The notes under the pieces were generated by a model. That model did not search any database and had not been told where the DNA came from. It saw only the letters and a program-made list of their open reading frames with translations. Of a stretch of 43,248 nt of DNA, positions 1 through 43,248 are shown one piece after another; position 1 is the stretch's first letter, and every line of letters begins with the position of its first letter. This stretch comes from Clostridium sp. (GTDB taxonomy: Bacteria > Bacillota > Clostridia > Lachnospirales > Lachnospiraceae). The stretch spans positions 1 to 43,248 of the forward strand of contig JAMPFU010000027.1 of NCBI GenBank assembly GCA_023664385.1, written 5' to 3'. The translations under genes were made by a program, and so were the position numbers.

Positions 1-82
1 AAGACTACGAGGTAGATAGGTCAGAGGTGTAAGTGCAGCAATGCATTCAGCTGACAGATACTAATAGGTCGAGGGCTTATCC
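1..82 (+). rRNA. rrl: 23S rRNA, 3' end (partial)
   Basis: The first 80 or so bases match the conserved end of bacterial large-subunit rRNA, including the ACTAATAGGTCGAGGGCTT stretch that closes the molecule. The gene begins before the window. The tRNA cluster follows on the same strand, so this is the tail of a ribosomal operon. The exact 3' end is estimated. Confidence 0.93.
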
Positions 83-322
83 TCAAGTAAGGGAAGAACG
101 GGAAAGAGGTTTTCTGTAAGGCAGGGTAAAAGCTGCCAGAGAGTAGAAGGGAAATATGTATCAGGGAGGAAAAGAAACTGCCTGTAGCATATGAGACGGA
201 AAAGGAAGACAAGATATAAGAGGTGTAAGGTTAAATGGAAGCAGTGCTTCTCTGTGTGGAGTTCTGAAGGTGTATAAATATATACTTTCGAGATGCTCAG
301 TATTATTTGAGTATTTATGTAA
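83..322 (+). other. 23S-tRNA spacer without a visible 5S gene
   Basis: This 240-base, purine-rich stretch holds no recognisable 5S rRNA, although 5S is normally found between 23S and the downstream tRNAs. A hairpin-like region lies around 240-310. No reading frame here is convincing. It is probably rRNA processing spacer. Confidence 0.5.
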
Positions 323-394
323 TCCTCGATAGCTCAATGGTAGAGCACTCGGCTGTTAACCGAGTTGTTGTAGGTTCGAGCCCTACTCGGGGAG
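323..394 (+). tRNA. tRNA-Asn (GTT)
   Basis: A full cloverleaf can be drawn: acceptor TCCTCGA pairs with TCGGGGA using one wobble, the anticodon loop reads CTGTTAA with GTT, and the T loop is GGTTCGAGCC. The 3' CCA is not encoded. First tRNA of a co-oriented run behind the rRNA. Confidence 0.95.
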
Positions 395-399
395 CTTAT

Positions 400-471
400 G
401 GCCCCATGGTCAAGCGGTTAAGACATCGCCCTTTCACGGCGGTAACACGGGTTCGATTCCCGTTGGGGTCA
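400..471 (+). tRNA. tRNA-Glu (TTC)
   Basis: Acceptor GGCCCCA pairs with TGGGGTC, the anticodon loop CTTTCAC carries TTC and the T arm contains GGTTCGATTCC. No encoded CCA. It begins only five bases after tRNA-Asn, so the two are co-transcribed. Confidence 0.95.
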
Positions 472-517
472 CTAATGTAACAAGGATAGGCTCCATTTGG
501 GAGAGCTCCTTTTACAA

Positions 518-590
518 GCCGACGTGGCTCAATTGGCAGAGCAGCTGACTTGTAATCAGCAGGTTATCAGTTCGATTCTGATCGTCGGCT
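518..590 (+). tRNA. tRNA-Thr (TGT)
   Basis: Acceptor GCCGACG pairs with CGTCGGC and the anticodon stem-loop CTGACTTGTAATCAG shows TGT. The T loop is TTCGATT. No encoded CCA. Part of the post-rRNA tRNA run. Confidence 0.95.
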
Positions 591-633
591 CTGACGATTG
601 ATACATAGTGGCAACATATGTTTATAAATTTAT

Positions 634-707
634 GGACGTTTAGCTCAGCTGGTTAGAGCAATCGGCTCATAACCGATCGGTCCGGGGTTCGAGTCCCTGA
701 ACGTCCA
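634..707 (+). tRNA. tRNA with CAT anticodon (Met, or lysidine-type Ile2)
   Basis: Acceptor GGACGTT pairs with AACGTCC and the loop CTCATAA carries CAT. It does not look like initiator tRNA. The GGACxTT acceptor and D arm also resemble tRNA-Ile2, whose C34 is converted to lysidine by TilS, so elongator Met versus Ile2 cannot be settled by eye. No encoded CCA. Confidence 0.92.
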
Positions 708-755
708 CTGTACGAAATTAGGAGATTCCATGAGATAGGAGCTCCTTATCTATAA

Positions 756-829
756 GGCCCGATGGCTCAGCTGGTTAGAGCGCCGCCCTGTCACGGCGGA
801 GGTCGAGGGTTCGAACCCCTTTCGGGTCG
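756..829 (+). tRNA. tRNA-Asp (GTC)
   Basis: Acceptor GGCCCGA pairs with TCGGGTC, the anticodon stem-loop CGCCCTGTCACGGCG contains GTC and the T arm GGTTCGAACC is canonical. No encoded CCA. Confidence 0.95.
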
Positions 830-840
830 CTAACAATAAT

Positions 841-865
841 CCACGATTCTTAATCGTGGTTTTGT
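841..865 (+). terminator. Hairpin with T run between tRNA-Asp and tRNA-Leu
   Basis: CCACGATT and AATCGTGG form an 8-bp stem (841-848 and 853-860) followed by TTTTGTTG. It could terminate part of the transcription after tRNA-Asp, or act as a processing signal, since tRNA-Leu follows in 12 bases. Confidence 0.5.
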
Positions 866-876
866 TGTAGCTATTT

Positions 877-962
877 GCCGGCATGGCGGAACTGGCAGAC
901 GCACAGGACTTAAAATCCTGCGGGACTAATCTCCCGTACCGGTTCGATTCCGGTTGCCGGCA
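877..962 (+). tRNA. tRNA-Leu (TAA), integration target
   Basis: A class II tRNA of 86 nt with a long variable arm. Acceptor GCCGGCA pairs with TGCCGGC, and the anticodon loop CTTAAAA carries TAA at 911-913. Its last 22 bases lie inside the 23-bp att core of the neighbouring element, so integration leaves the gene intact. No encoded CCA. Confidence 0.95.
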
Positions 963-963
963 G
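941..963 (+). repeat. attL: 23-bp att core in tRNA-Leu
   Basis: GGTTCGATTCCGGTTGCCGG plus CAG recurs exactly at 5232-5254. The copy here is the T arm and acceptor 3' strand of tRNA-Leu, a standard target of tyrosine integrases. An integrase gene lies 83 bases inside this boundary, and the two copies enclose 4.3 kb. Confidence 0.92.
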
Positions 964-976
964 TAATATTTTTCTG

Positions 977-1014
977 AGCAATCCCAGAGAAATCAAGGGG
1001 TTGCTTATTTTTTT
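977..1014 (+). terminator. Terminator supplied by the integrated element after tRNA-Leu
   Basis: AGCAATCCC (977-985) pairs with GGGGTTGCT (997-1005), followed by a T-rich tail. It lies just inside attL and ends tRNA transcription before it reads antisense into the integrase gene. The likely original tRNA terminator was displaced to 5266-5304. Confidence 0.75.
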
Positions 1015-1027
1015 GCTTTATGGTTTT

Positions 1028-1047
1028 TTGAAACCCTTTGGAACCCT
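1028..1047 (+). promoter_or_regulatory. Candidate integrase arm-type sites, left end
   Basis: TTGAAACCCT and TTGGAACCCT sit side by side with 10-bp spacing. Closely similar pairs occur near the right end at 5155-5176 and in the duplicated end at 5584-5605. Repeated decamers at both ends of a tRNA-integrated element fit arm-type integrase binding sites; this is inference from the pattern. The last bases overlap the integrase stop codon. Confidence 0.5.
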
Positions 1048-2323
1048 AGCTATGTGGTGGGGTAAGTCCTAAACCGAAAAAGGCTTCCCTGTTGTCATTT
1101 TCGTTGTCAATATCCCTAAGATAATGCAGGGTAGTTGCAACCTCGCTATGTCCCATGAGTTTACTAATGACAGATAAGTTTGTACCATTTGCATAGGCAG
1201 AACTGGCATTATAAAACCTAATTTTGTGGGAAGAATGATAATTGATACCACATTCCTCACAATATCTTTTTAAACGTCTGTTAAAGCGTTCAGTGGTCAT
1301 TGCTTTTCCGTTTGGTTCAAAAAGAAGTGTGCCATTTGGATTTAAGGCTAAAGCCTTGTTAATAATCTGGACAGCTTCATCCGTAAGATATTGTTTACGG
1401 AAACCCCTTGATGTGTTTCCTTTCATTTGATTAGAAATGACAACCTTGCGTGTTGAGAATGTCAGGTCATCATTTAAAACACGCTCAGTAAGTGCTTGAG
1501 AGTGTAAATAAAGGGTTTTCTTATCAAGGTCAATATCTTCTATCCGTATTGCCTTTGTTTCTCCGATACGGATGAATAAGTAAAAGGATAACTGAATTGC
1601 CAAAGCGTAAGGCTCATTGAAATCTTGTAAATAAGTCAGCAGCTTAGTTGCATCCTCTACAGAAAAAACATTGTCACGCTGATTTTCCACAGGCTTTACG
1701 GTAAAGGCTTTTAGGTTTACCTCATGGACAGGGTTATATACTATCAATTCTTCCTCAATCGCATAATTCATTATTCCATTCAAGACGGAACGGGCATTGC
1801 TTAATCGCTTGTAGGTGACATCTCTGTTTTTTGTAAGCTTGCGAAAAAAACGGATAAGTGTAATCGGTTTAATATCCTTGACAGGCATATCAGCCAATTC
1901 GCTATCTTTAAAAAACTTATTCCATTCTGCTACATTCTCTTGTATGGTCTTAGGCTTCACAGCAGTATAATCACGTCGAAAGAGGAGCCATTCTTTGTAA
2001 AGATTTTCTAAAGTAATAGTCTCACGTCTTTGAGCCTCATCACAGGCTAGGTAAAAATCAATAATGGCTTCTTCTAATTCTTCCCTTGACTTACGCTTGA
2101 TAGGTCGCCTATGGTTGACTTTACTGTCATCTGGTAAATAGGTTCTGTATGCACCCTCCTTTTCTACGTAGTAAATTGAAAATTTGTGTTTATCCTCTAA
2201 GATTTTTTGTCGTATCATCGTCTCAACATCTTTGAGGGTTTCACCTAGGGGGATATTAGCATATTTTGCCAGAGTATTCAACCGTTCAATGCTATCTGTA
2301 TTTTTAGAATGAGAAGAAGCCAT
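1046..2323 (-). CDS. int: Tyrosine recombinase (site-specific integrase)
   Basis: This 425-residue integrase should excise and insert the 941-5254 element at tRNA-Leu. The C-terminal half has the tyrosine-recombinase signature: the first Arg in FIRIGE, the HKIRF box (H-x-x-R), the LMGHSE box and the nucleophile Tyr in LHYLRD. The N-terminal part has the core-binding SAM-like helices (around residues 105-190) and an AP2-like or arm-binding region before that, as in Tn916-family and phage integrases of Firmicutes. I start it at ATG 2323 because GGGGGTGAC precedes it at good spacing; an upstream in-frame start at 2389 lacks such a site. It points toward tRNA-Leu, the usual orientation. No excisionase is obvious, unless the small regulator at 2930-3151 plays that role. 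Confidence 0.93.
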   Translation of the reverse strand: MASSHSKNTDSIERLNTLAKYANIPLGETLKDVETMIRQKILEDKHKFSIYYVEKEGAYRTYLPDDSKVNHRRPIKRKSREELEEAIIDFYLACDEAQRRETITLENLYKEWLLFRRDYTAVKPKTIQENVAEWNKFFKDSELADMPVKDIKPITLIRFFRKLTKNRDVTYKRLSNARSVLNGIMNYAIEEELIVYNPVHEVNLKAFTVKPVENQRDNVFSVEDATKLLTYLQDFNEPYALAIQLSFYLFIRIGETKAIRIEDIDLDKKTLYLHSQALTERVLNDDLTFSTRKVVISNQMKGNTSRGFRKQYLTDEAVQIINKALALNPNGTLLFEPNGKAMTTERFNRRLKRYCEECGINYHSSHKIRFYNASSAYANGTNLSVISKLMGHSEVATTLHYLRDIDNENDNREAFFGLGLTPPHS

Positions 2324-2580
2324 ATTGTCACCCCCTTTCGTATATAGTGTGTGTAGCCCAATTTCAATGCTTTTGATACAGTATAGCACATTGAAATTCA
2401 GCCCTTTTTTGTTTAGGAGAGTGGTAAGGGTGGGTAAAAAATAGGGGGGTTTGTTTAGAAAATAACAATATTTTACTTAAAAGCACACCTAAAAATAAAA
2501 TGTGAAAATTTTGTGAAATTTGATATTAATTTGTGTGTATTTGTAATTATGCATATTCCATTTCTGCCTAATATAATGGT

Positions 2581-2657
2581 TCATGTCTAAATTTAGTCTG
2601 TTCATTTCTAAATTTGGTTTATTCATGTCTAAATTTAGTCTGTTCATTTCTAATTGG
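2581..2657 (+). repeat. 21-bp iteron-like tandem repeats (3.7 copies)
   Basis: Units begin at 2581, 2602, 2623 and 2644, alternating TCATGTCTAAATTTAGTCTG-T and TCATTTCTAAATTTGGTTTA-T types; the fourth is partial. Each unit has a CTAAATTTAG-like palindrome. The 21-bp period puts the units on one DNA face, as expected of cooperative protein binding by a replication initiator, integrase or regulator. Confidence 0.85.
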
Positions 2658-2732
2658 ATTTTTTAGAAAAGAATTTTTGAAAGGTAAATTTAATAAGACA
2701 AAATTGTGAAAACAAAATGGAAAAAAGTATGT

Positions 2733-2754
2733 TTTATAAACTCTGTTTATAAAC
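2733..2754 (+). promoter_or_regulatory. Candidate operator, copy 1
   Basis: TTTATAAACTCTGTTTATAA followed by AC is identical to 2860-2881. It contains the 10-bp palindrome GTTTATAAAC preceded by a near copy. Proximity to the HTH gene at 2930 suggests it is the regulator's binding site. Confidence 0.5.
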
Positions 2755-2859
2755 TTTCTTAATAAACATTCCTTGTATATGGTTTCTATTTTGAAAAAAA
2801 TCGCACGATTTTTGTGCAAAAACAGAAGAAAAAGGGTCGATGTGGAAAAAAGAATACAC

Positions 2860-2881
2860 TTTATAAACTCTGTTTATAAAC
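2860..2881 (+). promoter_or_regulatory. Candidate operator, copy 2
   Basis: Exact second copy of the 22-bp sequence at 2733-2754, 127 bp further on, with another TTTATAAAC half-site at 2897-2905. It lies just beyond the stop codon of the Cro/CI-like regulator gene. Confidence 0.5.
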
Positions 2882-2929
2882 AGTTGAAGATAGTATTTTA
2901 TAAACAATTTTTCACTGTAAAACTTCACA

Positions 2930-3151
2930 TTATTTGTCGGGCTTCTTGTATTCAATCAAATCCCCTATTTCAATATTAAGATACCAACATAGCTTACAAA
3001 TCAATTTTGTATCAAGACGTGTAACCCCATCACGACAATATTTATTAAAGTTTGTTCGCGGAATGTCAAGGTCTTTACAAATTCTATTCTTGCTAATTCC
3101 TTTTTCTTCCAGTATTTCATTTATTCGCATGTGCAATTCACCATAATCCAT
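2930..3151 (-). CDS. Cro/CI-type HTH regulator of the element
   Basis: A 73-residue protein that is almost entirely one helix-turn-helix of the Cro/C1 type. The segment ISKNRICKDLDIPRTNFNKY forms the two DNA-binding helices, and LIEYKK ends the domain in the usual way (INEILEEKGIS at the start, LNIEIGDLIEYKK at the end). It has no oligomerisation or ligand domain, which fits a small phage or plasmid-type repressor. The start at 3151 has AAGGAG seven bases upstream; an internal Met at residue 8 is an alternative. It is transcribed away from the LRR gene, and the consensus promoter of that gene lies just beyond its start codon, so it can control both its own gene and the cargo. Confidence 0.85.
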   Translation of the reverse strand: MDYGELHMRINEILEEKGISKNRICKDLDIPRTNFNKYCRDGVTRLDTKLICKLCWYLNIEIGDLIEYKKPDK

Positions 3152-3162
3152 AGAAGTACTCC

Positions 3163-3190
3163 TTGACTTTTTTTCACTATTCTATATAAT
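3163..3190 (+). promoter_or_regulatory. Sigma-A-type promoter for the LRR lipoprotein gene
   Basis: TTGACT at 3163-3168 and TATAAT at 3185-3190 are separated by 16 bp and read toward the LRR gene. The site lies between the two divergent genes, within reach of the Cro/CI-like protein. Confidence 0.7.
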
Positions 3191-3328
3191 AGTTGACAGA
3201 AATGTAATTCACAAATATGTGACTAACAAAAGTGTTAGGTGCATGGGTTGACATCGCGTGGATTGCATCTGAAAGTAGGTTATATCATGTATAAATATCT
3301 ACAGAAAAGCAAAAGGAGGAAATTTTTA

Positions 3329-4525
3329 ATGAAAGGCTTAGGAAAAGGCAAAAGTACGTTGCTTATTTTTCTGTTATTGTTATGTATGTTGGCAGGATGT
3401 GGTAAGGAGGACACAGCAAGCAAAGAAAAAATAGGTGACATGTCAGCAAGCTTTGGTAGTAATAGTACAGTAAGCGAGAAAACAGAAAAAGCAACGGAAG
3501 AAGTGTTAGAACCAGAAAAGCCGAGGGGAAATCATGATACAGATGTGGAGGCTTTACAAAAAATTATTGAAGAACAAAATGCACGAGGAGCTTCCATGCC
3601 TACAGATTTAGATAATGAGGCTTATACATGGGACGAAAATGGAAGATTAACAGAATTATATGTTACGGGGAAATCCCTGAAAGGAGAACTTTCATGTGCA
3701 GGCTTGCCTGCATTGACGGAATTGGATTGTGAAGGCAATGAAATCAGCAGTCTGGATGTGAGCCAAAATCCAGCGTTAAAGAGCTTGTATTGTAGAGAGA
3801 ATCAAATCAGCGGTCTGGATGTGAGCCAAAATCCAGTGTTAGAGTGCTTGCTTTGTAACAGGAATCAAATCAGCAGTCTGGATGTGAGCCAAAATCCAGC
3901 GTTAGAGGACTTGTATTGTAGCGAGAATCAAATCAGCAGTCTGGATGTGAGCCAAAATCCAGCGTTAAAGGGCTTGTATTGTAGCGAGAATCAAATCAGC
4001 AGTCTGGATGTGAGCCAAAATCCAGCGTTAGAGGACTTGAGCTGTAGAGAGAATCAAATCAGCAGTCTGGATGTGAGCCAAAATCCAGCGTTAGAGGGCT
4101 TGAATTGTAGCGAGAATCAAATCAGCAGTCTGGATGTGAGAGGATGTACAGCGTTAACGTACTTGGATTGCAGGAGCAATGAAATCAGCAGTCTGGATGT
4201 GAGAGGATGTACAGCGTTAACGTACTTGAATTGCAGGAGCAATGAAATCAGCAGTCTGGATGTGAGCCAAAATCCAGCGTTAGAGGACTTGTATTGTAGC
4301 GAGAATCAAATCAGCAGTCTGGATGTGAGCCAAAATCCAGCGTTAGAGGACTTGAGCTGTAGAGAGAATCAAATCAGCAGTCTGGATGTGAGCCAAAATC
4401 CAGCGTTAGAGGGCTTGAATTGTAGCGAGAATCAAATCAGCAGTCTGGATGTGAGTAATTGTCCATTATTGGAAAACTTTTACTATGATAACAATCCTGG
4501 TATAGAGGTTATTGGCTGGCATTAG
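3329..4525 (+). CDS. Leucine-rich-repeat surface lipoprotein
   Basis: A 398-residue exported lipoprotein. ATG 3329 is preserved by AGGAGGAAA; an upstream in-frame start at 3239 lacks this. Residues 1-24 form a signal peptide ending in the lipobox LAGC, so Cys is the lipid anchor. A charged linker of about 100 residues follows, then 11 exact-length 21-residue repeats of the pattern LDVSQNPALxxLxCxxNQISS, then a capping unit. The Cys-containing repeats resemble the 21-residue LRRs seen in many Gram-positive cell-surface proteins that bind protein or glycan ligands; the ligand here is unknown. Nine repeats are nearly identical and two carry LDVRGCTALTYL instead. It is the main cargo of the 4.3-kb element, so it may change the host's surface. 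Confidence 0.88.
   Translation: MKGLGKGKSTLLIFLLLLCMLAGCGKEDTASKEKIGDMSASFGSNSTVSEKTEKATEEVLEPEKPRGNHDTDVEALQKIIEEQNARGASMPTDLDNEAYTWDENGRLTELYVTGKSLKGELSCAGLPALTELDCEGNEISSLDVSQNPALKSLYCRENQISGLDVSQNPVLECLLCNRNQISSLDVSQNPALEDLYCSENQISSLDVSQNPALKGLYCSENQISSLDVSQNPALEDLSCRENQISSLDVSQNPALEGLNCSENQISSLDVRGCTALTYLDCRSNEISSLDVRGCTALTYLNCRSNEISSLDVSQNPALEDLYCSENQISSLDVSQNPALEDLSCRENQISSLDVSQNPALEGLNCSENQISSLDVSNCPLLENFYYDNNPGIEVIGWH
3752..4444 (+). repeat. Eleven 63-bp coding repeats
   Basis: Exactly 11 units of 63 bp, each starting CTGGATGTGAG. Unit identity is very high and a three-unit block (EDLY, EDLS, EGLN types) appears twice, which indicates recent in-gene duplication. The number of units is likely to vary among strains. 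Confidence 0.92.
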
Positions 4526-4651
4526 CTTAATTAATCTTTATCAGACAAAGGGAGGGATGAATGTTATTACTACATATTTTTTGAGTAAGTATCACATATG
4601 AATAAAGCTTAAAAAAACTAAAAAGAAAACAATTTATTGGAGGTCTAAGTC

Positions 4652-5071
4652 ATGGAAATACGCATTTTAAAATTGTCTAACGACAAAGGAGCCAAAGATT
4701 TGTTAAGTGCTATGGATATTTTGTCTATGCATTTGGGTTATTTCTGGATAAAAGGGAAAGTGACATATACAACGAATATCCCTATTAGCACACAACCAGA
4801 TTATGCACTATTGACTGTGGGGAATGAAGATAATGTTTGTTTTTTATGTCATGTCGATAGGTTTAAGGAAGCTCAAAAAGAGATGTCTCTTGATGAAAAG
4901 CAGGAATTTATGAATTACGCACCAGAAAAGTATTTTGATGATGGGCAGGCAACATGGTTACGCTTTGATTCCATGCAGAAAATTCCAACAGACTTTTTGG
5001 ATGTGGTTCTTTCGGATGAAAAAATTACTGATTATATCAAAAGCAGGGCAAACAATAAGATTATAGGATAG
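4652..5071 (+). CDS. Hypothetical protein, element cargo
   Basis: A 139-residue protein I do not recognise. It starts at ATG 4652 after GGAGGTCTAAGTC. It has no signal peptide or membrane segment and reads as a compact mixed alpha/beta cytosolic protein. It sits 126 bases after the LRR gene on the same strand, with an A-rich gap that may contain its own promoter. A strong hairpin terminator follows at 5108. Small cytosolic proteins beside mobile lipoprotein cargo can be immunity or accessory proteins, but nothing in the sequence proves this. Confidence 0.7.
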   Translation: MEIRILKLSNDKGAKDLLSAMDILSMHLGYFWIKGKVTYTTNIPISTQPDYALLTVGNEDNVCFLCHVDRFKEAQKEMSLDEKQEFMNYAPEKYFDDGQATWLRFDSMQKIPTDFLDVVLSDEKITDYIKSRANNKIIG

Positions 5072-5107
5072 GGAATTGTCATAACAAGTTTTGTCCAGTA
5101 TCAAAAA

Positions 5108-5140
5108 GGGATATTCCAAACAAATCGGAATATCCCTTTT
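5108..5140 (+). terminator. Terminator at the right end of the element
   Basis: GGGATATTCC and GGAATATCCC form a 10-bp perfect stem (5108-5117, 5127-5136) followed by TTTT. It closes the cargo genes. The same hairpin is repeated at 5533-5561. Confidence 0.85.
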
Positions 5141-5219
5141 AAACAAACCATAATTTGGAACCTTGCTTGGAACCTTTCAGAAAATGAAACCCTCAAAACT
5201 CCTTTCTTGCGTCGTTTTT
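5108..5219 (+). repeat. Element right-end repeat, copy 1
   Basis: About 112 bases, from the GGGATATTCC hairpin through two TTGGAACCTT decamers (5155-5164, 5167-5176) to CTTTCTTGCGTCG, are repeated at 5533-5647 with few differences. This copy lies directly before attR. Confidence 0.88.
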
Positions 5220-5231
5220 GCTTATACCTGT

Positions 5232-5254
5232 GGTTCGATTCCGGTTGCCGGCAG
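5232..5254 (+). repeat. attR: second copy of the 23-bp core
   Basis: Exact copy of 941-963, without the rest of a tRNA gene. It marks the right boundary of the element carrying int. The natural terminator of the tRNA operon begins 11 bases beyond it. Confidence 0.92.
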
Positions 5255-5265
5255 CTTTTAAGATT

Positions 5266-5304
5266 GCCCAATCTCTAGTAAATATAGGGATTGGGCTTTT
5301 TTTG
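5266..5304 (+). terminator. Original terminator of the tRNA operon
   Basis: GCCCAATC pairs with GATTGGGC, followed by TTTTTTT. It sits directly beyond attR, the position a tRNA-Leu terminator would have before integration. It may serve as the terminator again upon excision. Confidence 0.75.
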
Positions 5305-5327
5305 AACTTACCCTAATAAGTAATCAG

Positions 5328-5507
5328 TTGAAACATATAGAACTTTGATAATTGTATTTGAATTTCAATGGGCAGATTTCTCGTACCATTATCATAGTTA
5401 CGCTAAGGTAGAAAAGGCTCTTTATGATGACATAATTACCAGTAAAGACTTCGACAATGATATTTGGAAGAAAAATCAGAAGACATGGGTTGTAAAGATT
5501 GAGTAGA
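5328..5507 (+). pseudogene. Gene fragment between the duplicated element ends
   Basis: An open stretch ends at TAG 5505-5507 and gives a protein-like tail (ADFSYHYHSYAKVEKALYDD and onward to WKKNQKTWVVKIE). It lacks an ATG and a ribosome binding site. It sits just before the second copy of the element end, where the last cargo gene would be, so it is probably what remains of a second element's cargo. I do not recognise the family. Confidence 0.45.
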
Positions 5508-5532
5508 ATGTGTTGATAAAGATTATAATTAA

Positions 5533-5647
5533 GGGATATTCCAAACAAATCGGAATATCCCTTTTTTCAAACAAACTATAATTTGAAACCTTGCTTGGAA
5601 CCTTTCAGAAAATGAAACCCTCAAAGCTCCTTTCTTGCGTCTTTTTT
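5533..5647 (+). repeat. Element right-end repeat, copy 2 (ghost end)
   Basis: Diverged duplicate of 5108-5219, including the terminator hairpin (5533-5561) and the paired decamers near 5584-5605. No 23-bp att core follows, so it is the end of an element that lost its boundary. Confidence 0.85.
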
Positions 5648-6587
5648 AATTTTTTGCATTATCATCATCAAGTAATTTAGGTGATTGTGCATTTAACGGA
5701 GATAATACGCTGTGCCCTATTTGCCGTTCAAGATTTTCCCTTGCTTCTTTAGCAATATTTCCACCCTGTTGTGTCACTTTTATAGTCTGATTCATGCCTT
5801 TAGGATTGGTGGCTTTGGAAATTTCTGTAGTTGATATTTCCGCAAGCTGGTTTAAAACCAATTAGGTATTTGTCATATTATCTCTTAAATTTTCTTTATG
5901 TAGTCCTTTGAGTTCTTTGTACTCACGGACCTTTTTGCCGGACCATGCAGCGGTAAGAATATCAGTAAGAATTGCATACTGCTTACTTTCGGTAATACCA
6001 GCACGATTCCATTCGTCAGTCATTTCCTTGCGTACTTCAATGGAACGTAATCGTTGGGTAATCCATGCATCACTATAACCTTTAGCTTTATATTCACGAA
6101 CAGCCCGCTCCATAGCAAGCTCAGGGTCAGCAATTTCATCTAAACGCTCTTTGCCAACCATGGCAAGCCATTGTTTAAATGGCTCGGCTTTTTTAGATGG
6201 AATGGATTGAATGATTCTTAAAATGCCTTCAATATTAGATGCTTGAATTTTGTGCATTTTACCATCTAAAGCTATCATCTGAAGTGGGGTACAAATTGTA
6301 CCCCACTTCAAAGATAATTCTTTGTCTCGCATACGAAGTTTTTTAATATATTGTTTTGGATCCACGCTGTCTGTAAGCACCTGAACCACATCAATAATAG
6401 AAAGATACCATTCCCCTTGTTGTTTGTGCCATACCTTGCGTACATGATTATCATAAAAAAATTCAAGTTCCTGTTCATTAAATGATGAAGTGTCTTCTAT
6501 AGATACCGGAACAGTAGTACCTGTAGTATCATCATATTCAAAGAAAAAGAAATCAATCATCCCCTTTTTTAATGTTTGTTTATCCAA
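5646..6587 (-). pseudogene. BRO-N / phage antirepressor-family protein, broken by a stop codon
   Basis: The frame encodes a protein of about 313 residues of the BRO-N antirepressor family common in clostridia. The first part has the BRO-N core (VRKVWHKQQGEWYLSIIDVV), then IQSIPSKKAEPFKQWLAMVG, WITQRLRSIEVRKEMTDEW and LKGLHKENLRDNMTNT. TAA at 5862-5864 then interrupts it, and the same frame continues LVLNQLAEISTTEISK to the normal family C-terminus. The family usually has Glu at that place, so GAA to TAA is the simplest lesion. The likely start is TTG 6587, or ATG nine codons in, overlapping the end of the cyclase gene by 8 bp and so translationally coupled. A 241-residue truncated product might still fold because the BRO-N domain is complete. 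Confidence 0.85.
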
Positions 6588-8229
6588 CAGTCCCTATGGC
6601 AAGCTGTTTCTTCATTTCCCGTTTGTTGGCATACATTTTTTCGTCTGCCTCCCGATAAATCCGCTCATAGGAATCCTGTGCATTTGCAGGAGCAGAATAA
6701 CCACAGGCGATAGATAACGGAAAATCACGTGTGGCATTTTCTTTGGCAATGATATTGTCAAGTGTCTGTAACATATTTTGAAGGTCGTCCATATATTTTG
6801 CATCTAACAATACAACAAATTCGTCGCCGCCAACCCGGAAACAGTGTCCGTTTGGCTCAAATGCTGATTGAATGCTGCGTGCAGCCGTCACAATCAAATT
6901 GTCGCCTGCCCGATGTCCATAGTTGTCATTTGTATATTTTAGACCATTGATGTCTAGCATAATGCAGATTGGAGGCTCCTGCATGTCGTTACACATTTTT
7001 GTATAAGCAGTACGGTTTCCAATTCCTGTCAGCATGTCAATATATGCCAAACGCTGGTATGTCTCGGCGTTGGCACCGTGCTGAATAATGGTTACAGCCT
7101 TGTGGATGGCGGCATTTGCCAAAATAATGGAAAAGAACAGGAACCCCAAGCAATAAATTCCTGCATATGGAATTGTAGGAATAAAGTAATAACATATAAA
7201 TGCTAAAATACACAGAACGGTAAACAGGACAAAACCGTATATGATTTTTTTAATATTGTTGTTCCCTGTGTTTCGTATATTTTTTCTGCATTCAAACAAG
7301 CATATTCCAAGTGTGATTATAATAAATGTGTGCTCCAAAGGTAACGTGTATGTCTTCAGGGGAGAACCGAAAGCGTAGAGTACCAAGTATAGGCATAGGG
7401 TAAAAATATGCGGCAGTGTCAGATATTTTAAAGGCTCCCTTCCACGGTTTTGTTCACCTGAATTCAGTAGCATTTTTTGGATAAACAGTACAAGGAATAC
7501 AGGTATCAGGCAAAATGCAGTTGAGGAAATTAATCCCATTCTCCAGTAGCTGTCTGTAAACAACATCAGAAACTGGGAATCATTTAGCATCCAGACGCCT
7601 GATGAAATCATAAATAATCCAAGGTGTGTCAGCTGTGCATTTCCAAAGAAGGTTTCTACTTTTTTTATATATAGCGGAATATTTGCGAAAATCAGAAGTG
7701 AGCCCAACAAAATCAAATATACACTTATAAAGCAGGTGTATATGGTTCTGAATAAAAAATGTACAATGACTGCCCTGTGGCTGCCGATGCAGGCACTGCT
7801 GCAAATTTGTTTCTGTAAGGATGTGCTTCCGTCGATTGCCAGTGTAAGGTCTTTACCTGCACAGTCAGTTGGCAGCTCAAGAAAATAGGCAGGACGCACG
7901 TTGATTTTTTCAGGATTATCAAAATGAAAGATTAATTCGTCATCTAAGTATACATCCATTGGTGCATGGGCAGTAAAAGAGAGCATGAGGTTGTCATCCT
8001 CTTGGGGAATTGTATACTGAAAACATGCAGTCTCACCTTGTTTCGTTTCCAATTGCTTCCATTGCTCCGTTAAGGAAATTAACTGGTTTTTACCGGAATC
8101 GCCGAGCAGTCCTTTTCTGGAGGCACCCAAATAAAATGCTGCAACAAATGTAATAGTAAGACATATAAGTGAGATTGCAAACAGAATTGTAAATATATGG
8201 TAATAATGATTTTCATGTTCCTTTTCCAT
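6580..8229 (-). CDS. Membrane diguanylate cyclase (GGDEF)
   Basis: A 549-residue protein that makes c-di-GMP from two GTP. There is an N-terminal membrane helix, an extracytoplasmic beta-rich region (about residues 35-150), a block of seven or so membrane helices (about 155-370), then a GGDEF domain. This matches the 7TMR-DISM style of receptor. The catalytic loop FRVGGDEF (GGDEF at 467-471) is intact, as are DMLTGIGNR and LDINGLKYTNDNYGH. The RxxD inhibitory site expected five residues before GGDEF is absent, so product feedback through that site is unlikely. Start at ATG 8229 follows AAGGAG. The antirepressor gene overlaps its 3' end. Confidence 0.93.
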   Translation of the reverse strand: MEKEHENHYYHIFTILFAISLICLTITFVAAFYLGASRKGLLGDSGKNQLISLTEQWKQLETKQGETACFQYTIPQEDDNLMLSFTAHAPMDVYLDDELIFHFDNPEKINVRPAYFLELPTDCAGKDLTLAIDGSTSLQKQICSSACIGSHRAVIVHFLFRTIYTCFISVYLILLGSLLIFANIPLYIKKVETFFGNAQLTHLGLFMISSGVWMLNDSQFLMLFTDSYWRMGLISSTAFCLIPVFLVLFIQKMLLNSGEQNRGREPLKYLTLPHIFTLCLYLVLYAFGSPLKTYTLPLEHTFIIITLGICLFECRKNIRNTGNNNIKKIIYGFVLFTVLCILAFICYYFIPTIPYAGIYCLGFLFFSIILANAAIHKAVTIIQHGANAETYQRLAYIDMLTGIGNRTAYTKMCNDMQEPPICIMLDINGLKYTNDNYGHRAGDNLIVTAARSIQSAFEPNGHCFRVGGDEFVVLLDAKYMDDLQNMLQTLDNIIAKENATRDFPLSIACGYSAPANAQDSYERIYREADEKMYANKREMKKQLAIGTVG

Positions 8230-8338
8230 AATCAGTTAATCTCCTTGTAATACAGTCGGTTTTCTTAAAATGTTTTTACAAAAAAAATTTACCAAATATG
8301 TAGTCTGCAAGCTTTCGTCTGCGATGTTTTTCCGCAAA

Positions 8339-8362
8339 GTAAAATGTATATGTACATTTTAC
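8339..8362. repeat. Palindrome copy 1
   Basis: GTAAAATGTA and TACATTTTAC form a symmetric site in a duplicated 45-bp block that begins TGCGATGTTTTTCCGCAAA. It lies 110 bp upstream of the cyclase start, so it could be an operator or a REP-like sequence. Confidence 0.6.
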
Positions 8363-8416
8363 CATATCGTCAATCAAAGATTGACGGTGCGCTATTTGCG
8401 ATGTATTTTTCACAAA

Positions 8417-8441
8417 GTAAAATGTGCCATGCACATTTTAC
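8417..8441. repeat. Palindrome copy 2
   Basis: GTAAAATGTG and GCACATTTTAC (8417-8441) repeat the copy at 8339 with a changed centre; the change is compensated on both arms, so symmetry is conserved rather than exact sequence. Confidence 0.6.
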
Positions 8442-8552
8442 CATAAAGTGTATCTGTTTTCAATTTTTCTTCTAATTTTATGTACATTTAATTGCTCACA
8501 CAGAAAATTACCATTTAATTCTATATACAGGCTCGCTTAAAATAATAGCTGA

Positions 8553-8600
8553 GGCTGTCAGACTAAGCGTATTTTTGGTAATACGCTTAATGTGACAGCC
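8553..8600 (-). terminator. Dispersed GGCTGTCA hairpin; terminator of the symporter operon
   Basis: GGCTGTCA/TGACAGCC plus inner arms TAAGCGTATT/AATACGCTTA give a long two-tier stem directly after the last gene of the minus-strand operon. Related hairpins occur at 17385, 25246 and 43166. Confidence 0.7.
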
Positions 8601-8622
8601 CCATTATTGTGAACGGCAGCAT

Positions 8623-9459
8623 CTAGGTTTCTCCACTGATTGCCTGATTGATGACATCCAGTAATCTCACATTTTCCTTCTTCACAGCCGCCCCGTAATG
8701 CTGTCCGCCAAAACGATCCCCTAGAATTACCGTGGTATTGTCCACATAACCATTTAAGATGCTGACGTCCACAGACATTACATCAATATTTCCCTCTTTT
8801 AATGCTTTAAAAAGCATTTCGTAGCTTTCATATTCACAGAAAATCGGGTTTACCTTCAAGGTATTCATGGTATCAATATACTTCAAAAAGGTTTCTCTCG
8901 TTGTTGAATTTTTAGGAACACCAATATACTTTCCGTCCAAATCAGCCAGCGAGCGAATATCGCTGCTCCCCAGGGAATTTATATTTTCACCGGAGGTTTT
9001 TACCATCAGTCCGATGTAATCGGTATAATAACTATCTGAAAAAGCAAACCGCTTCTGCCGTTCCTCCGTAATGGTATAGGTGGCAAACAGGCAGTCCACT
9101 TCTCCCGATGCCAGCTTTTCTTCACGGTCAGCCACCGTTACCCCTACAAATTCTACCAGTTTCTGTTTTTTTGCGTCCTCCACGCTGACATGAAATAGAT
9201 TTGCCGCTGTCTGATAGGCAAGCTCTACTTCCAGTCCGGACCATGTATCTGTTTCGCTGTCATAATATCCCAAGTCCGGCACATCCATCTTGCACCCTAC
9301 AGTCAGATGCCCCTTTTCCCGGATTTCCTCCACATAATTTTCATTGACCTCAACTGTATCTTCTACTTCGGACTCCGATGCATTCGGATTTTTATGTACA
9401 CAGGCACAAAGAACCAGAGCGAGACAGCACAAACAGCCAATCAAAAGCTTTTTATTCAT
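8623..9459 (-). CDS. Amino-acid-type solute-binding lipoprotein
   Basis: A 278-residue extracellular binding protein of the SBP_bac_3 type (glutamine/polar amino acid binding family). A short signal peptide ends at LVLCAC, giving a lipid-anchored Cys. The mature part has GHLTVGCKMDVPDLGY, VTVADREEKLASGEVDC and LADLDGKYIGVPKNSTT, the usual ligand-pocket segments. ATG 9459 is chosen because GGAGGG lies eight bases upstream; a longer frame to 9504 is within the preceding gene. The start overlaps the stop of the symporter gene by 8 bp, so the two are translationally coupled. No ABC permease or ATPase is nearby, which is unusual for this family. Confidence 0.9.
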   Translation of the reverse strand: MNKKLLIGCLCCLALVLCACVHKNPNASESEVEDTVEVNENYVEEIREKGHLTVGCKMDVPDLGYYDSETDTWSGLEVELAYQTAANLFHVSVEDAKKQKLVEFVGVTVADREEKLASGEVDCLFATYTITEERQKRFAFSDSYYTDYIGLMVKTSGENINSLGSSDIRSLADLDGKYIGVPKNSTTRETFLKYIDTMNTLKVNPIFCEYESYEMLFKALKEGNIDVMSVDVSILNGYVDNTTVILGDRFGGQHYGAAVKKENVRLLDVINQAISGET

Positions 9460-10753
9460 TCTTACCCTCCACTTTGTTAAATACCGCACGATCCAAGTCG
9501 CCATTTTGATGTGCTACAATCGTGGTACATACCGCATCACCTGTAATATTTACTGCAGTCCGAATCATATCCAAAATTCTGTCTACTCCCATAATCAGCA
9601 TAATTGCCTCCACAGGAAGCCCTACAGCAGAAAATACCATAGACAGAGTTACCAGTCCTACAGAAGGAATACCTGCCGTGCCGATAGAAGCCAGCGTTGC
9701 AGTGGCAATTACAGTCAGATAGCCGCCTGCTCCCAAATGCATTCCATATGCCTGGGCTGCAAATACAACTGCCACACCCTGCATGATAGAAGTTCCATCC
9801 ATGTTAATGGTGGCTCCAAGTGGAATGGTAAAGGAGGATATTTTTCGGGATACGCCAATCTTTTCCTCTAAGGTATCAATATTCAACGGAATGGTTGCAT
9901 TGGACGTAGAGGTTGAAAATGCAAATGCCATAACCGGAAAGAATTTTTTTAAAAACTTTACCGGGTTTAATTTCGTAAACACAGCCAGTAAAACCATATA
10001 TACGATTAAACACTGGACAGCAAGCCCAAGCAGAACGCTTCCCATATATTTCAGCAAAGGAATAAATGCTTCAAATCCCAAATTGGAAAATGTTTTCGCA
10101 ATCATGCAGAATACGCCGATAGGAGCCAGCCCCATAACCAAATTTGTCATTTCCATCATCAAATCGTTGCACTGATTCAGAAAATTAGTAATTAGCTCTG
10201 CACGTTCTCCCATTTTGGCTAACAGGATGCCGACCAAAAGGGCAAATAAAATAATCTGAAGCATCGTTCCATCTGCCAAGGCACCAATCGGATTTTCCGG
10301 TATAATATTCAAAATCGTATCTGCTGCCGAAACCTTTTCTGCAACTGTGACCTCTCCTGTCTCAATCATGGACATATCCAGTCCGACTCCCGGACGTATA
10401 ATCGAGGCAACTCCAATCGCAACCGTTACAGCCAATGCAGTAGTCACCAAATAAAATATAATCGTTTTGCCGCCTACCTTTCCAAGTGCCTTCGTGTCAC
10501 CAATCGCAGAGCTTCCACATACCAGAGAACAAAATACCAAAGGAACGACAAGCATCTTCATCAGACGGATAAAGCCGTTGCCAACGACATAGAAGATTCC
10601 ATCGACTAAAATGGTATCTCTGAAATAAGAATTAGGTACCCATAAATTTAAAACAACACCTAAAATCAAGCCGCCGATTAAGCCCACAAAAATTTTTGTG
10701 GTAAGTCCCATTTTTTTCCGCTTTTTACTTTCATTCGTCTTTTCTTCCTTCAT
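9452..10753 (-). CDS. Dicarboxylate/amino acid:cation symporter (DAACS family)
   Basis: A 433-residue secondary transporter of the GltP/DctA/SstT group that moves acidic or neutral amino acids or C4-dicarboxylates with Na+ or H+. The hallmark regions are present: the Ser/Thr-rich hairpin (AFSTSTSNATIPLN), the HP/TM7 motif GATINMDGTSIMQG and the TM8 motif MGVDRILDMIRTAVNITGDA with the NMDGT and substrate-contacting Asp. Eight or so membrane segments are evident. The start at 10753 follows AAAGGAGGAAAC. It lies 14 bases behind the reductase-like gene and overlaps the binding protein, forming one operon. The exact substrate is not determined by the sequence. Confidence 0.92.
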   Translation of the reverse strand: MKEEKTNESKKRKKMGLTTKIFVGLIGGLILGVVLNLWVPNSYFRDTILVDGIFYVVGNGFIRLMKMLVVPLVFCSLVCGSSAIGDTKALGKVGGKTIIFYLVTTALAVTVAIGVASIIRPGVGLDMSMIETGEVTVAEKVSAADTILNIIPENPIGALADGTMLQIILFALLVGILLAKMGERAELITNFLNQCNDLMMEMTNLVMGLAPIGVFCMIAKTFSNLGFEAFIPLLKYMGSVLLGLAVQCLIVYMVLLAVFTKLNPVKFLKKFFPVMAFAFSTSTSNATIPLNIDTLEEKIGVSRKISSFTIPLGATINMDGTSIMQGVAVVFAAQAYGMHLGAGGYLTVIATATLASIGTAGIPSVGLVTLSMVFSAVGLPVEAIMLIMGVDRILDMIRTAVNITGDAVCTTIVAHQNGDLDRAVFNKVEGKNE

Positions 10754-10767
10754 AGTTTCCTCCTTTT

Positions 10768-11625
10768 CTATCCTTTATATTCTGCTACATAAGCCTTCAA
10801 ATCATCTATCCATTGCGGCATCGTGTAAATTTCTGTCAGCTTCATCATAAGATTTTCCAAAAGGGTAGAAACCTGTCGTCCGTCATTGGATGAGAAGGTT
10901 CCTTTTACCAAGGAAGAATCATATCCCATCAAAGCAAGAATTGTTCTCGCAAATTCATATCTGCTGCATACTCCTTCACAGGAAGCATGGTAAATGCCAT
11001 ACTCGGTCTTATCTAAAAGACAGCTGATAAAACGAGCCAGCTCTCCGGCACTGGTAGGCGTGCTGATTCTATCAAAAGGAGCCTCGAAGGAGGTTTGGGA
11101 TTTTCCCTGCTCTACAACATAGGAAAAATAATCCTGTGCCTTCTCGCTGCCTGCCGCACCATAAACCCATGAGCTGCGGATAATCAAATGCTTCGGATTT
11201 AATTCCTTGACATAATTTTCTCCTGCAAATTTTGATTTTCCGTACACAGTCTGAGGAGCGGGAATATCAAATTCAGTCATTCGTCCTGCGCTTTTTCCGT
11301 CAAAAACATCATCGGTAGAAAGCTGAATTAATTTCGCATTCAATCTCCTTGTCACAGATGCCAAATTTCGGGCACCAAGCGCATTTACACGAAATGCCTC
11401 CACCATATTTTCCTCACAACATGCCGCATCTGAAATGCTGGCGCAGTTGATGACGATATTCGGATGGTATATGTTCGCTGCATGCTCCACGGCGTCAATA
11501 TCTGTGACGTCTACATCAAGGTCTGTACCAACTACTTTGTTTTTCGTATCATCGTTTAAAAGCTGTACCAATGCAGAACCAAGCCTTCCCTCTGCACCCG
11601 TAATCCATATGGAATCATTTGACAT
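10768..11625 (-). CDS. RmlD-like sugar-nucleotide reductase (extended SDR)
   Basis: A 285-residue NAD(P)-dependent protein of the dTDP-4-dehydrorhamnose reductase (RmlD) substrate-binding family. It has the Rossmann motif TGAEGRLGSAL at the start, the SDR active-site YGKSKFAGE (Tyr-x-x-x-Lys), and STDDVFDG and RSSWVYG blocks. ATG 11625 is preferred since GGGAGGG lies seven bases upstream; the frame is open to 11691. It heads an operon with a symporter and binding protein rather than rhamnose genes, so its real substrate may not be a dTDP-sugar. No other rml genes are in the window. Confidence 0.88.
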   Translation of the reverse strand: MSNDSIWITGAEGRLGSALVQLLNDDTKNKVVGTDLDVDVTDIDAVEHAANIYHPNIVINCASISDAACCEENMVEAFRVNALGARNLASVTRRLNAKLIQLSTDDVFDGKSAGRMTEFDIPAPQTVYGKSKFAGENYVKELNPKHLIIRSSWVYGAAGSEKAQDYFSYVVEQGKSQTSFEAPFDRISTPTSAGELARFISCLLDKTEYGIYHASCEGVCSRYEFARTILALMGYDSSLVKGTFSSNDGRQVSTLLENLMMKLTEIYTMPQWIDDLKAYVAEYKG

Positions 11626-11660
11626 ATCTTTCCCTCCCGCTTTATTATATGTATATGACA

Positions 11661-11712
11661 TTTTTTCCAGATTATCTGGAAAAAGGTGCACCTCAACAGT
11701 TGAAGCACACCT
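11661..11712 (-). promoter_or_regulatory. Leader hairpins upstream of the RmlD-like operon
   Basis: On the minus strand, an imperfect stem built of AAGGTG...CACCTT runs into TTTTT, and the T run then forms part of the palindrome TTTTTCCAGAT/ATCTGGAAAAA. The terminator-like stem lies in the operon's leader, about 50 bases before the first start codon, and the second structure would compete for the T tract. This could be an attenuator. Confidence 0.4.
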
Positions 11713-11992
11713 TTGTATAAAATAACTATAACATACGAAATGTTAAAATACAATATTATATTTCCTCGGGCTTTTATCACAAAATAAGTTATCTTTTTGT
11801 AAAATGTTGAAATTTACGATTGACATCTGCCCTAGCTTTTATCAAAAGCTATATAAAAAAATTATGCTGTTTTTGATAAAATTGATTGTGAGATAGTGAA
11901 AGATAAGTTATAATGTAATAAGTGGGTTTTCGACAATGTATGGGTATGGGTGTAATGAAATCGCATGATATAGCGAGAAGGAGAGGGTTGTA
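11713..11992. other. Divergent intergenic region
   Basis: No gene. It contains the promoters for two divergent genes and a perfect 8-bp hairpin TAGCTTTT-ATC-AAAAGCTA at 11833-11851. Confidence 0.6.
11886..11914 (+). promoter_or_regulatory. Promoter of the FIST-GGDEF gene
   Basis: TTGTGA at 11886-11891 and TATAAT at 11909-11914 with a 17-bp spacer, reading toward the gene starting at 11993. Confidence 0.6.
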
Positions 11993-13768
11993 ATGAAGCA
12001 ATTTCAAATTTGCTATAAAGAGGATGAGGATTTTTTTGAAAAGCTGACGGAAATTAAGGAATGGCGTGCTTCCCATTCGGCTTATGTTACCGTATTCAGA
12101 ATTTACTCGGAGGATATGGAGCTTGAACGAATTAAGCATATTTGCGATTGCTTGGACGAGAAAATGCCGGATGCACTGTATTTGGGCTGTACGACAAATG
12201 CCAATATCATGGATGGGGTGTTGACAGATGCGAAAATTATTTTAACCTGTACGATTTTTGAATATGAGACGACGCAGGCAAGAATTTTGCAGCTTCCTTT
12301 TTCAGAAGAAACTGTAGTGCAGGACGTGGAAACCTTGAAAAAATGCTGTGATGAAAACCCTTGGGTTCATGCAGTGGAAATGCATGCAACAATTATGAAT
12401 ATGTCCATGATGGAGTTTTGCAATGAGATGAGCAGTCTGCGGGAGGACATTCAGGTATTTGGCGGCGGTGCATTTAATCCTGATATGGACGATGAAACGG
12501 CAGCCGTATTTTCAAAGGGAAACGGTTTTTTGGAGCACGGCATCATTTTTCTGCTGCTGGGTGGAACGGATTTTCATACATACAGCACCCTTGTTTCAGG
12601 GTGGAAGCCATTAAAAAGAAAGTTTCGGGTTACGAAGGCGGACAGAGAGCTTTTGTATGAGCTGGATGGAAAGCCTGCTTTGGACGTGTACCGAAAATTT
12701 TTAAATATCAACAGGAATGACAGATTTTTCTCCAATACGCTGGAGTTCCCACTTTTTTTGGAGCATGGGGATATTGATATTCTGCGGTGTCCGCTTGCTG
12801 TCAACGATGACGATTCTCTCGTGATGTCTTCTGACGTGCAGGAGGATGCAGTTGTCAGACTGGCTTATGGAGACCCGGAGACGATTCTTGCCAGTATCAG
12901 GGAGGATGGACAGAAGGTGGTGGACTTTTGTCCTGAGGTGATACAGACCTTTTCCTGTGCTGCCAGAAGGGCGTTTTGGGGCGATGAAAATATCAGTGAC
13001 GAAACAGCGATATTCAATAGTGTCGCATCAACAACAGGCTTTTATACACACGGTGAGTTTTTGAGAGTCAAGGGCGATATGCTCAATTTCAATGTGACGC
13101 TTGTGCTTGTCGGCATGCGGGAGGGCGATGCGCCTGAAACAGGAAAAAGGGTAAACATTGCCAAGGCACAGATTGACAATGATAATAACGAAAAGATACC
13201 GATTATCAGACGTTTTGTCTCCTTCATTGAGGCATCCACTGCCGAGCTTGAGGAAATAAACATGAAGCTTGCTTTAAGCTCTGTTACGGACGGATTGACG
13301 AGGCTCTATAACCGTGCTGAGATTGAGAGAAAAATTCGTGGTGCTTTGGATAAACGCAGTACTGAGGAGACAGGCAATGACATTTCCCTGATTATGCTGG
13401 ATATTGATAACTTTAAAAAGGTCAACGATATATATGGACATAAAGAGGGGGATCATGTAATTCAGGCTTTGTCTGACGTTCTCAGAAATGTGACAACAGG
13501 GATTCATTCCTGCTCCATGGGACGCTGGGGCGGTGAGGAATTTATGATATTGCTGACAGACTGCAATGTGGACGATGCAGCAGTCTTGGCGGAGAAAATA
13601 CGAATGGACTTTGCTTCCGTATCTTATGATACTGCCGGTCCTCAGACCGTCAGCATCGGAGTTACGCAGGCAAAGGATGAAAATGCCGACACGCTTTATA
13701 GCAGAGTGGACAAAGCACTTTATATGGCGAAGGCAGCAGGAAAAAATCAGGTTGTAAGACTGGACTAG
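11993..13768 (+). CDS. FIST sensor-diguanylate cyclase
   Basis: A 591-residue cytosolic protein. Residues 25-215 match the FIST N domain (LYLGCTTNANIMDG, VFGGGAFNPDMDD) and about 230-375 the FIST C domain; FIST is a predicted small-ligand sensor, perhaps for amino acids. A GGDEF domain fills the last 160 residues: SVTDGLTRLYNR, LDIDNFKKVNDIYGH and the catalytic loop RWGGEEF (511-517), a variant that is usually active. There is no RxxD inhibitory site at the standard place. No membrane segments are present. Start ATG 11993 follows GGAGAGGG. Its own promoter is seen upstream, and it is convergent with the antiporter gene. It is the second cyclase within 7 kb. Confidence 0.93.
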   Translation: MKQFQICYKEDEDFFEKLTEIKEWRASHSAYVTVFRIYSEDMELERIKHICDCLDEKMPDALYLGCTTNANIMDGVLTDAKIILTCTIFEYETTQARILQLPFSEETVVQDVETLKKCCDENPWVHAVEMHATIMNMSMMEFCNEMSSLREDIQVFGGGAFNPDMDDETAAVFSKGNGFLEHGIIFLLLGGTDFHTYSTLVSGWKPLKRKFRVTKADRELLYELDGKPALDVYRKFLNINRNDRFFSNTLEFPLFLEHGDIDILRCPLAVNDDDSLVMSSDVQEDAVVRLAYGDPETILASIREDGQKVVDFCPEVIQTFSCAARRAFWGDENISDETAIFNSVASTTGFYTHGEFLRVKGDMLNFNVTLVLVGMREGDAPETGKRVNIAKAQIDNDNNEKIPIIRRFVSFIEASTAELEEINMKLALSSVTDGLTRLYNRAEIERKIRGALDKRSTEETGNDISLIMLDIDNFKKVNDIYGHKEGDHVIQALSDVLRNVTTGIHSCSMGRWGGEEFMILLTDCNVDDAAVLAEKIRMDFASVSYDTAGPQTVSIGVTQAKDENADTLYSRVDKALYMAKAAGKNQVVRLD

Positions 13769-13809
13769 AAAGCTGCATCAGCATCGGATAATGTTTATTT
13801 TTGGTATTT

Positions 13810-15009
13810 TTATATTTCCTTTTCCAAGAAATGCTGATATGACATGTCAATACCAAATGCACCTAACGGAGCAGTGATAATGATTGATAATACAGCTACC
13901 GATAAAACAAGATTACCACATGGTAAGCCTAAGGATAACGGAACAGAACCGATGGCAGCCTGAACCGTAGCCTTCGGCAGATATGCTATGACACAAAATA
14001 CCTTTTCCTTTAAGGTAAGCTTTGTTCCTATCAAACATAATAAAACACCGACAGACCGAAATATAAGCGAAATAAAAATCATAAGAACAGCTCCAAGACC
14101 TGCCTCCAAGGTATAACGGATATCCACAGCCGCACCTACAAGCACAAACAAAATTACCTCTGCAGCTATCCATAGCTTTCCAAATTTTTCAGAAAGACGC
14201 ATGGAAACCGATGCGGCACTTTTTATCTGCAGCATACAAGCCATACTCATAACTGCAAGAAGCCCTGAAACAGGGATAACATTTTTCAGCCATTCTTCCA
14301 GTGCAATTAACAAAAAAGCCATGCCAAGGACAATAATAACCTTCATGCTGTTTCGAATATGATGCTCATGTGCATATTGGGCTTCAAAAAAAGCAGACAA
14401 TAAAAGTCCCACAACTGCCCCGATAAAAATCCCTAAGATAATTGAAATTGGAATTTTGGCAAACGCTGTCATGCTTACCGAATTTCCCTGTGCCATCCCG
14501 ACAAAAGTAGAAAATAGTACAATAACAAAAACATCATCCAGGGATGCCCCGGCCAAAATAAGCTGTGGAATCCCTTTTTTCGTTCCATATTTTGTTTCCA
14601 TAAGCTGTACCATTCTTGGCACAACAACTGCGGGGGAGACCGCACCGAGAACCGCACCCATAATAGCGGCATCAAGCAATGGTATTCCAAGTACAAACGG
14701 TGCAAGCAGAACAAATGCCAATATCTCAAAAGTTGCGGGTACAAATGCCATCAATATTGCAGGACGTCCCACTTTCTTCAAATCACTGATATTTAAGGAC
14801 AAGCCTGCTTTAATTAAAATAATCACCAAAGCCATCTGCCGCAAATCAGCGGATATACCCAAAATTGAAGCATCCAAAAGGTTAAGGGCATATGGTCCTA
14901 AAATGACTCCCGTAACCAGCATACCGATAATGCGTGGAAGCTTCAGCCTTTGGCAAATAGATGCCATAGCAAGACCTACAAGAAAAATGAGTGCAAGTGA
15001 TGTCAACAT
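13810..15009 (-). CDS. Cation:proton antiporter (CPA superfamily)
   Basis: A 399-residue integral membrane protein with about 12 hydrophobic segments. The motif GASLDDVFVIVLF contains the paired Asp residues that carry ions in the KefB/NapA-like (CPA2) group, and VILGPYALNLL and GAVLGAVSPAVVVP are conserved loop regions. It likely exchanges Na+ or K+ for H+. The TrkA-N regulatory domain found in Kef proteins is absent. ATG 15009 follows AAGGAGG. It is a single-gene unit, convergent with the FIST gene and divergent from the ATPase gene. Confidence 0.9.
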   Translation of the reverse strand: MLTSLALIFLVGLAMASICQRLKLPRIIGMLVTGVILGPYALNLLDASILGISADLRQMALVIILIKAGLSLNISDLKKVGRPAILMAFVPATFEILAFVLLAPFVLGIPLLDAAIMGAVLGAVSPAVVVPRMVQLMETKYGTKKGIPQLILAGASLDDVFVIVLFSTFVGMAQGNSVSMTAFAKIPISIILGIFIGAVVGLLLSAFFEAQYAHEHHIRNSMKVIIVLGMAFLLIALEEWLKNVIPVSGLLAVMSMACMLQIKSAASVSMRLSEKFGKLWIAAEVILFVLVGAAVDIRYTLEAGLGAVLMIFISLIFRSVGVLLCLIGTKLTLKEKVFCVIAYLPKATVQAAIGSVPLSLGLPCGNLVLSVAVLSIIITAPLGAFGIDMSYQHFLEKEI

Positions 15010-15270
15010 AAATAATCCTCCTTAAAAAGAAAAAGCCAATGTCTCCTGCGATTACTATAATCACAGAAGTCATCAGCTTAATAAAAGCGGTTTTGGTTTC
15101 CCAAGGGAGAACTTCATTCCCTTGCTATACTTTAACAAGGAAACTAAAAATTGTCAATCATTTTATAAGCACGATGGAAAGGGCTGCGACAGCCCAATTG
15201 AATTTTATGGATTTTGCGGTATCATGTGCTCGATATTAAATATTAAAATCCAAAAAGTTTATTAAATTTA

Positions 15271-15300
15271 AAAGTTTTTGGAATGAAATCCAAAAACTTT
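15271..15300. promoter_or_regulatory. 12-bp inverted repeat overlapping a -35 box
   Basis: AAAGTTTTTGGA and TCCAAAAACTTT flank a 6-base centre. The right arm runs into TTGACA (15299-15304), the -35 element of the ATPase promoter. A third half-site (ATCCAAAAAGTTT) is at 15248-15260. This is a good candidate operator. Confidence 0.55.
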
Positions 15301-15327
15301 GACATATGCGAATTTTTTTGATAAACT
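15299..15327 (+). promoter_or_regulatory. Promoter of the AAA/DUF4143 gene
   Basis: TTGACA at 15299-15304 and TAAACT at 15322-15327, 17-bp spacer, 31 bases before the start codon. Confidence 0.6.
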
Positions 15328-15357
15328 ATGGAAAAAATATACCGTGGAGGTGTGTTT

Positions 15358-16563
15358 ATGTTAATTGAACGCAAAGAATATCTTAACAAACTCATTGCTT
15401 TTAAAGACAAACAGCTCATTAAAGTCATCACAGGAATCAGACGATGTGGGAAATCTACGCTTTTGGAAATGTATCAGAACTATCTTCTTGGTCATGAAAT
15501 TTTGCCAGAACAAATTATTGCTTTGAATTTTGAAGATTTTGATAATGAAGAACTCAAAGACGGAGCAAAGCTTCATTCTTATATCAAAGAACGTTTAGTG
15601 CCAGAAAAAATGACTTATATTTTTTTGGATGAGGTTCACCATATTGACAATTTCCCAAGGGTTGTTGATAGTCTTTATATCAAGAAAGGCGTTGATTTGT
15701 ATATTACTGGATCAAATGCTTATATGCTATCAAGTGAGATTGCAACTTTGATTTCAGGACGGTATGTGCAGATTGAAATGTTACCCCTTTCGTTTAAGGA
15801 ATATGTCGAGAGTACTGGAAACGAAAATGATCTTGCGAGAAAGTACACAGGCTATCTTGAAAACAGTTCTTTTCCCTATACGCTTGAGCTTGCAGATCAA
15901 CCGAGAGAGATTCGGGATTATTTGGAGGGGCTTTTTAACACAATTGTGGTAAAAGATATTACGCAACGAAAGAAAATCACAGATACGATGATGCTTAGAA
16001 GTGTTTTGAGGTTTCTCTTTGATAATATTGGAAATCCGTTGTCCTCCAAGAAAATTGCAGATACTATGACCTCTGACGGGCGGAAAATAGATGTTAAAAC
16101 CGTTGAAAAATATATTGAGGCTTTAATGGAAAGCTATGTGGTCTATGAGGCAAAGCGGTATAACATTAAGGGAAAGCAATATTTAAAAACGCTTGAGAAG
16201 TATTATGTTGTTGATATAGGTATGCGATATATGCTTCTCGGCTCTCGTTCCGTGGATGTAGGTCATATTTTAGAGAATGTGGTCTATCTTGAACTTTTAC
16301 GGCGTGGCTATGATGTCTATGTAGGAAAGGTCGATGAGCTTGAAGTTGATTTTGTTGTGATGGATGGTAAAAGGACTGTTTACTATCAGGTGGCAGCTTC
16401 AGTAAGAGATGAAAAAACATTAAAGAGGGAACTTGCACCTCTCCAAAAGATTACGGATCACTATCCCAAATTCATTTTGACGCTTGATGAAGATCCGGAA
16501 GCTGATTATGAAGGTATCCGCCGGATTAACGCTTTGGATTGGTTGCTTGGGAAAATTGAATAA
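15358..16563 (+). CDS. AAA+ ATPase with DUF4143 domain
   Basis: A 401-residue member of the AAA_14-DUF4143 family. The Walker A motif GIRRCGKSTLLE is at residues 21-32 and the Walker B YIFLDEVHH near residue 90, followed by the sensor-like LYITGSNAYML. The C-terminal DUF4143 domain includes VVYLELLRRGYDVYVG and EVDFVV, resembling a PD-(D/E)XK-type fold with E and K positions partly kept. ATG 15358 is preferred because GTGGAGGTG lies ahead; an ATG at 15328 falls on the promoter. The family is widespread in gut bacteria and archaea, but its role is unknown. Monocistronic. Confidence 0.9.
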   Translation: MLIERKEYLNKLIAFKDKQLIKVITGIRRCGKSTLLEMYQNYLLGHEILPEQIIALNFEDFDNEELKDGAKLHSYIKERLVPEKMTYIFLDEVHHIDNFPRVVDSLYIKKGVDLYITGSNAYMLSSEIATLISGRYVQIEMLPLSFKEYVESTGNENDLARKYTGYLENSSFPYTLELADQPREIRDYLEGLFNTIVVKDITQRKKITDTMMLRSVLRFLFDNIGNPLSSKKIADTMTSDGRKIDVKTVEKYIEALMESYVVYEAKRYNIKGKQYLKTLEKYYVVDIGMRYMLLGSRSVDVGHILENVVYLELLRRGYDVYVGKVDELEVDFVVMDGKRTVYYQVAASVRDEKTLKRELAPLQKITDHYPKFILTLDEDPEADYEGIRRINALDWLLGKIE

Positions 16564-16657
16564 TTAATAAATTATATTGCCTTTTTTTAGCATTTTGTAT
16601 ATAATATATTGTAGTATATTGAGCGGATTTTACAACGTCAGGAAGGAGGATGAGCGT

Positions 16658-17374
16658 ATGAGCATTAGCGGTATAAATGCATCGAAAAATGTATCGGCAG
16701 TGCAGATGGTAAAGCAGGAACCGGTGGATGCCATAAGCAAAAGCATTGAGAATGAAATTTCAGATGTCCAAAGACAGAGGCAGCAGGTATCTAAGCAGGA
16801 TTTGTCTGCCGATGAGAAGATGAAAAAGCGTCGGGAGCTTCAGCAGGAGATTAGCAGGCTGAATAATCAGTTAAGACAGCGTCAGGCAGAGACACGGAGA
16901 AAGCAGAACCAAGAGGAAGCGGCAAAAGAGCGTGATACAGAAAACGTAAAGGCTGACGATGAGAAAAAGGTACAGCTTTCAACCTCAAAAAAGGATGAAA
17001 CAAAGGAAAAGGAAACGGAAAGCAAAACCGTTGAAATGCAGGATGCAAAAAAGGAGCGGGGTACGGAGCAAAAGGTTGTTTCGGCAGAGACCGTTGCTTC
17101 CCAAAGCAGATTGCAGAAGGTGGTTGTGTCAGGCATACGAAACGACATAAGAATATTGAAGGGTGAAATCAAGCAGGATAAGGCGAGAGGAGAAAATGTG
17201 GACGACAAGAAGGAGCAGCTTGAAAAGAGCCGAAACAGATTACGTCGTGCGTCCACAGGAGAGCTTACCAGCAAAGCCCAAAAGGACAGCAACGATATTA
17301 AGGTAAGCAATACAAACTATTCGAAAGAGAAAAATAATATTGAGAGGCAGAATTTTAATATCTCTTTCAGTTAA
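16658..17374 (+). CDS. Coiled-coil protein of unknown function
   Basis: A 238-residue, highly charged protein with no recognised domain. Residues 30-115 and 150-215 are rich in Glu, Lys, Arg and Gln with heptad patterning, so long coiled coils are likely. The beginning (MSISGINASKNVSAVQMVKQ) resembles the N-terminal tags of flagellar-hook or rod-associated proteins, but this is only an impression. The start at 16658 is preceded by AAGGAGGATGAGCGT. No signal peptide or membrane segment. A dispersed-type hairpin follows at 17385. Confidence 0.7.
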   Translation: MSISGINASKNVSAVQMVKQEPVDAISKSIENEISDVQRQRQQVSKQDLSADEKMKKRRELQQEISRLNNQLRQRQAETRRKQNQEEAAKERDTENVKADDEKKVQLSTSKKDETKEKETESKTVEMQDAKKERGTEQKVVSAETVASQSRLQKVVVSGIRNDIRILKGEIKQDKARGENVDDKKEQLEKSRNRLRRASTGELTSKAQKDSNDIKVSNTNYSKEKNNIERQNFNISFS

Positions 17375-17384
17375 GAAAAAACGA

Positions 17385-17441
17385 GAGGCTGCCACACTAG
17401 ACCTGCATACATGAATCATGCGGGCTTGGTGCGACAGCCTC
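17385..17441 (+). repeat. Dispersed GAGGCTG hairpin
   Basis: GAGGCTGCCAC and GTGCGACAGCCTC pair imperfectly around an inner stem (GCATACATGAATCATGC). No T tract follows. It is a member of the family seen at 8553, 25246 and 43166. Confidence 0.65.
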
Positions 17442-17480
17442 ACGATATGATATGCGAAAACACATATGGGAGGATAAAAA

Positions 17481-18170
17481 ATGGATTTTACAAATTATCC
17501 AAATATTGCAATGATAGATGCAAAGCTTGGGGGAGCGAAGCAGACTATGTTTAACAAGAAGGCATTTGCAAAGGCAGAGGAGCAATGGACGAGGCTTGGA
17601 CATGAAATGATTGCCCAAATTAATTATGAAGCACAGTCGGCACTACAGGTGCTTTCTTCTTTTGTTATGCCGTCAGCAGTCATTTGTATGGAGGCACGTG
17701 TGCTGAACGTGCTGCCTGTCAATGATATTATATGGGTCTATGGATATGTTGTAAAAAATTCCATGAACTTAATTCCGACGACAAAGGAGCATTATGTAAG
17801 GGTAATGACCCGTACAGGTGATGTTCATGTATTGGGAATGAAATCCACAGGTGGATTTTCCAAGAAGGATATTACAGGTGATATCGTTAATCAGATTGCT
17901 TCAATCCTTTCAAGGACACGTCCGGGAATCCTTTTTGGTTATTCAGATGAAATTGCAGGTGCAGTTCAACAAAACCTGCAATTTAAAATAATAATGCATA
18001 TGGCAATGCTCCGAACGGGGGCAATATGTAGAGGGGGAAAGCTGCATGTCCGAAATGTTAATTGCATTTATCATATGGTGTGCCGTAGGCGTGCTGTTTA
18101 TCGGTATTGGCATTTTTGCATTTGCTGCCCAAAGACCGGTTGGCTTTTGGGCAAACGCAAAAATGTTTGA
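17481..18170 (+). CDS. Hypothetical protein, probably frameshifted at the C-terminus
   Basis: Open for 229 residues, but only the first 170 or so look like a native protein: MDFTNYPNIAMIDAKLGGAK, an inner beta-rich part (VLNVLPVNDIIWVYGYVVKN; VRVMTRTGDVHVLG) and SRTRPGILFGY. After LQFK the frame becomes Cys/Arg-rich and overlaps the next gene by 125 bp. If the AAAA run at 17985-17988 had one more A, the protein would end NNNAYGNAPNGGNM with TAG at 18029-18031, directly before the next gene's ribosome binding site. That fit strongly suggests a one-base loss or a sequence error. Start ATG 17481 follows GGGAGGA. I do not recognise the family. Confidence 0.72.
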   Translation: MDFTNYPNIAMIDAKLGGAKQTMFNKKAFAKAEEQWTRLGHEMIAQINYEAQSALQVLSSFVMPSAVICMEARVLNVLPVNDIIWVYGYVVKNSMNLIPTTKEHYVRVMTRTGDVHVLGMKSTGGFSKKDITGDIVNQIASILSRTRPGILFGYSDEIAGAVQQNLQFKIIMHMAMLRTGAICRGGKLHVRNVNCIYHMVCRRRAVYRYWHFCICCPKTGWLLGKRKNV

Positions 18171-18375
18171 GGTAACAGATGTAAAAAAATACAACAAAGC
18201 ATGCGGTATTATGTGGTGTATTTTTGGGCTTGTATTCATAGCACTTGGAATCCCTATGCTTGCAGGACAAAATTCACCTATGATAATGTTATCCGTCATT
18301 GGCGTAATGGCGGAGGTGATTGTCACGGCTGTAATTTATACGCTGGTTATCGAGAAAAAATATCGGAAAAATTAA
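18046..18375 (+). CDS. Small membrane protein (DUF3784-like)
   Basis: A 109-residue protein with three hydrophobic segments (about residues 5-27, 52-70 and 77-100) and the loop PVGFWANAKMFEVTDVKKYN, which is typical of a small clostridial membrane family similar to DUF3784. Function unknown. Start ATG 18046 has AGAGGGGG nine bases upstream. It probably forms a two-gene unit with the preceding frame. Confidence 0.78.
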   Translation: MSEMLIAFIIWCAVGVLFIGIGIFAFAAQRPVGFWANAKMFEVTDVKKYNKACGIMWCIFGLVFIALGIPMLAGQNSPMIMLSVIGVMAEVIVTAVIYTLVIEKKYRKN

Positions 18376-18407
18376 GTTGTAATTAGAAAAAATAGTGTAT
18401 ACTAAAT

Positions 18408-18515
18408 ATAGTGGGTGATGCACAGCCCTTAAGTGAGCGAGTTAGCAGATGGCAGGGACTGCTTTTCAAATACCACTGGTCAGATAATCGGCAGGTGGTA
18501 TTTTTTGTTTTTCAT
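18408..18515 (+). ncRNA. Candidate small RNA or leader
   Basis: A TATACT -10-like box precedes position 18408. The putative transcript has a stem CAG-CCCT/AGGG-A-CTG and then a strong terminator: AAATACCAC (about 18476) pairs with GTGGTATTT (18495-18503), ending in TTTTTT. Stable folding plus terminator before the next short gene suggests a small RNA or an attenuated leader. I do not recognise the class. Confidence 0.35.
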
Positions 18516-18530
18516 AGAGGAGAAAAACAT

Positions 18531-18644
18531 ATGGGTTATCCTGTAGTAAACTTTGTTGAAACAGGAGAAAACATTAATAGAATAAGAAGGGAAAAGATAA
18601 TTACAAAAAACTCAGTTTATGGTAGAATATGCGTAAACGAATAA
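18531..18644 (+). pseudogene. Truncated HTH regulator remnant
   Basis: ATG 18531, after AGAGGAGA, encodes 37 residues beginning MGYPVVNFVETGENINRIRR. This is the start of a clostridial XRE-type regulator (TGENI-RLR-EKG), but the HTH helices are missing and the rest (ITKNSVYGRICVNE) is not family-like. It is probably a deletion remnant. Confidence 0.55.
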
Positions 18645-18673
18645 TATCAAAATAGCTGCGAAGGAGATGTTTT

Positions 18674-20059
18674 ATGGGAATCACATCGGCAATTATGGTG
18701 CCTCACCCACCGCTGATTATACCATAGATTGGCAGGGGAAAGGAAAATGGAATAGAAAAAACAATTCATGCATATCACGAGGCGGCAAGACAGCTTGCAG
18801 AACACAAGCCCGAAACAATCGTGCTTATTTCGCCGCATCAGACTTTGTATTCAGATTATTTTCATATTTCGCCGGGAAGTAGTGCAAAAGGGGATTTTGG
18901 CAGTTTTATGGCAGGGCAGGTGAAGATGGAGGTATCCTACGACACGGAGTTTGTAAAGGAGCTTTGCACATTTGCAGATGACAGGGACATTCCGGCGGGA
19001 ACCTTGGGCGAGCGTGACAAGAGCTTAGACCACGGTACGATGGTGCCCCTATATTTTGTAAATCAGTATTGGAAAGAGTACAAGCTTGTGAGGATTGGTC
19101 TTTCTGGAATGCCTCTTGTCATGCACTATGAGCTTGGACAGTGTATCAAGATGGCTGCAGATAAGCTTGGCAGAAATACTGCAATTATTGCAAGTGGTGA
19201 TTTGTCGCATAAGCTTACGGAGGATGGACCTTACGGCTACAGTAAGGAAGGTCCTGAATACGATAGCAGGGTGATGGATGTAATGGAACGGGCTGCATTT
19301 CGTGAGTTGCTTGAATTTTCAGAAGATTTTATGGAGCGTGCGGCAGAGTGCGGGCACCGTTCCTTTGTCATAATGGCAGGTGCACTTGATGAAAGGGCTG
19401 TGGAGGTTAAGCGGCTTTCGTATGAGGGACCATTTGGCGTTGGTTACGGCATATGCACATACGAGCCTAAGGGACAGGACAGCGGACGAAGCTTTAAACA
19501 GCAATTTGAAAGTGGGCTGCAGGCAAGGCTTGCCGAACAGAGAAAAAATGAAGATGTCTATGTAAGTCTTGCAAGAAGGACGATAGAGGAATATGTAACT
19601 ACGGGTAAAATGCCTGATGTGCCAAATGAGCTTCCGGACGAAATGCGGGAGAAACAGGCAGGCGTTTTTGTTTCAATAAAAAAGGATGGAAGGCTTAGAG
19701 GCTGCATCGGAACCATAGAAGCAACACAAAGCTCCATAGCGAAGGAAATTGTTGCAAATGCCATAAGTGCAGCTACACGTGACCCGAGATTTTCGCCTAT
19801 CAAACAGGCTGAGCTGCCGTGGCTTACGATAAGCGTGGATGTTTTGGGAGATACGGAAAAAATATCCTCTGCGAATGAGCTTGATGTAAAACGCTACGGC
19901 GTTATCGTTACAAGGGGAAGAAGGCGAGGACTTCTGCTTCCTAATCTTGAAGGCGTAGATACTGTGGAGGAACAGCTTGCCATTGCAAAGCAGAAGGCAG
20001 GCATTGATGAGGAGGAGCCGGTGGAGCTGGAACGGTTTGAGGTAGTGAGACATTATTGA
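18674..20059 (+). pseudogene. amrA: AmmeMemoRadiSam protein A with N-terminal dioxygenase-like domain, in-frame TAG
   Basis: The frame encodes about 461 residues: an N-terminal class III extradiol dioxygenase/MEMO-like domain (IMVPHPPLIIP, LISPHQTLYSDYFHISPG, IIASGDLSHKL, GHRSF) and a C-terminal AMMECR1 domain (AGVFVSIKKDGRLRGCIGT, AATRDPRFSP). ATG 18674 is ideally placed after AAGGAG. TAG at 18725-18727 is codon 18, where relatives have Glu before IGRG. Reading in the same frame continues without any other lesion. A downstream GTG at 18821 could give a 412-residue product lacking the conserved VPHPP histidine. The next gene is the partner radical SAM enzyme, so the locus is AmmeMemoRadiSam. 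The pathway's chemistry is not established. Confidence 0.85.
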
Positions 20060-20066
20060 TAATTGT

Positions 20067-20091
20067 GTCAAGTTTTCCCTGAAAACTTGAC
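20067..20091 (+). other. Perfect intercistronic hairpin
   Basis: GTCAAGTTTTC (20067-20077) and GAAAACTTGAC (20081-20091) form an 11-bp stem with a 3-base loop, directly before the GAGAGGAGG of the radical SAM gene. No T tract follows, so it may affect mRNA stability or translation rather than termination. Confidence 0.7.
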
Positions 20092-20107
20092 ATGAGAGGA
20101 GGAATCT

Positions 20108-20935
20108 ATGGAAGCAACCTGTGATGTATGTTTTCATCATTGCAAGCTGAAAAATGGAGCGAGGGGGCTTTGCAGGGCAAGGAAAAATGAGAATGGAAAA
20201 ATTATCTGTGAAAATTACGGACGCATAACCTCCATGGCACTTGACCCAATTGAAAAAAAGCCCCTTAAAATGTTTTGCAGGGGCAGTAAAATTTTGTCTG
20301 TGGGAAGCTACGGCTGCAACCTGCGGTGTCCCTTCTGTCAAAACCACGAAATCTCAATGGCAGGGCAGGAGGATATCGGAACGAGATATATTTCACCCAA
20401 GGAGCTTGTGAATGAGGCACTTTATTATGAAAAAATAGGGAATATCGGAATTGCGTTTACCTACAATGAGCCTCTGATAAGCTGGGAGTATGTCCTTGAC
20501 ACATCAAGGCTTTTACATGAGCAAAATATGAAATCTGTGCTTGTGACAAATGGTACTGTGTCGCTTCCTGTCATGGAAACGCTTTTGCCGTACATTGATG
20601 CCATGAATATAGATTTAAAGGGTTTTCGGGATGAATATTATGGGAAGCTTGGTGGGAGCTTGGATGCGGTCAAGGACGTTATTCAATGTGCGGCAGCGGC
20701 ATGTCATGTGGAGCTTACAACGCTTATTGTGTCAAATGAAAATGATGCGTTAGGGGAAATGGAGGAGGAAGCAAAGTGGATTGCATCGGTAAGTGACAGC
20801 ATACCGCTTCATGTTACACGCTTCTTTCCAAACTATCATATGCAGGACAGGGGTGCTACAGATGTGAAAAGGGTGTATGAGCTGAAGGCTGTCGCAGAAA
20901 GATATTTGAAAAATGTTTTTGTAGGAAATTGCTAG
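20108..20935 (+). CDS. amrS: AmmeMemoRadiSam system radical SAM enzyme
   Basis: A 275-residue radical SAM enzyme related to pyruvate formate-lyase activase. Cys70, Cys74 and Cys77 (CNLRCPFC) form the [4Fe-4S]/SAM motif. Four further Cys near the N-terminus (CDVCFHHC and GLC) form a metal-binding knuckle typical of AmrS. IAFTYNEPLI and MNIDLKGF are PFL-activase-like SAM and beta-barrel segments. Start ATG 20108 follows GAGGAGG. It follows the AMMECR1 gene by 48 bases; these proteins are consistently linked, but their substrate is unknown. The RNA repair gene begins 12 bases after its stop. Confidence 0.93.
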   Translation: MEATCDVCFHHCKLKNGARGLCRARKNENGKIICENYGRITSMALDPIEKKPLKMFCRGSKILSVGSYGCNLRCPFCQNHEISMAGQEDIGTRYISPKELVNEALYYEKIGNIGIAFTYNEPLISWEYVLDTSRLLHEQNMKSVLVTNGTVSLPVMETLLPYIDAMNIDLKGFRDEYYGKLGGSLDAVKDVIQCAAAACHVELTTLIVSNENDALGEMEEEAKWIASVSDSIPLHVTRFFPNYHMQDRGATDVKRVYELKAVAERYLKNVFVGNC

Positions 20936-20946
20936 AGGAGGATGTT

Positions 20947-23130
20947 ATGAGAATTTTATTATTGCTGCGTGGCTCTGCCGGCTGTGGTAAGTCTACGTGG
21001 ATTGAAGAAAATGGATTGAAGCCCTATGCACTTTCGGCTGACGATATAAGGCTTTTATGTCAAAGTCCTATTTTGCAGGTGGATGGAAGCAGAGGTATTA
21101 GCCAGGATAATGAAAGCGTTGTGTGGAAAACGCTTTACAGCCTGCTTGAGACAAGGATGCAGCGTGGGGAATTTACTGTAATTGATGCGACAAACTCAAA
21201 AAGAACGGAAATGAACAAGTATAAGGAGATGTGTGCCGCATACAGGTATAGAATTTTTTGTGTTGACTTTACGGACATTCCCATTGATGAGGTAAAGAGA
21301 AGAAATGCAGAACGAGATGTGTACAAGCGGGTTTCCGATGCTGTTATTGACAGAATGTACGCAAGATTTGCAACGCAGAAAATTCCGTCAGGCATTACCG
21401 TTATCAGACCTGATGAATTGGATAAAATATGGCTGAAAATGATTGATTTGTCGGAATTTAAAAAAATACACCATATCGGAGACATTCATGGATGCAATAC
21501 TGCACTGCAAAAATATATTTCCGACAATGGCGGTATCAAGGAGGACGAGTTTTACATATTTGTGGGAGACTACATTGACAGAGGCATAGAAAATGTCGAG
21601 GTGCTGGAATTTCTGCTTTCCATTAAGGACAGAAAAAATGTGCTGATGCTTGAGGGAAACCATGAAAGATGGCTGTGGTATTGGGCGAACGAAAGCACGG
21701 GCAGGTCAAGGGAATTTGAAATGGTTACACGTCCTGCTCTTGAGGCGTCAAATATTGACAAAAAGGATATCAGGCAGCTTTACAGAAAATTTGGACAGTG
21801 TGCATATTACAAATATGGAGAAAATGTATATTTGGTAACGCATGCAGGACTTAGCACGATACCTGAAAATTTATCCCTTGTAGCTACGGAGCAGATGATA
21901 AAGGGTGTCGGCAGCTATAACGATTTTGAGCGGATTGCTGAAACCTTTTACGATACAACTCCGAAAAATTATTATCAGATACATGGACATAGAAATACGA
22001 AGCAGCTTCCTGTTTTGGTGAATGACAGGGTATTTAATTTGGAGGGGCAGGTTGAATTTGGTGGACATTTAAGATGCGTGCAGATTGACAAGGAGGGAGC
22101 ACATACATTTGAAATTAAAAATGATGTGTACAAAAGACCTGAAATAAATGAGGTGCAGTATGCAGGAACCGTAGCTGATATTATTGCGGCAATGAGAAGC
22201 AATGAGTACATTCAGGAAAAGAAATTTGGCAATATATCCTCCTTTAATTTTACAAGCAAGGCATTTTATGAAAAGGTTTGGAATGAGCAGACGACAAAGG
22301 CACGTGGTTTATATCTTGATACTGCGAAGGAAAAGGTTGCTGCAAGGGCATACGACAAATTTTTCAATGTAAATGAGCGTGAGGAAACAAGATTTGAACT
22401 GCTGCAGCACAAATTACAGTTCCCTGTTACTGCATACGTAAAGGAAAACGGATTTTTGGGAATTGTGAGCTATAACGAGTATGAGGACGACCTCTTTATT
22501 GCCACAAAGTCCACCATCGGAGGCGACTATGCAAAATGGCTGAAGGAAATGCTTTATGAAAAGGTGTCTGAGGAAAATCTTGATAAAATGAAGCAGTATA
22601 TTAAGGAGCATGATGTGTCCTTTGTATTCGAGTGTGTTGATATGGAGCATGACCCGCATATTATCGAGTACCCTGAAAATCATTTGTTCCTGCTTGATAT
22701 TATATATAATCAAATGAGCTTTGCGAAGTACGAGTATGAGGATATGTGCCATGTTGCAGGCCAGTTTGGACTTGAACACAAGGAACGGGCAGTCTGCATT
22801 GAAAGCTGGCAGGAATTTTATGATTGGTACTATGAGATTTTGGAGGAGGACTACGAGTATAATGGCAGGAAAATAGAGGGCTTTGTAATTGAGGATGTTA
22901 CAGGCTTCATGACAAAGCTGAAGCTTACCTATTATAATTTTTGGAAGTTTATGAGAAATGTGTCCCACGAGGCAATCAGAAAGGGATATATCATGAAAAC
23001 CTCGGCACTGATAACGCCCCTTGCAAATGAATATTATGCATGGGTAAGAACGCTGCATGATGCTGAGGATATTGAGAGCGTGCCAAGGGATATTTGTACC
23101 CTTAGAGCTATGTTTTATAATCGGCAGTAG
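20947..23130 (+). CDS. One-chain RNA end-repair enzyme: kinase, phosphatase, ligase
   Basis: A 727-residue protein with three modules. Residues 1-165 are a P-loop polynucleotide kinase (GSAGCGKSTW, Lys15). Residues 172-375 are a calcineurin-like phosphatase with all main motifs (D179-x-H, GDYIDRG at 207-213, GNHE at 237-240). Residues 475-700 look like an Rnl1-type RNA ligase: the nucleotidyl-accepting Lys499 in KENG, FVFECVD, EGFVIED (Glu644) and KLK (657-659). Together they would heal a 2',3'-cyclic phosphate/5'-OH RNA break and reseal it, as T4 Pnkp plus Rnl1 do. ATG 20947 is chosen for GAGGAGG upstream. It is in an operon with AmmeMemoRadiSam genes. No Hen1 methylase is nearby. Confidence 0.85.
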   Translation: MRILLLLRGSAGCGKSTWIEENGLKPYALSADDIRLLCQSPILQVDGSRGISQDNESVVWKTLYSLLETRMQRGEFTVIDATNSKRTEMNKYKEMCAAYRYRIFCVDFTDIPIDEVKRRNAERDVYKRVSDAVIDRMYARFATQKIPSGITVIRPDELDKIWLKMIDLSEFKKIHHIGDIHGCNTALQKYISDNGGIKEDEFYIFVGDYIDRGIENVEVLEFLLSIKDRKNVLMLEGNHERWLWYWANESTGRSREFEMVTRPALEASNIDKKDIRQLYRKFGQCAYYKYGENVYLVTHAGLSTIPENLSLVATEQMIKGVGSYNDFERIAETFYDTTPKNYYQIHGHRNTKQLPVLVNDRVFNLEGQVEFGGHLRCVQIDKEGAHTFEIKNDVYKRPEINEVQYAGTVADIIAAMRSNEYIQEKKFGNISSFNFTSKAFYEKVWNEQTTKARGLYLDTAKEKVAARAYDKFFNVNEREETRFELLQHKLQFPVTAYVKENGFLGIVSYNEYEDDLFIATKSTIGGDYAKWLKEMLYEKVSEENLDKMKQYIKEHDVSFVFECVDMEHDPHIIEYPENHLFLLDIIYNQMSFAKYEYEDMCHVAGQFGLEHKERAVCIESWQEFYDWYYEILEEDYEYNGRKIEGFVIEDVTGFMTKLKLTYYNFWKFMRNVSHEAIRKGYIMKTSALITPLANEYYAWVRTLHDAEDIESVPRDICTLRAMFYNRQ

Positions 23131-23245
23131 ACTGTTTTGTGGCACACGTGTTTATAAAAAACATTGCTAAAAGCTTTATTTGAATGTTGTGATACCAACA
23201 TACGGAGCTGCTCTAAGAAATGGATAATGACTGTGAGGGAAAGCT

Positions 23246-23995
23246 ATGACAACAAACAAAATCCGCTATTTGTATAGTGCCAAAACGGGCATTGAACTGA
23301 TTTTCTGCAAGCACTCAACCATATCCTACCCGTTGCATAACCACGTTTCCGTGCTGACAATTGGCATCATACTGGAAGGCTCTGTTGCCCTTACTACAAA
23401 TCAGGAAACAAGGGTTTGTAAGAAAAATGAAACCTTCGTCATATTCCCATATGTGCCGCATAGCATTTTGGCACATGAGTGTTATACCATGCTCAGCCTG
23501 TGCATTGGGAAGGATGTTGTAAGGAACGAGGATGTTGCCGTTATACAAAACCATATTACACATCTTCTGATGCAGGCTCTGAATATGGGGGAAATCAATC
23601 CGTATCAAATATTGCTGATACTAAAACGCTTGGAGGAGATTGTGGATTTTTCCGGTTGGCAGCTTGAAAATAATACGCCATATATCCACGCCTTAAAAAA
23701 ACAGTTGGAATTATATCCGGAATGTAAGCTTACTGTTGAGGAAATGGCACAAAATGCTTTCGTCAGCAAATATCACTTTATCAGAAGCTTCAAGGCAGAG
23801 GTCGGGCTTACGCCGCATCAGTTTCAAATACAGAACCGAATCCGCAAGGCACAGCGTTTAATCCACAAAGCCGAAACAATAACAGAAGTAGCCTTGACCA
23901 CGGGGTTTTGCGACCAAAGCCACTTCATAAAGCAATTTGAGAAATATGTAGGATTGCCGCCATCAACATACAAAATGTCCTCTGAAGCAATCTAG
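23246..23995 (+). CDS. AraC-family transcriptional regulator
   Basis: A 249-residue regulator. The N-terminal 110 residues form a cupin-type sensing domain (HNHVSVLTIGIILEG with a histidine pair; FVIFPYVPHS). The last 100 residues hold two HTH motifs: CKLTVEEMAQNAFVSKYHFI and EVALTTGFCDQSHFIKQF, followed by the family signature VGLPPSTYK. ATG 23246 follows GAGGGAAAG. The gene's end abuts the cupin gene on the other strand (stop codons adjacent), and this convergent pair may be functionally tied: sensor and effector. Ligand unknown. Confidence 0.92.
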   Translation: MTTNKIRYLYSAKTGIELIFCKHSTISYPLHNHVSVLTIGIILEGSVALTTNQETRVCKKNETFVIFPYVPHSILAHECYTMLSLCIGKDVVRNEDVAVIQNHITHLLMQALNMGEINPYQILLILKRLEEIVDFSGWQLENNTPYIHALKKQLELYPECKLTVEEMAQNAFVSKYHFIRSFKAEVGLTPHQFQIQNRIRKAQRLIHKAETITEVALTTGFCDQSHFIKQFEKYVGLPPSTYKMSSEAI

Positions 23996-24391
23996 CTAAC
24001 AGAGGGCAGGCATAAATTTTGCAAACAGATAGAGTCCGTCGTCCCCCGCAGTGACCTCATGTGGCACGCCTATGGGAAAAATAGATATTACGCCTGCTTC
24101 GTAAGGCAGCGTGACGCCATCGTTTACACATACGCCTGAACCCGAGATTACCTCATGTGTTTCCAGCTGCTTCTCGTGAATGTGGCTGCCAATCTTTTTA
24201 TCAGGGGCTATCCGTACAAGATGGTAACTGAACTGTCCGCCCGTCTTTTCGGATGTGATAATATGCTTTAGTGCTACACCATCAAATGTAGGATGCTTAG
24301 ACCATGGAATCACATCAAAGGAAACCTCTGTATCAGGCAAAAGCAGCTTACCCTCTCTGTCAAATTTTTCAAATAGATTTTTATCATCCAT
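23996..24391 (-). CDS. Small cupin-domain protein
   Basis: A 131-residue single-domain cupin. Metal ligands of motif 1 are visible in GSHIHEKQLETHEVISGSG (H-x-H ... E) and motif 2 in FPIGVPHEV (the terminal His). It could be a small metal-dependent isomerase, dioxygenase or binding protein; the substrate cannot be told. ATG 24391 follows AAAGGA, preferred to a TTG six codons earlier. Convergent with the AraC gene. Confidence 0.88.
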   Translation of the reverse strand: MDDKNLFEKFDREGKLLLPDTEVSFDVIPWSKHPTFDGVALKHIITSEKTGGQFSYHLVRIAPDKKIGSHIHEKQLETHEVISGSGVCVNDGVTLPYEAGVISIFPIGVPHEVTAGDDGLYLFAKFMPALC

Positions 24392-24655
24392 TTTAACACG
24401 TCCTTTCAAATTTTATTGGCAATGTCCTTGCCTGTTTCCATCCTATCAATATGTGGAAAAAATGAATTGTAAAAAATTGCTATATTATCTCCTTGCTTTT
24501 TACCGTCACATATGGTATTATGCGTGTAAGCAAGCAATCAAGTAGTTCGGCATTTTTTTAAATCTAAAAATTCTGATAAAGTTCTTGCTTAAAATCATCA
24601 TATTACACAATAAGCAGGAACTTAAGAAATAATGTGTTCCTGTGCATAAAGGAGG
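24392..24655. other. Intergenic region
   Basis: AT-rich, with no gene or strong structure that I can support. It should contain the cupin promoter on the minus strand. Confidence 0.4.
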
Positions 24656-24658
24656 AAT

Positions 24659-25186
24659 GCATTTGAAGAAAAACCAGTATCGCTTATGGATATGCTTGAT
24701 GTATCAGAGCAGGATAAGGACTTTTGGGGAACTTTGATAGATGATTACAAAATTAAGGTTATACATATGGCAAACCAGCCTGAGAGCGTGAGGAAAAAAT
24801 ATAAATCTGATTACAGGGTCATAGCGGACTTTCTTGCATGTAAAAAAGACAAGGATGCGTTGAAAACGGTGCTGCGGGATAATGAGCAAAAGCTTGTGCA
24901 TGTTCCACAGGTACTTGATATGCTGGATGCACTGAGTGGAGATAACAGATTTGAGGAAATGAAACAATGTTATAATGGTTGTGATGAAACAATAAAAGAG
25001 GAGGGTGTAAATATGTGTGAGTTGTTTGATATGGTTGAAGAAGATGGAATAAAAAAAGGATTAAAGCTTGGAGCCGATATATTTAAGGTAGTACGCAGTG
25101 GCATAAATGATAACAATGAAATTGCGGAAATCTGTAATTGTAAGGTTGAGGATGTTGAGAACGTAAGGCAGTCCTTTGAAATATAA
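24659..25186 (+). pseudogene. Rpn/PD-(D/E)XK transposase-like nuclease, C-terminal remnant
   Basis: The frame holds about 175 residues: EEKPVSLMDMLDVSEQDKDF at the front, VIADFLACKKDKDALKTVLRD, and a tail MCELFDMVEEDGIKKGLKLG, matching the latter half of Rpn family recombination-promoting nucleases of clostridia. The N-terminal catalytic nuclease half is gone. ATG 24657, which has AAAGGAGGA, is one base out of frame with it; ATG 24686 is the first in-frame Met. So the gene is truncated and perhaps frameshifted. A dispersed hairpin follows. Confidence 0.7.
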
Positions 25187-25245
25187 GGAAAATATCCTGA
25201 TATGCATAAATAACGAAGGCTGATAAAAATACAAAATAAAAGAAA

Positions 25246-25296
25246 GGCTGCCGCAGACAGGCAACGATAAACACTTGCTTCTGACTGCGACAGCCC
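25246..25296. terminator. Dispersed GGCTGCCGCAG hairpin
   Basis: GGCTGCCGCAGACAG pairs with CTGACTGCGACAGCC around a loop; TTATTTCTTT follows. It sits between the Rpn remnant and the convergent glutamine synthetase gene and can terminate plus-strand transcription. Confidence 0.7.
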
Positions 25297-25309
25297 CTTA
25301 TTTCTTTAT

Positions 25310-25375
25310 AGGAAATTCCTCCGAATTTCCTATAGCAGGATTAAAAATCCTGCCATGATTCGAACTACAGCGTCG
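25310..25375. repeat. Second dispersed repeat type, copy 1
   Basis: AGGAAATTC-CTCC-GAATTTCCT (25310-25331) then GCAGGATT-AAA-AATCCTGC (25335-25353), followed by GATTCGAACTACAG. Related sequences occur at 27513-27548 and 29985-30030. Confidence 0.6.
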
Positions 25376-25396
25376 AAAACGCTTTGTTCTTATCCT

Positions 25397-27496
25397 TTAC
25401 AAATAAAACAACAATTCCTCATAAGTCGGATAGGGCAGGAAGTCATTTGGTATGGCAGCTTCTGCATCATCTGCAATCGCACGGATTTCATTCATAGTAA
25501 CAATGATTTTGTCCCGACAGTAGTCTGCTGCTCCCTGCATGCTGCTTATGCCTCCAAGCTGGGTAAGCTCGTGCTTTAGCTTGTCGATAAGATTTGTCAT
25601 GTCCGTATAATCGGAGGTGAGCCGTCTTATGAGAGCGTCCTGCGCCGTGCAGGATATGTTAGGAAGATATGCTTTTGTTTCTGCCGCTTCCCTTGCAGTT
25701 GTGGCGGCAAAGGAATTTATGGCAGGAAGCAAATCCTTGGAAATCATGTCAACCATTGCTCGTGCCTCAATGACAATCGTTTTTACATATGTTTCAAGCT
25801 GGATTTCATATCGTGACAGAATTTCCTCCTTGGTAAAAATGTGATGCTTTGTAAATAGGTTTATATTTTTTTCGCTGATAAAACAAGGCATACAGTCAGG
25901 TGTTGTCGGCAGGTTGTATAAGCCTCTTGCCTCTGCCTCCTTTACCCAGTCGTCAGTATATCCGTTTCCGTCAAATATAATCTTTTTATGCTTTCGTATG
26001 GCACGCTTGATAAGCTCATGTACAGCATGCTCCATGTCCTCCGTCTTTGTTCCGTCAAGCTCGGTGTAAAACTGTGCGAGTGCTTCGGCAACGGCAGTAT
26101 TCAGTATAATGTTAGGTCCCGAAACAGAAGCGGCGGAGCCGACCATGCGGAACTCGAATTTGTTTCCTGTAAATGCAAATGGTGACGTACGGTTTCTGTC
26201 GGTTGTATCTCTGAAAAAGTGAGGAAGTACATTTGCGCCTATGTCCATTTCTATCTTTTCCTGCTTGCCAAAATAGGTATCATTTTCAATTGACTTTAAA
26301 ACAGCGTTTAATTCATCGCCGAGGAAAATGGATACGATGGCAGGCGGCGCTTCATTTGCACCGAGACGGTGATCGTTTCCTGCGCTGGCAGCAGAAACAC
26401 GCATTAAATCTGCGTAGTCATCTACAGCTTTAATTACAGCCATAAGAAATACAAGAAACTGTATATTCTGTGCAGGCGTACGTCCCGGCTTTAAAAGGTT
26501 TACGCCATCGTTTGTGCTTATGGACCAATTGTTATGCTTTCCACTTCCGTTTATGCCTGCAAAAGGTTTTTCATGCAGCAGGCAGATAAGATTATGCTTA
26601 TCAGCAATTTTCCGCATAATCTCCATCGTAAGCTGGTTATGGTCTGTGGCAATGTTTACATTTTCAAAGATAGGCGCCATCTCGTGCTGTGCAGGCGCTA
26701 CCTCGTTGTGCTTTGTTTTGGAGGGTATGCCGAGCTTCCAAAGCTCCTCGTCAAGCTCGTGCATAAATGCAGAAACCCGAGGCTTTAATATTCCAAAATA
26801 GTGGTCGTTCATTTCCTGTCCCTTTGGCGCAGGGGCACCGATCAGGGTTCTTCCACAGAAAATCAAATCCTTGCGTTTTTTGTACATATCCTTGTCTATC
26901 AGGAAATATTCCTGTTCAGGACCGACAGTGATATTTACTCCGGTAACCGTTTTGTTTCCAAGTAAATGGAGCATTTTAACAGCCTGTTCGTTTAATGCTT
27001 CCATGGAACGGAGCAGTGGAGTCTTTTTGTCAAGCGCTTCGCCGCTATAAGAACAGAAGGCTGTCGGGATATATAGCGTTTTATCCTTTATAAATGCAGG
27101 GGAGGTAGGGTCCCATGCAGTGTAGCCTCTCGCCTCAAATGTAGCTCTTAGTCCGCCTGATGGAAAGCTTGATGCGTCAGGCTCGCCCTTGACAAGCTCC
27201 TTGCCGGAAAATTCCATAATAACATGACCGTCGCCTGCGATATTGATGAAGCTGTCATGCTTTTCGGCTGTGAAGCCCGTCATTGGCTGAAACCAGTGGG
27301 AATAATGGGTTGCGCCTAATTCTACAGCCCATTCCTTCATTGCAACGGCAACTGAGTTTGCAACGTCAAGCTCAAGGTGTGTTCCGTTTTGTATTGTTTT
27401 CCTAAGTGCCTTGTAAATATCATTTGGAAGCTTATTTCGCATAACCTCGTCATTAAAGACAAGACTTCCAAAAAGCTTTGGGATTTCTGTTGACAT
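25397..27496 (-). CDS. glnN: Glutamine synthetase type III
   Basis: A 699-residue enzyme making glutamine from glutamate, ammonia and ATP; the length is typical of GSIII (about 700, against 450-470 for GSI). Diagnostic segments are VTVGPEQEYFLID (catalytic Glu), HNEVAPAQHEMAP, NWSISTNDGVNLL and MRVSAASAGNDHRLGANEAPPA. The ORF is open for 51 codons upstream, but ATG 27496 begins the family's MSTEIPKLFG start and has AGAGGTATA ahead. The leader contains a GGCAGG...CCTGCC hairpin of a dispersed type. Single gene; presumably nitrogen-regulated, though no known site is identified. Confidence 0.97.
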   Translation of the reverse strand: MSTEIPKLFGSLVFNDEVMRNKLPNDIYKALRKTIQNGTHLELDVANSVAVAMKEWAVELGATHYSHWFQPMTGFTAEKHDSFINIAGDGHVIMEFSGKELVKGEPDASSFPSGGLRATFEARGYTAWDPTSPAFIKDKTLYIPTAFCSYSGEALDKKTPLLRSMEALNEQAVKMLHLLGNKTVTGVNITVGPEQEYFLIDKDMYKKRKDLIFCGRTLIGAPAPKGQEMNDHYFGILKPRVSAFMHELDEELWKLGIPSKTKHNEVAPAQHEMAPIFENVNIATDHNQLTMEIMRKIADKHNLICLLHEKPFAGINGSGKHNNWSISTNDGVNLLKPGRTPAQNIQFLVFLMAVIKAVDDYADLMRVSAASAGNDHRLGANEAPPAIVSIFLGDELNAVLKSIENDTYFGKQEKIEMDIGANVLPHFFRDTTDRNRTSPFAFTGNKFEFRMVGSAASVSGPNIILNTAVAEALAQFYTELDGTKTEDMEHAVHELIKRAIRKHKKIIFDGNGYTDDWVKEAEARGLYNLPTTPDCMPCFISEKNINLFTKHHIFTKEEILSRYEIQLETYVKTIVIEARAMVDMISKDLLPAINSFAATTAREAAETKAYLPNISCTAQDALIRRLTSDYTDMTNLIDKLKHELTQLGGISSMQGAADYCRDKIIVTMNEIRAIADDAEAAIPNDFLPYPTYEELLFYL

Positions 27497-27512
27497 ATGT
27501 ATACCTCTTTCC

Positions 27513-27548
27513 CTGAATTTCCTATGGGCAGGCTTAAAAATCCTGCCA
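27513..27548. repeat. Second dispersed repeat type, copy 2 (glnN leader)
   Basis: GAATTTCCTATGGGCAGGCT followed by TAAAAA and TCCTGCC resembles 25323-25354. It lies 17-52 bases upstream of the glnN start, in the likely 5' leader. Confidence 0.55.
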
Positions 27549-27908
27549 GGAGATGCATTAATTATAAGTTTAGGGTATAAAAAGTCAATAAAATAATATG
27601 AAAACGACGGAAAAACAAGTAAATGCCCTGTTTTACAATTGAAAAACAATTGGCAAATGAAGATAAAAAAGCTTGTGCATGAGTGCTATTTATGTTAGTA
27701 TTGGTATTGAGGTAGATATTATGTTTTGGAAAAATCGCAATCTACAACTGAAGAAAGGTTACACTGTTTCTCCTATATGGGGGTAGTGCGCCTTTTTTTA
27801 GACTGATTGTTAAAACATATTTTATCAGCTTCTAAAATTTTATGAAGAATAAGGACGTCGCATTATCTTCTTAACCGTTATGAAATTTAAAGTTAAGGAG
27901 ATTTTTTT
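27549..27908. other. Divergent promoter region of glnN and the MFS gene
   Basis: 360 AT-rich bases with no gene. Both neighbouring genes start outward from here. I see no named regulatory motif. Confidence 0.45.
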
Positions 27909-29018
27909 ATGTTTAAAATTAAACAACAAATATCGAGGCTATATACAGCCTCCGTTCTTGGAAATTTGTCGCTTACGGGAGCGTGGGTTGCAATTTTAGC
28001 GGCAAGAGGCTACAGCTTGGTGGAAATAGGAATTGCAGAGACTATTTTCCACATAACAAGTCTTGTATTTGAAATTCCGTCAGGAATATTTGCCGATGTG
28101 TTTGGCAGAAAGAAAATGCTGATTGTAAGCACGATTATGAGGATGCTTGGAAATCTTGTAATGATTTTATCATGCAATTTATTTATGGTATGCCTATCCA
28201 TCGCATTTCATGCGCTTGGCTATAATTTTTCATCGGGTACGGGAGATGCGCTGGCATATGATTCGCTCAAGGTGGCAAACATGGAAAATGAATTTGAACG
28301 TTACGAGGCAAATTCGCTTGTTATTTACCGTCTGTGCAGCGGAATTTCAACCATGTGCGCAGGCTTTGCCCTGTTTCTCGGTCATAAAGCCGCATATGGT
28401 ACAGACCTTGTGGCAGGTGTGATACAGATTTTTATTTTGAAGTCCTTGTGTGAGGTTTATGTGGGCAAAAGAGAGGAGCGGGCAAAAAAAGCAAGTCTAA
28501 CCTACATAGGACATGAGCTGCTTGGATGCTTTCAGGAGAGCCTGCTGTTTTTAAAGAGTGTAGGGAAAAAAGTAATGAAATTAATGCTTTGTAATTCCTT
28601 TGTGGGAGCAGTTGACATTTTGCTTTTGTTTTTCCTGCAGGCAAAGCTTCCCGAAAAGGGAATTTCCAGGTGGTGGTTGGGCTTTGCCCTGTTCTTTATG
28701 GAGATGGGTGGTATCGTCGGCTCAAAGCTTATATTGAAGCTTCCAAGACTCAGGTACAGAAATGTATTTGCCATGTCAGTGCTTCTTGTATTGGCAGGCG
28801 TTTTTGTGGAGCATTCGGGAAGTTATCTGCTCATGACCTTGGGAGGCTTTTTGGCTGCAATCGGAGATGATGCCTTACAGGTTCGCACCAATGCAATTTT
28901 GCAGGATATGTTTCCGTCAGAGCAGAGGGCAACGCTCACCTCTGTGGAGTCGTTTTCCTTTTCCGTAATCATGATAGTTTTATCGCCGCTTGCTGGGGTT
29001 GTATTTTCTTACTGGTAG
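27909..29018 (+). CDS. MFS transporter, apparently C-terminally shortened
   Basis: A 369-residue carrier of the major facilitator superfamily. The loop 2-3 motif GIFADVFGRKKMLIVS (G-x-x-x-D-x-x-G-R-K) is present and about 10-11 hydrophobic segments are visible. Related clostridial carriers are near 400 residues; this one stops at LAGVVFSYW, where the last helix would follow, and more stops come within a few codons. It may lack a helix or be a recent truncation. ATG 27909 follows AAGGAG. The toxin-antitoxin module begins directly after the stop. Substrate unknown; drug-efflux-like. Confidence 0.82.
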   Translation: MFKIKQQISRLYTASVLGNLSLTGAWVAILAARGYSLVEIGIAETIFHITSLVFEIPSGIFADVFGRKKMLIVSTIMRMLGNLVMILSCNLFMVCLSIAFHALGYNFSSGTGDALAYDSLKVANMENEFERYEANSLVIYRLCSGISTMCAGFALFLGHKAAYGTDLVAGVIQIFILKSLCEVYVGKREERAKKASLTYIGHELLGCFQESLLFLKSVGKKVMKLMLCNSFVGAVDILLLFFLQAKLPEKGISRWWLGFALFFMEMGGIVGSKLILKLPRLRYRNVFAMSVLLVLAGVFVEHSGSYLLMTLGGFLAAIGDDALQVRTNAILQDMFPSEQRATLTSVESFSFSVIMIVLSPLAGVVFSYW

Positions 29019-29032
29019 AGGGATTAAGACAC

Positions 29033-29061
29033 TTGAAACTCTCTTTTAAATGTGGTATATT
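29033..29061 (+). promoter_or_regulatory. Promoter of the antitoxin RNA
   Basis: TTGAAA at 29033-29038 and TATATT at 29056-29061 with an exact 17-bp spacer. It reads toward the 3' end of the toxin gene. Confidence 0.7.
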
Positions 29062-29067
29062 GGGAAC

Positions 29068-29160
29068 ATAAAAGGAGCAATCGCCCACAAAGTGGTTGAC
29101 CTCCATGATAAGTGTTTAAGCCTACCTAGACCGTCAAGTACAAGGTAGGCTTATTTATTT
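29068..29160 (+). ncRNA. Candidate antisense antitoxin RNA
   Basis: From the promoter at 29033 a transcript of roughly 90 nt would run to the hairpin AAGCCTACCT/AGGTAGGCTT (29118-29127, 29143-29152), with TTATTTATTTT after it. It overlaps the toxin stop codon and the toxin mRNA 3' region on the opposite strand, as in Fst/RNAII and TxpA/RatA-type systems. The transcript is inferred. Confidence 0.6.
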
Positions 29161-29250
29161 TCGCTTGTTGTTCCTATCTATGTAGGCAAGCAGTGCAACA
29201 AGAAACGTTCCGAAAAGAATTAACAGCGTTAAAACTTCGTATGTACTCAT
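29155..29250 (-). CDS. Holin-like type I toxin, 31 residues
   Basis: MSTYEVLTLLILFGTFLVAL is followed by LAYIDRNNKRK. It is one membrane helix with a charged tail, the form of the putative holin-like toxin family (Fst/TxpA-like) of Firmicutes. The start follows GGGGAGGTGG. An excellent promoter is on the minus strand: TTGTCA (29344-29349) and TAGAAT (29321-29326), 17-bp spacer. In the leader, ACCTCCC (minus sense) can pair with the Shine-Dalgarno GGGAGGT (29258-29264 with 29281-29287), which would hold translation off. A hairpin GGAG...CTCC plus TTTT at about 29073-29104 can end the mRNA. It is too short for ordinary ORF cut-offs. Confidence 0.85.
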   Translation of the reverse strand: MSTYEVLTLLILFGTFLVALLAYIDRNNKRK

Positions 29251-29320
29251 ATACACCACCTCCCCTCTAGTTCAAGAATAGGGAGGTTACCACCTTGTAA
29301 CACGATTGTTCCTCGCTGAT

Positions 29321-29349
29321 ATTCTACCATATTCTTTCTTTTATGACAA
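29321..29349 (-). promoter_or_regulatory. Promoter of the toxin gene
   Basis: Minus strand TTGTCA (29349-29344) and TAGAAT (29326-29321), spacer 17 bp. The expected start near 29314 leaves a leader of about 64 nt containing the anti-Shine-Dalgarno stem. Confidence 0.72.
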
Positions 29350-29449
29350 TTGCGTTTGTTAAAATTTCAGTTCGGTTATATCTATACGGAACGATTATGA
29401 AGAAATGATAGCAATTATTTTCTGTGTATGTTGTATTAAATGAAAAGGG

Positions 29450-29576
29450 AGAACCATAGAAGCGGCTCTACCCTCGATTACAAGACGATTACCTCATTAT
29501 GAGGCAGCCGTTGCTATTGAAATGAACCTCATTTGTTAGGCAGTTACAAAGCCTGATGAAAGGGGTTCATTTCGCA
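29450..29576. other. Structured intergenic stretch, possible decayed second toxin leader
   Basis: AGCGGCT (29462) can pair with AGCCGTT near 29505, and GAAATGAACC (29519-29528) pairs with GGTTCATTTC (29564-29573), with AGGC/GCCT inside. On the minus strand GAGGTAATCGTCTTG resembles part of the toxin leader. No toxin frame remains. Confidence 0.35.
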
Positions 29577-29668
29577 TTTTCTGTCAACAATATAAAACTA
29601 TATAAAACTGTGTTCCAGATATTTGTTGTCAAATTGGAAAATATATGTTATAAAATAACGATAGGCAG

Positions 29669-29826
29669 AACAATACATCTCGGAAGCCGGTGTAAGTCCG
29701 GCACTGTGTCTCAGCAACCGTGTTGTCTACGAAGGGACGTGCAAATTTGCAGCCACTGAAGCATAGCTTTTGCTTTGGGAAGGTGTCTTAGTAGGATAAA
29801 GACTAAGTCGGGAGACCTGTATTGTT
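29669..29826 (+). ncRNA. Cobalamin (adenosylcobalamin-type) riboswitch
   Basis: The conserved core is visible in order: GAAGCCGGTGTAAGTCCGGC and ACTGTG, then GCCACTG (29752-29758), GGGAAGG (29777-29783) and AGTCGGGAGACCTG (29806-29819). AACAATAC (29669-29676) pairs with GTATTGTT (29819-29826) as the closing P1 stem. The first gene begins 240 bases downstream. The long leader after the aptamer lacks a convincing strong terminator, so control could be at translation or through the weak GCGT/ACGC stem near 29867. Confidence 0.92.
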
Positions 29827-29984
29827 ATTACGAACGGAAGTCTTCTGAGGTAGGGCGGCGTTTTGTGCTTCTTATTTTTGTACGCTTTTTTACAGTTGAA
29901 GCATAAAAATATCTGATTTCTTATTTTAGATTGACGGTTCAGTCGTATGTTCAGCATTTTACAACATGATATGAGTGGCAGGCC

Positions 29985-30030
29985 ATAGGCAGAATTAAAA
30001 CCTGCTAAGCTTCGAACTACAGCATCGAGG
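29985..30030. repeat. Second dispersed repeat type, copy 3
   Basis: GGCAGAATTAAAACCTGC followed by TTCGAACTACAGCATCGA resembles 25335-25375. It lies in the leader between the riboswitch and the first gene of the corrinoid operon. Confidence 0.5.
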
Positions 30031-30065
30031 ATGTTGTAATTGTACACAAGGAGGGAGACTACATA

Positions 30066-31577
30066 TTGGAAAATAAGAAAAAGAAAACGCTGTACAATGC
30101 TCTGATGGTTCTTTTCATTGTAGTCATAGCCTTTTGCGGCGCAATGATAGTTGCTGTTACAAAGGGATATGTGGGGCATAAGGGAAGCAGCATAGATGTA
30201 AACGAAGTCTATGGTGTGGTGAGCATTGAGAAAAATGACATTATATACACCTTAGATGAAAAGTCGAAAATTACGGAAGGAAATGTAATAACGACAAGAA
30301 ATGGGGCAAGAGTAAGCTTTGGCGGAGAATACATATTAGGGGAAAATTCAGCAGCGGCTGTGAATAAAATTGATGGCGAGCTGATGGATATTCAGCTTAT
30401 ATCGGGTGATATGCTTATATGCCTTGGGGAAAATGACATTCCCGTACAAATCAGCATAGAAGATACAATAATAACCTGTGACGGTGGGATATTTTCTATA
30501 AGCGCACAGACGGGAACGACAACGGTAAGCGTATTTTCAGATGAAGTAACCGTAAGCATGGGAGAGCAGGACGAGAAAATATTATCGGGAGCGTTTTTGT
30601 GCGTCATGGACGAGGAAACCTATTCCGGCGACATAAGTATAAGCTCTTTGAACGGATTTTATTTGTCACTGTTATCAAAGCTTAGCGAAAGCAATGAGCT
30701 GTGTTTTACAAGGTCGGAATTTGAAGCACTTGCCGCAGAACGGCAGAACGAGATACAGGAGCTTCAAAATGGAAGTGGGAACATCGTTTATTTGGACGCA
30801 AATGCTTCCGGGGGAAAAGAGAATGATATAGCACAGCAAGATGAGAACGCATACGCACAGGTATATACTCAAGTGGACGTAACGTATGCGGAAGGCGGCG
30901 ATACCTTAAATGAAACGGTAAATGGAGGAAGTGCTGAAAACAGTACCGTTCAGGGAAATAAAACGGATCATGGCATATCTGACAATGCTGGAAAGGGAAA
31001 TACCACAGAGACAGAAAATGGAAAGAAACCACAGACAGCCGTTGCGGAAGGAGGAAAAAAACCACAGGAGGAAAGCACAGGAGGTGGGAAAAAACCACAG
31101 ACGGTTACTGAGGAAAGTAAGGGAACAGAGTCACCTTCCACTACTGAGGAGCCGAAGGCAGAGCCAAAGGTCATGACCTGCACAGTGCAGATTAGGTGCG
31201 ATACCATATTAAACAATCTTGAGGATTTGAAACCGGGAAAGGAAGCATATGTGCCTGAAAGTGGAATTATATTGGGAACTACCACAGTAGAATTTACGGA
31301 GGGCGAAACGGCGTTTGACGTGCTGAAAAGAGTATGCTCCTATTACGGGTTACAGATAGAATATTCTTATACACCCCTTTACGGCAGTTATTATATTGAG
31401 GGTATCAATTATTTATACGAGTTTGACTGTGGAAGTCAGTCAGGCTGGATGTATAAGGTAAATGGCTGGTTTCCAAATTATGGCTGCAGCTCTTATGTGA
31501 TGGCTGATGGAGATACTATGGTTTGGTGCTACACCTGTAAAGGACTTGGAGAAGATGTTGGCGGAAGCGTATATTAA
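30066..31577 (+). CDS. FecR-like/DUF4430 membrane-anchored protein, likely corrinoid-binding
   Basis: A 503-residue exported protein starting at TTG 30066, eight bases after AAGGAGGGAG. One N-terminal membrane helix (about residues 10-33) precedes a FecR-like beta domain (about 45-185; YGVVSIEKNDIIYTL, LISGDMLICLGENDIPVQIS). A hydrophilic Glu/Lys/Pro-rich linker with GGKKPQ repeats (about 300-365) leads to a C-terminal DUF4430 domain (372-503; FTEGETAFDVLKRVC, YEFDCGSQSGWMYKVNGWFP). DUF4430 resembles the C-terminal domain of transcobalamin. Placement behind a cobalamin riboswitch and ahead of an ECF transporter supports surface corrinoid binding; binding itself is inferred. Operon with the next gene 11 bases on. 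Confidence 0.88.
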   Translation: MENKKKKTLYNALMVLFIVVIAFCGAMIVAVTKGYVGHKGSSIDVNEVYGVVSIEKNDIIYTLDEKSKITEGNVITTRNGARVSFGGEYILGENSAAAVNKIDGELMDIQLISGDMLICLGENDIPVQISIEDTIITCDGGIFSISAQTGTTTVSVFSDEVTVSMGEQDEKILSGAFLCVMDEETYSGDISISSLNGFYLSLLSKLSESNELCFTRSEFEALAAERQNEIQELQNGSGNIVYLDANASGGKENDIAQQDENAYAQVYTQVDVTYAEGGDTLNETVNGGSAENSTVQGNKTDHGISDNAGKGNTTETENGKKPQTAVAEGGKKPQEESTGGGKKPQTVTEESKGTESPSTTEEPKAEPKVMTCTVQIRCDTILNNLEDLKPGKEAYVPESGIILGTTTVEFTEGETAFDVLKRVCSYYGLQIEYSYTPLYGSYYIEGINYLYEFDCGSQSGWMYKVNGWFPNYGCSSYVMADGDTMVWCYTCKGLGEDVGGSVY

Positions 31578-31588
31578 AGGAGGAGAAA

Positions 31589-34500
31589 ATGATGACAGCA
31601 TACAAAAAACAAGGTAAGAGAGTGATAGCCGCCTTTTTGGCAATCTGTATGGCGCTTGCATTTATGCCATTAAATGTAAAAGCGGCAGAACCATCAGACA
31701 GCATATACGAGGTAAGCGAAGGTACCCCGACAGATGCAAATGCAGACAAGATAACAACAGAAACCGCAGTTGCAAATACAGATAAAATAACAACGGAAAC
31801 CGTAGATGCAAATACAGATAAAACAACAGAAACTATAGATGCAAGTACAGATAAAATAACAACGGAAACCGAAGCTGCAAGCGTGGATGAAGCAACAACG
31901 GAAACCGAAGCTGCAAGTGCAGTCAAAGCAGCAAAAAAAGCAGCAGCTATAAATGCAGTAAGTGAAGCAAATCAGCAGCTTGAGGGGCTTGCATCTCTTA
32001 AAATATGCACGCAGTATACACCGAACTCGGCAAGCGTAATACTTAGAAATGAAACCGATACATATGAGACAAAAAACGTGTTTTCCACGGAAGTGAAGGA
32101 ATATAATCTTGGCTTCATAAATGATAATTATACGAACCTTTATTTTAAGGTAACGCCGTATACAGGCTATGACACAATAACGATTTACTATGGCGATGGA
32201 CAGAAGAAGGAAATAAAAAATGTGAAAGCAACTTCGGAGACGGCAATATTTGCACCATGCGTTTTGGCTGGAAAAAATACATTTACGATTGAGGCTTCAG
32301 GGACAGGAAAAGCTACGGTTACTTATACGTTCCATTTGGATATGATACCTACATTGACGGGGCTTACATTTGATACGGGGGAATATGAGCAGTTTACGGA
32401 TAAAACCTTTTCGTACAACGACTTTGAGTATACTCTTACCATTCCTGAAGGTGCAGATAGCGTAATCTTTCAGGCTGTGCCGAGAAAGGATAATTACACG
32501 GTAACCTACAATGACGCTTCCTCATCTGCTGTTGCAACGCAGGGTGTTGACAAGGTACTTGTTAAGGTATCTGTGGGAGAAGGCGCAGATAAGCTTGAAA
32601 ATACATACACGGTTCATTTTGATAAAAAGCAATCTACTGGCTTTAAGGTAAACACCATACCGGAGGATGCAGTTGTCATGGTATATGATAAAAACGGACG
32701 TCCTCTCAAGAAAACAGACGGCGGCTATGAGGGATTGTTCTCCACTGGGGACTATTCCTATACCGTTACAAAAACAGGTTACATTGGTGTATCAGGGGAT
32801 GTTCCTGCGGCTGGTGGAGAAATCAATGTCACATTGGATAAGGCGTCTGAAAATCAGCCACAGGAGGTGGAAACCCAATGGAAGAACTTTAGGGACAGCG
32901 ATGTCAATATGGGCATTACCGATGCGGAAACGCCTATCAATGCTGAAGAAACAGAGCTTTTGTGGGCGAAAAAGCTGGGCAGTGGTTGGGGAAACGCTCC
33001 AAGCGTACAGATAATTGTGGATGATGCTCTGATTGTTATGGCAGGAGCAAATCTGTATAAGCTTGATTTAAAGACGGGAGAGATACTTGCCCAGGCAGCG
33101 ATGGTGGCAGCGCCTAATTGGGGATATACGCCTCCAGCCTATGCAAACGGAATGATATTTTGTCCACTAACAGGTGGAGTAATACAGGCATTTGATGCAA
33201 AGACGCTTGATTCACTTTGGATTTACAAAGATGGATTAGGGGGACAATCGCTATCTCCAATTACATATACTGACGGATATATCTATACAGGCTTTTGGAA
33301 CAGTGAGACAAGGGATGCCAACTATGTATGTATCAGTGTAACTGACGAGGACACGACAAGGGGAAATGAAGATAAGCTTGCAACATGGAAGCATACGCAG
33401 GCAGGCGGCTTTTACTGGGCTGGCTCTGTGGCTGTAGGGGACTATGTTATAGTTGGGACTGATGACGGTACAAGCGGAACAAGTGGAAACGCAAGCCTGT
33501 ATTCCTTTAAAAAAGAAACAGGGGAGATTGTGTCAAGGCTTGTTCTTGAAGGCATGGGGGATCAAAGGTCCTCGATGGCATATGACAGTACCACGGGAAG
33601 GGTATATTTTACGACGAAGGGTGGATATTTGTGTAGTGCCAAGGTAGATGCTTCGGGAAATTTGTTACAGCTAAAAAGCGTTAATTATAATGCACAAAGC
33701 ACAAGTACGCCGATTGTATATAAGGGAAAGGTTTATTTTGCAACAGGAAGCGGAATATCCTCAACAGGCTCCAGTGGAAATGTAGTCGTTGCAGATGCAG
33801 AGACGCTTGAAATGTATTATGCCGTAGGATTAAAGGGCTATCCACAGTGCTCGCTGCTTCTTTCAACAGCATATGAGCAGGCAACGGGATATATCTATCT
33901 TTATTCCTCATACAACAACACGCCTGGTGGAATATCCATGATAAAGGTAAAACCGGAGGCAACCACGGCAGATGAGGCGGAGCTTGTTGAGCTTTATGAT
34001 GCCAAGGGGTATGAGCAGTATTGTATCACGAGCATCATATGTGACAAGGACGGAACGCTTTACTATAAAAATGACAGTGCAAATGTTATGGCAGTGGGTG
34101 TGCTCGCCTATGTTAAGGTAATCAACAAAATTGTAAATTTAGGGGATGTAAATCTTGAAAGTGAGGCTGCAATTATTAAGGCAGAGGAAGCATATGAGAA
34201 GCTTGATGAGGAAGAAAAAGCAAAGATTACAAATTATAGTACGCTTGTCAATGCAAGACAGATATTTGAAACGCTTAGGGCAGAAAAAAATGCCGGCGAC
34301 ATGGACGCACTTATCAGTGCAATTGGAAGCGTGACGCTTGAAAGTGAGGCTGCAATTATTGAGGCGGAGGAAGCATATGAGAAGCTTACGGCTGCTGAGA
34401 AAGAGCTTGTTAAGGCTTACGATATTTTGCAGGCGGCAAGAAAAGAGTATGACAGACTGAAGGAGGAGGAAAAAAATAAACCTTCCGTACCAACGCCTCC

Positions 34501-35581
34501 TACAGCAGAGGAGAAAAACCCAGAGGAGGATTTGCCGACAACGGAAGAAAAAAGTCCGACAGAGGAACAGCCCCCTATAACAGAGGAAGAAAAACCTGTT
34601 GTGGATTTGCCTAAGGCAGAGGATAAGGTGCCTTCAGAAAGTGAAGGAAGCTCCAATGTAAAAAGACCGGGAGGAATTACCATAGGCGGCAACCTTGTAA
34701 AGGCTGATAATAAGTCAGACAATAAGCAGGAAAGTAAAATAGAAGAAAGTGTACAAAAGACGGATGCTGCTGTCAGTGGGGCAAATTCTGAAAGCAGAGC
34801 TACACAATTTACAAATAGAGCAGTGGACAGCTTGGGCAAGGAGTTAAAGAGAATTGTGCAGGGAGAAGTAGAAGAAATCACTGCTGAGGAAATGGATACG
34901 GCGATAGCGCTTTATAACGAATACAGTATGCTGACGGAGGCAGAACAGGCAGAGGTAGAAAACTATGAGGATTTGCAACAGGTGTTTGAAATAATCGGAA
35001 CGATAAATCATAGAGATGCGTCATCCGGCATTGATATTGATGGGCTTCAATGGTATTATAAGTTAAATGTATATGAGAGGGCATTGGACAATTCCGTGAT
35101 TGACAGGCTGGCGCAAATACCGAATAAGGATATGAAGGAGCTTTGTTCATACAACATAAGCATTACGGATTTGATAAAAGACGAAAGCTATGATTTTGCT
35201 GATGGCATTACGGTCCGTATACCAAAGCCTGATATGCAGGGGTACACCAATGCATTTGTCGTATGTCACGCAGATAGTGGGGAAACTGCCATGAAATGTA
35301 ATGTTATTGCACTTTCCACCGTTCCAGTACCTTCCACAAGCAAGGGAACGGAGGCCACTATCATAAAATGTGATGAGGTAGACGGCTATCTTACATTTAC
35401 GGCATATGAAAATGCGAATTATACTGTGATAGGTACAAATGCTGATTATGAACAGCTTATAAATGGAGCGACTGCCAACAGTGAAAATGGTATGATATGG
35501 ATTTTGATTACCATAGGAGCACTTTCAATGGCAGGACTTGTAGTGGTTATAATAAAAAGAAAAAAGTCGGAACATGAGTAG
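31589..35581 (+). CDS. Giant anchored surface protein with beta-propeller repeats
   Basis: A 1330-residue protein with a signal peptide (to AFMPLNVKAA), a Thr/Glu repeat linker (TDKITTET-type, residues 45-110), two cadherin-like beta-sandwich segments (about 130-355), a PEGA-like segment (VNTIPEDAVVMVYDKNG), and a PQQ-like beta-propeller (about 435-840; DALIVMAGANLYKLDLKTG, VVIGT, GYLCSAKVD). Then come two helical FIVAR-like repeats (LESEAAIIxAEEAYEKL), a Pro/Glu stalk, another domain and one C-terminal helix with KRKKSEHE, a membrane anchor without LPXTG. In a B12-riboswitch operon ahead of ECF genes, the propeller is a candidate corrinoid receptor. Its stop overlaps the EcfT start by 8 bp. 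ATG-ATG start after AGGAGG. Confidence 0.85.
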   Translation: MMTAYKKQGKRVIAAFLAICMALAFMPLNVKAAEPSDSIYEVSEGTPTDANADKITTETAVANTDKITTETVDANTDKTTETIDASTDKITTETEAASVDEATTETEAASAVKAAKKAAAINAVSEANQQLEGLASLKICTQYTPNSASVILRNETDTYETKNVFSTEVKEYNLGFINDNYTNLYFKVTPYTGYDTITIYYGDGQKKEIKNVKATSETAIFAPCVLAGKNTFTIEASGTGKATVTYTFHLDMIPTLTGLTFDTGEYEQFTDKTFSYNDFEYTLTIPEGADSVIFQAVPRKDNYTVTYNDASSSAVATQGVDKVLVKVSVGEGADKLENTYTVHFDKKQSTGFKVNTIPEDAVVMVYDKNGRPLKKTDGGYEGLFSTGDYSYTVTKTGYIGVSGDVPAAGGEINVTLDKASENQPQEVETQWKNFRDSDVNMGITDAETPINAEETELLWAKKLGSGWGNAPSVQIIVDDALIVMAGANLYKLDLKTGEILAQAAMVAAPNWGYTPPAYANGMIFCPLTGGVIQAFDAKTLDSLWIYKDGLGGQSLSPITYTDGYIYTGFWNSETRDANYVCISVTDEDTTRGNEDKLATWKHTQAGGFYWAGSVAVGDYVIVGTDDGTSGTSGNASLYSFKKETGEIVSRLVLEGMGDQRSSMAYDSTTGRVYFTTKGGYLCSAKVDASGNLLQLKSVNYNAQSTSTPIVYKGKVYFATGSGISSTGSSGNVVVADAETLEMYYAVGLKGYPQCSLLLSTAYEQATGYIYLYSSYNNTPGGISMIKVKPEATTADEAELVELYDAKGYEQYCITSIICDKDGTLYYKNDSANVMAVGVLAYVKVINKIVNLGDVNLESEAAIIKAEEAYEKLDEEEKAKITNYSTLVNARQIFETLRAEKNAGDMDALISAIGSVTLESEAAIIEAEEAYEKLTAAEKELVKAYDILQAARKEYDRLKEEEKNKPSVPTPPTAEEKNPEEDLPTTEEKSPTEEQPPITEEEKPVVDLPKAEDKVPSESEGSSNVKRPGGITIGGNLVKADNKSDNKQESKIEESVQKTDAAVSGANSESRATQFTNRAVDSLGKELKRIVQGEVEEITAEEMDTAIALYNEYSMLTEAEQAEVENYEDLQQVFEIIGTINHRDASSGIDIDGLQWYYKLNVYERALDNSVIDRLAQIPNKDMKELCSYNISITDLIKDESYDFADGITVRIPKPDMQGYTNAFVVCHADSGETAMKCNVIALSTVPVPSTSKGTEATIIKCDEVDGYLTFTAYENANYTVIGTNADYEQLINGATANSENGMIWILITIGALSMAGLVVVIIKRKKSEHE

Positions 35582-36455
35582 AGAAAAGAAATTTGCAGCT
35601 TACAATCCAATCGCCAGCTTTGTATATTTTGCAGGAGCAATCGTAATCAGCATGATTACCATGCACCCTGCGGCTGCTTTGCTTTCCCTTGTTATGGCAG
35701 CCGTATGTTATATCAATATGCATGGCAGGGATGCATGGAAGGTTGTTTGCGCTATGCTGCCAATCTATGTTTTGCTTGCACTTGCAAATCCCGTGTTTAA
35801 TACAAGGGGAGAGACGATATTGTTTACTTATTTTGGAGGACGTGTATTTACGCTGGAGGCACTATACTACGGTATAGTGCTTGCAGCTATGTTTATTTCC
35901 GTCATTTTATGGTTTTTCGTCTATCATAAAATAATGACGGCTGACAAGCTGTTATATATATTTGGAGGACTTGCGCCGGCAGTGGGACTTGCCCTTTCCA
36001 TGATACTTCGGCTTTTGCCTTATTACAGAACCCATATGAAAAGCATATCCGCCGCAAGGAAAGTGGTGTCATGTGACGGTGAAAATAGAACCGTTGAGGC
36101 TGCAAATATTATGCTGGCAATGCTTTCGTGGTCGCTTGAGGAGGGAGTTATCACTGCGGACAGTATGAAATGCAGGGGGTATGGCTGTGGGAAACGGAGC
36201 CGCTTTTCGGTATATGTATTGAAAGCAGGAGATGTTCTTTTCATGCTGTGGAGTATTGTACTATTTTTATGTATCATGGTTTGTAAGGCGAAAAAGGGGT
36301 TTGAGGCTGTATTTCTGCCCTGCATCAATATAAGCGGCATGGATAATGATTATTTTGTCATGGGGCTTGCGGCTATGGTATTATATTTTGCAACACCGAT
36401 TGTGATAAATGTTACGGAGGCAGTAAAATGGCACTATTTGAAATCAAGGATTTGA
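35574..36455 (+). CDS. ecfT: ECF transporter transmembrane component (EcfT), first copy
   Basis: A 293-residue membrane protein with 5-6 hydrophobic helices and the long cytoplasmic coupling helices; SMKCRGYG contains the Arg-Gly motif that docks on the ATPase. EcfT transmits ATPase movement to the S component. Its start overlaps the surface-protein gene by 8 bp and its end overlaps the ATPase gene by 28 bp, so all are translationally coupled. A second, distinct EcfT is in the same operon (38790). Confidence 0.92.
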   Translation: MSREKKFAAYNPIASFVYFAGAIVISMITMHPAAALLSLVMAAVCYINMHGRDAWKVVCAMLPIYVLLALANPVFNTRGETILFTYFGGRVFTLEALYYGIVLAAMFISVILWFFVYHKIMTADKLLYIFGGLAPAVGLALSMILRLLPYYRTHMKSISAARKVVSCDGENRTVEAANIMLAMLSWSLEEGVITADSMKCRGYGCGKRSRFSVYVLKAGDVLFMLWSIVLFLCIMVCKAKKGFEAVFLPCINISGMDNDYFVMGLAAMVLYFATPIVINVTEAVKWHYLKSRI

Positions 36456-38080
36456 ACTTTTGCTATCCTGTCAGGGAGCGTGAGGCTTTAACTGATATTA
36501 ATCTTGCGATTGAGCAGGGGGAATATATAACAATATGTGGAAAAAGCGGAAGCGGGAAAACAACACTGCTGAAACATTTAAAGCCCCCTATCACGCCTAA
36601 GGGAAAGAAATCAGGGACGGTGCTGTTTGAGGAAACGCCTGTGGAGGCATTGGATTTGAGAACGCAGGCGGCACAAATAGGATATGTCATGCAAAATCCT
36701 GATAATCAGATTGTGACGGACAAGGTATGGCATGAGCTTGCCTTTGGACTTGAAAGCCTTGGGTACGACACGAGGACCATCAGGCTCAAGGTGGCTGAAA
36801 TGGCAAGCTATTTTGGAATACAGGACTGGTTTTATAAAGATGTAAACGAGCTTTCAGGGGGGCAGAAGCAACTTCTGAATCTTGCCTCCATTATGGCGAT
36901 GCAGCCTAAGGCACTCATATGTGATGAGCCGACATCACAGCTTGACCCCATTGCGGCATCGGACTTTTTGCAGACGATAAAGAAAATTAATCTTGAGCTT
37001 GGCACCACAATAATCATGTCGGAGCATCGGCTTGAGGAGGTGTTTCCTGCCTCGGACAGGGTTGCAGTCATGGAGGAGGGGAGGATTATTGCGTGCGACA
37101 CGCCAAGGCTTGTGGGAGACATGCTGAAAAAGGAAAACAGCGATATGGCTGCGGCACTGCCTGCACCGATGCAGATATATTACGGAGTGGGAGGCAAGGC
37201 AGCTTGTCCCCTTACCGTGAGAGAGGGAAGAAGCTGGCTCACAAAGGAGCTTGCAGGCAAAGCTTTAAAAAGGGACAGGCTTGATGAGTCTGATTTACCT
37301 GATGAGCCTGAAAAACCTGCAATTAAAACAAAGGAGCTTTGGTACAGATACAGTAAGGAGGGGGCAGATGTCTTAAAGGGTGCTTCCATTTCCGTACCAA
37401 AAGGGAGCTTTTATGCCATTGTAGGTGGAAACGGCACGGGAAAGTCAACCTTTTTAAAATCAATATGCGGAATATTAAAGCCCTACAGTGGAACGGTCAT
37501 CATAGATGGAAAAAAGCTTGATAAATATAAGAAAGGGGAGCTTTTTCAGGGACATTTGGCAATGCTGCCGCAGGACCCGCAAAGTCTGTTCGTGAAAAAA
37601 ACGGTCAGGGAGGAGCTGCTTGAGATGGTTCATGGCAGCGAGGCAGAACAGGAAGTGGACGCCATGGCAAAAAAATGTCTGATTCGTCCTCTTTTGGATA
37701 AGCACCCATACGATATATCAGGCGGCGAACAGCAAAGGACGGCACTTGCAAAGGTGCTTTTGACAAAGCCGTCAATACTGCTTATGGATGAGCCTACAAA
37801 AGGCATGGATAATTATTTTAAGCAGAGCCTTGTGGGAATTTTGAGGGAGCTTGAGAACCTTACAATATTGATGGTTTCGCATGACATAGAATTTTGTGCA
37901 AAATATGCTGATTACGTGAGTATGTTTTTTGACGGTGGAGTGATAACGACAAATACGGCAAGGAAATTTTTTTCGGGCAACAGCTTTTATACAACATCGG
38001 CAAACCGCATGAGCAGACACATATTTGCAAATGCCGTAACTGAGGAGGATGTGATAACATTATGCAGGGAAAATCTGTAA
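36428..38080 (+). CDS. ecfA: ECF ATPase with two fused ABC domains (EcfA-EcfA')
   Basis: A 550-residue fusion of two ABC ATPases, normally separate EcfA1 and EcfA2. The first has Walker A GKSGSGKTT (38-46), signature LSGGQKQ and Walker B ALICDEPTSQLDP. The second, from about residue 300, has Walker A GGNGTGKST, signature ISGGEQQR and Walker B ILLMDEPTKGMD. All catalytic elements look intact. A linker of about 60 residues joins them. It powers the S component by ATP hydrolysis. Start ATG 36428 has GGAGG nine bases upstream inside ecfT. The next gene overlaps its end by 19 bp. Confidence 0.95.
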   Translation: MALFEIKDLNFCYPVREREALTDINLAIEQGEYITICGKSGSGKTTLLKHLKPPITPKGKKSGTVLFEETPVEALDLRTQAAQIGYVMQNPDNQIVTDKVWHELAFGLESLGYDTRTIRLKVAEMASYFGIQDWFYKDVNELSGGQKQLLNLASIMAMQPKALICDEPTSQLDPIAASDFLQTIKKINLELGTTIIMSEHRLEEVFPASDRVAVMEEGRIIACDTPRLVGDMLKKENSDMAAALPAPMQIYYGVGGKAACPLTVREGRSWLTKELAGKALKRDRLDESDLPDEPEKPAIKTKELWYRYSKEGADVLKGASISVPKGSFYAIVGGNGTGKSTFLKSICGILKPYSGTVIIDGKKLDKYKKGELFQGHLAMLPQDPQSLFVKKTVREELLEMVHGSEAEQEVDAMAKKCLIRPLLDKHPYDISGGEQQRTALAKVLLTKPSILLMDEPTKGMDNYFKQSLVGILRELENLTILMVSHDIEFCAKYADYVSMFFDGGVITTNTARKFFSGNSFYTTSANRMSRHIFANAVTEEDVITLCRENL

Positions 38081-38763
38081 AAAGATGGGTTGGATATATG
38101 GTTATGCTGTTGGTTTCAATTTTGCTGTTGCTTGTCTTTTGGAAGCTTGGCAATGGGCGGTATTATTTATTTGCAACCTTGCTTATTATCGGTGGCATGA
38201 TGCCGTTTATATTTGGCTTTGAAAGAAAAAAGCCGCAGGCAGCAGAGATAGTCCTTGTGTCAGTTATGAGTGCGGTTGCCGTTGCGTCGAGGATGGCTTT
38301 TTCTTTTGTTCCACACTTTAAGCCTATGGCGGCAATTGTTATGATAACAGGAATGGCATTTGGTCCGACAGCAGGATTTATTTCAGGAATGTTGTCGGCT
38401 TTTGTAAGCGATTTTACCTTTGGTCCGGGACCGTGGATGCCGTGGCAGATGTTCGCCTTCGGAATGGCGGGATTTATAGCTGGTATTTTGTACGAGAAAA
38501 AAATAATAAATGAAAATAAGAGGCTTGTAACTGCCCTGCTCGGCTTTTTACTTATCGTGCTTATCGTTGGACCGCTGTTAGACACATCAACCTTTTTCCT
38601 GATGGACGGCATGCTGGGAGATATGACGATGTGGTCAATCTATTTATCAGGGTTGTCTGTAAATGCTGTACATGGCGTGGCTGTCGCAATGACGCTGCTT
38701 CTTTTGTGCAAGCCATTTATGGAGAGAATAAACAGAATTAAAGTTAAATATGACATTTCGTGA
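38062..38763 (+). CDS. ECF S component, probable corrinoid-specific (CbrT-like)
   Basis: A 233-residue membrane protein with 7-8 hydrophobic segments. The region FKPMAAIVMITGMAFGPTAG then FISGMLSAFVSDFTFGPGPW is typical of S components that bind a small vitamin from outside. ATG 38062 overlaps the ATPase gene end. Substrate is assigned by context: the operon is under a cobalamin riboswitch and includes a DUF4430 protein. It resembles the CbrT type, though related S components for other precursors exist, such as DMB-like or corrinoid-base uptake. It would dock onto one or both EcfT proteins. Confidence 0.85.
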   Translation: MQGKSVKRWVGYMVMLLVSILLLLVFWKLGNGRYYLFATLLIIGGMMPFIFGFERKKPQAAEIVLVSVMSAVAVASRMAFSFVPHFKPMAAIVMITGMAFGPTAGFISGMLSAFVSDFTFGPGPWMPWQMFAFGMAGFIAGILYEKKIINENKRLVTALLGFLLIVLIVGPLLDTSTFFLMDGMLGDMTMWSIYLSGLSVNAVHGVAVAMTLLLLCKPFMERINRIKVKYDIS

Positions 38764-38789
38764 TGCCGTATTTTATATGAGGAATCTGC

Positions 38790-39692
38790 ATGAAATTTGA
38801 AAATTATCATCCGGGCATTAATTTCATATATTTTTTATTTTCCATGACATTTATACTTTGGTTTAATCACCCTGTTTATGTTGTCATCGCTTTTTTATCC
38901 TCCTTTGCCTATTCTATAAAATTAAATGGAAAGCGGGAGGTAATATTTAATTTTATATTAATTTTATTTGTTGTAATCTACTGCTTGTGGTATTCTTATT
39001 ACAATCATTTTGGAATTACAAACATAAGAAAAAATTTTATTGGGAATAATATTACGGCGGAGGCACTTTTTTATGGATTGGTGCGAGGAATGACTATAGC
39101 GGCGTTTATTATGAATTTTGCCTGTCTGCTTGCGGTTTTTTCCACCGATAAGGTAATATACCTTGCTGGCAGGCTGTTCCCAAGACTTTCGCTTTTTATT
39201 TCCATATTTCTCAGGAGCTTTTCACGCATAAGGGAAAGAAATGCGGCTGTAACGATGTCGAGAAAAGGAATTGGAATGGGAAAAGGACAAGGCACAATAA
39301 TAGGCGGCATAAGAAACAGGCTGCGCATACTGTCAATCGTTATTACGTGGACATTGGAGGATTACATGGAAAGCTCCATGTCAATGAAATGCAGGGGGTA
39401 TACGTTAAAGCATAGGACATCCTTTTCCATATACCGCTTTGATAACAGGGACAGAAGCCTTGTGATAATGCTTTTTATAGGCATAACCCTTACGCTTATG
39501 GCAGTGATGCTCAATCAGACAACGATATTATATGATCCTGAAATCATTATGTACAGACCGAAGGGCTGGTCGTATCTGTTTTACTTGTCATATGCCTGCT
39601 TCCTGCTTCTGCCGATGGGAATAGAAATCGTGAACGCAATTAAATATGAGAAAATGCACAGGGAGGAAGATGCTTATGCAAAACTCCTATAA
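38790..39692 (+). CDS. ecfT: ECF transmembrane component (EcfT), second copy
   Basis: A 300-residue EcfT paralogue, diverged from that at 35574 but with the same layout: N-terminal helices, then SMSMKCRGYTLKHRTSFSIY with the Arg-Gly coupling motif, then two further helices. An ECF complex normally has one T. Start at ATG 38790, 26 bases after the S gene; GAGG upstream. The cysteine-rich gene starts inside its end. The pair may make a two-T complex or serve alternative S proteins. Confidence 0.88.
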   Translation: MKFENYHPGINFIYFLFSMTFILWFNHPVYVVIAFLSSFAYSIKLNGKREVIFNFILILFVVIYCLWYSYYNHFGITNIRKNFIGNNITAEALFYGLVRGMTIAAFIMNFACLLAVFSTDKVIYLAGRLFPRLSLFISIFLRSFSRIRERNAAVTMSRKGIGMGKGQGTIIGGIRNRLRILSIVITWTLEDYMESSMSMKCRGYTLKHRTSFSIYRFDNRDRSLVIMLFIGITLTLMAVMLNQTTILYDPEIIMYRPKGWSYLFYLSYACFLLLPMGIEIVNAIKYEKMHREEDAYAKLL

Positions 39693-39933
39693 ATATTTTG
39701 AAAATAGGGAATGTAACTATTATCCATGCCATGAGGGAATAGATCATATAAACTGTCTGTTCTGCTTCTGTCCGTTATATGATATGGAAGAATGTCCCGG
39801 AAATCCTAAGTACATAACTGTAAACGGCAGAAAAATAAAGGAATGTACAAGCTGCACCTTTCCCCACAGGGCAGAAAACTATGAGGCAGTTTTAGAAAGG
39901 AAAAATCTGCATGAAAAAGATACTTCTTTATAG
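39676..39933 (+). CDS. Cysteine-rich small-domain protein
   Basis: An 85-residue protein with eight Cys in patterns such as FENRECNYYPCHEG, CLFCFCPLYDMEECPG and CTSCTFPHRA, suited to Zn or Fe-S binding. The cysteine-rich small domain (PF04071) is known as a neighbour of or fusion partner to cobalamin synthesis proteins, in line with this operon. ATG 39676 is chosen for GGGAGGAAG upstream. It overlaps the second ecfT by 17 bp and DUF3783 by 23 bp. Confidence 0.85.
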   Translation: MQNSYKYFENRECNYYPCHEGIDHINCLFCFCPLYDMEECPGNPKYITVNGRKIKECTSCTFPHRAENYEAVLERKNLHEKDTSL

Positions 39934-40288
39934 CTATCCAAATGACATTCACAAAAAAATTTCAGATATATGTCTTGCGTGTGAAATAGAGTGCAAAAAA
40001 ATACCAAAAAAAAGATTTTTGCAGACAATCGGAAATCATATAGGCATACCGGGGCATGAGGGCACAGGTGAATTATACGGGGAAAGTGACCTTGCCGAGC
40101 CTGTGATGCTGCTTGCAGGCATGAGCACTAGCGAGCTTGACAGTATACTTGATACCTTCAAAAATTTAGGCATACCGTCCGTGGGCTTTAAGGCAGTTGT
40201 CACAAGCCATAATATAAATTGGACGATACTTGATTTGTATGAGGAGCTTGCAAGGGAAAGGGAAGCCATGCAAAAAAGACAGGGCTAA
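39911..40288 (+). CDS. DUF3783 domain protein
   Basis: A 125-residue cytosolic protein with the features of DUF3783: PVMLLAGMSTSELDSILDTF and IPSVGFKAVVTSHNINWTILDLYEEL. Function is unknown; it looks like a small regulatory or adaptor fold. It is the last gene of the corrinoid operon, overlapping the cysteine-rich gene, and 114 bases separate it from the next. Confidence 0.82.
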   Translation: MKKILLYSYPNDIHKKISDICLACEIECKKIPKKRFLQTIGNHIGIPGHEGTGELYGESDLAEPVMLLAGMSTSELDSILDTFKNLGIPSVGFKAVVTSHNINWTILDLYEELAREREAMQKRQG

Positions 40289-40402
40289 ATAATTGCACAT
40301 TTTTCCATTTCGTATTATAATGAAATTTAATGATGTCAAAAGGCGATATGCCGTAAGGCATGGCTGCAGGAAAACAATCACTTAAAATGAGGAGCTTTTG
40401 AA

Positions 40403-41470
40403 ATGAAATTTATACACATATCCGACGTTCATTTAGGCATGAAGCCTGACAGGACAAAAATATGGAGTGATGAGAGAGCAGATGAATTATGGGACAGCTT
40501 TAAAAACATTGTAAAGCTCTGCGAGGAAAAAAAGGTGGAGCTGCTGCTTATTTCGGGCAACCTTTTTCATGCGTCTCCAACCCTGCAGGAGCTTAAAAAT
40601 CTTGATTTGCAGCTTAATAGGCTTTCAGTGACGAAAACGGTCATCATAGCAGGTTCCTGTGATTATATCGGGGAGGACTCGGTCTGGGAGCAGTATGATT
40701 TTAATTCAAACACGCTGATTATGCCGAGGGATAAGGCTGCAAATGTATATTTTGAGGATATAAATGTATGTATTACAGGCTACAGCTACGGAAAGCCTGA
40801 GTACACATCTAAAATACTTGAGAAATTAAAGCCGGGCAGGGAGGGTGCATATAACATTCTATTAGGACATGGCGGAGACAAAAATCATATGCCGTTTTCG
40901 AAGGACAGGCTTGCAAAAACAGGCTTTGATTATATTGCTCTTGGCTATATCCGAAAGCCGACCCATATTCTTAAAAATAAAATGGCGTTTCCAGGCTGCC
41001 TTGAGCCGCTTGATTACACGGATACGGGACGCAGGGGCTACATTTACGGCGAGGTTGACGAGGAAAAAAATACAACGATTTCATGGGTGGCAAGCAATAA
41101 ACGAAGCTATATCAACATGACGCTTGAGCTTCAGCCTGACAGCACAAATGCTGACATTTTGGACATTGTGGAAGCCGAGATAAAAAATCGCGGGAAAGAA
41201 AATATATACAGAATATTGCTCAAGGGAACGGTTGACAGCAGCCTTGAAATTAATTTGAGTGGAATTGTCAGGAGATATAACATAAATGAGGTTATTGACA
41301 GGACAGAGTATGATTACAATGTGGACGAGCTGTATCATGGCAACGAGAATAACCTTTTGGGAAGATTTATGAGCAGGATGAAGGACGAGGAAAGCGAAGA
41401 AGCTGAGGAAATAAGACAAAAGGCACTTGAATACGGAATTGGTGCGCTGCTGGGAGTTGGAGACAGATAA
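40403..41470 (+). CDS. SbcD/Mre11-like phosphoesterase with eroded metal site
   Basis: A 355-residue protein of the SbcD/YhaO metallophosphoesterase family. Motif I is normal (ISDVHLG: Asp8, His10) and His156 is kept in LLGHGGD. The rest of the site is altered: GDLF has become SGNLF (Asn53), GNHD has become GSCD (Ser85, Cys86) and GHIHKP has become GYIRKP (Tyr182, Arg184). Several two-metal ligands are missing, so nuclease activity is unlikely. The frame is intact with ATG 40403 after GAGGAG. The ATPase partner starts at the next base after its stop, so the two are co-expressed. Confidence 0.88.
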   Translation: MKFIHISDVHLGMKPDRTKIWSDERADELWDSFKNIVKLCEEKKVELLLISGNLFHASPTLQELKNLDLQLNRLSVTKTVIIAGSCDYIGEDSVWEQYDFNSNTLIMPRDKAANVYFEDINVCITGYSYGKPEYTSKILEKLKPGREGAYNILLGHGGDKNHMPFSKDRLAKTGFDYIALGYIRKPTHILKNKMAFPGCLEPLDYTDTGRRGYIYGEVDEEKNTTISWVASNKRSYINMTLELQPDSTNADILDIVEAEIKNRGKENIYRILLKGTVDSSLEINLSGIVRRYNINEVIDRTEYDYNVDELYHGNENNLLGRFMSRMKDEESEEAEEIRQKALEYGIGALLGVGDR

Positions 41471-43156
41471 ATGTATCTTAATAAGCTATCACTTAAGGAT
41501 TTTGGAAAATTTAATAACAGTGAAATAGACCTTAAGGCAGGCGTCAATCTTATCTGTGTGGACAGTGAGGCAAAACGGTTTGGTCTTAAGGAATTTGTCG
41601 TTGGCATGTTTTATGGGATAAACCGTTTCAAGGGCATTGAGAAAAATGATGACAGCTATGAGCGCCTAAAGTCAGTTAGTGGTAAAAATGCTTCGGGCAG
41701 GGTATATGTAAAAAAGGATGAAAGCTCATATTTTATTGAGCGTGATTTTCAAAAGCGCGGCGATAAGGTAAATGTGCTTGACATAAAAACAGGCAGAGAG
41801 CTTATGCTGAAGCATAGCAATAATCTCCGTGAGACATTTTTTGATACGGACAGAAGCACATACGCAGGCAGCTTATGCATTACAAAGCCGAAGGCAGAAA
41901 ATGCAAGGGCGCTGTCAAATGAGCTGATGGAATATGCAGGCAACATGACGTTGTGCGGCTCGGCAGACATAAATAAGACAGAGATAGTCGAAGCCTTGAA
42001 GGATGAAAAAAGAAAGTATGATACAAGGTCATTAGAGCGGGAGGCTGAGGGCATACGTGAGCAGATAGGACGTTACGACGGTGTGGAGGATAAGCTTCAG
42101 GCAGTAAGAGAGCAAATAAAGGAAGTCGAAGAAGAATTTGCGATGGAAACTGCCAAGAGAAAGCGAGAGGCGAGAAAGCTGATTGAAACAGACAAGGGCG
42201 TAACCTATGAGGAGGATGCCGCTTTAAGTGATAATCTTGATGCGCTTACAGAGAATAGTACATTTACGGACGAGGAAGAAGACAGCGGGAACAAGGAGGA
42301 AAAATTAACGGATAAGCTTTGGTTTATTTTGCTTACCGGCTTATTTGTCATTGCTGTGATAACGGCTATGGTATACATTCTTCCTTTTGAGAAGGGCGTA
42401 AGGCAGCTCTTTGTTGTTTGTACGATATTATTTGTAATCATAACGATAGTGGAGGGCTTATATGCCAAGGGCGTATTTGACGGAGATGTCACAACGCCTT
42501 CGGAGGAGGACTTTAAGCGGGTCATACAGGAGCTTGAGCAAAAGAAGGAAGAAGATGAAGTTAAAATAGACATGTCCTTTGCCGAGGAATTTATAGAAAA
42601 GAAAGTGGACCTTAAAGCGGAGGAGCATGACTTGCTTGAGGATAAAAGGAGAAAGCAGGAGCTTCTCGATGAGCTTGGCATGGTAGAGGCAGAGCTTCAG
42701 AAAATGCAGAAGGAGCTTCATGCGATTAACCTTGCAATCAATACGGTAAACGAGCTGTCAACAAACATACAGGAGGAAATGAAAAATCTGTTTACGGCAT
42801 CAGGTAATTTCATAACACCTCTTTCAAATGGCAGATATGACGATGTGCGTTTTGAGATAAGCGGACGGGTAGCAGTCGGCAAAAATGGAAGCTATAACGG
42901 CATTGACACCCTATCCTATGATGACCTTAAAATGGTATATATGTCAATGAAGCTTTCGGCGGCAAAGCTGCTGAACAAGGATAACATGCCTGTCGTAGTT
43001 GAAGATTGGTTTACGGGGAACGAAAGCTTTGCATCCAATCTGATACGCTGCATGGGAAAGGTCGGCGCAGAGCAGATTATACTTCTAACAGCCAATCAGG
43101 GGGCGAAGCAGCAGCTTGACGATGCAGGAATTGAATACGAATACATTGCCATGTAA
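41471..43156 (+). CDS. SbcC/YhaN-like ATPase with degenerate ATP-binding motifs and membrane hairpin
   Basis: A 561-residue partner of the preceding gene. The N-terminal start MYLNKLSLKDFGKF is typical of SbcC/RecF/YhaN ATPases, but at the Walker A position (residues 30-41; usual N-E-A-G-K-S-T) it reads VDSEAKRFGLKE, without GKST. The signature LSRGT-like place reads LSYDDLKM and Walker B reads VVVEDWF. Coiled-coil arms flank two membrane helices in the middle (about 280-330, KLWFILLTGLFVIAV and FVVCTILFVIITIV), as in YhaN. ATP hydrolysis is doubtful. Overall length and frame are well kept, so it is maintained, perhaps as a structural membrane-tethered complex. Confidence 0.85.
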   Translation: MYLNKLSLKDFGKFNNSEIDLKAGVNLICVDSEAKRFGLKEFVVGMFYGINRFKGIEKNDDSYERLKSVSGKNASGRVYVKKDESSYFIERDFQKRGDKVNVLDIKTGRELMLKHSNNLRETFFDTDRSTYAGSLCITKPKAENARALSNELMEYAGNMTLCGSADINKTEIVEALKDEKRKYDTRSLEREAEGIREQIGRYDGVEDKLQAVREQIKEVEEEFAMETAKRKREARKLIETDKGVTYEEDAALSDNLDALTENSTFTDEEEDSGNKEEKLTDKLWFILLTGLFVIAVITAMVYILPFEKGVRQLFVVCTILFVIITIVEGLYAKGVFDGDVTTPSEEDFKRVIQELEQKKEEDEVKIDMSFAEEFIEKKVDLKAEEHDLLEDKRRKQELLDELGMVEAELQKMQKELHAINLAINTVNELSTNIQEEMKNLFTASGNFITPLSNGRYDDVRFEISGRVAVGKNGSYNGIDTLSYDDLKMVYMSMKLSAAKLLNKDNMPVVVEDWFTGNESFASNLIRCMGKVGAEQIILLTANQGAKQQLDDAGIEYEYIAM

Positions 43157-43165
43157 CAATAAAAA

Positions 43166-43218
43166 GGGGCTGTCACAGTAAGATGTAAGGCACACATAAA
43201 ATTACACAGACAAGCCTC
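43166..43218 (+). terminator. Dispersed GGGGCTGTC hairpin at the window end
   Basis: GGGGCTGTCACAGTAA pairs imperfectly with TTACACAGACAAGCCTC, followed by TTATATTTTG. It follows the SbcC-like gene by 10 bases and can serve as its terminator. Confidence 0.6.
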
Positions 43219-43248
43219 TTATATTTTGTATTTTTATGGTTACCGGCT

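Follow-up and report, generated by a model that had tools for sequence, protein, structure and literature searches.

A riboswitch-controlled putative corrinoid scavenging operon with a conserved surface beta-propeller protein in Clostridium sp.

Overview

The 43,248 bp stretch of Clostridium sp. DNA analysed here (hereafter the window) carries a cobalamin riboswitch followed by an operon of eight genes, whose products include two surface proteins and the subunits of an ECF transporter (Table 1). On balance we favour the view that this is a riboswitch-controlled corrinoid scavenging operon in which the surface beta-propeller protein would hold a cobamide, the DUF4430 protein would cap it and the CbrT-like ECF transporter would import it. 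The riboswitch and the eight-gene operon recognized in the initial annotation are confirmed as a whole, while its interpretation is partly supported.

Table 1. Features of the operon and its leader (window coordinates).
Feature	Position	Strand	Evidence
Cobalamin riboswitch aptamer (RF00174)	29626..29838	+	cmscan 55.4 bits, E 3.2e-11, full length
DUF4430 surface protein	30066..31577	+	Pfam DUF4430 4.1e-17; TTG start behind AAGGAGG
1330-aa surface propeller protein	31589..35581	+	PQQ_2 1.3e-9; Cadherin-like 9.8e-4 (below cut-off)
EcfT (T1), transmembrane coupling subunit	35574..36455	+	profile A4 to solved EcfT 5d3m_D, 3.1e-19
EcfA-EcfA' ATPases, single fused chain	36428..38080	+	two ABC_tran stretches; ECF_ATPase_1 TIGR04520 3.3e-102
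S component, CbrT-like, predicted corrinoid-binding membrane subunit	38062..38763	+	PF07155 2e-16
Second EcfT (T2)	38790..39692	+	23% identical to T1; profile A4 match
PF04071 cysteine-rich small protein	39646..39933	+	Pfam 2.3e-21
DUF3783 protein	39911..40288	+	Pfam 3.7e-20

Operon Organization and Genomic Context

The genes downstream from the riboswitch code, in this order, for the DUF4430 protein, the propeller protein, EcfT, the fused EcfAA', the S component, the second EcfT, the PF04071 protein and the DUF3783 protein. They are overlapping or closely spaced, as first noted: five of the seven junctions overlap and the other two have gaps of 11 and 26 bases. Locus L046, whose DNA is 94.7% identical to the window over 13.6 kb, has the same eight genes in the same order; L047 and L048 each yielded seven gene calls, all but the PF04071 gene. 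The operon is flanked by the same MFS and SbcD-like neighbours in the window and in these three loci, with an additional 2.7 kb before the SbcD-like neighbour in L047; L049 keeps only the downstream neighbours. This recurrence in L046, L047 and L048 between the same neighbours makes the arrangement more than chance. Relatives of the two distal genes were seldom called (PF04071 in 3 and DUF3783 in 4 of 80 loci).

A recent horizontal gain of the operon was considered and found unsupported because its G+C content (0.425) is near that of the window (0.410) and its neighbours are common to L046, L047 and L048. As a counterpoint on horizontal gain, nine genomes were sampled from the same family, including one from the same genus, and no propeller was found in any of them; four have DUF4430. 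Terminator-like sites occurred at chance level in our scan (9 found, 9.6 expected). Promoter-like sites numbered 44 against 29.1 in shuffled sequences (sd 5.6), but they are scattered across both strands.

The Cobalamin Riboswitch

The aptamer scores well above the RF00174 cut-off (31.5 bits) and begins 43 bases upstream of position 29669, from which the initial annotation had read a clear cobalamin riboswitch at the operon head. No second cobalamin riboswitch was found in the 3.17 Mb genome. In one predicted aptamer helix, pairing is kept through two-sided changes at four of five pairs when nine leaders, including that of the window, are compared. Fifty of the 80 propeller loci were used to count riboswitches, of which L074 lacks a propeller ORF, leaving 49. 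A cobalamin riboswitch stands at the head of the gene run containing the propeller in 31 of these 49 loci, that is, in 31 of the 35 runs uncut by an edge; 14 of the 18 runs without one end at an edge. Direct cmscan confirmed 24 of the 31, while in L048, L049, L071, L076, L082, L089 and L090 the riboswitch was placed by coordinates and a box motif. It had been argued at the outset that conservation of the surface and ECF genes under unrelated riboswitches would speak against a corrinoid role. The outcome favours that role: when 46 related loci were compared with the whole of Rfam, using its gathering thresholds, cobalamin was the only riboswitch class found, the other matches being tRNA, tmRNA and a pemK RNA.

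The ECF Transporter and B12 Use

The full ECF transporter announced initially is present in that EcfT, EcfA, EcfA' and an S component are encoded together, but there are two EcfT genes, not one. A Pfam search gave no meaningful match for T1, which was assigned with profile A4 (T1, T2 and seven relatives). In a tree of the T subunits, all T2 proteins cluster together (SH-aLRT 99).

Profile A2, built from the window S component and six relatives, matched the PDB chains 6fnp_A (3.2e-19), 4hzu_S (8.2e-5) and 3p5n_A, a riboflavin uptake protein (0.024), so that 6fnp_A leads the next chain by 14 orders of magnitude. The PDB search annotates 6fnp_A only as 'Membrane protein'. We take 6fnp, which is also found among the EcfT matches of profile A4, to be ECF-CbrT with the solved B12 S component CbrT, of the group II ECF system of Lactobacillus delbrueckii. 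By its sequence, the window S component thus appears nearest to CbrT among solved S components. Together with the cobalamin riboswitch, this predicted CbrT-like subunit supports the corrinoid import proposed at first.

Besides MetH, the genome encodes a B12-binding radical SAM protein. Neither CbiD nor CobS had a match in it, using models that detect CbiD in 6 and CobS in 10 of 14 control genomes, which agrees with the earlier proposal of scavenging without synthesis. The presence of MetH and the lack of a match to CbiD, CobS or a further cobalamin riboswitch make it very likely that the operon serves B12 scavenging.

The Surface Proteins

The DUF4430 protein has an N-terminal membrane anchor (hydrophobic score 3.11), a weak FecR-like part, a low-complexity linker and, at residues 413–490, the C-terminal DUF4430 domain, a transcobalamin-like beta-grasp of the SLBB kind. 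This domain is the only DUF4430 match of the genome (62.8 bits; cut-off 23.8). The FecR-like domain proposed initially has weaker support than first given, its match falling below the cut-off (E 0.01; 16.7 bits against 24). We take Pfam DUF4430 to be the transcobalamin-like clade of Burroughs et al. 2007. The tie to transcobalamin is weakly supported by sequence: DUF4430 profile A3 reached transcobalamin 5no0_A with an E value of 0.28, behind a chance-like viral match (0.26), and the larger profile A9 did not find it at E ≤ 1 (A9 was built from 33 of 53 DUF4430 rows and A10 from 14).

The propeller protein is composed of a hydrophobic, signal-peptide-like N-terminus, a cadherin-like part, a PQQ/BamB-type beta-propeller spanning residues about 426–838, helical repeats (recognized by eye) and a C-terminal transmembrane anchor. 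The PQQ_2 match and the terminal hydrophobic stretches (2.35 and 2.57) substantiate the membrane-anchored 1330-residue beta-propeller first reported. Eight repeats were counted by eye on the sequence. The window propeller matches PQQ_2 and Beta-prop_ACSF4 only, and its matches to PQQ enzymes and BamB are at the level of the fold family, the NCBIfam matches being far below their cut-offs. PQQ-domain, BamB, designed and quinoprotein propellers lead among 60 of the 61 solved chains listed for profile A1; neither the name BtuG nor the code 3dsm appears among these 60. Homology to BtuG had no sequence support, the window propeller having no match to DUF5074, presumably the family of BtuG. DUF5074 matches were found in 14 of 74 propeller rows (best 6.8e-9); in L103 and L077, the two with such a match among ten rows examined closely, the DUF5074 alignment is partial and scores below PQQ_2.

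The propeller domain of the window is acidic (net −19). Over 73 aligned rows the domain stays 33–88% identical to that of the window, while relatives differ in chain length and in whether DUF4430, the toroid (see below) and other parts accompany it. Seven of 81 propeller rows, presumed close copies, were removed before alignment A6 was made (L046, L112, L113, L115, L117, L121, L123). Loops of the presumed ligand face (D-A, B-C) are modestly more conserved than the opposite loops when blade boundaries are drawn by eye (mean JSD 0.514 against 0.453, one-sided p 0.015). The gain is due to the D-A loops alone (0.556), since the B-C loops (0.465) score lower than the opposite A-B turns (0.514). Of all classes, the B strands score highest (0.619). 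The aromatic residues W511, F608, Y609, W610, Y751 and Y811 are within the 60 most conserved positions.

Distribution of the Propeller, DUF4430 and the Toroid

Fourteen of 291 genomes of the class encode the propeller and all 14 also hold DUF4430, which is found overall in 133 (hypergeometric 1.2e-5, uncorrected for kinship). The 80 best of the 176 propeller loci in named genomes include 69 with a DUF4430 gene, 42 with a toroid and 39 with one or more ECF genes. DUF4430 and the propeller lie on a single chain in 21 of 80 loci (79 and the window), five of these chains including the toroid. Co-occurrence, profile matches and operon recurrence thus uphold DUF4430 and the propeller as a conserved surface pair. 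MoxR and transglutaminase genes accompany the propeller in 23 of the 80 loci, and in 19 of these no ECF gene is visible, so that its associations extend beyond ECF import.

The alpha/alpha toroid, overlooked in the initial annotation, is a third surface domain in many relatives. A profile search gave no toroid match in the genome of the window. The same holds for 19 of the 21 genomes of its propeller clade, the window included, many of which are possibly incomplete MAGs; the clade has an SH-aLRT support of 94, below the 95 mark, and the L048 genome, with a marginal 92-residue match (3.5e-4), was scored as lacking the toroid. The other two clade genomes, L052 and L058, gave no rows to the profile and have a toroid elsewhere in the genome. 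The profile detects the toroid in five control genomes, four of which had given rows to it, and matches squalene-hopene cyclases, not transcobalamin. The toroid as a universal part of the system was accordingly rejected for the clade of the window.

A Model for Corrinoid Capture and Its Alternatives

In the reading we favour, low cellular cobalamin would lead the riboswitch leader to permit expression of the operon. An intact cobamide would sit on the loop face of the propeller protein, which is anchored at its C-terminus. The DUF4430 protein, anchored alongside, would cover the ligand with its beta-grasp domain in the manner of transcobalamin, where the alpha/alpha toroid holds B12 and the beta-grasp domain shuts over it. 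The propeller would take over the work of the toroid in the lineage of the window. The ligand would then be passed to the CbrT-like S component, imported by EcfT/EcfAA' and supplied to MetH; any role of the second EcfT is one that we infer. A further-reaching proposal, which we put forward tentatively as possible, is that in one lineage of these Gram-positives a PQQ/BamB-type propeller replaced the toroid in a transcobalamin-like corrinoid clamp, with the propeller beneath and the beta-grasp domain as a lid on top, feeding a dedicated CbrT-type ECF transporter with two EcfT. Propellers would then have been recruited twice, independently, as surface B12 receptors, the other case being BtuG.

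The best-surviving alternative, though rather unlikely, keeps the same corrinoid import operon and makes the propeller only a scaffold or wall tether, DUF4430 binding the ligand alone or with the S component. PQQ/BamB-type propellers are often protein-binding scaffolds, this long protein has cadherin-like and helical spacers besides its membrane anchor, and the loop-face result is modest; tethering to the cell surface was also suggested for accessory domains of transcobalamin-like SLBB proteins (Burroughs et al. 2007, PMC1796856). Such a passive role fits poorly with a propeller domain that keeps its sequence while chain length and partner domains change, that has well-conserved D-A loops on one face and that persists in genomes without a toroid match.

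It is improbable that the propeller, instead of holding free corrinoid, docks on a B12 carrier, be it a protein or a vesicle, that belongs to the host or to another microbe: animal gut or rumen is the source of many relatives (from record titles, uncounted) and BtuG2 is able to take B12 away from intrinsic factor (PMC6977713), but relatives are also found in records naming no animal host, such as Syntrophaceticus schinkii. Import of cobalt in place of corrinoid is very improbable, even if cobalamin riboswitches control cobalt uptake genes too, the T and A families are shared with cobalt ECF systems and the ATPases are CbiO-like: the S component resembles CbrT, no CbiM or CbiN match was found among the eight genes, cobalt ions would be of no evident use to a transcobalamin-like domain and, as CbiD and CobS are unmatched in the genome, cobalt for B12 synthesis would serve no evident purpose.

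Extracellular capture of scarce cobamides by Gram-positive gut bacteria is poorly known. If our preferred model of propeller-held cobamide is correct, the DUF4430-propeller pairing would be a new way for Gram-positives to catch B12. The conserved set of surface domains and the natural single-chain fusions, of purifiable size, make the question directly testable and offer an independent comparison with BtuG and animal transcobalamin.

Comparison with Known Systems

The initial annotation considered the role of the propeller in corrinoid uptake undescribed. This appears correct for the PQQ/BamB-type propeller as a conserved part, which is what is new here, but B12 scavenging by a DUF4430/CbiO/CbiQ operon was already predicted in 2007, and one propeller fusion was reported then (PMC1796856). 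No work treating such a propeller together with an ECF transporter was found among the matches listed from the open-licence literature, judged by titles and abstract openings.

Extracellular transcobalamin-like SLBB proteins of low-GC Gram-positives were described by Burroughs et al. 2007 in predicted operons with CbiO and CbiQ, mostly in genomes without key B12 synthesis enzymes, leading to the proposal of B12 scavenging; one such protein was fused to a beta-propeller (PMC1796856). Those systems share with ours a surface transcobalamin-like beta-grasp domain, an ECF-type transporter and hosts that do not make B12. There the propeller counts as one of several accessory domains, whereas here it is conserved under cobalamin riboswitches, and most clade genomes are without a toroid match.

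ECF-CbrT of L. delbrueckii (PMC5997447) likewise combines a CbrT-like S component with EcfT and EcfA/A', but its ECF module is common to several S components. The window has a dedicated operon of an S component, a fused AA', two EcfT genes and surface proteins.

BtuG of Bacteroides is also an acidic surface beta-propeller encoded with B12 transport genes (PMC6143338, PMC10404256), and the binding face of BtuG2 carries negative charge (PMC10404256). BtuG is a seven-bladed lipoprotein that acts as a lid on the TonB-dependent BtuB and was reported only from Bacteroidetes (PMC6143338, PMC10404256). The window propeller differs by its apparently eight PQQ/BamB-type repeats (by eye), its C-terminal transmembrane anchor, its ECF partner and its Gram-positive class.

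In transcobalamin and intrinsic factor, a beta-grasp domain closes over B12 with a second domain (PMC1796856). Many relatives of the window system similarly hold both a toroid and a beta-grasp domain; unlike them, the genome of the window has the propeller and no toroid match, as do 18 of the 20 other clade genomes.

Organization of the Operon and Its Predicted Substrate

Contig C19, which makes up the window, belongs to a 3.17 Mb genome with a completeness rating of 100% and a contamination of 1.14%. The only cobalamin riboswitch found in this genome is followed by eight same-strand genes that end at position 40288 and overlap at five of their seven junctions. They form the sole cobalamin-riboswitch operon of the genome and encode a predicted transporter. 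The initial annotation described the first product as DUF4430 fused to a FecR-like domain; the DUF4430 part, matched by no other gene of the genome, stands, while the FecR match lies under its cut-off. Elsewhere the window carries a fluoride riboswitch (RF01734, 15057-15130, minus strand, 49.8 bits) and, in positions 1-962, six tRNA genes behind the end of a 23S rRNA gene.

Features of the window operon and examples of the MoxR/transglutaminase locus layout (others exist)
Feature	Position	Strand	Description
Cobalamin riboswitch	29626-29838	+	full length; heads operon
Gene 1			DUF4430 protein with N-terminal anchor (family match)
Gene 2			1330-aa protein: hydrophobic N-terminus, cadherin-like and PQQ/BamB-type propeller domains, C-terminal membrane anchor
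Gene 3	35574-36455		EcfT (T1)
Gene 4			EcfAA', fused
Gene 5			S component (PF07155)
Gene 6	38790-39692		second EcfT (T2)
Gene 7			PF04071
Gene 8			DUF3783
Locus L097	2955-7280		MoxR/transglutaminase layout
Locus L090	14625-18457		MoxR/transglutaminase layout
Locus L076	1182-5620		MoxR/transglutaminase layout
Locus L098	5896-9912		MoxR/transglutaminase layout

An S-component profile of seven sequences (the window and six relatives) searched against the PDB had 6fnp_A as top match (3.2e-19), followed by the S component 4hzu_S (8.2e-5) and, third, the riboflavin S component 3p5n_A (0.024). Entry 6fnp, which we take to be ECF-CbrT, also appeared among the EcfT-profile matches, its chain A being named only 'Membrane protein' in the PDB listing; the T profile matched solved EcfT proteins at 3.1e-19. 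Encoded in the genome are a B12-binding radical SAM protein and a MetH with domains for homocysteine methyltransferase, pterin binding and B12 binding, and profile searches of it gave no match for CbiD or CobS, so that ready-made cobamides probably have to be imported.

Two EcfT genes are present in fourteen loci, window included. Those of L101, an Anaerovorax sp. locus, are divided between two ECF sets; the remaining 13 loci share one layout, with one copy ahead of the ATPase gene and the other behind it, and in the window the pair flanks a single fused ATPase gene and a single S gene. Because the 16 copies behind the ATPase gene cluster together in the T tree (SH-aLRT 99), the second EcfT looks like an old, retained paralogue and not a recent duplicate. 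In the window, T1 shares 23% identity with T2. Besides its two ECF sets, both complete, the 21-kb locus L101 has one propeller, two toroid genes and four DUF4430 domains. EcfAA' and the S component are joined in one chain in loci L057, L064, L065, L073, L094, L101, L102, L109, L117, L118 and L124.

Distribution and Genomic Company of the Propeller

A 74-row propeller profile (E 1e-10 or less) found the propeller in 14 of 291 class genomes, all of them within the 133 that encode DUF4430 (hypergeometric 1.2e-5, uncorrected for kinship), and did not find it in nine other sampled genomes of the window's family. The loci of the best 80 of 176 propeller relatives from named genomes held a DUF4430 gene in 69 cases, an alpha/alpha toroid in 42, at least one ECF gene in 39 and a full ECF set in 32; in an earlier, smaller set ECF genes were found in 7 of 14 stretches around propeller genes. 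Five of the 80 loci, spanning 3.5 to 13.3 kb, had no DUF4430, toroid or ECF gene, and in two of these (L052, L092) the propeller runs to the locus end. MoxR AAA+ and transglutaminase-like genes lie near the propeller in 23 of the 80, together with a membrane protein and mostly with DUF4430 and toroid genes. Since no ECF gene was found within the fetched flanks of 19 of these 23 loci, the propeller may serve a scheme other than ECF import in such lineages; in some of the loci (L076, L089, L090) the propeller lies behind cobalamin riboswitches. Locus L049 (JAMPBO010000002.1), titled Bacteroides sp., is possibly from a mislabelled MAG, its propeller being 74-76% identical to that of the window and the window's operon and downstream genes being retained at the locus.

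The riboswitch count started from the first 50 of the 80 loci, whose genomes were searched, and was reduced to 49 by one without a propeller ORF (L074). The same-strand gene run holding the propeller is headed by a cobalamin riboswitch in 31 of 49, positioned by direct cmscan of the locus in 24 and by coordinates and box motif in seven. Fourteen of the 18 remaining runs, counting L086 (326 bases off), reach a contig or locus edge; L056 has a match that stays under the cut-off (25.7 bits), L078 a cobalamin riboswitch on the opposite strand, and L057 and L067 none in view. The initial annotation had named in advance, as evidence against it, conservation of the surface genes along with ECF genes under unrelated riboswitches; with all of Rfam at gathering thresholds, cobalamin was the only riboswitch class found in 46 loci. 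The earlier set had a cobalamin riboswitch in 8 of 14 stretches, in one of which (L043) it heads another gene, ~10 kb from the propeller. Several cobalamin riboswitches, partly on opposite strands, cluster ahead of propeller operons in L072 (1922-3475), L059 (6456-7266) and L077 (1344-1819).

DUF4430, Toroids and a Toroid-Less Clade

According to Burroughs et al. 2007 (PMC1796856), B12 is sandwiched in transcobalamin between the SLBB (beta-grasp) domain and an alpha/alpha toroid, fusion to toroids is common among bacterial SLBB proteins, and CbiO and CbiQ are present in SLBB operons. Toroid, beta-grasp and propeller all occur across the propeller loci. In 21 of 80 loci (the window plus 79 fetched ones) DUF4430 and propeller lie on a single chain, five of the chains also containing the toroid (L072, L077, L079, L091, L119); that of L077 consists, by eye and HMM, of a hydrophobic leader, DUF4430, a cadherin-like part, propeller, helical linker, toroid and SLH-like repeats. 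The match of DUF4430 to transcobalamin was weak (E 0.28 with profile A3) and was not recovered with the larger profile A9; the toroid profile matched squalene-hopene cyclases and not transcobalamin. Alignments A9 and A10 separate two kinds of DUF4430, one mostly in separate genes near transporter genes (consensus YEFDCGxxSGWMYKVNGWFPNYG) and one mostly fused to propellers (consensus EFDGGxxSGWMxTLNDWF).

In a quick-method tree of 74 propellers (L046, nearly a copy of the window's, being left out), the window is one of 21 rows that group together (SH-aLRT 94) and whose fetched loci yielded no toroid. A 35-row toroid profile found none in 19 of the 21 genomes, scoring as absent a marginal 92-residue match in L048 (3.5e-4), and located one elsewhere in the genomes of L052 (6.3e-108) and L058 (4.1e-57). 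It was positive in five control genomes (L062, L077, L101, L106, L079; 5.3e-91 to 1.4e-111); the first four of these had supplied rows to it, and L079, L052 and L058 had not. No toroid was found in two genomes outside the 21 rows, those of L046 and of L067, from a neighbouring group.

A Putative Corrinoid-Binding Face

We propose that a cobamide would be held on the loop face of the propeller and capped by DUF4430, and that the pair would pass it to the CbrT-like S component. The D-A and B-C loops together make one face of such propellers. With boundaries set by eye, these loops are more conserved than the opposite ones (0.514 vs 0.453, one-sided p 0.015); the gain comes from the D-A loops (0.556), the B-C loops (0.465) lying below the A-B turns (0.514), and the top value is that of the B strands (0.619). 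Among the 60 best-conserved positions are the aromatic residues W511, F608, Y609, W610, Y751 and Y811 and a KNDS run closing the last B strand, and the domain is acidic (net -19). Loop conservation, aromatic residues and acidity are offered as support for cobamide holding. The weak match of DUF4430 to transcobalamin, the squalene-hopene cyclase matches of the toroid profile and the MoxR/transglutaminase loci with no ECF gene in their flanks speak against the proposal; the propeller could also be a tether, as was suggested in 2007.

The SLBB-plus-transporter operon was already predicted in 2007 (Burroughs et al., PMC1796856) and B12 transport by ECF-CbrT demonstrated in 2018 (PMC5997447). The propeller as a conserved component, the riboswitches associated with it, the toroid-less clade and the paired EcfT genes are apparently new, no account of them having been found among the listed titles and abstract starts of open-licence papers. 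For a propeller holding the cobamide, a parallel would be BtuG2 of Bacteroides, whose negatively charged face has a central pocket where corrinoids are bound, with contacts from tryptophan and tyrosine (PMC10404256). The putative site of the window propeller may be likened to this pocket by analogy, although BtuG is a seven-bladed family whereas the window propeller is of PQQ/BamB type by sequence, with eight repeats by eye.
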